Of a stretch of DNA of 40,508 nt, positions 1-40,508 are shown one piece after another (the stretch's first letter is position 1; every line of letters begins with the position of its first letter). Below the pieces are notes generated by a model that searched no databases, had not been told where the DNA came from, and saw only the letters and a program-made list of their open reading frames with translations. The stretch is from Alphaproteobacteria bacterium. Lineage in GTDB: Bacteria > Pseudomonadota > Alphaproteobacteria > 16-39-46 > JABJFC01. The DNA is taken from the NCBI GenBank assembly GCA_018662925.1, contig JABJFC010000020.1:1-40508 (forward strand), read 5' to 3'. Position numbers and translations under genes: made by a program.

Positions 1-33
1 AAATGATGGTAGTTTCATAATTATATTTCTTAA

Positions 34-73
34 GAAGGGGTTACGTTTTCACCTAAAGAGTGTAACCCTTTTT
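34..73 (+). terminator. Rho-independent terminator of an upstream gene
   Basis: The arms around 35-44 and 62-71 pair over about ten base pairs (core GGGTTAC with GTAACCC, one G-U pair), with a 17-nt loop, and the right arm runs into a T-tract at 69-73. The shape fits a plus-strand terminator for a gene that lies left of the window. No part of that gene is visible here. Confidence 0.6.
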
Positions 74-204
74 CTCTCCTTTTCCAGCTATTTCCTCGCT
101 CTCAGAGCTTTTTTTAATTCTCTATCGCGGATCCTGGGGAAAGGTTTTATACCTGACTAATGAATTTATATATAAGGCCCCTCGATTAATCTAAAGGAAA
201 TGGT

Positions 205-876
205 ATGCCAGAGATTCTCATAAACGGACCCGAAGGACGCATTGAAGCCCGTTATTCACTTGCAAAAGATCCCGACGCCCCGGTCGCGTTGGTTCTTCAT
301 CCCCACCCACTCCAAGGGGGCACCATGAATAATAAAGTTACATACCTTATGTACCAAGCTTTCCTCGAAAAAGGCTTCACGGTAATGCGTTTCAACTTTC
401 GCGGTATCGGTCGCTCTGAAGGAGAATACGGTGAAGGAGAAGGTGAATTAAGTGATGCCGCATCGGTTTTAGACTGGCTACGGCTTTTTAGACCCAACGC
501 CTCTGAGTTCTGGGTCGGTGGATTTTCCTTTGGTGCCTGGGTTGGCATGCAACTCTTGATGCGTCGCCCTGAGGTAAGAGGATTCATTTCCGTCTCCCCG
601 CCTGCAAACCAATATGACTTTAGTTTTCTAGCGCCTTGCCCTATTTCTGGTACAATCATTCATGGCCAACAGGATGAGGTTGTCCCCCCAGAAATAATTG
701 ATAATCTTCTTGAAAAACTGGCCAAACAAAAAGGCATACACGTGGATCAGCGGGTCATTTCTGGGGCCGATCATTTCTTTAAGGATCATATGGACATCTT
801 AAAAGCGAACGTCATAGATTATGTAAGCCAACGCATGGCTACCAACGAAAATCTTAAGATGGTCGTGAACCAGTAG
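205..876 (+). CDS. Alpha/beta hydrolase, COG2945-like
   Basis: A 223-residue cytoplasmic serine hydrolase of the small dienelactone-hydrolase-like type. The nucleophile elbow G-F-S-F-G places the catalytic Ser at 108. Asp157 (in HGQQDE) and His190 (in GADHFF) complete the triad in the expected order. The HPHP motif near residue 32 and the NFRG motif near 64 are typical of this family and shape the oxyanion region. The ATG start has an AAGGA site six bases upstream, and an AT-rich stretch near 165-176 could hold a promoter. The gene stands alone: it follows a terminator and converges on the minus-strand COQ9/proC operon. The substrate cannot be told from sequence; family members act on esters or short acyl chains. 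Confidence 0.85.
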   Translation: MPEILINGPEGRIEARYSLAKDPDAPVALVLHPHPLQGGTMNNKVTYLMYQAFLEKGFTVMRFNFRGIGRSEGEYGEGEGELSDAASVLDWLRLFRPNASEFWVGGFSFGAWVGMQLLMRRPEVRGFISVSPPANQYDFSFLAPCPISGTIIHGQQDEVVPPEIIDNLLEKLAKQKGIHVDQRVISGADHFFKDHMDILKANVIDYVSQRMATNENLKMVVNQ

Positions 877-941
877 GCATTGCTCTGAGATTTTCCACTT
901 GAACAGATGAATGGGAGTCTTCTCTATAGGCTCTTTAAGAG

Positions 942-1517
942 TCACCCCTTCCAAATTTGTGGAAATAAAGACTCGGCACGCGTCATTTGGGTATCCATAA
1001 AGGCCATCGTTTTGGACGTATCTTCAGAATCATCCTCCAGCCAAGTCTTTAAAGAGAGAAAATAGATCGTCCCTAAAGCCTTTATCCGGACCTTTCCGTA
1101 ACAATCTGAGATTCCAAGGCCAGACGCCTGCAACATCCACTCTAAAGAAGTCATAAACCCAGGTGCCAGTGTTAAGACTGATAGGGGGTCAAACCAAAGA
1201 TCCTTGTATATGTGCGCAAGTGCATTCTTGTAGGGAAATAAGGCATCTAATCGTGTAAGGGATAGGTCAAACAGCCGTTCCCTGGGCGTAATTCCAGACT
1301 CTTCAGACAGTTCTTCGGCCTGTTTGAGAACAAACCGATCCACCTTTTCATTAAGAGCCAGTAAAAAAGCACTCTTTTGTGGAAAGTGTTCATAGACCTC
1401 TGCCAAAGGAACTTCTGCCAAATTTGCAATCTCCTGAAAGGACAAATCGGTCCATCCTTCTCTTGCAACCAAGGTAAGTGCTGCATCTAATATCTTGTCT
1501 TTCATTAACATGGTCAC
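942..1517 (-). CDS. COQ9-family protein, ubiquinone biosynthesis accessory factor
   Basis: A 191-residue protein with a TetR-like N-terminal helix-turn-helix (residues about 5-50, with EIANLAEVPLAEVYEHFPQK). Its C-terminal half matches the COQ9 pattern, including W-L-E-D-D-S-E-D followed by T-M-A-F-M-D. In mitochondria and alphaproteobacteria COQ9 binds lipids and presents ubiquinone intermediates to the COQ7 hydroxylase. The TetR resemblance is structural and does not by itself imply DNA binding. The gene is last in a minus-strand operon, starting just after the proC stop with only a few bases between, so translational coupling is likely. The main alternative is a genuine TetR repressor, which I consider less likely because of the C-terminal match. 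Confidence 0.78.
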   Translation of the reverse strand: MTMLMKDKILDAALTLVAREGWTDLSFQEIANLAEVPLAEVYEHFPQKSAFLLALNEKVDRFVLKQAEELSEESGITPRERLFDLSLTRLDALFPYKNALAHIYKDLWFDPLSVLTLAPGFMTSLEWMLQASGLGISDCYGKVRIKALGTIYFLSLKTWLEDDSEDTSKTMAFMDTQMTRAESLFPQIWKG

Positions 1518-1520
1518 CCC

Positions 1521-2312
1521 TCACGCAAGTTCTTGACCTCTTTTTTGGGCCGCTAAAACAGCCCGGGTCATGAGTGCCTTCAAGCCCTCTTCTCCCTTTA
1601 GTATATCAAGTGCTGCCGCTGTTGTCCCGCCAGGACTTGTGATTTTCTTTCGCAAGCTCTCAGCAGACTCTCCCATCCCCATAAGGGCTGCACTTCCAAT
1701 CACTGTCTCTCGTGCCAGTTTTTCGGCTAAGTCTGCTGGGAGACCAGCCTCTTGAGCCGCCTTTTCTATGGCCTCTGTAAGATAAAATACATAGGCCGGG
1801 CCGCTTCCAGACACAGCTGTAATGGCATCAAAATGGGATTCCTCTTCAACCCAAGCCACGGCACCAACAGCCTTAAAGAGAGCATCTGCCATCGTCGATT
1901 GTTCTCCAGAAACCAATTCATCTTTAAAAAGGACTGTCATCCCCATGCCAATGGAAACAGGCATATTGGGCATCGCTCGAATCATCCTGCAACCATTCCC
2001 CAGGCTGTCCTTAAAAGTCTCAACTTTTTTCCCTGCTGCTATGGAAATGAAACACGTCTCTTCACCAGAGAAATTTTTGTATAGAGGCAAGATTTCTGTC
2101 AGCACTTGGGGTTTAACTGCAAAAATAATAGTTGTTGGTCGAAAGAAGGTCGGCAAATCATCGGGCTTAGCTATGACCTCTACGTCTTGCCTATCTATAG
2201 GATGCGGTGAAATCACATAAATCTGTTCAGAAGAAATGGTTTTCGTCTCCAACCAGCCGCTCAAAAGAGCGCCGCCCATTTCACCACATCCAACTAACAA
2301 GATACGGTTCAT
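1521..2312 (-). CDS. proC: Pyrroline-5-carboxylate reductase
   Basis: A 263-residue ProC of normal length. It catalyses the NAD(P)H-dependent last step of proline synthesis from pyrroline-5-carboxylate in the cytoplasm. The N-terminus has the Rossmann glycine motif GCGEMGGALLSGW. The middle has the family segments IRAMPNMP and AVSGSGPAYVF, and the C-terminal dimer/active-site region has SPGGTTAAALDIL. All key motifs are intact. It lies between a YbjN-like gene upstream and the COQ9-like gene downstream, all on the minus strand with short gaps, which suggests one transcript. Confidence 0.96.
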   Translation of the reverse strand: MNRILLVGCGEMGGALLSGWLETKTISSEQIYVISPHPIDRQDVEVIAKPDDLPTFFRPTTIIFAVKPQVLTEILPLYKNFSGEETCFISIAAGKKVETFKDSLGNGCRMIRAMPNMPVSIGMGMTVLFKDELVSGEQSTMADALFKAVGAVAWVEEESHFDAITAVSGSGPAYVFYLTEAIEKAAQEAGLPADLAEKLARETVIGSAALMGMGESAESLRKKITSPGGTTAAALDILKGEEGLKALMTRAVLAAQKRGQELA

Positions 2313-2340
2313 ATCATTCAGCCTCCTTTAATACGGGAAA

Positions 2341-2919
2341 TTATGCGACCCCTGCAGTCTCTAGCATAACACTTTCCATGGCGTCTTCCGGGCACTTTCC
2401 TTCTTCAACAAGCAAGACAAATGCTGGATAAAAACGGTCACATTCCTGAAGCGTCAAATTAATGAGATCGCTGAACTGGCCAAAGGTAACTGTCTCCACA
2501 TCCCTTAATGGAAAAGAATGTCGAAAAATAATGATTTTCTTTTCTTCACAAAGGTCAAAGTGACCAATCCACATATTGTTATGAATAAGAGTCAAAAGTT
2601 TGCATAGATTTCCATGGGTTCCCTCATCCATACCGAACTCCAGCCCACACGCCGTATAAATCATGGCCGTTTCATGGTCCCAAATCATAAACACATTATA
2701 TTCTGCCCAACGCCCTTTCATCTCAATAATAAGTTCATTGGAACTTGCCCGATTAAAACGATGCTCTAAAAGGCGTAAATGGTCTTCGAGATGATCTAAT
2801 GGATTGAATTCGTGCACTTGTCTTGCTTCTTTTTTCAAAATTTCTCTAGTGTCTTTTCTAACTGATGGCATGACAAGAGGCAAGGAAGTTCTTTTCAAAG
2901 AAAGTTCAGATGCAATCAA
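2341..2919 (-). CDS. YbjN domain-containing protein
   Basis: A 192-residue cytoplasmic protein without signal peptide or membrane segment. Residues about 45-170 match the YbjN family, a type III secretion chaperone-like fold. Visible cues are the G-x-W-x-x-Y strand (GRWAEYNVFMIWDHE), the Leu-rich helix ending in NNMWIGHFDL, and the RHSFPL strand. In alphaproteobacteria YbjN-like genes are commonly found beside proC. Their role is uncertain: enterobacterial YbjN affects stress and motility phenotypes, while the fold suggests protein-protein contacts. This is the first gene of the YbjN-proC-COQ9 run, so its promoter should lie in the AT-rich region above 2920. Confidence 0.8.
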   Translation of the reverse strand: MIASELSLKRTSLPLVMPSVRKDTREILKKEARQVHEFNPLDHLEDHLRLLEHRFNRASSNELIIEMKGRWAEYNVFMIWDHETAMIYTACGLEFGMDEGTHGNLCKLLTLIHNNMWIGHFDLCEEKKIIIFRHSFPLRDVETVTFGQFSDLINLTLQECDRFYPAFVLLVEEGKCPEDAMESVMLETAGVA

Positions 2920-3186
2920 AGTTTGAGACGTTTTCCAGCATCATAATTCCTCTACGCCTTACAAAGAGCTAATTTTTTATTTGTAATTTTACTAATATTT
3001 TAGAATCAATGTATTAATGATATATTAAAATTTTCAGTAAATTTTATTATAGTTTTAGATTATGATCTATATGAATAGTTGATATGTTCAATATTAGTTT
3101 GCTTTTTACTTAATTGTGATGCATTTGGAATCTGCACGGTCAGTGGACCCTGCTTGTTTTGGATAAATAATTGAAAGTAATGTTTT
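2920..3186. other. AT-rich divergent intergenic region
   Basis: This gap separates the minus-strand YbjN-proC-COQ9 operon from a plus-strand gene for a small secreted protein. It is strongly AT-rich and should carry both promoters. I could not choose a convincing -35/-10 pair on either strand, and no RNA gene or repeat is evident. Confidence 0.5.
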
Positions 3187-3513
3187 ATGAAAAAAATTCT
3201 ATTTTTAGGAGCAACAGCTCTTCTTATTTCAACAGGATATATTCCGGCTTCTTACGCAATGGAAGAAGAATGCGAGGGTCCTGACTATGGTCTAAATAGC
3301 TTCCAAGGGTATCAGCATAGGCTAGAAAAAGAGGGCGGTAGCCTATATTATTCTGAGTTGAGAGAAGCAAACCGAGAAGCACTTGAAGCAGACGAAATGC
3401 GGAGAAAAGGAAAAATCGCGAGGAAACATCTTACTTTCGAGACTTCCTTAGATACAGGAGTTTCTGATTCAGATGAAAGCTATGTTGATCCTGATGAAGA
3501 AATAGTTCATTAG
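3187..3513 (+). CDS. Small exported acidic protein, unknown function
   Basis: A 108-residue product with a clear Sec signal peptide: positive start MKK, hydrophobic core LFLGATALLIST, and a probable cut after SYA near residue 24. The mature part of about 84 residues is highly charged. A Glu/Arg/Lys-rich middle of probable helix (residues about 40-80) is followed by an acidic tail containing DTGVSDSDESYVDPDEE. There are no cysteines apart from one near the mature N-terminus and no motif I recognise. The ribosome site is weak. A strong bidirectional terminator follows the stop. It is probably a periplasmic or secreted protein confined to this lineage; any function would be a guess. Confidence 0.6.
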   Translation: MKKILFLGATALLISTGYIPASYAMEEECEGPDYGLNSFQGYQHRLEKEGGSLYYSELREANREALEADEMRRKGKIARKHLTFETSLDTGVSDSDESYVDPDEEIVH

Positions 3514-3523
3514 AGATATCTCT

Positions 3524-3558
3524 AAAAAAAAGTGGGGCCCATTGGGCCTCATTTTTTT
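3524..3558. terminator. Bidirectional rho-independent terminator
   Basis: TGGGGCCC (3533-3540) and GGGCCTCA (3544-3551) form an eight-pair stem with a 3-nt loop and one G-U pair. It is flanked by eight A on the left (3524-3531) and seven T on the right (3552-3558). It can therefore stop the small secreted-protein gene on the plus strand and also the minus-strand tRNA-Thr gene, whose 3' end is 33 nt away. Confidence 0.8.
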
Positions 3559-3590
3559 GAGAAAGGCGCCATAATATTATGATTTTAAGG

Positions 3591-3665
3591 TGGTGCCGCC
3601 GACGGGGATCGAACCTGTGACCTCACCCTTACCAAGGGTGCGCTCTACCACTGAGCTACGGCGGC
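3591..3665 (-). tRNA. tRNA-Thr (GGT anticodon)
   Basis: The minus strand folds as a complete cloverleaf. The acceptor stem is GCCGCCG with CGGCGGC, the D-arm has GCTCAGTGGTAGAGC, and the anticodon stem CACCC/GGGTG encloses loop TTGGTAA, giving anticodon GGT for threonine. The T-arm carries GGTTCGATCC. The terminal CCA is encoded (3591-3593), so CCA addition is needed only for repair. The gene lies alone on the minus strand between two short plus-strand genes and reads toward the bidirectional terminator at 3524-3558. Confidence 0.96.
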
Positions 3666-3686
3666 AAATGATTAGAAATCCTCGGC

Positions 3687-3715
3687 ACATTGCCATACCA
3701 GCAAAATTCTGACAA
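3687..3715 (-). promoter_or_regulatory. Candidate promoter of tRNA-Thr
   Basis: On the minus strand TTGTCA (3710-3715) and CAATGT (3687-3692) are 17 bases apart. This would start transcription about 15 bases before the tRNA 5' end. The -35 box is good but the -10 box is poor, so the call is tentative. Confidence 0.4.
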
Positions 3716-3783
3716 GAGGGGATTGTAGTTTTTGGATTATAGGGTAAAGTCTACGTGATTATCAATAACTGATAAGGAGACTT

Positions 3784-3966
3784 ATGGCTCTTTTTGCAAA
3801 GAATTTATCCAGTCGTCAGCTTCGTGAAGCGTCGGCCCTCCGTGAAAATCTCAAACGTCGCAGGGAACAGCTTCAAGAACGCAGACAATCATCTGAGTCC
3901 TCTCAGAACGATGACAATACAGAAAACCAATCATCTGACACCGATCGTACTTCCCTGAGTGCCTAA
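3784..3966 (+). CDS. Small protein of 60 residues, unknown function
   Basis: A short ORF with a convincing AAGGAG ribosome site four bases before the ATG. The N-terminal half is basic and probably helical (SRQLREASALRENLKRRREQ, residues about 9-28). The C-terminal half is Ser/Asn/Asp/Glu-rich and probably disordered. There is no signal peptide and no membrane segment. A helix of the type RxNLKRRRxQ is the kind of pattern seen in tiny conserved proteins near cell-envelope genes in alphaproteobacteria, but I cannot name a family. It lies 69 bases upstream of dcd on the same strand and may share its transcript. Confidence 0.55.
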   Translation: MALFAKNLSSRQLREASALRENLKRRREQLQERRQSSESSQNDDNTENQSSDTDRTSLSA

Positions 3967-4035
3967 TTCCCTTGCATCATCATTGGACTTTAAGTAGAAG
4001 AACTGTATGAATGATTAAGGAAGAGAGAGAATTTT

Positions 4036-4620
4036 ATGCCCATTTTATCAGATAAGTGGATTCGTGAAACGGCCCTAAAGACCAAGATGATTGATCCATT
4101 TGTAGATCGTCAGTCAGCAAAGGATATTATTTCATATGGCCTATCTTCATACGGCTATGACGCACGAGTCTCTAACGAATTCAAAATCTTTACCAACGTA
4201 AATAGTGACACAATTGATCCGAAGAACTTTTCCCATTCAGGATTTGTCGATAAAGTTGGAGATGAATGCATCATCCCCCCCAACAGTTTTGTTCTAGCAC
4301 GCACAGTCGAGTACTTTAGAGTTCCGCGAGACGTCCTGGTCATTTGTCTTGGAAAATCAACATATGCACGCTGCGGTATTATTGTGAATGTGACGCCACT
4401 GGAACCAGAGTGGGAGGGACACGTTACCTTGGAATTCTCTAACACAACCCCGCTTCCTGCCAAAATATATGCTAATGAAGGGGCCTGTCAGTTTTTGTTC
4501 TTAAAGGGCGATGAGGCTTGTCTCACTTCCTATAAAGACAGAGCTGGAAAATACATGGGCCAAACGGGTGTCACGCTCCCCAAACTTATACAGTCTGGCT
4601 CTTCAAAGAGCGCTGCCTAA
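4036..4620 (+). CDS. dcd: dCTP deaminase
   Basis: A 194-residue enzyme, the normal length for Dcd. It deaminates dCTP to dUTP, the main source of dUMP for thymidylate synthesis in many bacteria. The start [10 protein letters not shown], the SYGYDARV motif near residues 38-45, the phosphate-binding [10 protein letters not shown] (107 onward) and TLEFSN with probable catalytic Glu133 are all present. The C-terminal lid segment [11 protein letters not shown] is intact. GAGAG lies just before the ATG. The stop is followed after 13 bases by murA, so the two genes are probably co-transcribed. Confidence 0.96.
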
Positions 4621-4633
4621 AGGAAAATCATTA

Positions 4634-5920
4634 ATGGATAAAATTCGTATAAGAGGTGGCGTTCCCCTAAAGGGACAAGTCACCATTGGCGGCGCAAAAA
4701 ATGCAGCCTTACCTCTTATGACAGCCTGTCTCTTAACAGATAAGCCCCTTGTCCTGTCAAACTTACCCCATGTAGCCGATATTGCTACTCTAGCAAATCT
4801 GCTGGCACAATTGGGAGTTCAAGTTACACTTGAAGGAGATGAAACAAAAGATGGACACATGGGGCGAGTATTCTCGTTACAGACAAAAGAAATTTCTAAC
4901 ACAACGGCACCCTATGATCTGGTCCGAAAAATGCGAGCTTCCGTCCTCGTTTTAGGCCCACTCCTGGCACGGGAAGGAAGGGCAACTGTCTCACTTCCGG
5001 GAGGCTGTGCCATTGGAACCAGACCTGTTGATTTGCATCTCCAAGGATTGGAGGCCATGGGCGCTAAAATTGAACTGGATCAAGGTTATGTCCATGCTAC
5101 AGCACCCAAAGGGTTGCACGGGAACAGCTACACCTTTCCGGTGGTTTCTGTCGGTGCCACAGAAAACCTTTTGTTGGCAGCTAGCATCGCAAAAGGAGAA
5201 ACCCAGCTTGTAAATGCAGCAAGAGAACCAGAAATTACTGACCTCGCTAACTGTCTTGTTAAAATGGGCGCCAAGATTGAGGGCATCGGGACAGATACGC
5301 TCACAATTCAGGGCGTTGACTCTCTTTCAGGAGCTCAGCACAGTGTTCTGCCTGATCGCATCGAGACTGGAACCTATGCCATTGCTGCGGCCATAACGGG
5401 GGGCAGCATCGATATCCTAAATACTGACTCTTCCCTTGTCCCGACATTTTTGTCTAAGCTTGAAGAAACTGGAGCCAAGATTACTCACTTACCCAATGGA
5501 TTCAATGTTGCGGGAGAAAAAGGGAAACTACAGGGCGTTAACATCACAACAGAGCCATTCCCAGGCTATGCCACAGATTTACAAGCCCAGATGATGGCTA
5601 TGATGACCATCGCAAATGGGGCCTCTCTCATCACTGAAACCATCTTTGAGAATCGCTTCATGCATGTCCCCGAGCTCATGCGTATGGGAGCAGACATCTC
5701 TCTCAAGGGGTCCTCTGCCATGGTAAAAGGAGTCCCTGAATTAAAGGGAGCAGAACTCATGGCAACCGACCTCCGAGCATCTGTTTCACTGGTTCTTGCT
5801 GCCCTTGCTGCCCAAGGTGAAAGTACTATCAATCGCGTTTACCATATTGACCGAGGATACGAATACGTAGAGTCTAAACTTAGATCATGTGGAGCTCAGA
5901 TAGAACGTATTCGGGAGTAG
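4634..5920 (+). CDS. murA: UDP-N-acetylglucosamine 1-carboxyvinyltransferase
   Basis: A 428-residue MurA that transfers enolpyruvate from PEP to UDP-GlcNAc, the first committed step of peptidoglycan synthesis. I chose the ATG at 4634 because family homology begins there ([14 protein letters not shown]) and AGGAAA lies just upstream. The frame stays open further left but would overlap dcd. The substrate residues K22 and N23 sit in GGAKNAA. The active-site loop [12 protein letters not shown] has Cys125, equivalent to Cys115 in E. coli, the residue alkylated by fosfomycin, so intrinsic resistance by Asp replacement is not expected. Its presence indicates that the cell makes at least some peptidoglycan. 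Confidence 0.97.
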
Positions 5921-5926
5921 TAGCCT

Positions 5927-6379
5927 TTGGTAAAAAGAAAAAAAGACGACGAAGATATAAAACTGCATCTTAAGATTAAAGATAATAAGGACTTAGAAGT
6001 CATATCTGCGCTGTTACAAGACGCTATTGTTCCCGTTTTGGGCATAATCTTTTCACCAAAGAAAAAAGCCTTTTCCTTAATTCTGCAACGTTTTCGTTGG
6101 GAAAAAACTCAGGAAACGGAGACGAAAAACTTTGTTTTTGAGCGCACTTATTGTCACCTATATTTCGATCACGTAGAGAAGGTTCAAAGAAAAGGCTTCC
6201 AAGCGTTTCCAATTAATCATCATTTGAATTTTTTATCCCTTCAGCTGGATAAAAAGGACATTCTCCTGCTATTTTCAGGCGGAAATACTATCAAAATTAA
6301 GATTGGTAACATCTCTGGGTATTTGACGGATCACGAAGACTTAGGCTGGCCTACATTTTCCCTACCGTCCCATGAATAG
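5927..6379 (+). CDS. DUF2948 family protein
   Basis: A 150-residue protein without signal peptide or membrane helix. The stretch DLEVISALLQDAIVPVLGI (residues about 22-40), then a strand followed by LQRFRWEKT, matches the DUF2948 pattern (VISALLQDA and RFRWE). In alphaproteobacteria this family typically sits right after murA, as here. Its function is unknown. The start is a TTG six bases after the murA stop, with GGGAG overlapping the end of murA as a plausible ribosome site. There is no in-frame ATG that keeps the conserved N-terminus. It is probably co-translated with murA. Confidence 0.78.
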   Translation: MVKRKKDDEDIKLHLKIKDNKDLEVISALLQDAIVPVLGIIFSPKKKAFSLILQRFRWEKTQETETKNFVFERTYCHLYFDHVEKVQRKGFQAFPINHHLNFLSLQLDKKDILLLFSGGNTIKIKIGNISGYLTDHEDLGWPTFSLPSHE

Positions 6380-6455
6380 TTTCTATTTTCCGAGAAGAAT
6401 TGAAAATATCTTCGAAGTTCGTTAGGCTTGAGGAAAGGAAAAACAGGGAAATCCC

Positions 6456-7238
6456 ATGCGCTGTACTGCATACTGCACGGCAAACTCATACAAGATCTCA
6501 CAAATGCACCGAGATTGGAAAGAAAAGCATAAGGTTACTTTCTTTCGGGAAGTGATTCATCTTCCACTATCTGGAGGTGATGTTTACTGTTTTGCTTTTG
6601 GAAGTGTGGTTTTTTGGAATCTATCAAAAACAGATGAAGAAAAATTCTTAGAAAAGATTTCTAAGTATGCCGAAGGCTCTATAAAAGAATTTGAAACCGA
6701 TATTTTCACCTTTAGTTACGGCAAAAAAAATGAAATTCACCTGGATACAATCGTCCTCGCCGATACGAAATCTATTTTAGCTAAACTGGCAATTTCATAC
6801 GGGATTGCTCAGTCGTCCAAGCTTTCTGTCTTTGAACAAAGAACTGAGCAAACCATTCAAAAAACTGAGTACATTCCACAATCGCTCGAAAAAACTGGAA
6901 AAATTCCCCTGTCGCGCCGAAAAATTTCTCAGATGATTGGGCGTTTGATGATTGAAAGAAATATGGTCAATCTCCACAGCAATATCTTGGACACTCCCGA
7001 TTTCTTTTGGGAACAGCCAAAATTTGAGCCCCTTTATCAGATGACCATCCATGATCAAGATATTACTGATCGCATAGAAATTCTGAACAAGCGACTAGAT
7101 ATTATGCGTGATTTGTTTGGGCTTCTTGGAAATGAGATTAACCATAGTCACGCCTCTACCCTAGAGTGGATCATTATTATTCTTATTTTCATTGAAGTCC
7201 TTCTGACACTTACATTCGAACTATTTTTGAAATTATAG
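6456..7238 (+). CDS. RMD1/SIF2 (DUF155) family membrane-anchored protein
   Basis: A 260-residue protein resembling the RMD1/YagE family. The diagnostic stretch is YCFAFGSVVFWNLSKTDEE (residues about 44-62), followed by a long helical region, the segment NMVNLHSNILDTPDFFWE (about 171-188), and a single C-terminal transmembrane helix EWIIIILIFIEVLLTL (about 240-256). The topology is therefore tail-anchored with most of the protein in the cytoplasm. Eukaryotic relatives (RMND1, Rmd1, Rmd8) include mitochondrial inner-membrane proteins linked to mitochondrial translation. The bacterial role is not established. It lies between DUF2948 and cca, with only four bases before cca, so co-expression with tRNA maturation is likely. 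Confidence 0.8.
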   Translation: MRCTAYCTANSYKISQMHRDWKEKHKVTFFREVIHLPLSGGDVYCFAFGSVVFWNLSKTDEEKFLEKISKYAEGSIKEFETDIFTFSYGKKNEIHLDTIVLADTKSILAKLAISYGIAQSSKLSVFEQRTEQTIQKTEYIPQSLEKTGKIPLSRRKISQMIGRLMIERNMVNLHSNILDTPDFFWEQPKFEPLYQMTIHDQDITDRIEILNKRLDIMRDLFGLLGNEINHSHASTLEWIIIILIFIEVLLTLTFELFLKL

Positions 7239-7242
7239 AACT

Positions 7243-8502
7243 ATGATTCCTTCTAAAATCTCTCATGCCCACTGGCAAGAATCACACGAATTGAAGCAAA
7301 TAATTGACGTTTTAATCGATAAATCCGGACCAGCACGGTTTGTTGGAGGATGTGTTCGCGATACGTTGCTTGGAATTTCTGTAACCGATACTGATATTGC
7401 AACCCCCCTTGACCCTGAAATGGTTATGGAACGACTCAAGGGAACTGATTTCAGAGTGGTCCCCACTGGTCTCAAACACGGGACCGTTAGCGTATATTTC
7501 CATGGAGAGTGCTGCGAAATAACAACCCTGAGACGAGATGTAGAAACCTTTGGTCGCCATGCCCGCGTTGAATTTACCGATGATTGGCTCCAAGATGCCA
7601 AACGAAGGGATTTTACAATCAATGCGCTATATGCGGACTTTGACGGAAATATTTTTGATCCCATCGGGGGACTTCAAGATCTTAAGGCCGGTAGAATCCG
7701 TTTTGTGGGGGATCCAGAAAAGCGTTTGGAAGAAGACATTCTTCGCCTCTTACGACTTTTTCGTTTCCAGGCCTATTATGGTAAAAGCCCCCTGAACCCA
7801 GAGACCCTCCGTATATGTGAAAAGTATACGGCAAAACTTGAAATGCTTTCTGGAGAAAGAATCGCGAAGGAAATCTTTCGCACCCTTAAAGCGCCAAATC
7901 CAGCGCCTATTTTTCAGCTTATGTTGACCCACAAAATCCTAGATCATATTTTCAATCTGCGCCCTGATACGACGCTATTAGAATCTCTCTGCAAAATCGA
8001 AAGAAAACTTGTCCCCTCACAAGAGGATGCTTTACGGCGTTTTGCCTCTATAATTATGGACAGAAACAGCGCCAAGGCGGCTTCCGATCGATTAAAGCTC
8101 TCCAACCGGGACAAGAGGAGACTCTTTGCCATGTCCTCTCCTTACCATGACTATCCCGAAAATTTTGATCCCAAACAGGAAAGATACTTTATGTATCAAG
8201 TTAGTGCTCAATACTATCAAGATCTCATGATTCTCCACGCCGCCACTGATGTGTTAGAAAGGAAAAAATCTCTAAAGGATGCCATTGCCCTTTGTCAAAA
8301 ACGCCTTGATGCCTCTCAGAAATGGGAAACAGAGCTTGTATTTCCCCTCAAAGGGCAGGACCTCCTTGACGCGGGCATGAAACCTGGCCCTAAAATCAAA
8401 AGAGTCCTAAATCTCCTTGAAGAGTATTGGCAAGAACACGATTTCAAGCCAAGTAAACAAGAATGTTTGGAGCATTTTAAGAAGATGAGTGTAGAAAGTT
8501 AA
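7243..8502 (+). CDS. cca: CCA tRNA nucleotidyltransferase (class II polymerase-beta fold)
   Basis: A 419-residue enzyme that adds or repairs the 3' CCA of tRNAs. The nucleotidyltransferase head has FVGGCVRDTLLG and the metal-binding DTDIAT. Further on come the RRDFTINALYAD motif and the ribose/nucleotide-selecting region with ILRLLRLFRFQAYYG. The C-terminal half is the helical tRNA-binding body. Poly(A) polymerase I shares this fold. I prefer CCA-adding enzyme because of length and the lack of a basic PcnB-like C-terminal extension. The gene starts four bases after the RMD1-like gene. The only tRNA in this window already encodes CCA, so a repair role is sufficient for it. Confidence 0.9.
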   Translation: MIPSKISHAHWQESHELKQIIDVLIDKSGPARFVGGCVRDTLLGISVTDTDIATPLDPEMVMERLKGTDFRVVPTGLKHGTVSVYFHGECCEITTLRRDVETFGRHARVEFTDDWLQDAKRRDFTINALYADFDGNIFDPIGGLQDLKAGRIRFVGDPEKRLEEDILRLLRLFRFQAYYGKSPLNPETLRICEKYTAKLEMLSGERIAKEIFRTLKAPNPAPIFQLMLTHKILDHIFNLRPDTTLLESLCKIERKLVPSQEDALRRFASIIMDRNSAKAASDRLKLSNRDKRRLFAMSSPYHDYPENFDPKQERYFMYQVSAQYYQDLMILHAATDVLERKKSLKDAIALCQKRLDASQKWETELVFPLKGQDLLDAGMKPGPKIKRVLNLLEEYWQEHDFKPSKQECLEHFKKMSVES

Positions 8503-8657
8503 CGATATACTACTTCCTAAAATTCCTATTTTTGAAATCGAGAATCTAAAGTTAAACTGTCCTCAAAGGCGCCTGGACTGCATATCTTTGTTTCCTAGCT
8601 GGCATAACCTGCTCGATGTGTGAAAAGCCATATTTCAGCCATGGTTAGGATTTTTTG
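8503..8657. other. Intergenic stretch between cca and the sRNA-like array
   Basis: No ORF with coding character is visible in this first part of the 839-base gap between cca and oligopeptidase B. It contains short pyrimidine-rich stretches and ends in a T6 run just before the A-tract that closes the first sRNA-like repeat. I see no obvious plus-strand terminator for cca. Confidence 0.5.
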
Positions 8658-8658
8658 C

Positions 8659-8762
8659 AAAAAAAAGCCGGGTAATAAAACCCGGCTAAGTTTACAGGGA
8701 GGCTATTACGTCTGGGAGACGTAACGGGCTATTTAAAGCCCTACCAGACTTTGCGTCTGGAT
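8659..8762 (-). ncRNA. Candidate sRNA, copy 1 of three tandem copies
   Basis: Read on the minus strand, this is a compact string of four hairpins. Hairpin D is CCAGAC/GTCTGG (8744-8760). Hairpin C is GGGCT/AGCCC (8726-8741). Hairpin B has an 8-pair stem around loop CCC (8706-8724). After a linker containing GCCTCCCTGT (8694-8703) comes hairpin A, an 8-pair GC-rich stem (8666-8687), running into eight U (8659-8666), a textbook rho-independent terminator. A promoter-like TTGACT/CATATA pair lies just upstream. The linker and loop carry CCUCCC and CUCCC, which resemble the anti-Shine-Dalgarno end of 16S rRNA and the CU-rich motifs of alphaproteobacterial AbcR/alpha-r sRNAs. That comparison is by pattern only. 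Confidence 0.7.
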
Positions 8763-8769
8763 ATTGATA

Positions 8770-8798
8770 TATATGACATACTATATCGATATAGTCAA
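8770..8798 (-). promoter_or_regulatory. Candidate promoter of sRNA copy 1
   Basis: On the minus strand TTGACT (8793-8798) and CATATA (8770-8775) are separated by 17 bases, close to a sigma-70 consensus. Predicted initiation falls near 8762, immediately before the first hairpin of copy 1. This agreement between promoter, hairpins and terminator is the best support that copy 1 is an independent transcript. Confidence 0.6.
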
Positions 8799-8918
8799 CA
8801 TAAAAATCGGGACATCAGGTTATGCATTTTTTATATATCTAGATAGCTTTTCATTAAAAACTTAAAAAGCCTTTGAACACACTGAGAATATTGTATAGAG
8901 TCATTCCCTCGTAGATTT

Positions 8919-9021
8919 AAAAAAAACCGGGCACAAGGCCCGGTCGAAGTTTTACAGGGAGGCTTTACGTCTGGGAGACGTAAAGGGCTACTTAAAGCCC
9001 GTCGAACTCGTAAGCTCGACA
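8919..9021 (-). ncRNA. Candidate sRNA, copy 2 of three tandem copies
   Basis: This is the second copy, with the same four-hairpin order and the same overall length (about 102 nt from U-tract to first stem). The segment 8952-9000 is nearly identical to 8691-8741 of copy 1. It includes the linker GCCTCCCTGT and the CCC-loop hairpin, here extended to ten pairs (8963-8985). The terminator stem differs in sequence (CCGGGC with GCCCGG, 8926-8944) yet still pairs and ends in eight U. The outer hairpin D has an unrelated sequence (GTCGA with TCGAC, 9001-9020) but still pairs. Keeping pairing while changing sequence points to selection on RNA structure. A promoter as clear as that of copy 1 is not visible. 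Confidence 0.65.
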
Positions 9022-9157
9022 TAAATTTACTCTAAGCAAAATTCCGTCCTATTTCTACTATAATTTAGCCATATGAGGTTTGCGTTTTGCGCATAGCTTA
9101 TTTGGCAAGTCATCTTAGATTTAAGTCTTTGATAGAAAATGACAATATTATCTATGC

Positions 9158-9252
9158 AAAAAAACGAGCACGAAATCGGTCTAGATCTAACTGGAAGGCT
9201 TTATCTCTGGGAGACCTATGGGGCCCATTAAAGCCTCTCGAACAATGCTCGG
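9158..9252 (-). ncRNA. Diverged third copy of the sRNA-like repeat
   Basis: This copy aligns over its whole length with copies 1 and 2 but is shorter by a few bases and partly decayed. It keeps seven U at the end, the TCTCCCAGA loop region, the TTTAA segment of hairpin C, and an outer hairpin (CGAGC with GTTCG). The linker CCTCCC has become CCTTCC, and the terminator and B stems have uncompensated mismatches. TATAAT on the minus strand at 9274-9279 could act as a -10 box, without a good -35. It may be an inactive relic or a specialised paralogue; the sequence favours a relic. Confidence 0.45.
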
Positions 9253-9341
9253 AATTAGTTGATTTTAGGGCATATTATATCAAAAATGGCAAAGGTAGTT
9301 CCACAAACTTTAATCCCAGGCTTTCGTAGTGCACTGATAGC

Positions 9342-11399
9342 CTAAGAGGACTGAGTTTGGTTAAATACCGATAAAACAAAGCAAAATTCTCTTGCCTTCT
9401 CTTGAAGGCTCTTAAATCTGCCCGAAAAACCCCCGTGGCCACTTTCCATATTCGTATCCAATAAAACCAGATTTCCGCTTGTATTCTGTTCTCTAAGCTT
9501 TGCTACCCACTTGGAAGGCTCCCAGTAAGTGACTCTAGGATCATTAAGTCCCGATAATGCCAGTATATTTGGGTATCCCTTAGGCTGGATATTGTCATAG
9601 GGTGAATAGGAGAGCATATACTCAAAGTAATTTTTCTTGTTCGGATTCCCCCATTCGTCATACTCAAGAGTCGTAAGGGGAAGGGTGTCGTCAAGCATTG
9701 TATTAACCATATCAACAAAGGGAACGCCCGCTATGGCTGCTTTAAACAATTCCGGCCTCATATTAAGGGTCGCCCCAATAAGCAAGCCTCCAGCGCTTCT
9801 CCCAGCAATAGCGATATTTCCTTTGGCCGTATACTTTTCCTTAATAAGATGTTCCGCCGTGGCGATGAAATCATAAAAAGTATTTTTTTTCTTTAAAAAC
9901 TTTCCATCTTCATACCATTGCCTTCCCAATTCGGATCCGCCCCTGATATGGGCAACGGCATATATGAATCCCCGATCAATGAGGCTAAAAATATCACTTT
10001 CAAACCAATCAGATAGGGTTATGCCATAGGATCCATAGCCATATAGATAGCACGGAGCCGTTCCATCTCGTTTCGTTCCCTTGCGATATAGAAGAGAAAC
10101 GGGCACCTTGACCCCATCATGACTTGTCACAAAAATGTGCTCACTTACGTAATGATCAGACGAAAACGTAGGAATTACCTTTCTTTTCAAGGACTCAAGC
10201 TTTCTCTGTTCCACGTGATACGCATATGTCGTGGGCGGTGTCAAAAGCGATGAATAGGAAATCCGATACACGCACGACTCATAAGTTGGATTAATGTCCG
10301 GCCCAACTGCATATGAGGAATCCGGAAATTGGACGTAATGCTCTTTGCCATTGCCAAACTCAATAACCCTCACCCTTGGAATTCCCTTTTGTCGTTCAAA
10401 GACAATCAGATACTCTTTGAATACATCCAAACCCCTTAGATAAACCTCACGAGACTCTCGTAAAAACTCTTCCCAATCTCCCTCATGCAAATTTTTAATG
10501 GGAACCTTCATCACTTTAAAATTCAACGCATTTTCATTGGTTAAGATATAAAAATAGTCACCCCAATGATAAATACTGTACTCGACACCCTGACTCCTTT
10601 TTTTAACCGTTTGAAGAGTCGGTGATACTTCCTGAGTTTCAAAAAAAGAAATTTCGCTAGTGATTGCCCCATGCAACTCTAGAAAAATGAATCTTTCGCT
10701 CCTTGATTTGGAGAGACCCAGGAAAAACTCTTCATCCTTTTCTTGATAGATAAGGGCATCTGAATCAACATTCCCCCCAAGAACATGCTGGAAAGCACAA
10801 TCCGGACGATGGAGTTCATTTAACTTGGTATAGTAAACAATTTCGTCCGATACCCATTCAAATGAAGTAGAGGCATCTCTAATCACATCGGTCAAATCCT
10901 CGCCAGACTCTAAATCCTTGAAATATATAGTATAATGCTCATCTCCCGAGGTATCTAAAGAATAGGCTAAAATTCTGTGGTTCGGACTCATCTCAAACAC
11001 GCCTACTTTTACATATTCGTGCTTTTTCCCTATTGTATTAACATCCAAGAGTATCTCTTCCTGTGCCTCTAGAGAGCCTCTCTTGCGGCAATAAATTGTA
11101 TACTCTTTTCCCGCCTCTTGACGCGTATAATAAAAATAGTCCCCCCACTTAAAGGGTGCCGATTCATCATCTTCCTTGATACGGCCCTTCATTTCCTGGA
11201 AAAGCTTTTTTTCTAGTTCTTTATGAGAACTTAAAACTTCCTCAGTATAGTCATTTTCCTTTTTCAAATGTTCGATGACCTCTGGATTATCCCTGTTTCT
11301 GAACCAGAAATAATCATCTAAGAGTTTGTGTTCATGTATCTTTGTCTCATGAGGTTCCTTCCTCATCACAGGAGGTTGTAGCATTTTCTTGAAAGTCAT
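9342..11399 (-). CDS. ptrB: Oligopeptidase B (S9A serine peptidase)
   Basis: A 685-residue S9A peptidase of normal length. It cleaves short peptides after Lys or Arg in the cytoplasm, helping peptide turnover. Residues 1 to about 70 and from about 410 form the catalytic alpha/beta-hydrolase domain around a seven-bladed propeller that excludes large proteins. The N-terminal HETKIHEHKLLDDYFWFRNR is typical. The triad is Ser535 in GRSAGG, Asp620 in LNDPRV and His655 in ESGHGGFSGR. The FLYGYGSYG-type oxyanion motif appears as CYLYGYGSYG. There is no signal peptide. It stands alone, convergent with the sRNA-like array and downstream of a coiled-coil protein gene on the same strand. Confidence 0.95.
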   Translation of the reverse strand: MTFKKMLQPPVMRKEPHETKIHEHKLLDDYFWFRNRDNPEVIEHLKKENDYTEEVLSSHKELEKKLFQEMKGRIKEDDESAPFKWGDYFYYTRQEAGKEYTIYCRKRGSLEAQEEILLDVNTIGKKHEYVKVGVFEMSPNHRILAYSLDTSGDEHYTIYFKDLESGEDLTDVIRDASTSFEWVSDEIVYYTKLNELHRPDCAFQHVLGGNVDSDALIYQEKDEEFFLGLSKSRSERFIFLELHGAITSEISFFETQEVSPTLQTVKKRSQGVEYSIYHWGDYFYILTNENALNFKVMKVPIKNLHEGDWEEFLRESREVYLRGLDVFKEYLIVFERQKGIPRVRVIEFGNGKEHYVQFPDSSYAVGPDINPTYESCVYRISYSSLLTPPTTYAYHVEQRKLESLKRKVIPTFSSDHYVSEHIFVTSHDGVKVPVSLLYRKGTKRDGTAPCYLYGYGSYGITLSDWFESDIFSLIDRGFIYAVAHIRGGSELGRQWYEDGKFLKKKNTFYDFIATAEHLIKEKYTAKGNIAIAGRSAGGLLIGATLNMRPELFKAAIAGVPFVDMVNTMLDDTLPLTTLEYDEWGNPNKKNYFEYMLSYSPYDNIQPKGYPNILALSGLNDPRVTYWEPSKWVAKLREQNTSGNLVLLDTNMESGHGGFSGRFKSLQEKAREFCFVLSVFNQTQSS

Positions 11400-11476
11400 G
11401 TATTTTGTCCGCGTCAGATTTCAGATATAGAATCCTACCAACGCTAGCCTAAAAGGTACAGATCAAAAAAGAGTCT

Positions 11477-13096
11477 CTAACTGCGTCCACGCCGAATTCT
11501 CTCTTGATGAACATGATGTCGATTCTCATTGTCGTTTGAACGTGTTTCCCTAATTTCAGTACTTCTAAGAAATTCTATGTCTTCATCTGTAAACAGCAAT
11601 TCCTTTTTCGCCTTGCGATTTTCTTTCCTTATTTTCGACATTTTCTTGAGTTGACCCTGAATCAACTTACGTTTTTTAGAAACTGCGCTTTTGAAAATCT
11701 GCTTTTGCTGAGCAATTTTTTTCCTCTCCATATTTTTTCTTTTTGCTATATGTTTTTTATCTGCTTTCAACTTCGATGAAATCTTTTGCCTCATAATTTT
11801 CTTTTGATTCGCTAGCTTTTTTGCTGCAGCCTTCTTGTTCTTTGCAAGTCGAACTTTGTCTGTCTTTTTCTCCTTGGCAAGCTGCCTACTCGCCTTCTTG
11901 GCCTCCCGCGCTATCCGTTTTTTATCTGCTTTCTGCTCCCTGGAAAGCTTTCTTTCGTCAGCTTTCTCTGTCGCTATCCGTTTTTCATCAGCTCTGGTCT
12001 TCTTAGCTAGTTTTTTTGCTGCTGCTTTTTCTTTGGCTATGCGCTTTTCCTCAACCTTTTTCTCTTGGGCAAGTTTTCTTGCCGCTGCTTTTTCTCTCGC
12101 TATACGATTTTTTTCTGCCTTTTTCTCTTGGGCCAATTTTCTCGCTGCCGCTTTTTTCTCCTTAGCTATGCGATTTTTTTCCGCCTTCTTCTCCTGAGCA
12201 AGCTTTCTAGCCGCCGCTTTCTTCTCCTTGGCTAGGCGCTGTTCTTCTGCTTTTTTCTCTCTAGAAAGTTTTCTGGCTTCCTCCCTCTTTTCCTTGGCTA
12301 TGCGCTGTTCTTCTACCTTTATCTGTTTAGCCAGTTTTCTTTCAGCTTCTTTTGCCTCTCTTGCTAAGCGCTTTTCCGCCGCTTTCTCCTTGGAAATTTT
12401 CTTTTCTAATTCTCTTTTCACTTCTACTAAACGATTTTCTTCAGCACGTTTCTCCTGAGCAAGCTTCTGCGATGCTTCATCTTTTTCTTGAGCCAAACGG
12501 TCGACTTCTGCTTGCTCTCTAGCAAGTTTCTCCTCTGCCTCTTTCTTCTGTCTGGACAGACTCTCTATTTTTTCTTGTTCCTGGGCAAGCTTCTCCTGAG
12601 CTTTTTCCTGCTCTTCAGCAAGTTTATCAGTTTCGCTTTTATCTGTATCACTCTCATCCTTCTTCTTTTCAACAATCTGCTTTTCAGTTGCTTTCCCGGA
12701 AACGAGCCCAGAAGGCTGAATGCTAATTTTCTGCCCTTTTTCCTCAAATGTTTCATTTCTTCGAGAATAGCTTGTCACATTCTTCAATTTTTCTTTTTCT
12801 TTCAGTGAGTCCCACGCACTTTCCGAAATATAGGTGACGGCAGCATCCAACTCACCAGCATCCAAATCTCCTGCATTTCCGATATAACGGATTTGCTTTA
12901 CGCCTTGAGCTATAAAGGGTCTTATTTGCCCTTTGTTACCGGGGTTCTGCAAACTGCCAATTCCTGGAACTTTCTTTTGAGAGTGTACATAAGCAGTCTT
13001 CTCGTTAATCCCTGTTTCAGCAACAGAAACATGAGACAAAAACAGGACAATGCCTAAGCATAGTCCCAAACTGACCAACCACCTATAAATGCTCAT
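11477..13096 (-). CDS. Exported Lys/Glu/Ala-rich repetitive coiled-coil protein
   Basis: I place the start at the ATG at 13096, giving 539 residues, because a normal Sec signal peptide begins there (MSIYRWLVSLGLCLGIVLFL, cut after SVA near residue 26) with AGGGG seven bases upstream. The frame extends 16 codons further left without such support. After about 110 unique residues comes a stretch of roughly 330 residues made almost wholly of Lys, Glu, Ala, Arg, Leu and Ile. It has imperfect 11- and 22-residue repeats of the form KLAQEKKAEKNRIAKEKKAA, predicting one long charged helix or coiled coil. The C-terminus ends in a basic segment with HHVHQERIRRGRS. TolA-like and other envelope-spanning helices look similar, but no TolA domain is seen. 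The function is unknown. Confidence 0.72.
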   Translation of the reverse strand: MSIYRWLVSLGLCLGIVLFLSHVSVAETGINEKTAYVHSQKKVPGIGSLQNPGNKGQIRPFIAQGVKQIRYIGNAGDLDAGELDAAVTYISESAWDSLKEKEKLKNVTSYSRRNETFEEKGQKISIQPSGLVSGKATEKQIVEKKKDESDTDKSETDKLAEEQEKAQEKLAQEQEKIESLSRQKKEAEEKLAREQAEVDRLAQEKDEASQKLAQEKRAEENRLVEVKRELEKKISKEKAAEKRLAREAKEAERKLAKQIKVEEQRIAKEKREEARKLSREKKAEEQRLAKEKKAAARKLAQEKKAEKNRIAKEKKAAARKLAQEKKAEKNRIAREKAAARKLAQEKKVEEKRIAKEKAAAKKLAKKTRADEKRIATEKADERKLSREQKADKKRIAREAKKASRQLAKEKKTDKVRLAKNKKAAAKKLANQKKIMRQKISSKLKADKKHIAKRKNMERKKIAQQKQIFKSAVSKKRKLIQGQLKKMSKIRKENRKAKKELLFTDEDIEFLRSTEIRETRSNDNENRHHVHQERIRRGRS

Positions 13097-13313
13097 CTCC
13101 CCGCCCCTAAATTGTTCATACTCTCCTATTGTATCAGAATTCAAAATGAAAATGAAAATATATATGTTTTTTTCTTGCTAAATATTTTTAAAGAATATAT
13201 TCTGAGGAGCTTTATTATTTAGAGGCTAAAATGATCCGATAATCTTTCTGTCACTCTGGCTATCACTTTGATGAGGCCATTTTGATCTTCTAAAAAAACA
13301 TTGATTAAATTCG

Positions 13314-15140
13314 ATGCTGGGGATTTTTGTCTCAAAATTCTACAACTTTTTATTTGGAAACGACACAATGCTACCGAAGAAACTATCTTCTTTCTTATGG
13401 CACTTTATTAAACGCCAAAGGATTGGTTTTGCAGCCATGGCTCTTTTGGCCCCAGTTTGGGGATTGGAACAAACGATCTATTCTTATGTCTTAAAGACAA
13501 TAGTAGATACGCTTTCACAGTTTTCTGGCCCCAAGGAGTCCGTTTTCGCTTCCCTGAGCGCTCCCCTTTGGCTTGGTTTTACAACCTACATAACCCTGGA
13601 ACTGTGTTTTAGATCTTACGGCTTCATTACAACTTATGTGATTCCCAAGTTCAGAAAATCCATTCGGAAAGAAATGTTTACGTATGTAGAGCAACACTCT
13701 CATCGTTACTTTTCTGATACGTTTGCTGGAAGCATCTCCAACAAGATAAATGACATGACCCGCAGCAGTGGACTCATTATTAAAGACATACTGGAAGTTT
13801 TTGCCCCAATTCTCCTCGCCACCGCATTTTCCATTGCATTGCTCATTCCTATTAGCCTGTGGCTTGCGAGTATTTTAGCAATCTGGTTTTCTATACATCT
13901 TGGGGTTTGTTATTTCTTTTCAAGAAAATGTGCCTCCTATTCAAAAGTACATTCTGAGTCTCAGAGCACCCTGCAAGGAAAGATAGTAGACAGCATTTCT
14001 AATATTCTAAATGTACGTCTGTTTTCACATCATCCTTTTGAAGGGCGCTACTTAAATAACTTCTTAACTGACGAAGCACAGAAACTTCATCGAGAGATGC
14101 AATTTATGGAGAAAGTAAAGCTCCTGCTCGGCATCCTAAGTCTTATAGAATATGCAGCCATCATTTCTACCACTATATATTTGTGGCAAATTGATGCCAT
14201 TACCATTGGCGATTTCATTCTGATTATTGGAATCACCCAGAATATTCTTCACTTAGCCTGGTATATGGGATTGGAATTTCCTTACTTTTTCCAGGAGCTT
14301 GGTGTCGCTACCCAAGCCTTGTCTATTATTACCCCTCCCCATGAAATACTAGATGCGCGAGGTGCCCCAGACTTAAATATGACCTCAGGCAAAATAAAGT
14401 TTGATCAAGTCACATTTTCATACAGTCCTAAACTCACCCTCTTTAAAGACCTGTCGCTTACAATTGGAGACGGGGAAAAAATTGGGCTTGTGGGATTTTC
14501 TGGCAGCGGGAAGAGTACATTTGTAAATCTTATGCTTAGAAATTTTGACATCGATTCTGGTAGCATCCTTATTAATGGCCAAAATATTGCAAAAGTGACT
14601 CAATCCTCTCTCAGAGCACAAATCGCAATGATTCCGCAAGATTCATTACTCTTTCATCGATCCTTGTGGGAGAATATTCGCTATGGGAAACTGAGTGCAA
14701 CTGATCAAGATGTCATCGCTGCTGCTAAGCAGGCACATTGTCATGAGTTTATCCTGGAAATGCCCGAACAGTACGATTCGCTTGTGGGTGAGCGTGGCAT
14801 TAAGTTATCTGGGGGGCAGCGCCAACGGATTGCTATTGCTCGAGCTATTTTAAAGGATGCTCCTATTCTTATTTTGGATGAGGCTACCTCAGCATTGGAC
14901 ACGATCGTAGAGCGTAAAATCCAAGAAAGCTTGGAAAGTCTTATGGAAAATCGTACCACAATCGTTATTGCCCACAGACTTTCGACTCTTTTGGGGATGG
15001 ATCGCATCTTTGTTTTTGATCAAGGGCAGATCATTCAAGAAGGGACCCATGGAGAATTAATAGACCGTGAAGGACTCTACAAACAGCTCTGGGAAATGCA
15101 AATCTCAGGCCAACGACTGAACGATCAAGTGGTTGCTTGA
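13314..15140 (+). CDS. ABC exporter, fused membrane and ATPase domains
   Basis: A 608-residue half-transporter of the ABCB/MsbA type. Residues about 30-330 form the six-helix membrane domain, and residues about 355-595 form the ATPase. Walker A GFSGSGKST is at 394-402, the Q-loop is in IPQDSLLFH, the signature is LSGGQRQRIAIARAIL, Walker B is ILILDEATSALD, and the switch His is in IVIAHRLST. It would work as a homodimer exporting a lipid, peptide or drug. The substrate is not predictable, although MsbA-like lipid export is possible. A later ATG at 13368 (MLPKKLSSFLW) is an alternative start, giving 590 residues. It is convergent with the broken MFS gene and shares a hairpin with it. Confidence 0.93.
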   Translation: MLGIFVSKFYNFLFGNDTMLPKKLSSFLWHFIKRQRIGFAAMALLAPVWGLEQTIYSYVLKTIVDTLSQFSGPKESVFASLSAPLWLGFTTYITLELCFRSYGFITTYVIPKFRKSIRKEMFTYVEQHSHRYFSDTFAGSISNKINDMTRSSGLIIKDILEVFAPILLATAFSIALLIPISLWLASILAIWFSIHLGVCYFFSRKCASYSKVHSESQSTLQGKIVDSISNILNVRLFSHHPFEGRYLNNFLTDEAQKLHREMQFMEKVKLLLGILSLIEYAAIISTTIYLWQIDAITIGDFILIIGITQNILHLAWYMGLEFPYFFQELGVATQALSIITPPHEILDARGAPDLNMTSGKIKFDQVTFSYSPKLTLFKDLSLTIGDGEKIGLVGFSGSGKSTFVNLMLRNFDIDSGSILINGQNIAKVTQSSLRAQIAMIPQDSLLFHRSLWENIRYGKLSATDQDVIAAAKQAHCHEFILEMPEQYDSLVGERGIKLSGGQRQRIAIARAILKDAPILILDEATSALDTIVERKIQESLESLMENRTTIVIAHRLSTLLGMDRIFVFDQGQIIQEGTHGELIDREGLYKQLWEMQISGQRLNDQVVA

Positions 15141-15169
15141 TCGCAATTCATACCCAATCAAGCTCTTTT
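15135..15169 (+). terminator. Possible terminator between convergent genes
   Basis: GCTTGAT (15135-15141) and ATCAAGC (15157-15163) form a perfect seven-pair stem with a 15-nt loop, followed by TCTTTT. The left arm contains the stop codon of the ABC exporter. It probably ends that gene on the plus strand; the U-tract is short, so efficiency is uncertain. Confidence 0.4.
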
Positions 15170-16331
15170 GATCACCAGCATCAAAGAGGGAATAAATATG
15201 GCAAACGTCGCAACCATAGAAGCCCACACATACCATGCACTCCCGAAGCTTGAGATCCCATAACCAATAATAAGCGGTGCTAGAACTGCTCCAAACTTCC
15301 CAAGCATCCCATAGCCTGCCATAATTTCCGGAAGATCATCGGCAGACGCCTTCTGGCTTAAATACGCAAGTCCAAGGGTAAAACATGTACGTATGCATCC
15401 TCCCCATACAAATGACAAAACCCATACACTCCAGTGATACTCCATCAGGAATAGAAGCAAAACCAGGACTCCTAATAAGGAGGCTATTGTGAGAGATTTT
15501 ATCATTCCTATTTTGTCACCCAAGATCCCAAAAAATAGCGGCATGAAAGTAGCCCCAATAAAGGCTAAACTAAAAACGACGGAGGCTTCCCCCTGTGAAA
15601 ACCGGTAAAAATGCTCAATAAAAATGACGAAGAAGTTTCTAAACCCGCCTTGATCCAAGCCAATTCCACATGAGATCATGGCAATAAAGGGAAAAAGAAA
15701 TAGGATTCCAAAAACACTTTTTTTCTCAATTTTTAATGTTCTATCCCTTTTGCCACGAATATCCACAATCAGATACCTGGAAAGAAATATTGAGACTAAA
15801 AGTATTAAACATCCCAAGCCAATAGCATATAAAGTGCCCTTTCCCACTAAGTCCACCCCTGCAGCACCTAATGATGCCCCTCCTGCTGCAAAGACGCTGG
15901 ACAATGCGAAGGCTCTCCCTTTTGCTGTTTTATCCACTATAAAAGCAATGAGAAGATTTGCTCCATTGACTAGGTAAGCACTGCTTACACCCAAAAAAAT
16001 CCAAACAGCAAAGGAAACCTACGGGAACGTTGAGAAAAGGAAAGAGCAGAAACGAGACAATCATCAGCAAGAGTGAGACCAGAAATATCAGCTTAATATG
16101 AATATTTCTAAATGTTCTAGGAACAAAGTAGGAAGCAATAACGAAAGAAAGCCATAAAGTCGCAGCATCTATTCCTATAAAAAGCGAACTAAACCCATGA
16201 CTTTCAAAATCAAACGTCACAAACGTAATTGAAAAAAAAGTGGCCATAAAAGCCAAACCATAAATAAGGCAAACGATGAGAAAAACTTTCTTTTCAATTA
16301 CCCCTTTTAGCACATTCTCATATAGTGACAT
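15158..16331 (-). pseudogene. MFS transporter broken by one frameshift
   Basis: Two overlapping minus-strand frames together make one major facilitator of about 390 residues. The upstream part (16331 to about 16015) supplies the N-terminus and first membrane helices, ending well in LLFPFLNVPVG. The downstream part (to 15158) supplies the rest. Read back into the overlap, it continues as SFAVWIFLGVSSAYLVNGAN. Its first ATG-type start is not credible, and an in-frame TAG lies just upstream of that segment, so the break is near 16005-16025. A run of seven A on the plus strand (15993-15999) is close by and could also be the slip site. The rest of the gene has no stop, so the damage is recent or a sequencing error. 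The transported substrate is unknown. Confidence 0.8.
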
Positions 16332-16654
16332 TTTTCCTCCAAGCCGTATCTTGGTTTTCCAACCTTTTTTCTCTGGGAATTATAAAGAAAAATATCCGAC
16401 CGAGATAGCCCTTTCGAAAAACGTCAAAATATTAGAATAAGATTAAAAAAACTTGGCTCATCTTGAAACTATTTAAATCTAATATTCAGTGAGTTGTATC
16501 CGACGAAAGAAAAAAAATTCACAAAGAATCAATAATAACTACTTGTATAAAAAAAATATTTCTATTTTTCAAAACAGTTTTATGAATGAATTGGTATAAT
16601 GTTACTGTGGAAGTGTTTATTTGAAAAAGAAAGCATTGCCTTTGGGGGAAGAAG
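16332..16654. other. AT-rich divergent intergenic region before usg
   Basis: This 323-base gap lies between the start of the MFS gene (-) and usg (+). It is very AT-rich with several homopolymer A runs. The only clear element is an extended -10 box near its right end (16592-16600). No ORF, RNA gene or repeat was found. Confidence 0.5.
16592..16600 (+). promoter_or_regulatory. Extended -10 promoter element upstream of usg
   Basis: TGGTATAAT contains a perfect TATAAT (16595-16600) with the TGn extension that lets RNA polymerase work without a good -35 box; indeed none is seen 17 bases upstream. It lies about 55 bases before the usg ATG. Confidence 0.5.
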
Positions 16655-16918
16655 ATGACTGATTCCAATCATATTTTTCAGAACTATCATCTGACAACGG
16701 TTGAGATCACCTACTATTTACCAGATCATCCTTCCGTATTACAAACTTTTCTCTGGCAAGCGTACGATCAAGCGCCTACCTTTCCTCGGCTTAAAAATTT
16801 TCTAGACTACTGGTCCCATTCCATCGATGGGAAACTTCATTCTATCTCCCTGGCACACTTGCAGAGGATCGACTCCCGCGGCGCAAGGCACGTGGATTAC
16901 TTGGATACACTCCATTAG
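16655..16918 (+). CDS. usg: Usg family protein
   Basis: An 87-residue protein matching the alphaproteobacterial Usg family along its length. Shared features are the early YHLTTVEITYYLPDHPSVLQ (residues about 11-30), then FLWQAYDQAPTFPRLKNFLD, and the end IDGKLHSISLAHLQ. Usg was named from its place near tryptophan genes in some alphaproteobacteria, but its activity is unknown. No trp gene lies here. It has a strong GGGGGAAG ribosome site and an extended -10 promoter, so it looks like an independent, well-expressed gene. It is soluble, with no signal peptide or membrane helix. Confidence 0.88.
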   Translation: MTDSNHIFQNYHLTTVEITYYLPDHPSVLQTFLWQAYDQAPTFPRLKNFLDYWSHSIDGKLHSISLAHLQRIDSRGARHVDYLDTLH

Positions 16919-16925
16919 AAGCCGA

Positions 16926-16945
16926 CACATTTCATCAGAAATGTG
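16926..16945. other. Perfect inverted repeat after usg
   Basis: CACATTTC and GAAATGTG form a perfect eight-pair stem with loop ATCA, eight bases after the usg stop. No U-tract follows on either side, so it may protect the mRNA 3' end or act as a weak terminator. The remaining bases up to 17093 show nothing else. Confidence 0.35.
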
Positions 16946-17093
16946 CTCTGCCTAGAAGACACGCAACAAAAATCTCTCAGAGGAAACCTCCCCTCACACA
17001 AAACTGTCTCCGTATCCTTTAATGAACGAGCCAAAGGAGCAGGACTCAGAGGAGTTCTAAAAAGAAACAGGATTCAGAAGAATACTAGGTACG

Positions 17094-17717
17094 TTAGGCA
17101 GCCTCTTCCTTGAGAGCCTTGGGCTTGATAACCTTTGTAGACGCCACTTCTTCAATACTCTTATCGAGATCAGACTCCGCTCCAGTACCTCCCTCACGAG
17201 ATATGTATGGAATGATATCTTTCAGATCAATAAAGTTATCTGCCTGCCTACGCAATTCATCAGAAATCATTGGTGGACTTGTCCGAATGGTACTTACAAC
17301 AGTGGTTCGAACGCCTTTTTTCTGGGCAGCTTCTAGAACACACCTAAAATCTCCATCTCCGGAAAATAAAACAGCATGATCAATACGATCTGAAAGCTCC
17401 ATCATATCGATTGCGAGCTCTATATCTGTATTCCCTTTCACGCGGCGCCTTCCTGCTGAGTCTGTAAACTCCTTGAGTGGCTTTGTCACCATGGTATATC
17501 CATTATAATCAAGCCAGTCCACAAGGGGACGAATTGGTGAGTATTCTTGATCATCAATTAGAGCTGTATAATAGAAGGCTCTGACCAATAACCCCTTCTC
17601 GGCGAAGAATGATAACAACTTCTTATAGTCGATATCAAACTCCAAAACTTTTGCAGCTGTGTGTAGATTCGGCCCGTCAATAAAAAGAGCGAGGCGTTCC
17701 TGCTTATAAAAAATCAT
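17094..17717 (-). CDS. NYN domain protein, LabA/DUF88-like putative RNase
   Basis: A 207-residue protein with an NYN domain (PIN-like nuclease fold) over residues about 8-155. Visible acidic metal ligands are in LFIDGPNLH (Asp at about 14), in KGNTDIELAIDM and in LFSGDGDFRCVL (the SGDGDF motif is typical). The C-terminus is Lys/Glu-rich and ends KPKALKEEAA. The named LabA is a cyanobacterial circadian factor, but bacterial members as a group are presumed RNases. The ribosome site GAGAGG is visible before the ATG. It is divergent from rpoZ with a shared 190-base promoter region, which may link it to the stringent-response operon. The target RNA is unknown. Confidence 0.85.
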   Translation of the reverse strand: MIFYKQERLALFIDGPNLHTAAKVLEFDIDYKKLLSFFAEKGLLVRAFYYTALIDDQEYSPIRPLVDWLDYNGYTMVTKPLKEFTDSAGRRRVKGNTDIELAIDMMELSDRIDHAVLFSGDGDFRCVLEAAQKKGVRTTVVSTIRTSPPMISDELRRQADNFIDLKDIIPYISREGGTGAESDLDKSIEEVASTKVIKPKALKEEAA

Positions 17718-17843
17718 ATTTTTGACCTCTCAAGTACATGTAATTTCTTACATAAATTTTCTAAATTAACAAAATGTAGTAGTCATTATATCACCACCAC
17801 CCCCTGTGTTTTGAGGATTTTTCCCCTACCATGAAGCAAATTC

Positions 17844-17872
17844 TTGCGTTCTTGGATCAACCCCACTATAGT
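17844..17872 (+). promoter_or_regulatory. Candidate rpoZ-rel promoter
   Basis: TTGCGT (17844-17849) and TATAGT (17867-17872) are separated by exactly 17 bases and lie about 36 bases before the rpoZ ATG. It is probably the main promoter of the rpoZ-rel-acpS-lepB-rnc-era run. Confidence 0.55.
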
Positions 17873-17907
17873 CACAAATTATCAACCGTCAATGAGGATT
17901 TTTTTAA

Positions 17908-18405
17908 ATGGCACGCGTTACCGTCGAAGATTGTGTTGTTCTAGTACCAAACAGATTTGATTTAGTCTTGCTCGCAGCCCAGAGAACAAGGGAAATTGCA
18001 GGAGGATCTCCTTTAACAGTAGATCGTGACAATGATAAAAATCCGGTTGTATCTTTGCGAGAAATTGCAGATAAAACCGTCCCATTGGAAAAATTGGATG
18101 AGGGATTGATCAAGTCTTTGCAGAAACATGTAGAGCCCGATATTATCGACGAAGATGTCGAAGAAGAAATTGCAGCAACTCAAGACTGGGTGAAAAATCC
18201 TGAGAGTTCTACAATGTCAGAAGAAATTTCAGAAGATGAGCTTTCTATTGAAAGTGATACACAGCTAGCGGCTCAATCGGAGGAAGCTCAGGCATCTACT
18301 TCGGAAGAAGAAACAGGCGTCACCTTAGAAACTGAAGACACTACCATTGAAAAAGAAGAAGAACTCGCTCATGATGAACCTATGGAGAAAGTTAAAGCAG
18401 AGTAG
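17908..18405 (+). CDS. rpoZ: RNA polymerase omega subunit with acidic C-terminal extension
   Basis: The N-terminal ~65 residues are a standard omega subunit: [20 protein letters not shown], then [11 protein letters not shown] and [14 protein letters not shown]. Omega binds the beta-prime subunit and helps polymerase assembly; in many bacteria it also contributes to a ppGpp site. The whole product is 165 residues, against roughly 90-130 in most bacteria. The added ~95 residues are acidic and Ser/Thr-rich ([16 protein letters not shown], then [18 protein letters not shown]) and probably disordered. The gene immediately precedes rel, the classical alphaproteobacterial arrangement. Only the start region is needed to identify it; the tail function is unknown. 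Confidence 0.93.
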
Positions 18406-18475
18406 CTCTTTCAGATATAGGTTGTATTTATAGGTGCACTGCTTTTAACATGTGAAAAGGGGTGCCCCAAAGCGG

Positions 18476-20605
18476 ATGAATCAGCAAACTGAATTGATCG
18501 AGAAAGTAAGGTCCTATGATCCAAATGTAGATGAGGATCTGATTCGGCGTGCGTACGATTTTGCTCAAAAAGTCCACGGAACTCAAAAGCGCGATTCCGG
18601 AGAGAATTATTTTTCACATCCCTTAGAAGTTGCAAATATCCTTACTAGATGGAAATTGGACGCAGCCACAATCGCCACAGCACTACTCCATGACACTATT
18701 GAAGACACTGTCGCCACGTTCAGCGAGATAGAAGCTCTATTTGGAAAGGAGGTCGCCTATCTTGTGGACGGCGTGACAAAACTGTCTCGAATAGAATTGC
18801 AATCTGATAAGACAAAACAGGCCGAAAATTTTAGAAAGCTTGTGCTTGCAATGTCCAAGGACATTCGCGTCCTCCTCGTAAAACTTGCAGATCGCCTCCA
18901 TAATATGAGGACCTTGCATCACAGAAAATCGGAAGCAAAAAGAAAACGCACGTCTCTTGAAACAATGGAAATATATGCTCCCCTTGCAGAACGCATCGGA
19001 ATGCATGAGATGAAGAATGAACTGGAAGATCTAGCTTTTGCCGAATTAAATCCAGAAGGCCGAGCCTCCATTTTAAGCAGATTCGAATTTCTGAGGAAAA
19101 TCGGGGAAGATATCGTCGGAACTATTCTCCAGGGACTACAAGATGCCTTGATAAAGGGAGGCATTCACGCATCCATATCCGGTAGAGAAAAAACAACCTA
19201 TTCCATCTGGCGTAAAATGCAGCGCAAGAATGTGGAGTTTGAGCAGCTTTCAGACGTCATGGCCTTTCGGATTGTTTTAGATACGATCCCTGAATGTTAC
19301 CAAGCACTGGGCATCATCCATAGTACTTACCTCGTTGTTCCAGCTCGATTCAAAGATTATATCAGCACTCCAAAGCCCAATGGCTACCGTTCCTTACATA
19401 CCACCGTAATTGTTCCGGACAACCAACGTATTGAGATTCAAATTCGCACCTACGAGATGCACGAAGTAGCAGAGTTGGGTGTGGCAGCACACTGGCAATA
19501 CAAACAAGAAGTAACCGACACAAAAACAGGAGGCCAGTACAGGTGGCTAAGGGGCCTATTGGATATATTGGAAAGTGCTTCTGGTCCCGAAGAATTTCTT
19601 GAACACACAAAGCTAGAAATGTTTCAGGATCAGGTCTTTTGCTTTACCCCTCAGGGAGATCTGATTACCCTTCCCAAAGGAGCAACGCCAGTCGACTTTG
19701 CCTACGCGGTGCACTCAGAGATCGGAAATACTTGCACCAGTGTTAAGATCAACGGTCGACTTATGCCTCTCCGAACAGAGCTTACCAATGGCGATCAGGT
19801 AGAAATTATCACCTCCAAGAATCACATCCCCTCTCCTACGTGGGAACGTTTTGTGGTCACAGGAAAAGCCCGCGCTCACATTCGACGATTTATCCGAGCC
19901 AAACAAAAAGTTCAATACTTCGACCTAGGTCGTGCTCTATTACATAAAACTTTTAAAGATTTCGGAATTAGCTTTTCAGACAAAATGCTAGAAAAGGCCC
20001 CTGAAGCCCTTAATCTAGAATCTGTAGAAGAATTGTTGATTCAAGTAGGAGAAGGCCAGCTATCCAGCAGTGAAGTTATCCATGTTATCTTCCCAGAGAA
20101 AAAACTCAAAGAAATGCACACTGAAACAGAAAATACCGTGCCCGTTTCACAAGCAGACACCTCAATTCCCATAAAGGGACTACTTCCAGGCATGGCACTT
20201 CACTACGCTTCTTGTTGTCACCCCATTCCTGGAGACCGCATCGTTGGCATCGCAACAACCGGAAGCGGTGTAACAATTCATACGACCGACTGTGAAACCT
20301 TGGAAAATTTTGAAGATGAGCCTGAGCGGTGGATTGATGTCGTCTGGAATGAAAATATGACTGCGGAAGAACCACACGCTGCCCGCGTAAAAGTGACGCT
20401 GATAAATGAAAGTGGTAGCCTAGGAAAACTTGCAACCGTTATAGGCAAAAATGGTTCTAACATTCTGAATCTTAAAATTGTCCAACGCAATACTGAATTC
20501 TTTGATTTGTTCTTGGATATAGAAGTGAAAGACCTGGCACATCTCACAAACATTATTGCGGCACTCAGAGCGATTGAGCTTGTAAACTCTGTGGAACGAG
20601 TTTAA
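18476..20605 (+). CDS. rel: Bifunctional-type (p)ppGpp synthetase/hydrolase RelA/SpoT
   Basis: About 709 residues, the usual length of long Rel enzymes. It makes and degrades the stringent-response alarmone. In order: HD hydrolase domain with HPLEVAN and the intact metal motif HDTIEDT (His72, Asp73, Glu76, Asp77), then the synthetase domain with RFKDYISTPKPNGYRSLHTT. These are followed by the TGS domain (FCFTPQGDLITLPKGATPVD), a helical/CC region with HYASCCHPIPGD, and a C-terminal ACT domain (VTLINESGSLGKLATVIGKN). An intact HD motif suggests hydrolase activity is kept. I prefer ATG 18476; a GTG at 18452 would add eight residues, and neither has an ideal ribosome site. It is co-oriented with rpoZ 70 bases upstream. 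Confidence 0.95.
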   Translation: MNQQTELIEKVRSYDPNVDEDLIRRAYDFAQKVHGTQKRDSGENYFSHPLEVANILTRWKLDAATIATALLHDTIEDTVATFSEIEALFGKEVAYLVDGVTKLSRIELQSDKTKQAENFRKLVLAMSKDIRVLLVKLADRLHNMRTLHHRKSEAKRKRTSLETMEIYAPLAERIGMHEMKNELEDLAFAELNPEGRASILSRFEFLRKIGEDIVGTILQGLQDALIKGGIHASISGREKTTYSIWRKMQRKNVEFEQLSDVMAFRIVLDTIPECYQALGIIHSTYLVVPARFKDYISTPKPNGYRSLHTTVIVPDNQRIEIQIRTYEMHEVAELGVAAHWQYKQEVTDTKTGGQYRWLRGLLDILESASGPEEFLEHTKLEMFQDQVFCFTPQGDLITLPKGATPVDFAYAVHSEIGNTCTSVKINGRLMPLRTELTNGDQVEIITSKNHIPSPTWERFVVTGKARAHIRRFIRAKQKVQYFDLGRALLHKTFKDFGISFSDKMLEKAPEALNLESVEELLIQVGEGQLSSSEVIHVIFPEKKLKEMHTETENTVPVSQADTSIPIKGLLPGMALHYASCCHPIPGDRIVGIATTGSGVTIHTTDCETLENFEDEPERWIDVVWNENMTAEEPHAARVKVTLINESGSLGKLATVIGKNGSNILNLKIVQRNTEFFDLFLDIEVKDLAHLTNIIAALRAIELVNSVERV

Positions 20606-20625
20606 AGAGGCCAAAAGGATTTTAC

Positions 20626-21165
20626 ATGTTTCAGACGAGAACGCCCAAAACCCTACTTGAAAAGGCAAAGGGTTATATTTGGCCTAAAATAGGTTGGAAG
20701 AGAGCAACAAAGTACGTGTGGTTACGAATCGTACGAACACAAGGCTCTCCCTATTTCGTTGCCGTGGGGCTTGCGACTGGAACAGCCATTTCCTTCACTC
20801 CTTTTTTAGGAGTGCAGATTATTGTTGCTCTTATTTTGACCCGGGCTGTGAGAGGCAGCATTACCACTGCCCTTTTGGGGACCCTGTTCGGCAATCCGTG
20901 GACATTTCCTTTTATTTGGGTCGCTACGTACAAAATGGGGCTATTATTTTTAGGGCGTCCCTCTGTTTTAGATGTGCAAAATCTGAATATGGCTATGCTG
21001 TGGGAAAATTCATGGAGTGTTTTCTTTCCCATGCTTATCGGCAGTATTCCGTGTACAATTGCAGCATGGATTTTGGTTTTCTTCGTAACACGCCACTACG
21101 TAAGGCACTTTCATTCCATAAAAAAAGAAAAACAACGCACCAAACAAAAAAGGGTTAATTCATGA
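20626..21165 (+). CDS. DUF2062 membrane protein
   Basis: A 179-residue inner-membrane protein. After a basic N-terminus it shows the DUF2062 signature: SPYFVAVGLATGTAISFTPF (residues about 44-63), a hydrophobic helix, and the conserved GTLFGNPWTFPFIWVATYKMG segment (about 85-105). A further C-terminal hydrophobic helix (about 135-155) ends in a basic tail. The function of the family is unknown; some members are fused to glycosyltransferases. The gene follows rel by 20 bases and overlaps acpS by four bases (ATGA), so translation is coupled. Its fixed place between rel and acpS is common in alphaproteobacteria. Confidence 0.85.
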   Translation: MFQTRTPKTLLEKAKGYIWPKIGWKRATKYVWLRIVRTQGSPYFVAVGLATGTAISFTPFLGVQIIVALILTRAVRGSITTALLGTLFGNPWTFPFIWVATYKMGLLFLGRPSVLDVQNLNMAMLWENSWSVFFPMLIGSIPCTIAAWILVFFVTRHYVRHFHSIKKEKQRTKQKRVNS

Positions 21166-21584
21166 TATTAGGTATCGGAAGCGATCTTGTCGATATCGAC
21201 AGAATTTCTAACTTACTTGAAAAGTATGAGGCTCCCTTTTTGAAAAGGGTCTTCACAAAAGACGAGCAAATCCTCTCTGAAAGAAGAAAAACCCGTGCGG
21301 CAAGCTATGGAAAACGCTTTGCGGCAAAAGAAGCCTGCGCAAAAGCCTTGGGAACAGGTTTTCGGAATGGACTGCAATGGACTGACATGGAAGTTGTTCG
21401 CACCAAGACAGGAAAACCCACCATACGCCTACATGGCATTGCAGAAGAGTTATTGGCAAAAAAAATTCCTGCAGGAAAAATCCCACAAATTGATGTAAGT
21501 TTGAGTGATGAGGGTTCTATTGCTCTTGCTTTTGTGGTTATATCGTGCCAGGAAAAGCTAATTGAAGACGTGAGGGAATTGTAA
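21162..21584 (+). CDS. acpS: Holo-[acyl-carrier-protein] synthase
   Basis: A 140-residue AcpS. It transfers 4'-phosphopantetheine from CoA to apo-ACP, activating fatty-acid synthesis. The Mg-binding Asp8 is in GIGSDLVDIDRI and the second metal ligand Glu is in RFAAKEACAKALGTGF (residue about 58). The DVSLSDEGSIALAFVV strand near the end is typical. The length is slightly above the usual 120-130, with a short C-terminal extension. It starts inside the end of the DUF2062 gene and lies five bases before lepB. Confidence 0.95.
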   Translation: MILGIGSDLVDIDRISNLLEKYEAPFLKRVFTKDEQILSERRKTRAASYGKRFAAKEACAKALGTGFRNGLQWTDMEVVRTKTGKPTIRLHGIAEELLAKKIPAGKIPQIDVSLSDEGSIALAFVVISCQEKLIEDVREL

Positions 21585-21589
21585 AAAGT

Positions 21590-22339
21590 ATGACGACCGA
21601 AAATAAAAAGACCACTACACTTTGGGAAAATGTAAAAACGATACTCATTGCTATCCTTATAGCCGTTGCCATAAGGACATTCGCGTTTGAACCTTTTACT
21701 ATTCCATCGGGCTCTATGATCCCTACCCTTCTTATTGGGGATTATCTTTTTGTCTCGAAATATTCTTACGGATATAGTCGATATTCTTTCCCATTTGGAA
21801 TTGGCCCCTTCTCGGGACGTGTTTTCTTTGAACCTCCGAAAAGAGGAGAGGTCGCCGTCTTCAAATTTCCAAAGAACACTTCTGAAAACTGGATCAAACG
21901 TATCATTGGCCTTCCCGGAGATAAGATTCAAATCGTAAATAGCGTTTTAAATATTAATGGTGAACCCGTAAAATTAGAACGCATTGAAGATTTTATGCAC
22001 GACACTGACTCCGGTGAAAAAGTCCCCGTTCCCCAGTACATTGAAACACTTCCCAATGGCGTTTCTCATCGAATCATCAAAGTACACGTAAAGGAAGAAG
22101 ATAGTGAATGGGAAAATAGCCCTGAGTACATCATTCCTGAAGGTCACTACTTTATGATGGGAGATAATCGCGATGAGTCGGGAGACAGTCGGGTAAGATG
22201 GCGCCTTGGCGATGTTCCCATCGTTAATTTTGTCGGAAAAGCGGAAATTATCTTTTTCTCTACGGATGCAAAGTGGTGGCAAATATGGAAATGGCCCTCA
22301 GGCATCCGCACATCCAGACTCTTCGAAAAAATTGGCTAA
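21590..22339 (+). CDS. lepB: Signal peptidase I
   Basis: A 249-residue leader peptidase of the S26 Ser/Lys type. It is anchored in the inner membrane by one N-terminal helix (residues about 15-33) with the catalytic domain in the periplasm. Catalytic Ser42 is in IPSGSMIPTLLIGD and the general-base Lys103 is in NWIKRIIGLPGD. The conserved box MGDNRDESGDSR is present at about 187-198. It would process the exported proteins encoded in this window. It sits between acpS and rnc in a tight operon. Confidence 0.96.
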   Translation: MTTENKKTTTLWENVKTILIAILIAVAIRTFAFEPFTIPSGSMIPTLLIGDYLFVSKYSYGYSRYSFPFGIGPFSGRVFFEPPKRGEVAVFKFPKNTSENWIKRIIGLPGDKIQIVNSVLNINGEPVKLERIEDFMHDTDSGEKVPVPQYIETLPNGVSHRIIKVHVKEEDSEWENSPEYIIPEGHYFMMGDNRDESGDSRVRWRLGDVPIVNFVGKAEIIFFSTDAKWWQIWKWPSGIRTSRLFEKIG

Positions 22340-22352
22340 CGGAAGCGGAGAG

Positions 22353-23060
22353 ATGGATCAGGGCCTTACTCAATCTGAGCGAAAAGAGCTCGAGAAAGAT
22401 TTAGGTTACAAATTTAAGAACGTGCCCTTAATAACAACGGTATTGGTTCACCCAAGCGTCCTTAAAAAATCGACCTATTCAAATTTTGAAAGATGTGAGT
22501 TTTTGGGAGATAGAGTGTTGTCTCTAACAATTGCAGAGCTTCTTTATAAAGCTTTTCCAACCGATAGCGAGGGAGATCTTGCCCACCGCCTTGCTGAGTT
22601 GGTAAAAAGACTCACATTAGTCAACGTGGCCCAAGCATTTGGTCTTGGGCGTTATATCCATTGTGGGAATCAAGTGCTTGATGCAACCACCCCCTTCTCG
22701 AGAACAATCCTGGCAGACTCATGCGAGGCTCTTATTGGCGCATTGTTTCTAGACGGAGGCCTTGAGGCTGCACAAAATTTCATCAAGAAACAGTGGAAAG
22801 AGCATATAGCATCATCAGGAGAAGCACCTCCAAAGGATCCTAAATCTGCCCTTCAGGAATGGTTGCAGGGACGTGGCTTTTCTCTGCCAGAATACAAAGT
22901 ACTTACTATTGAAGGCTCAGACCACATCCCCGAATTTCGTGTTGAAGCCATCGGGCCAAAAGAAACATCTGCCATTGGAAAAGGCCTTTCAAAAAGGGAA
23001 GCAGAACGGATTGCAGCTGAGAAACTTTTGGAAACACTGAAAGAGGCGCATGGAAAATAA
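22353..23060 (+). CDS. rnc: Ribonuclease III
   Basis: A 235-residue RNase III that cuts double-stranded RNA in rRNA maturation and mRNA or sRNA turnover. I start it at ATG 22353, preceded by GGAAGCGGAG, because homology begins there. The open frame runs further left but only overlaps lepB. The catalytic motif FERCEFLGDRVL has Asp53 and the second site DSCEALIGALFLDGG has Glu125, an eight-residue offset from E. coli Asp45/Glu117. The common NERLEFLGD box has variant residues Phe and Cys here. The C-terminal double-stranded-RNA-binding domain (about 160-232) includes PKSALQEWLQGRG. Its end overlaps era by 11 bases. Confidence 0.96.
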   Translation: MDQGLTQSERKELEKDLGYKFKNVPLITTVLVHPSVLKKSTYSNFERCEFLGDRVLSLTIAELLYKAFPTDSEGDLAHRLAELVKRLTLVNVAQAFGLGRYIHCGNQVLDATTPFSRTILADSCEALIGALFLDGGLEAAQNFIKKQWKEHIASSGEAPPKDPKSALQEWLQGRGFSLPEYKVLTIEGSDHIPEFRVEAIGPKETSAIGKGLSKREAERIAAEKLLETLKEAHGK

Positions 23061-23955
23061 ACCTAAAAAATGTGCTTTCATTGCTCTTATAGGTCTTCCT
23101 AACTCTGGAAAGTCGACCCTTCTAAATCACATCTTGGGATCCAAGGTTTCCATCGTAACCCATAAGCCTCAGACAACCCGATTTCGCATTATGGGAATCA
23201 GCATCCTTCAGCAAACGCAGCTTGTTTTTATGGATACACCCGGTATTTTTGAACCAACAAAGCGCCTTGATCGCGCCATGGTCCACTCCGCTTGGACAAC
23301 AGCTTTAGACGCAGACGAAATCGTCCTCTTGGTGGATTCACAAAAACCTATCTCGAACTTATTAATGAATGTCATAGAAAAAGTAGGCCAAGCTGGGAAA
23401 AAAGTGATTGTTGCTCTCAACAAAATTGACCTGGTTAAAAAGGAAGTTCTTTTAGAACTCTCACAAAAATTATACGCCACAGAAATGGTTGAAAAGGTCT
23501 TTATGATCTCCGCATTAAAAGGAAAAGGCACCGAGGATCTTTTATCTGAGCTTTCAGGTCTGGCGCCCAAAGGCCCCTGGCATTTCCCCGAGGATCAACT
23601 TTCCAGCTTGCCCGAACGCTTAATGGCTTCTGAAATAACCCGAGAAAAACTTTTTCTACATCTTCATCAAGAACTCCCCTATGCCCTTACCGTTGAAACG
23701 GAAACTTGGGAAGTTTTTGATAACGGCAACATAAAAATCAAGCAAACCATATATGTCGAGCGCGACTCCCAACGTGCCATCATCCTAGGGAAAAAGGGAA
23801 CAAAGATTAAACAGGTGGGAGAGTTAGCCCGTCGAGAACTCGAGCATTTGTTGGACAAAAAAATCCATCTTTTTCTCTTCGTCAAAGTAGACAAGAAATG
23901 GCAAGATCGTCCTGATCATTATAGAGCGATGGGACTGGAATATGAGAGCCAATAA
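23050..23955 (+). CDS. era: GTPase Era
   Basis: A 301-residue Era, needed for 30S ribosome maturation and 16S rRNA 3'-end binding. The GTPase domain shows G1 GLPNSGKST, G2 in the segment QTTRFRIMG, G3 DTPG, G4 NKID and G5 SALKG. The C-terminal KH domain has the motif IILGKKGTKIKQVGELARRE (residues about 245-264). The G1 loop reads LPNSGKS where RPNVGKS is usual, a conservative change. Translation starts inside rnc, a classical rnc-era pairing. Era binds the CCUCC end of 16S rRNA, a sequence related to the motif seen in the sRNA-like array at 8659-9252. Confidence 0.97.
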   Translation: MENKPKKCAFIALIGLPNSGKSTLLNHILGSKVSIVTHKPQTTRFRIMGISILQQTQLVFMDTPGIFEPTKRLDRAMVHSAWTTALDADEIVLLVDSQKPISNLLMNVIEKVGQAGKKVIVALNKIDLVKKEVLLELSQKLYATEMVEKVFMISALKGKGTEDLLSELSGLAPKGPWHFPEDQLSSLPERLMASEITREKLFLHLHQELPYALTVETETWEVFDNGNIKIKQTIYVERDSQRAIILGKKGTKIKQVGELARRELEHLLDKKIHLFLFVKVDKKWQDRPDHYRAMGLEYESQ

Positions 23956-24921
23956 ATGATTCGACTGGCAACTTTTAATATTGAAAATTTGAGTTTAGGA
24001 GGCAAAAACGAGCCTCCACTTTCCAATCGACTTGATATATTGCGACCCCAGTTGCAACGCCTACAGGCCGATATCCTGTGTCTCCAAGAAATTAACGCCT
24101 CCTCTAAAAAAGAGGGCCGTGGCTTAGAAGCTTTGGATCTTCTCCTACACGATACTGACTACCAAAACTATCACCGTACGGAAAGCCGGTCGACAAAGGG
24201 GCCTACTGACAAGCATAATTTAGTCATCTTGAGCCGTTTTCCATTTGAACAGAAGGAACAGTATCATAATGATTTAGTCTCTCCCCCACAATTTTCACCA
24301 ACGAATACAGTGGGAAATGGCGAAGGCTCATCGGAAATCATTTGGGATCGTCCCTTTATTTATGGACGCATTCCCATTGAGAATGGAAAAACCCTCCACA
24401 TTATCAATCTCCATTTAAGAGCGCCACGTGCCTCTCATATTGCAGGACAAAAAGTTAAAGCTTCTACATGGAAAACAGTGCCTGCCTGGGCAGAAGGTTA
24501 TTTTATTTCCTCTATCAAGCGCGCAGGTCAAGCCCTTGAAGCCCGTCTCCTTATTGATAAAATACTCGATGAAGACACCCACGCCTTGATAGCCGTCTGT
24601 GGAGACTTTAACGCAGATGAATATGAAGTGCCAACGCGCCTTCTTCGTGCAGACGACTCAGATACGGGAAATGGCGAACTGGCTTATCGCTCACTTGTGG
24701 GCTTAGAACACTCTATTCCATCAGTACAACGATACTCAGTCATCCATCAAGGACGGCGACAAATGCTGGACCATATTTTAGTCACTCGCCCCCTTTTAGG
24801 ACATTTTGATCATGTAGAAATTCATAATGAAAGCCTAGGAGATGAAATTTTTGGGGAACGAAACGTGTACGATTCCCCAGATTCTTATCATGCCCCCCTC
24901 TTGGGAAATTTCAACTTATAG
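23956..24921 (+). CDS. Endonuclease/exonuclease/phosphatase (EEP) family protein
   Basis: A 321-residue cytoplasmic hydrolase with the EEP fold. It begins MIRLATFNIENL (Asn metal/phosphate contact), then ILCLQEIN (metal Glu), a central IINLHLRAPR, CGDFNADEYEVP (GDFNA catalytic box), and HQGRRQMLDHILVTR. The C-terminal His motif, usually SDH-x-P, reads DSYHAPLLGNF, so His is kept but the preceding Asp is replaced by Tyr. The substrate could be nucleic acid or a phosphoester; sequence does not decide. It begins right at the era stop and precedes recO by nine bases, so it is part of the era-recO operon, perhaps a repair-related role. Confidence 0.82.
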   Translation: MIRLATFNIENLSLGGKNEPPLSNRLDILRPQLQRLQADILCLQEINASSKKEGRGLEALDLLLHDTDYQNYHRTESRSTKGPTDKHNLVILSRFPFEQKEQYHNDLVSPPQFSPTNTVGNGEGSSEIIWDRPFIYGRIPIENGKTLHIINLHLRAPRASHIAGQKVKASTWKTVPAWAEGYFISSIKRAGQALEARLLIDKILDEDTHALIAVCGDFNADEYEVPTRLLRADDSDTGNGELAYRSLVGLEHSIPSVQRYSVIHQGRRQMLDHILVTRPLLGHFDHVEIHNESLGDEIFGERNVYDSPDSYHAPLLGNFNL

Positions 24922-24930
24922 AGACTGCAT

Positions 24931-25653
24931 ATGGACTGGCGCGATGAAGGCTTTATCCTTAGAACAACCAAACACGGAGAGACATCCCTACTTGTTAGCA
25001 TTCTAACAAAAGACCATGGTCGCCACATGGGGATCACCCGGAAAAGTCGATCTTCCAAAATGTCCTCAGGTCTCCAGCTCGGGAATAGAACATCTGTTGA
25101 GTGGAAAGCCCGCCTTCCTGAACATCTAGGAACTTGGAAACTGGAAACCATTTCCAGTCCCTTCTCTGCCCTTATGGATCAGCCTGGTCCCTTAACAGCT
25201 TTAACTTCTGCCCTGTCTCTCTGTGACAGCGTCCTTCCAGAACGAGAATCCTTGCCATGCCTTTTTCAACAAATGTCTGAAGTCGTCTCCGCACTTTCTT
25301 CTCCCACTTGGCTCCAAGCCTATATCCGTTTCGAAGTTCATCTCTTGAAAGAGCTTGGCTTTTCACTCGATTTAGAAAAATGCGCTGTCACAAAAGAAGT
25401 GGAAAATCTTACATATGTTTCTCCCAAAACAGGGTGCGCTGTCACAAAAGAAACCGGAGAACCTTATAAGGATCGCCTCTTTCCCCTACCCGCCTTCTTG
25501 GGGCCCGCATACAATGACTCAAAAGAAATATCAGACACCGAATATGTCCAAGGATTGCAGCTGACAGGGTATTTCTTGGAAAAGTGTGTGCTTAGCACCA
25601 AGGATCTCTCGCTGCCGTCGTCTCGTCACCGATTAATGGGCTACGTTAGATAA
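24931..25653 (+). CDS. recO: DNA repair protein RecO
   Basis: A 240-residue RecO, a mediator that loads RecA on SSB-coated gaps in the RecFOR pathway. The N-terminal OB fold has DEGFILRTTKHGETSLLVSI (residues about 4-23). The helical middle contains WLQAYIRFEVHLLKELGFSLDL, and the C-terminal region has the YVSPKTG motif. An 18-base direct repeat (25381-25398 and 25434-25451) makes the peptide CAVTKE occur twice. It is the usual partner downstream of era in alphaproteobacteria. A weak hairpin GGGATTCCC plus T6 follows the stop and may terminate the operon. Confidence 0.92.
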   Translation: MDWRDEGFILRTTKHGETSLLVSILTKDHGRHMGITRKSRSSKMSSGLQLGNRTSVEWKARLPEHLGTWKLETISSPFSALMDQPGPLTALTSALSLCDSVLPERESLPCLFQQMSEVVSALSSPTWLQAYIRFEVHLLKELGFSLDLEKCAVTKEVENLTYVSPKTGCAVTKETGEPYKDRLFPLPAFLGPAYNDSKEISDTEYVQGLQLTGYFLEKCVLSTKDLSLPSSRHRLMGYVR

Positions 25654-25677
25654 AGCAATTTGCTGGGATTCCCTTTT

Positions 25678-25968
25678 TTAGTCTGCTTTAAAGATCGGTT
25701 CTTCGATGGTTATGGCATCTTTCGGAACAGGATCTGCACTGATGGGATCAGATGGAACGGGATTGGCACTGATGGGATCAGATGGAACAAGATCGGCTGC
25801 AATTGCATCCTTCGGAACTTGGGAAGTTGGAACAGGATCAGCCTGGACTTTCTCTACTTTAACTGGGTCTGACGCAATGGTATCTATTTCAAAATCACCA
25901 AAAGCATTGAGCGTGCTAAACACAACCAATGGGCAAACCAACAGCAAAAACCTTCGAAAAAATTTCAT
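25678..25968 (-). CDS. Small exported Pro/Asp repeat protein, unknown function
   Basis: A 96-residue product with a clear signal peptide (MKFFRRFLLLVCPLVVFSTL, cut after about residue 24). The mature ~72 residues are built from imperfect ten-residue units such as LVPSDPISAN and PVPSDPISAD. This corresponds to a 30-base tandem duplication at 25736-25795. It is acidic and probably unstructured or extended. GGGGGAG lies eight bases before the ATG. The opposite strand is also open across the repeats, but it lacks a signal peptide and ribosome site. It is convergent with recO and divergent from parC. A periplasmic or surface spacer is possible; there is no evidence for a specific role. Confidence 0.62.
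   Translation of the reverse strand: MKFFRRFLLLVCPLVVFSTLNAFGDFEIDTIASDPVKVEKVQADPVPTSQVPKDAIAADLVPSDPISANPVPSDPISADPVPKDAITIEEPIFKAD
25736..25795. repeat. Tandem 30-bp repeat inside the small exported protein gene
   Basis: Two adjacent 30-base units beginning GCACTGATGGGATCAGATGG are nearly identical. More degenerate related units flank them. They encode ten-residue Pro/Asp units on the minus strand. Confidence 0.75.
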
Positions 25969-26089
25969 CCCCTGAACTCCCCCTTATTTTTGTATTTTAT
26001 CAAATCTTGCCACAGATTTATATTGAATTAATTCAGATCAAGCGTACCCCCCGAAGAAAGAATGAAAAATTTTGGGAAGAATAGGTTGA

Positions 26090-26123
26090 AAACACCTGGT
26101 TCCTTCTGCTACTGCTGGTGTTT
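26090..26123 (+). other. Leader hairpin upstream of parC
   Basis: AAACACC (26090-26096) and GGTGTTT (26117-26123) form a perfect seven-pair stem with a 20-nt loop, 30 bases before the parC ATG. No clean U-tract follows. It may be a weak leader structure or chance. Confidence 0.3.
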
Positions 26124-26152
26124 GTGGTTTGTTTCAAGGAATTTACGCCTCA

Positions 26153-28390
26153 ATGTCAACAAAGACTGACTCATCTCAAATTCGTGACGTCCCCTTAATG
26201 GATGCGTTGGGAGATCGATATCTTTCATACGCTCTCTCCACCATTATGTCGCGAAGTCTACCCGATGTACGAGATGGCCTAAAGCCAGTTCATCGCCGAC
26301 TTTTGTATGCCATGCAACAGCTCCGCCTCAAACCACAAAGCAAATATAAAAAGTCTGCCCGTGTTGTGGGTGATGTTATTGGTAAATTTCATCCTCATGG
26401 AGAAGGATCCATTTATGATGCCCTAGTGCGTCTAGCCCAGGAATTTGCAGCACGATACCCCCTTATCGACGGCCAAGGCAACTTTGGAAATATTGATGGG
26501 GACAACGCCGCTGCCATGCGATATACAGAAGCCCGTCTGACAGATGTGGCCGAAGCCATCCTGGCGGGTATCGATGAAGATGCCGTCGACTTTCGAGATA
26601 CCTACGATGGAGAAGGCGGAGAGCCTATGGTCCTCCCGGGGCGTTTCCCCAATCTATTAGCCAATGGATCCGCAGGAATTGCCGTTGGCATGGCCACAAG
26701 CATCCCTCCCCACAATTTGGAAGAAATATGTGATGCTCTCCTATATCTTTTGTCCCACAAAACCTCAACCGTTGCAGACCTGGTTAAGTTTATTCAAGGG
26801 CCAGACCTTCCAACTGGTGGAAAGTTGGTTGAATCTCCTGAAAATATTTTAAAAGCCTATGAAACAGGCAGAGGAAGTTTTCGGCTGCGCGCTACTTGGG
26901 AAGTAGAATCTCTCAAAGGCGGCCAGTATGAAATCGTCATCTCCGAAATTCCTTATCAGGTTCAGAAATCTAAACTCATCGAAAGAATCGCCGATCTCTT
27001 AGCCGCCAAAAAGTTGGCCTTTCTAGCTGATGTTCGAGACGAGTCTACGGAAGATGTTCGCCTCATATTGGTTCCAAAGAGCCGAAGCGTTGATCCGGCC
27101 TTTCTAATGGAGACTCTATTCAAGCAAACCGACCTAGAGACTCGTATTAGCCTGAATATGAACGTATTGGACAAAGGAAGTGTCCCCAAAGTCATGGATC
27201 TCAGAGAGGTTCTGCAAGCCTTTCTTGATCATCGCCAAGATATTTTGTGTCGTTCCTCCCGCTATCGATTGGCAAAAATTGAAAATCGATTGGAAATCCT
27301 GAAGGGCTTTTTGACAGTCTATCTCAACTTAGATGAAGTTATCCGTATTATCCGATACGAAGATGAACCCAAAACCATCATGATGGAAAAATGGAGCCTC
27401 TCAGATCTTCAAGCCGAGGCTATCCTTAATATGCGTTTGCGGTCCTTGAAAAAATTAGAAGAAATTGAAATCCGCAAAGAACACGATGACTTAATAAAGC
27501 GAGGAGATGAGCTTAAGGCACTCTTGGCCGATGAGTCCCTCCAGAAAAAAGCCATGCGTACCGAAATTCGCGGTGTTAAAAAGGACTTTGGGCAAGGAAC
27601 GCCCATCGGGAAACGCCGCACGGTGATGGGGGAACCGCCGAAGGATCTAGATATCCCCATCGAAGCCTTTGTGGAAAAGGAACCTGTAACCGTCGTTTGT
27701 TCAAAGATGGGCTGGATTCGGGCTATCAAAGGCCATCTTTCCCCTGCCGAAGTGCAAAACATCAAATACAAAGACGGAGATAAAACGCGTTTCGTCCTGC
27801 CAGCACAAACGACAGATAAACTCCTTGTCTATGGATCAAATGGTCGCTTTTATACTCTCTCCATAGATAAGCTTCCAGGCGGCCGGGGACACGGCGAGCC
27901 CATTCGACTTATGATAGAAATTGAAAAAGATGACGATGTTGTCTCAATGCTATTATCTACCCCCAAGGAACAAAACCGAGAATTCCTGTTGGCTTCTTCA
28001 GATGGGCGCGGATTCATTGTGCCAGAAAGCGAACTCCTGTCCAATAAGAAGGCTGGAAAGCAAGTTCTGACGCTAGGAGGCAAGTCCAAAGCACACGTAT
28101 GTGCGATCGTTCAAGGCGACCATATTGCCGTCGTTGGCTCAAACCGCCGGCTTTTGATTTTTAAACTGGATGAATTGCCCAAAATGGCCCGTGGCCGCGG
28201 CGTAATCCTTCAGAAATACCATGGAGCGGAACTCTCCGATGCCATTACTTTCAATCCTGAGACGGGCTTAAAGTGGAAACTGGGCGACCGGGAACGAACT
28301 GAAACCGATCTTAGGATCTGGATCTCCAAGCGTGCTACAACTGGGCGCTTGCCCCCAACTGGCTTTCCTAAAGGAAATAAGTTCAGTTGA
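26153..28390 (+). CDS. parC: DNA topoisomerase IV subunit A
   Basis: A 745-residue ParC that, with ParE, unlinks replicated chromosomes. I chose ATG 26153, with AAGGA 12 bases upstream; an in-frame TTG at 26129 is an alternative. The breakage domain begins [20 protein letters not shown]. The catalytic Tyr is at 124 in MRYTEARLT. The C-terminal region from about 490 forms the beta-pinwheel, with GRGxGEP-like [12 protein letters not shown]. ParC rather than GyrA is favoured by the N-terminus, by the length, and by the lack of a clear GyrA box. In the quinolone region the motif is [12 protein letters not shown], so the E. coli Ser80 and Glu84 positions are Gly85 and Asp89. Confidence 0.94.
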
Positions 28391-28462
28391 GCCACGGGTT
28401 ATGGTCTGTGACTACTGGATAGCGTTAAGCCTTTTCCACTCACTCCCCCGGCCTTTATACTT

Positions 28463-29632
28463 TTACGTACTTCGCTTCTTGTTCTTTAATACTCGATGAA
28501 AATAAGTAGCAATTTTTTCGGAAGCATTATTAGGTATCCCCAGTTTCTTTAACGGAGATTTTGGCCTATCTCTTATAGCTAATAGTCGTTTAGCCTCTTC
28601 GTAAAACTCATCTGGTGTCTCCACTTGGACGGCAACGCCCTTTTTAATGCTAAAGTTAGTGTAATCATCTTTTCTAGCAACGTATATCACCGGACGACCT
28701 TTATACAGGGCCTGCATTCCTACTGAAGACTTATGGCATACGACAAGTGACGCAAGCGTGCTCATGACCGATGTGGGTAAATTACTGACGTTCACCACAG
28801 AAATGTTGGACGCTTTTTCCTGATCAACCAATGTCTTTTCAAAAACCCCATCAACCCTAGGATGAGCAATCACAAAGGCACGAAGAGGTGCTAACTTTTT
28901 CATGCCACTTACAAAAGTTTTAAAACTTTCCGCATAGGTTTCATCGTACCCACCCGCAAAAACGACCACTTTATCATGGGCCATTAAGCCGAGTTGGGTT
29001 CTCAATGAAAAAGAGTTCACTTCAGAAAAAATCTGATCCCAATTCTCCAAACTTGGTTGTCCAACGACAATATGCTCGGAATTTTTTGTCTTCTGTAACT
29101 CTTTAAAACCTGGCAAAGAGCTCCTAGAGGGTACTAGATACGCATCTACCGTTTTTATTGCTTCAAAAAAAGGCTGAACGTAGTCTTTTCCCACCACTGA
29201 ATCAAAATTGTCATAATAGGCGTAAACACGAGACCCCGTAGATTTAAAGAGATTGAGGACTTGTGCCTGTGCACTAGATGCCATTCCCGCAACAACTATT
29301 TTGGGAGTCACACTGCGCTTAACGCATTCCAGTTGGTTTTGAGACAATTTTTGATCTCTTGGAGAATCCACATCCAACGTGGGCGCATCTTCGCCACATT
29401 GTTTAGATACGTCCAGCATATGCGGATGCCCCTCAAAAGACGCTTTAGCCACCCCAAAAGCCAAAATTTTGTAAGTAATTTTACGACTTTCTAATTTTTC
29501 CAAGACGGGCGCTAACGCACTGGTGTCCCCCATATCCTTCAAACAGAAGAGAACATCTGTTTGATCCTGCGCATTGCTGTTTGATATAAATGTGAAAAGT
29601 ACGAGTAAAACAACTCCGAATAATTTTTTCAT
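28463..29632 (-). CDS. Exported GT-B-like protein, possible periplasmic glycosyltransferase-like fold
   Basis: A 389-residue protein with a Sec signal peptide (MKKLFGVVLLVLFTFISNSN, cut after NA near residue 21). The mature part alternates beta strands and helices like a two-domain GT-B or epimerase/glycerophosphotransferase-like fold. Visible are a strand KIVVAGMASSAQAQVLN, a central KVVVFAGGYDETYAESFKTF, LRAFVIAHPRVDG, and the C-terminal LASLVVCHKSSVGMQALYKG followed by PVIYVARKDD. That last segment resembles the S-SS-x-G-x-EA sugar/phosphate-binding turn of UDP-GlcNAc 2-epimerase-like proteins. Such folds normally use cytoplasmic nucleotide sugars, so export is odd. No close family is recognised. 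It is convergent with parC. Confidence 0.55.
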   Translation of the reverse strand: MKKLFGVVLLVLFTFISNSNAQDQTDVLFCLKDMGDTSALAPVLEKLESRKITYKILAFGVAKASFEGHPHMLDVSKQCGEDAPTLDVDSPRDQKLSQNQLECVKRSVTPKIVVAGMASSAQAQVLNLFKSTGSRVYAYYDNFDSVVGKDYVQPFFEAIKTVDAYLVPSRSSLPGFKELQKTKNSEHIVVGQPSLENWDQIFSEVNSFSLRTQLGLMAHDKVVVFAGGYDETYAESFKTFVSGMKKLAPLRAFVIAHPRVDGVFEKTLVDQEKASNISVVNVSNLPTSVMSTLASLVVCHKSSVGMQALYKGRPVIYVARKDDYTNFSIKKGVAVQVETPDEFYEEAKRLLAIRDRPKSPLKKLGIPNNASEKIATYFHRVLKNKKRST

Positions 29633-29763
29633 AATGTGCCCCTGTATTATTTTAAATAAGTTATGAAAAACTTTATATAATGTTTAGATGTTACACAAGC
29701 GATTTTTTCCTTGTTTTCAGCCATTTTCTCCTGATTAGTGATTCGTTATTCATAGGACAAACG

Positions 29764-29781
29764 AAAAGCAAATTTGCTTTT
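29764..29781. other. Perfect 18-bp palindrome
   Basis: AAAAGCAAATTTGCTTTT is a perfect palindrome lying 27 bases beyond the stop of the LuxR-type ligand-domain gene and about 130 bases upstream of the exported GT-B-like gene, both on the minus strand. On the minus strand it is followed by further T-rich sequence. It could be a weak terminator or a dimeric-regulator operator. Confidence 0.4.
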
Positions 29782-29807
29782 GTAATTGCTATGTTTTTGC
29801 CAAAACT

Positions 29808-30410
29808 TTATTGGTTTAAAAAATCATGTTCTGAAAGGTTGGGTATTTCCCAATCACTTGGGTCATACAACTCTTTTAGTCTTTTTATCTCAGATGAGAC
29901 CATCTTTGTATACAAACACCCGTCAAGAATTGATTTTCCAGCTGCACTGAAAAATTTTGTAAAATCTGAAATTAAATCAAGATTATTAATATATTCATTT
30001 ATGATGCCGGTATTCTCCTGCTCAGTTGAAAAAGCCCAGATCGAGAGAGTGTCTTTTTCCTTTTTAAAAACAGATAGACCATTGCATAAATTATGACTGT
30101 CTAAGGCAGAAAAAACGTCCTCCTTGGACCCTGTGGGCTTTGGCCATAGCCAATAATTTATTTTCCCCTCTTCAGCTAACCACATATGCTCAACAATACT
30201 AATATCTAATTGTTGCCGATTCTCAAAATAATATTTCAACCATCCTTCATGGGAAGATACGTCTAGTTGTTCGCCAAATTTGTTGAAATTCGCGTAAATC
30301 AAATTTGTCGCCCCTATATATTTTAAAAAAGGTTTGCACAAAGCATCCAACTGCTCAACTACCCCCAACCCAGACTCCAAGGCAGAGTTTGAACGGTTTA
30401 ACGTATCCAT
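29808..30410 (-). CDS. LuxR-type autoinducer/ligand-binding-like domain protein lacking a DNA-binding domain
   Basis: A 200-residue soluble protein. Its layout resembles the N-terminal ligand domain of LuxR-type regulators: a helix, the segment NLIYANFNKFGEQLDVSSHE, then GWLKYYFENRQQLDIS, and later NGLSVFKKEKDTLSIWAFST, resembling the G-x-S-x-P strand region. Relatives in amoeba- and protist-associated bacteria usually continue into a LuxR HTH. Here the protein stops after a short linker, EIPNLSEHDFLNQ, and the next 110 bases in that frame do not encode an HTH. It could be a truncated regulator, an anti-activator or a stand-alone sensor. Assignment is by pattern and moderate only. Confidence 0.55.
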   Translation of the reverse strand: MDTLNRSNSALESGLGVVEQLDALCKPFLKYIGATNLIYANFNKFGEQLDVSSHEGWLKYYFENRQQLDISIVEHMWLAEEGKINYWLWPKPTGSKEDVFSALDSHNLCNGLSVFKKEKDTLSIWAFSTEQENTGIINEYINNLDLISDFTKFFSAAGKSILDGCLYTKMVSSEIKRLKELYDPSDWEIPNLSEHDFLNQ

Positions 30411-30536
30411 TTTTTATTCCCCAATTCTTTTTTAAATACACTGTTAAGATGATGATTTGATCATGGATTTTGTCACATTTCAATACATAAAAGTAGTCTA
30501 CCAACTTTGATTCTAATCTTTATGGTGCAAAAAAAT

Positions 30537-31400
30537 TCACTTCTTCTTTGCCATAGACTTCAGTTCATCATAGGCTCTAGCAAGAGTACAAAAGTCTTCG
30601 ACGGAAAGGTTTTCAGCCCGTAGGGTTGGAGTTATATTCGCCTTTTCCAGGAGGATATCTGTCGGTACAGAAAGGGAGCCTAAACTGGAACGCAACATTT
30701 TGCGTCGCTGCATGAAGGCTGTTTTGACCACAAGATCCAATGTCGTCGGATCTGCCTCTGCCAAGGGCTTCACCCGAGGTTCAAGATGTAGAACTGTCGA
30801 ATTTACCTTTGGAGAGGGTGTAAACGCCTCTTTAGGAACAGCCATAACCTGCTTTATATGGCATAGCCACTGTAATTTTATGGACAGCCTCCCATAAGTC
30901 TTCGTATGGGGTTTGGCCAGAATTCGATCGGCCACTTCCTTTTGAAACATTAGGATAAAGCCTTCAAACGCCTGTATGTTTTCGACCCACCTAAATAAAA
31001 GCTCTGTCGCAATGTTGTACGGAAGATTCGCAATTATGTAACGAGGAGATTGTCCGAGCTCCGAAACATTTAGGTCCAAGGCGTCTCCAACCAAAAGCTC
31101 TAGTCGATCTGGATACGCCTCTTTAAGCTCTTCTATAACCGGTACAAACCGAACATCCTTTTCAATGACAAAGACTCTCTCTGCAGGCGATTCCAGAAGA
31201 GCCCTCGTAAGGCCACCTGGCCCTGGCCCAATCTCAATGACGGTAGCATTCGCAGGGCAGTCAGCTGCCCTCACAATAGCCCGGGTTAAATTTAAGTCTA
31301 AAAGAAAGTTTTGCCCCAGAGCACGCCGTGCCTGGAGGCCATGCCGCTTAATAACTTCTCGAAGCGGTGGCAAAATTGGAGGAGACGCTTTCTCCCCCAC
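30537..31400 (-). CDS. rsmA: 16S rRNA (adenine1518/1519-N6)-dimethyltransferase
   Basis: A 287-residue KsgA/RsmA that dimethylates two adenines in the 3' hairpin of 16S rRNA late in 30S assembly. The N-terminal GQNFLLDLNL, SAM-binding VIEIGPGPGGLTRALL (residues about 56-71), and the catalytic NLPYNIATELLF motif (about 126-137) are present. The C-terminal helical domain has the M-Q-R-R-K-M-L-R pattern. The start is GTG at 31400, three bases after the surA stop, so the two are translationally linked. In many alphaproteobacteria pdxA lies between surA and rsmA; it is absent here. Confidence 0.96.
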   Translation of the reverse strand: MGEKASPPILPPLREVIKRHGLQARRALGQNFLLDLNLTRAIVRAADCPANATVIEIGPGPGGLTRALLESPAERVFVIEKDVRFVPVIEELKEAYPDRLELLVGDALDLNVSELGQSPRYIIANLPYNIATELLFRWVENIQAFEGFILMFQKEVADRILAKPHTKTYGRLSIKLQWLCHIKQVMAVPKEAFTPSPKVNSTVLHLEPRVKPLAEADPTTLDLVVKTAFMQRRKMLRSSLGSLSVPTDILLEKANITPTLRAENLSVEDFCTLARAYDELKSMAKKK

Positions 31401-31403
31401 GAA

Positions 31404-32696
31404 TTAAATCCGAATATCGATGAAAGCAGAGCGCCTAAGATCACGCATGCTTCGACGAGAATAAGAATCTAAACGCTGTTCAGCAAGTTGTTGCTGTAGT
31501 GCCTCTCGCTCGGGCATGGCAACGGTTTTTTCCACCTCTTTGCGTGCACTCACAAATATGATTCCACCGCCATCAGAGGTCCTAATCATTGGGCTTGGCG
31601 TCCCTACGGGTAGTGACTCAACAATTCGACGCAATTCAGGATGAAGTTGTTCTGCCGTAACATCCTTTAATGTTTCTATACGGGCATCTATGGACTTTGC
31701 CGCCTTTTCCAACGTGACCACACTAGAAATCTTTGCCCGTACTCCCTCCACTTTGGCCAATTGTTCTTCAAGATATTCCTCGGAAACAGCCAAATAAATA
31801 GGAAGTGTCAACTGATGGACAGTTAGACGTACTTCTTTTTGTTTTCCACCCTCAGAAAAATCCTTCAAAAATAGGATGTAATAGCCCGTATTAGTCCTAA
31901 TGGGATCAGACACCTCTCCCTTCTTCAGCTTGCTCGCAGCGGTTCCCAATTCAGATGCAAACTGCCCAGCCGATACCCAACCAATGTTTCCGCCATTTGC
32001 GGAAGAAGGTGATTTTGAGAATTGTTGCGCCAGGGCCGGGAAAGAAGCGCCCTTTTTAAGTTGTGAAACGAGCTCTCGCGCCTCATGCTTTACAGATCCA
32101 ATATTCTTAGGATCATCAATTGGAAGAAAAATTTCCGATAGATGGTATCTCGCTTCCCCAAGGCTTGCTTCTAACTTCTCCACAACGGCATCAACATCTT
32201 CTTCCGTTATGTTCACATTGGGATAAAATGTATCTCGAACATACTTTATCCAAGCTATATTTGCTTGTACCTGCCCCTTTAAGATCTCTATACTTAGTTT
32301 TTTACTAGCTAGAAAGGCTAACAATTCCCCCTGCTTCATACCGTTATTGCGCTCAATTTCCGAAATAGCTCTATTCAATTCCTCATCAGAAACATTAACA
32401 CCACGCTCGCTTGCTGCCTGTAACTGAAGTCGCTCATCAATTAGCATCTTTAGAACTTGAGGCGTTAAACTCTTAACTGTTTCAGAATTATTAGGCATAT
32501 TCGATGATGAAATAATCAACCGAATCCGCTCTTTAAGATCAGAAAGCGTCACAATATCCTTATTAACCACTGCGGCAATTTTGCCCGTAACGCCCTTAGG
32601 GCTTCCGTCGGCCTTTGCATTTGCAAAGTTACTAAACGGGTTCACCACTAGGAATGTGGTTGAAATAAAACAAAGAACAGCAAATTTTTTGAACAT
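31404..32696 (-). CDS. surA: Periplasmic peptidyl-prolyl isomerase/chaperone SurA
   Basis: A 430-residue exported chaperone that escorts outer-membrane proteins, such as LptD, to the BAM complex. It has a signal peptide (residues 1 to about 27, ending FANA), a SurA N-terminal domain (about 35-165) and one parvulin/PPIC domain (about 175-275, with LSEIFLPIDDPKN and GGNIGWVSAGQFASELG). The C-terminal segment ends RRSAFIDIRI, typical of this family. E. coli SurA has two parvulin domains; a single clear one is normal for alphaproteobacteria. It is divergent from lptF-lptG-lptD, whose product LptD is a known SurA client, and upstream of rsmA. Confidence 0.93.
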   Translation of the reverse strand: MFKKFAVLCFISTTFLVVNPFSNFANAKADGSPKGVTGKIAAVVNKDIVTLSDLKERIRLIISSSNMPNNSETVKSLTPQVLKMLIDERLQLQAASERGVNVSDEELNRAISEIERNNGMKQGELLAFLASKKLSIEILKGQVQANIAWIKYVRDTFYPNVNITEEDVDAVVEKLEASLGEARYHLSEIFLPIDDPKNIGSVKHEARELVSQLKKGASFPALAQQFSKSPSSANGGNIGWVSAGQFASELGTAASKLKKGEVSDPIRTNTGYYILFLKDFSEGGKQKEVRLTVHQLTLPIYLAVSEEYLEEQLAKVEGVRAKISSVVTLEKAAKSIDARIETLKDVTAEQLHPELRRIVESLPVGTPSPMIRTSDGGGIIFVSARKEVEKTVAMPEREALQQQLAEQRLDSYSRRSMRDLRRSAFIDIRI

Positions 32697-32733
32697 ATTT
32701 CGTCAACTCTCTTAAAAAAACACAAAGACATGA

Positions 32734-32761
32734 TTGCATCATGCCAAGAATTCATTATAAC
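32734..32761 (+). promoter_or_regulatory. Candidate lptF-lptG-lptD promoter
   Basis: TTGCAT (32734-32739) and TATAAC (32756-32761) are 16 bases apart in the surA-lptF divergent region, leaving about 70 bases of 5' leader. TATAAT is also present on the minus strand at the same place, so the surA promoter may overlap it. Confidence 0.4.
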
Positions 32762-32838
32762 TACCCAGTAGTCGTTCAATGGTATATAGGACGATATGAG
32801 CTAAAGCGCAACAAAGATATTTTATAGGCCTCAAAAAA

Positions 32839-33957
32839 ATGCCTCTCACATCGAGATATATGTTTAATAATCTTATTCTCGTGACCCTGTTTTTAGCAGC
32901 CACGCTTATTGGAGCCGTATGGCTTATCCAATCAGTTCAGTTTGTGGAAATGGTGGTGAGAAACTTGGATCAAGATGCTCTCTTCACCCTTGGGAAGCTT
33001 TCTTTCCTTCTCCTCCCAGATCTTGTCTCTCTCATACTACCCATAGCTGTCTTCATTGCTGTCCTTCTTGTATATACAAAGTTTATTGCAGATCGAGAAC
33101 TTCTCATTCTTAGAGGCCTTGGAATGAGTAACTGGGAATTGGCAAAACCTGTCATCCTCATGGGGACAATCGCCATGGTTCTCTTATATGCTATCAACAT
33201 TTATTTCCTGCCAAAGTCATTCCAAACCCTCCGGGGCATGGAAAGCACCCTTAAAAATAGAGTCTCCATTTCCTTTCTGCAGGAAGGTGTTTTCAATGAC
33301 TTTCCCGGGCTGACCCTTTTTATGAGAAAACGGGGGAAAAATGGGGAACTTAGCGGAATATTAGCCTATATTAATCGCGACAATAACCCACCCTACACCC
33401 TTACGGCAGAACAAGGCTCTTTTGTACGCACCCCTGAAGGGCCAAATATCATCATGAAAAATGGAAGCCGGCAAGAGTTTGACCCCAATACAGGAAAACT
33501 CTCGATTCTATATTTTGATCAAACAGTAGTTGCTTTGCAAAATAACAACAATACGCAACAAAGCCGTCTCCGAAAACCGTCGGAGTTATTCCTGCCCGAA
33601 CTCTTCAGCTCCACTAAACTGGACGGAGACTCAACCTACCGGAAACGTCTTAGAGCGGAGGGTCATCAAAGGCTGTTGTCTCCTCTGTACCCCCTTGCAT
33701 TTGCTCTTATGGGTGCCGTTCTGATCTTGTTGGGAAGTTTTTCACGACGTACAGATATCCGCCGACCTCTCTACGCAACATGTTGCGTCATCGTGATTCA
33801 AGCCCTCTGCCTAGTCTTTTTCAATTTGTCTGGTCGGTTTCCCATCTTCATTCCCTTTGCCTATGCCAGCGTTATATTGCCGATCCTAGTTTGCCTCTAT
33901 CTCCTGTCGAAGGGATCTGATAAAACAGCGGAAACACCAAAGCGTCTAAAGAGGTAA
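32839..33957 (+). CDS. lptF: LPS export permease LptF
   Basis: A 372-residue inner-membrane permease. With LptG and the ATPase LptB it extracts LPS from the membrane and passes it to the Lpt bridge. It shows the expected three N-terminal membrane helices (about 10-30, 50-78, 105-130), a periplasmic beta-jellyroll (about 135-265), and three C-terminal helices (about 280-355). N-terminal cues such as RYMFNNLILVTLF and LRGLGMSNWEL are typical. It is distinguished from LptG by position and by the better match of LptG to the next gene. It lies eight bases before lptG. Confidence 0.92.
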   Translation: MPLTSRYMFNNLILVTLFLAATLIGAVWLIQSVQFVEMVVRNLDQDALFTLGKLSFLLLPDLVSLILPIAVFIAVLLVYTKFIADRELLILRGLGMSNWELAKPVILMGTIAMVLLYAINIYFLPKSFQTLRGMESTLKNRVSISFLQEGVFNDFPGLTLFMRKRGKNGELSGILAYINRDNNPPYTLTAEQGSFVRTPEGPNIIMKNGSRQEFDPNTGKLSILYFDQTVVALQNNNNTQQSRLRKPSELFLPELFSSTKLDGDSTYRKRLRAEGHQRLLSPLYPLAFALMGAVLILLGSFSRRTDIRRPLYATCCVIVIQALCLVFFNLSGRFPIFIPFAYASVILPILVCLYLLSKGSDKTAETPKRLKR

Positions 33958-33965
33958 AGATAACA

Positions 33966-35060
33966 GTGCAAATTCCTTTCACGTTTTCAAAATATATTAT
34001 TCGTACCTTCTTAGGATGGTTTTTTATCGTCTTTGCGGCACTTGTCCTCATCATCACCTTATTCGATACAGTTGAGCTTTTCCGACGCGCAGCCAGCAAA
34101 CCAGATGTTTCTGTCTTGATCATTATAAAGATGGTTGCCATGAAGCTTCCCTATATCACCCAACAGCTTATGCCATTCATTATCCTGTTTGCGTCTCTGT
34201 TCACTTTTCGAGCTTTCAACCGAAATCTTGAGTTTGTCGTTGCACGAGGATCCGGCATTTCCGCTTGGCAGTTTTTAGCGCCCATTTTCGCTTTAGTCGC
34301 CCTTTTTTCCATTCTGGACCTCGCCCTTTTGAATCCACTCACATCCGCCATGATGTCCCGATACGAAAAGTTTGATGCTCGTTATTTTAAGCGACAAAGC
34401 AACCCCCTTACTTTGTCCGATACAGGACTTTGGGTGAAAAACTCTGATCCTGATGGCTATCACATTATTCACGCAGATCGCGTACATCCTGATTCTGAAA
34501 AATTCTATAACGTAAGTGTTTTCAATTTTAACAATGCTGATGAATACAGGGGACGCATTGACACATCCGATGCGACCATTAAGGAAGATAAACTAAAGCT
34601 TGAGAACGTCTACGATTCTCCACGTCATGGAACAACGACCCAACAGGGAAAACGCACCCTAGAATCCAATATTAAAATGCGCGCCATTCAGGAAAGCTTT
34701 GCCTCTCCCTATACGCTCTCTTTTTGGGCTCTCCCTGGATTTATTCGTGTCATGGAAGCTTCGGGATTTTCGGGTCTCTCCCACAGACTTCATTGGAATG
34801 TCCTCCTCTCATATCCCGTCATCTTATGTATCATGATTTTGATTGCCGCCATCTTTACCCTCCGCTGGAAACGCAATCAAAGACTTACTTTTTCTATTGC
34901 AGGATCCGTTGGTTGTGGCTTCGTCTTTTACGTTTTTAACAGTGTTATGCATACGCTAGGACTCTCTTCCAAAGTGCCAATTTCTTTCTCTGTTTGGATT
35001 CCTATTGTATGTGTTGGGTTATCGAGTCTTATGTTTCTCCTACATCTCGAGGATAGTTAA
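33966..35060 (+). CDS. lptG: LPS export permease LptG
   Basis: A 364-residue partner of LptF with the same layout of six membrane helices and a periplasmic jellyroll. N-terminal YIIRTFLGWFFIVFAALVL, the ARGSGISAWQFLAP coupling-helix region, and C-terminal VPISFSVWIPIVCVGL fit LptG. The start codon is GTG, shortly after the lptF stop. Its TAA stop shares its last base with the lptD ATG (TAATG), a common coupling device. LptB, LptA and LptC are not in this window and must be encoded elsewhere. Confidence 0.93.
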   Translation: MQIPFTFSKYIIRTFLGWFFIVFAALVLIITLFDTVELFRRAASKPDVSVLIIIKMVAMKLPYITQQLMPFIILFASLFTFRAFNRNLEFVVARGSGISAWQFLAPIFALVALFSILDLALLNPLTSAMMSRYEKFDARYFKRQSNPLTLSDTGLWVKNSDPDGYHIIHADRVHPDSEKFYNVSVFNFNNADEYRGRIDTSDATIKEDKLKLENVYDSPRHGTTTQQGKRTLESNIKMRAIQESFASPYTLSFWALPGFIRVMEASGFSGLSHRLHWNVLLSYPVILCIMILIAAIFTLRWKRNQRLTFSIAGSVGCGFVFYVFNSVMHTLGLSSKVPISFSVWIPIVCVGLSSLMFLLHLEDS

Positions 35061-37330
35061 TGCGACTTTCTATACTGTTCTTTTCCATTGGAATTATAGG
35101 CATGGCTTCTCCTCTGGAAGCCCTTGCAAAATCCCTAGAAACGCCTTCCGTTCAAGAAACTGAAAAACCTATCCTGTTACGCGCCGACGATATTGCCTAT
35201 GATGAAGAGATGGGCATCACCACGGCCAGAGGAAATGTGGAGTTTTCAGATGCAAAACAGGTTTTGCAAGCAGATGTCCTTTCCTATAATGAAAATACGA
35301 AAATTATCACCGCCACAGGAAATGTCAGCCTCACGGACCCTGAGGACAATATCATTTTTGCAGATCATATTGAGATAACCGAAGATTATAAAGATGGTAT
35401 CATCGATGAATTCAGACGTCTCTCCAAACAAAATTATCGCCTAGCTGCTGCTTCTGGAAAGCGAACAGGTGGCGTTCGCACGGTCTTAGATCATGGCGTG
35501 TATTCGTCATGCGAGCTTTGCAAGACAGATCCAACCAATGCACCCTTATGGCAAATCAAAGCCATTAAGATAACCCGTGATGAAGAAGCAATGGACGTTG
35601 ACTATGAGGATGCCTGGTTGGAATTCTATGGTGTGCCCGTATTTTATACCCCGTATTTGAGCCATCCCGATCCAAAAGTTACCCGTCGTAGTGGACTATT
35701 AGCGCCAGCGGTCGGTATTTCAACAAGCCTTGGTGCCTTTACGTCCATCCCCTATTATTTTGACATCTCGCCAGACCAAGATTTAACCCTAAAGCCTCTC
35801 ATCACCACAAAGGGGGGTATTGTCTTTGCTGCTGAATACAGAAAGCTTTATGAGCACGGAAACTTTACATTTGACGGCAGCATTAATGAATCTCGGCCTG
35901 TTGGTGGCAATCAAACAGTCACTGTCACAAAGCCTCGCCGTATTCGCGGTCATGTTAAAACCGCTGGAGACTTTGACTTGTCGACCCAATGGCGAGGGGG
36001 CTTTGATATTAATCGAGCCAGTGACGCCACCTATATGAGACGCTACCGCATTCCAGAAAACACGTCTATCGTGCCTGACCATCTTACGAGTAATGCCTAT
36101 GGAGAGGGCTTTTATGGCGAAAACTACGTCATAACGAAGGCATACGTATTCCAACCCCTTGCTGCTGATGTCTCCCAGAAAGAAACGCCCGTCGTTCTTC
36201 CCAGCGTTGCCCACAGCTTTACCGGACCCCAACGTTCCATGGGTGACCACTTTTTCGCAAGCAGTAACCTATTGGCCCTCACCCGGGAAAAAGGCACGAA
36301 TATGCGTCGTCTTGCGGCCGAAGGAGGCTGGACAGTCCCCTATACATCCCCCTTTGGAGATACATATACCTTTACGGCGCTCCTCAGAAGCAGCCTGTAT
36401 AACATTGACAATTTTGCCCCCACTTCCGGAGCACGCAAGATTAATACCACCACTGGACGTCTCTTTCCTCAAATGGGCCTAGACTGGAAATATCCCCTTA
36501 TAAATGACAGTCCTTCCTTTCCGTTATTAATTGAGCCAAACGTTGGTTTTGTCGCTGGAACTGCCGGTGGAAATCCCATCAAAATTCCCAACGAAGACAG
36601 TCGTGACTTTGAGCTAGACGAAACCAATCTCTTCAGCATGGATCGCTTTTCTGGCTGGGATCGTATTGATAGTGGCCAACGGGCAAACTATGGTGTCAAG
36701 TTCCAAGCTTTTCCCGCCTTCTTGCATCATGCACACCTCTTTTTGGGCCAAAGCTACAGCTTCACCAGAAACAAGGCGATCCCTTTTTCAAGTGGTGTAG
36801 GTGAAGGCTTTTCTGACTACGTGGGCCGTTTAGAATTGGACCCCCATGAATACGTGCGATTCACCTATCGATTTATGTATAACCGGAAAGATTTCCGCGC
36901 CCGCCGCAATCAGCTTACCTTCCATGTGGGACCACCCGTATTCAACGTGCGCGGTGACTATTTGTTTATTGCAAAGCATGCCACTGACAGTGCCTTTAGC
37001 GGGAAAGAGCAAGTCATTGGAACTCTCAGTTCCCAGATCACAGACTTTTGGTCAGGATACTTTCAAACATCTCGAGATCTCGGAAAAAGTGGTGGCACCC
37101 TGACCCAAAACTTTGGCTTCCGCTATGAGGATGAATGCTTTACCTTTGACATCAAATATAAGCAAGACTTTTTCATCGATCGTGATGTCAAACCGGAAAA
37201 TGCCATTCTCTTTGGTGTCGCCTTCAAAACCCTCGGTCAAGTCTCCACCGGTGGCGGGGTTAATCCCGGCACCGCGGGGCGCAGCAATTCCGAATATAAC
37301 CGCGAGGATTTAATCAAGGCGCCCTATTAG
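35060..37330 (+). CDS. lptD: LPS-assembly outer-membrane protein LptD
   Basis: A 756-residue outer-membrane protein that, with lipoprotein LptE, inserts LPS into the outer leaflet. It has a signal peptide (1 to about 23), an LptA/OstA-like beta-jellyroll (about 40-140, with ARGNVEFSDAKQVLQADVLS), then a 26-strand barrel (about 190-735). Cys151 and Cys154 form SCELC, and a further Cys693 in YEDECFTF near the end is well placed for the inter-domain disulfide that LptD needs. LptE is often hard to recognise in alphaproteobacteria and is not seen here. SurA and LptD in divergent units makes functional sense. Presence of LptDFG indicates the cell makes LPS or LOS. Confidence 0.95.
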   Translation: MRLSILFFSIGIIGMASPLEALAKSLETPSVQETEKPILLRADDIAYDEEMGITTARGNVEFSDAKQVLQADVLSYNENTKIITATGNVSLTDPEDNIIFADHIEITEDYKDGIIDEFRRLSKQNYRLAAASGKRTGGVRTVLDHGVYSSCELCKTDPTNAPLWQIKAIKITRDEEAMDVDYEDAWLEFYGVPVFYTPYLSHPDPKVTRRSGLLAPAVGISTSLGAFTSIPYYFDISPDQDLTLKPLITTKGGIVFAAEYRKLYEHGNFTFDGSINESRPVGGNQTVTVTKPRRIRGHVKTAGDFDLSTQWRGGFDINRASDATYMRRYRIPENTSIVPDHLTSNAYGEGFYGENYVITKAYVFQPLAADVSQKETPVVLPSVAHSFTGPQRSMGDHFFASSNLLALTREKGTNMRRLAAEGGWTVPYTSPFGDTYTFTALLRSSLYNIDNFAPTSGARKINTTTGRLFPQMGLDWKYPLINDSPSFPLLIEPNVGFVAGTAGGNPIKIPNEDSRDFELDETNLFSMDRFSGWDRIDSGQRANYGVKFQAFPAFLHHAHLFLGQSYSFTRNKAIPFSSGVGEGFSDYVGRLELDPHEYVRFTYRFMYNRKDFRARRNQLTFHVGPPVFNVRGDYLFIAKHATDSAFSGKEQVIGTLSSQITDFWSGYFQTSRDLGKSGGTLTQNFGFRYEDECFTFDIKYKQDFFIDRDVKPENAILFGVAFKTLGQVSTGGGVNPGTAGRSNSEYNREDLIKAPY

Positions 37331-37615
37331 GGGGATGGCCTAGTTGTTCTAAAAAAATTAATCGCTTTTAATCTCTTTCTGCAATTCAATCTTATCTTAC
37401 TGATAAAAAAGATTTTTTTGGACGCCTAAATACAAAAATGCACAAAACGTGCATTTAAAATTTTATTAAACTTTATAGTATAAATTCATTGCATTTTAGC
37501 TGTTTTATGTATATTTTTAGTAGATGATTGAGTTTTGCTAGGTATCATTTTTTTGGAACAAGGGTGAGTTAGGCAATTTTTGGCCATGTATCCTTGTTTG
37601 ACTGATGGATAAGAT
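37331..37615. other. AT-rich region between lptD and the inverse autotransporter gene
   Basis: This gap contains a hairpin after lptD and, further right, TATAGTATAAAT near 37477-37488 that could serve as a -10 region. I found no good -35 partner. It probably terminates lptD and launches the surface-protein gene. No ORF or RNA gene is seen. Confidence 0.45.
37436..37467 (+). terminator. Possible terminator downstream of lptD
   Basis: AAATGCAC (37436-37443) and GTGCATTT (37449-37456) pair perfectly over eight bases with a 5-nt loop. It is followed by an AT-rich tract rather than a pure U-run. It lies about 105 bases after the lptD stop. Confidence 0.45.
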
Positions 37616-40508
37616 ATGAAATATTTCTCGAGTCACAGATTTAGACTCTTAGCAACAACGGCTATAATCAGCACAACACTATTGATCGAGCACTCGAGCT
37701 TTGCTGATGAGAAATCAAATTTTTTGGTTTTTGACAAACCAAAATGGAATGCTCACTCATTTATTGATTTAAAGGCAGGAAACCGACGAAACATTGGTCA
37801 GGTTGGGTTTGTATCACCATTGGCTCAGAATGATCGATCCATGCTCTTTACCGATTTCAGATATATGCACGATTCCACTAGTAATGCTGAAGGTAATTTT
37901 GGCCTTGCTTACCGCATCATACTGAACGACTGGGTTTATGGTGGATATGGTTTTTTTGATCATAGAAATAGTAGTTTTGGCAATACATTTAATGAACTTG
38001 CTTTTGGATTCGAAGCCCTCAGCACCACCTGGGAATATAGAATTAATACCTATGTCCCCCTTTCCAATAAAAAGCTTATTAACAGCTCAATAGAAACTAA
38101 GGACGAAATTGTTGGAAACGAGATATATATTAAAACAATTAATTCAGAAACCTTTGATATTCCATTGGGTGGATTTGACTTCGAACTAGGCTATCAAATT
38201 CTGAAGGGGCTCCGTCTCTACGGGGCAGTGTATCATTTCGCTGCAAAACAAGCACCATCTGTAACAGGCAGTAGAGTCCGCATTACTTATGACATCACCG
38301 AAAATTTTTCTCTCGAAGGACAAGCCCAGTATGACCGAAATCGGAAGGAAACTTTTTTTGCAGGCGTAAGATTTACGATCCCTCTGAGTGAAGATGGCCC
38401 CCAGCGTGAGCTAACAGATGTTGAAAAACTGATGTTGCGACCCATCGTTAGAGACGTCGATGCTGTTACTGTTTCGCAAACATCTTCTCAAACTATTCGA
38501 GAAGTTTTACTGCGTCCAAAAAACGGTGCTATTGATCAAGCATCTCCGACTTTACAAGAACTTGTGTCATCTCTCGAACGTGCCAACGTAGATTCGCTTA
38601 CCCCTTCTCAATCTTCACGGGCACTTCAAATTTATAATGCCAAAAAAGTTTATGGTGACGAGTTGGAACTCCTCAACAAAGGCAAGAATGAAGATCCTGC
38701 CAAAATTTCTCGTGTAAAAAAGAGAAATGCTAAGTTTCATGAATTGGTAGCGGCTTTAGAAAAGTATGATATCATTAGATTCCCTGAAAAAAACACAATG
38801 GAGCCAGTCCGCACTTTTCTCCAAAGAGTAGAAGAAACTAATACAGTTACTGATACTCCTGGTGAAAAATTTCCGGTAAATACTCCTGGAAAAATTCCGC
38901 TGTCCCCAGCACTCTCTTCCTCTAGCTCCTACAAATCTCCACAAAAGACTGGTGGATATGCTGGAGAACCATCTTCACCAAAAACACCTATTAAGCTGAT
39001 ACCCACTTGGAATGAGCCTCAAATTGGTGATGCTCCTAGAATCATTCATTCATTCGTCTTATCTGAAAACGCGAAACCGTCTACGGGAAAGAGAAGTGAT
39101 CCAGCAACAGTTGTCACTCCAACTAAAGATCCTTCAGGCTTACCCAGTCTATCCTCAGAACCCCCCTCCCGATTCGTACGAGGGGCAGTCACTCCTTCAA
39201 GATCGTCACGAACTGCTGAGCAAGAAAAAAGAGTGCTAAGAGGTGAAGGTTTATACCCAAAGTCAGCACAGAAGATCGGTAGGAGAGATTCATGGAAGCC
39301 TACAGTAAGCTCTCCTCTGGCTGCGGGAACCTTTAGAGGAAGTACAACTCTTGAACAAAGTGTGAAGCATCACACGTCAGATTTGAAAATGTTAAAGCAG
39401 AGAGAACTGCAAAAAATGGCTGCAGCTTCTATCTTGAAGACTCAGGCTTACTCACCCGATGATTCAACTAAATTGTCCCAAGCTGAACTTCGGAAGAATG
39501 CAGTCTCTGAAGCCTTGAGGGCACAATCTTTCTCAGCTGAAGGTTCAACAGCTCTTGCCCAAACGGAGCTTCGAAGAAAGGTAGTCACAGATACTTTGAA
39601 GACACAGACTCGTTCGTTTGATGGTTCTCTAAATATAGCCCAGGTCGAACTGCGCAAGAATCCAGTTGCTGATGCCTTAAAAGCACAGACTTACTCAGCT
39701 GATGGGTCTATGAATCTTGCTCAGGCCGAACTTAGAAGGAAGGCTATGGTAGATGCCTTAAAAGCACAAACGTATTCAACTGATGGGTCTGTGAATCTTG
39801 CTCAAACTGAACTTCGGAAGAACGCGGTCGCTAATACCTTGAGGGCACAATCTTACACAGCTGATGGATCAACAAGTCTGGCTCAAGCTGAACTTAGAAG
39901 GAAGGCTATGGTAGATGCCTTGATGACACAGACTTATTCAACTGATGGGTCTGCGAATCTTGCTCAAACTGAACTTCGGAAGAACGCGGTCGCTGATACC
40001 TTGAGGGCACAATCTTACACAACTGATGGATCAACAAGTCTGGCTCAAGCTGAACTTCGTAAGAATGCGGTTGTGGATGCCTTGATGACACAGACTTATT
40101 CAACTGATGGTTCTGCGAATCTAGCTCAGGCTGAACTTCGTAAGAAGGCTATGCTAGATGCCTTAAAAGCACAAACGCATTCAACCGATAGCTCCACCAA
40201 ATTAGTTCAAGCTGATGCACGCAAGGCCTCTATCTCAGCCGCACTATCTGATCAGACACACATCTCTACCGAATCGATGAACCTAGCCCAAGCCGAACTT
40301 CGCAAGAATGCTATGGCAGGTGCACTAACTGAGCAAACTCATATGGCTGCCGATTCGGTAAGTTTAGCTCAGGCCGAACTCAGGAAGAATGCTGTTGCTG
40401 ATGCTTTGATGTCGCAAACTCCTTCGACAGCTGATTCAACGAGTTTAGCCCAGACTGAACTTCGGAAGAACATTATTGCAGATGCCTTAAAAGAACAGAC
40501 TTATTCAG
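37616..40508 (+). CDS. Inverse autotransporter (intimin/invasin-type) with 27-residue repeats, incomplete at the window end
   Basis: An open frame of 964 codons without stop runs to the edge. It has a signal peptide (1-30, ending HSSFA). Residues about 45-257 fit the inverse-autotransporter beta domain (IAT_beta): RSMLFTDFRYMHD, then EGNFGLAYRIILNDWVYGGY with GFFDHRNSSFGNTFNEL, FDFELGYQILKGLRLYGAVY, and closing FFAGVRFTIPL. A Ser/Pro/Thr-rich linker (about 258-595) has SP/TP motifs and is probably extended. From residue 596 at least 14 units of 27 residues follow. No LysM or Ig-like domain is visible so far. Family knowledge: the barrel anchors in the outer membrane and the C-terminal passenger is exposed, often as an adhesin. 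Substrate and C-terminus are unseen. Confidence 0.82.
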   Translation, partial: MKYFSSHRFRLLATTAIISTTLLIEHSSFADEKSNFLVFDKPKWNAHSFIDLKAGNRRNIGQVGFVSPLAQNDRSMLFTDFRYMHDSTSNAEGNFGLAYRIILNDWVYGGYGFFDHRNSSFGNTFNELAFGFEALSTTWEYRINTYVPLSNKKLINSSIETKDEIVGNEIYIKTINSETFDIPLGGFDFELGYQILKGLRLYGAVYHFAAKQAPSVTGSRVRITYDITENFSLEGQAQYDRNRKETFFAGVRFTIPLSEDGPQRELTDVEKLMLRPIVRDVDAVTVSQTSSQTIREVLLRPKNGAIDQASPTLQELVSSLERANVDSLTPSQSSRALQIYNAKKVYGDELELLNKGKNEDPAKISRVKKRNAKFHELVAALEKYDIIRFPEKNTMEPVRTFLQRVEETNTVTDTPGEKFPVNTPGKIPLSPALSSSSSYKSPQKTGGYAGEPSSPKTPIKLIPTWNEPQIGDAPRIIHSFVLSENAKPSTGKRSDPATVVTPTKDPSGLPSLSSEPPSRFVRGAVTPSRSSRTAEQEKRVLRGEGLYPKSAQKIGRRDSWKPTVSSPLAAGTFRGSTTLEQSVKHHTSDLKMLKQRELQKMAAASILKTQAYSPDDSTKLSQAELRKNAVSEALRAQSFSAEGSTALAQTELRRKVVTDTLKTQTRSFDGSLNIAQVELRKNPVADALKAQTYSADGSMNLAQAELRRKAMVDALKAQTYSTDGSVNLAQTELRKNAVANTLRAQSYTADGSTSLAQAELRRKAMVDALMTQTYSTDGSANLAQTELRKNAVADTLRAQSYTTDGSTSLAQAELRKNAVVDALMTQTYSTDGSANLAQAELRKKAMLDALKAQTHSTDSSTKLVQADARKASISAALSDQTHISTESMNLAQAELRKNAMAGALTEQTHMAADSVSLAQAELRKNAVADALMSQTPSTADSTSLAQTELRKNIIADALKEQTYS
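39401..40508 (+). repeat. 81-bp (27-residue) tandem repeats, at least 13 full units
   Basis: Units begin at 39401 and every 81 bases after that; the unit starting at 40454 is cut by the window end. The usual unit starts (A/T)ELRKNAVADAL, continues with KAQTYS and ends DGSTSLAQ. Units vary mainly at the Lys/Asn position and in the ALK/ALM/TLR segment. Units at 39806 and 39968 differ at only two of 81 bases. Units at 39725 and 39887 are also close, showing a 162-bp higher-order period. Units from about 40211 on are more diverged. A weaker relation may extend left of 39401, but I could not align it. Confidence 0.9.

Follow-up and report, generated by a model that had tools for sequence, protein, structure and literature searches.

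A tandem array of predicted sRNA genes related to the lsrB-linked sRNA family of Alphaproteobacteria

The array and its three copies

The window analyzed here is a 40,508-nucleotide stretch of contig JABJFC010000020.1 from an alphaproteobacterial genome (1.83 Mb in 91 contigs, 97% complete), and it contains an array of predicted small RNA (sRNA) genes at positions 8659 to 9252. The array is situated in the 3′ flank of a prolyl oligopeptidase (S9) gene, its upstream neighbor on the same minus strand (9342..11399; Pfam PF02897 and PF00326). On the other side lies a convergent plus-strand gene for a nucleotidyltransferase of the poly(A) polymerase/CCA-adding type (7243..8502; PF01743 and PF12627), which we do not regard as belonging to the sRNA system. 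The three head-to-tail minus-strand copies of the original prediction are present, with start-to-start spacings of 259 and 236 nt and AT-rich spacers of approximately 130 to 150 nt between them. Copies 1 and 3 are each 72 to 75% identical to the middle copy over 67 nt. Also beside the peptidase gene is a 555-amino-acid open reading frame (ORF) on the minus strand (11477 to 13144) with no Pfam match.

RNA folding of the minus strand gave copies 1 and 2 exactly the order of elements that had been claimed for the whole array: hairpin 1, a GGGCU/AGCCC hairpin, an ACGUCU-CCC-AGACGU hairpin, a CCUCCC linker, and a terminator with 7 to 8 U. In both copies, the hairpin with the CCC loop reads ACGUCUCCCAGACGU and the single-stranded linker GCCUCCCUG. 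The predicted folds are unusually stable (−43.2 kcal/mol and z of −6.3 for copy 1; −43.1 kcal/mol and z of −6.2 for copy 2), and 0 of 200 shuffled sequences folded as well. Copy 1 (8659..8765, minus strand; 5′ end near 8765, U-tract at 8665 to 8659) consists of hairpin 1 (CCAGAC/GUCUGG, 8744..8760), hairpin 2 (GGGCU/AGCCC, 8726..8741), hairpin 3 with the CCC loop (GUCUCCCAGAC) and its AbcR M1-like motif CUCCCA (8705..8725), the single-stranded linker carrying the SorX/SmelC671-like motif and ACUU (8688..8704), and an intrinsic terminator with its U-tract (8659..8687). Copy 2 (8918..9024, minus strand) repeats this plan with hairpin 1 at 9001..9020, hairpin 2 (GGGCU/AGCCC) at 8985..9000, hairpin 3 with its CCC loop at 8964..8984, a linker with CCUCCCUG at 8946..8963, and a terminator with a U-tract at 8918..8945. 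On the minus strand, a terminator scan of the window picked up the terminators belonging to copies 1 and 2 but missed that of copy 3.

Copy 3 (approximately 9155..9252, minus strand) is diverged and is not the equal member of the array that it was taken to be. It retains GUCUCCCAGA, a GCCUUCC linker in which CCUUCC stands in place of CCUCCC, and the U-tract. The most stable fold predicted for it, however, is a different one, with the separate hairpins largely broken, and is unexceptional (−25.4 kcal/mol; z of −1.1; 28 of 200 shuffles as good). This altered fold counts against the interpretation that we favor below. A covariance model built only from the genome's own copies (R1) scored copies 1, 2, and 3 at 88.6, 90.3, and 72.2 bits (the last over 9157 to 9236), all three being training copies; with the retrained model R3 described below, copy 1 had an E value of 6e-22.

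Promoter evidence is weak throughout. The sequence TTGACT-17-CATATA noted upstream of copy 1 is indeed there (8770..8798, read from 8798 to 8770 on the minus strand), but its 8 of 12 consensus matches are usual for shuffled sequence and a promoter scan of the window did not list it, so it remains a candidate. None of the promoters of the genome's six copies was better than chance, which likewise counts against the favored interpretation.

Three of these six copies form the array, and the others are dispersed singly on contigs C63, C36, and C29. The three dispersed copies all have the loop and linker motifs, which are intact in 5 of the 6 copies overall.

Conservation of the family and its lsrB locus

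At an E value of ≤0.01, R1, which was trained on the six copies alone, matched 27 of 57 other genomes, mostly with a single homologue in each. R3, which was retrained on 76 sequences and whose matches include some training loci, identified the family in 192 of 385 sampled alphaproteobacterial genomes, or about half. By our own count of the table, 123 genomes carry one copy, 44 two, 19 three, 4 four, and 1 five; six copies are the maximum seen and occur only in the source genome, although the stricter filters of this search can miss weak copies. The suggestion that the family is specific to this lineage is thus correct only for its amplification. At least 119 contigs from named genomes contain an exact 27-mer of the core, and among the matches listed, nearly all are of the Rhodospirillales type or from Reyranella, Thalassospira, Kiloniella, Azospirillum, Acetobacteraceae, and Caedibacter/Caedimonas; the homologues in named genomes are alphaproteobacterial. 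In another genome (G170; L254:996-1569), we observed a tandem triple of related sRNAs spaced 298 and 229 nt apart, with different hairpins and the same ACCUCCCUGUUAGACUUGCC-terminator module.

The search of related genomes with the covariance models showed that the stems and the CCUCCC segment are kept, so the array withstood the refuting condition that the original prediction had set for homologues. In an alignment of the 76 sequences, which was fitted to the covariance model and therefore favors the structure, base-pair cells were paired in 97.5% of cases, compared to 78.5% after shuffling and 32 to 49% in slid controls. Two-sided changes occurred at 11 of 15 pairs, and none of 500 shuffles reached any of these measures. 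The terminator sequence varies freely with compensation, and hairpin 2, which was left out of the model, compensates independently (GGGUC/GACCC, AGGAUC/GAUCCU, GGGUUC/GAACCC, GGGACC/GGUCCC, UCCGGC/GCCGGA, and GGGCU/AGCCC). Because the stems vary in sequence, a MAFFT alignment (A5) and the model derived from it (R2) retained almost no structure, and the covariance model-guided alignment was used instead. What is near-invariant among the 76 homologues is hairpin 3 with its loop UCUCCCAGA (CUCCCAG) and the linker motif. Three genomes of the same order as the source genome (G001 to G003; L028, L036, and L037) have an lsrB-linked copy that carries CUUUUUAG in place of the CUCCCA loop and keeps the linker motif of copy 2; since the hairpin 3 loop motif was lost there, it is not universally needed, a further point against the favored interpretation.

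The genomic position of the homologues ties the family to lsrB, which the sRNA normally follows as the next feature. Among the 103 sites with enough upstream sequence to be testable, lsrB lies on the same strand no more than 500 nt upstream of the sRNA at 80 (median, 216 nt) and within 2.5 kb at 9 more, with trxB also in view at 77. The gene order in Agrobacterium tumefaciens is trxB-vtlR-abcR1-abcR2 (PMC7486931), and lsrB is located next to abcR1/2 in Sinorhizobium meliloti (PMC8844928). By genome, lsrB was present in 25 of 27 sRNA-positive genomes and in 6 of 30 sRNA-negative ones (Fisher P = 2e-8), and the later model R3 also matched in 5 of the 6 lsrB-positive genomes first scored as sRNA negative.

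The source genome departs from this arrangement. Its best lsrB-like proteins show only 42% and 40% identity and are encoded elsewhere, and neither lsrB nor an sRNA follows its trxB gene. Judged from these comparisons, the partner locus has been lost in the source genome, while the family multiplied to six copies. The RNA also occurs apart from lsrB in, among others, Caedibacter and Caedimonas. A Reyranella genome has such an unlinked copy (L101:3995-4021) beside an ORF that resembles an integrase when read by eye.

Relation to known sRNA families

At Rfam gathering thresholds, no sRNA match was found in the window or in 18 named loci, and 20 relatives yielded a single SorX match (L028, same order, 48.3 bits). 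Under relaxed thresholds, SorX (RF02784) was clearly the best Rfam match to the array, with scores of 43.6 bits (E = 3.2e-9) for copy 2 and 36.9 bits for copy 1, neither of which reaches the gathering score of 46.6 bits. The suhB model (RF00519) matched weakly (26.8 bits, E = 0.0025), below its required score of 41. The ar15 model (RF02345) gave no match in the window up to an E value of 10 and matched 0 of 58 genomes, including the source genome, at E ≤ 0.01, but control genomes were equally silent.

The original prediction held that the resemblance to AbcR was one of pattern only. The relation goes further than that, given that in other genomes the homologues are positioned at the locus of AbcR, trxB-lsrB-sRNA (PMC7486931). 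AbcR1 and AbcR2 (alpha-r15; Sinorhizobium, Agrobacterium, and Brucella) share with the family this trxB-lsrB/vtlR-sRNA locus, a tandem or multicopy organization, a length of approximately 100 to 120 nt, CUCCCA in a hairpin loop, a second C-rich motif between hairpins, and a terminator. AbcR sRNAs are known for the Hfq-dependent repression of ABC-transporter mRNAs. Their motif M1, CUCCCA, is located in the loop of the first hairpin, and GUUCCC (M2) lies between the hairpins (PMC5461406); target repression is exerted by M1 as well as by the second, interhairpin motif (PMC5461406, PMC8844928). In copies 1 and 2, M1 is exposed in the loop of hairpin 3, whereas GUUCCC is replaced by the SorX/SmelC671-type linker and there is one hairpin more than in AbcR. 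The array is also flanked by the S9 peptidase and poly(A) polymerase genes rather than being positioned downstream of lsrB/vtlR. With M1 present and GUUCCC replaced, we file the array as a new group variant and not as a member of AbcR or SorX.

The likeness to SorX of Rhodobacter sphaeroides lies in the 3′ half, which has a hairpin, an (A/G)CCUCCCUGU linker, and a GC-rich terminator; the SorX copies examined have no CUCCCA loop, unlike copies 1 and 2. One genome (G025) holds two tandem SorX copies above threshold (L228:1377 and 1530) as well as a SorX-model match 120 nt after lsrB (L075:2530). The presence of both in this genome suggests that SorX is paralogous to the lsrB-linked RNA and arose by duplication of that RNA.

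Two further families share the C-rich single-stranded element. The alpha-r8 sRNAs (MmgR and SisA-D; RF00519) are multicopy and have a single-stranded CUCCCU core before the terminator, and the core of SisA-D, UUUCCUCCCU, belongs to genes that are sometimes adjacent (PMC12559287); copy 2 has AAAGCCUCCCU instead of this 10-mer. SmelC671 has a long single-stranded domain with the conserved motif CUCCCUGU between variable hairpins, of which the 3′ one is the terminator (PMC3927594). Compared by motif only, the SmelC671 motif occurs in copies 1 and 2 and, as CUCCCUGA, in the copies on C63, C36, and C29. SmelC671 is described only for Rhizobiales, and its S. meliloti locus is far from AbcR and lsrB (PMC7143759).

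The proposed likeness to CcsR failed. CcsR of Rhodobacter and NfeR1/SmelA075 (alpha-r14) are also multicopy sRNAs with anti-Shine-Dalgarno loops, but they carry CCUCCUCCC in each hairpin loop, in a different hairpin arrangement, and this loop motif is absent from positions 8650 to 9260.

The array is best read as a new branch of the anti-Shine-Dalgarno sRNAs of the AbcR/SorX/ar8/SmelC671 type, one that is amplified and unlinked from lsrB. By position and sequence, it connects the separately named families AbcR, SorX, SmelC671, and probably alpha-r8, and it reveals an sRNA that is widely conserved in Alphaproteobacteria but escapes the Rfam thresholds. A limited literature search yielded no paper that names SorX and AbcR together or describes AbcR in Rhodospirillales. 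In species with AbcR, the circuit governs the uptake of nutrients and the association with a host. Given this role and the occurrence of the family in about half of the genomes sampled, its recognition is of practical use for annotation, and a genome that multiplied the RNA while losing the regulator lsrB and phages that bear the RNA are cases to test.

Proposed function, alternatives, and mobility

Folding, covariance, and the six copies bear out the core of the original prediction, namely, multicopy sRNA genes in which an unpaired loop and an unpaired linker each present a motif of the anti-Shine-Dalgarno type. We consider it probable that the array represents three tandem, trans-acting sRNA genes of approximately 100 nt, two intact looking and one decaying or diverged, which are divergent members of an ancient lsrB/vtlR-linked alphaproteobacterial family, have lost the lsrB link, belong to a set of six copies, and would act via Hfq to block translation. 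Common descent with the family, the conserved structure and motifs, the copy number, and the loss of the lsrB link follow from the sequence comparisons, whereas transcription, Hfq binding, translational repression, and targets are inferred for the array by analogy. An Hfq gene is present in the source genome. The RNA would bind Hfq via its terminator and U-tail and expose two C-rich motifs, CUCCCA in the hairpin 3 loop and the motif in the single-stranded linker. These motifs would pair with G-rich ribosome-binding sites, and the pairing would block translation and promote decay of the target mRNAs.

Target prediction, which had been proposed as a check, returned a few candidate leaders but no clear enrichment of the expected patterns: genome-wide, TCTGGGAG before ATG had 13 matches versus 7 in the reversed control, and CAGGGAGG had 6 versus 6. 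The longest match is the leader of an LdtR-like MarR regulator gene (C52:12960-12979; L304), where the sequence GUCUGGGAGACGU mirrors hairpin 3 over the ribosome site, with perfect complementarity along 13 nt; the LdtR assignment is below the NCBIfam cutoff. This complement is absent in 28 homologues from other genomes, so that the leader was rejected as a conserved target and is at most a lineage-specific one. Besides this gene, the plausible matches to the first pattern are mainly a pair of neighboring genes whose products are putatively exported (C21:47362 and 48966; L299 and L300); both genes have the leader GTCTGGGAGAATAATAATG, a complement of the sRNA loop. The LdtR-like leader and the two exported-protein leaders with GUCUGGGAGA are the best candidate targets. 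That candidates are few and the longest match is unconserved counts against the favored interpretation.

A fair rival, though an unlikely one, is that the array is the processed tail of the prolyl oligopeptidase transcript, cut by RNase E into units in the manner of SorX. All copies lie on the strand of the peptidase gene after its stop codon, copy 3 starting approximately 90 nt past it, and no copy has an above-chance promoter. SorX, whose model is the best Rfam match, is itself cut from the 3′ untranslated region of an OmpR-like gene (PMC6238624). However, copy 1 is behind the strong terminator of copy 2, which read-through would have to pass, AT-rich spacers separate the copies, and the upstream genes vary among other members of the family. 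Slightly less probable still is that the array is what remains of a repeat expansion and that no more than one of its copies is functional. The lost hairpins of copy 3 and the lack of lsrB at the ancestral trxB site fit such decay, as does the case of S. meliloti NfeR1, in which only one of six copies is detectably expressed (PMC7143759), but copies 1 and 2 retain all stems despite many sequence differences between them, and only one of the six copies lacks intact loop and linker motifs. A plus-strand element, such as a G-rich repeat bound by proteins or a cluster of transcription terminators serving the convergent poly(A) polymerase gene, is largely refuted and very improbable: the plus strand folds well too (z of −5.4 for copy 1 and −4.0 for copy 2), as expected for hairpins, but the U-tracts, the terminator geometry, and the same-strand order with lsrB in homologues all fix the minus strand.

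The family of trans-acting sRNAs favored here extends to viral sequences. Its core was found in seven IMG/VR viral contigs, all with R3 scores of 44 to 77 bits; two of these contigs, L291 and L292, are short and possibly of host origin. The other five scored 44 to 65 bits, and most of these copies are beside phage genes: approximately 500 nt before the small and large terminase genes (L289:2910-3000 and L294:6909-6999), near a large terminase gene (L290:9878-9954), near an HNH endonuclease gene (L293:1367-1464), and near a gene that reads by eye as methyltransferase-like (L296:1765-1856). A pattern of the array's own type in viral contig L295 was rejected as a chance match inside a coding gene. 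In the host, two of the six copies (those on C29 and C36) are close to mobile-element genes; the dispersed copies had no match among plasmid and phage records. Tentatively, an ancestral LsrB-linked sRNA may have predated the split between AbcR, SorX, and related families and become a mobile module, such that phages, beside their terminase genes, and integrative elements carry copies that would redirect host translation, and this mobility could have helped to build the six-copy set after the loss of lsrB.

Two observations concern the surroundings of the dispersed copies. The C29 copy (L286, C29:15000-21427) adjoins a tyrosine integrase gene and an AbiEi/AbiEii toxin-antitoxin pair, with a DnaA_N-domain protein encoded further off, and it may lie inside the element, which the end of the contig interrupts. 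The C36 copy (L285, on a 3.6-kb contig) is located approximately 230 nt behind a Toprim/DUF7146 primase-like gene.
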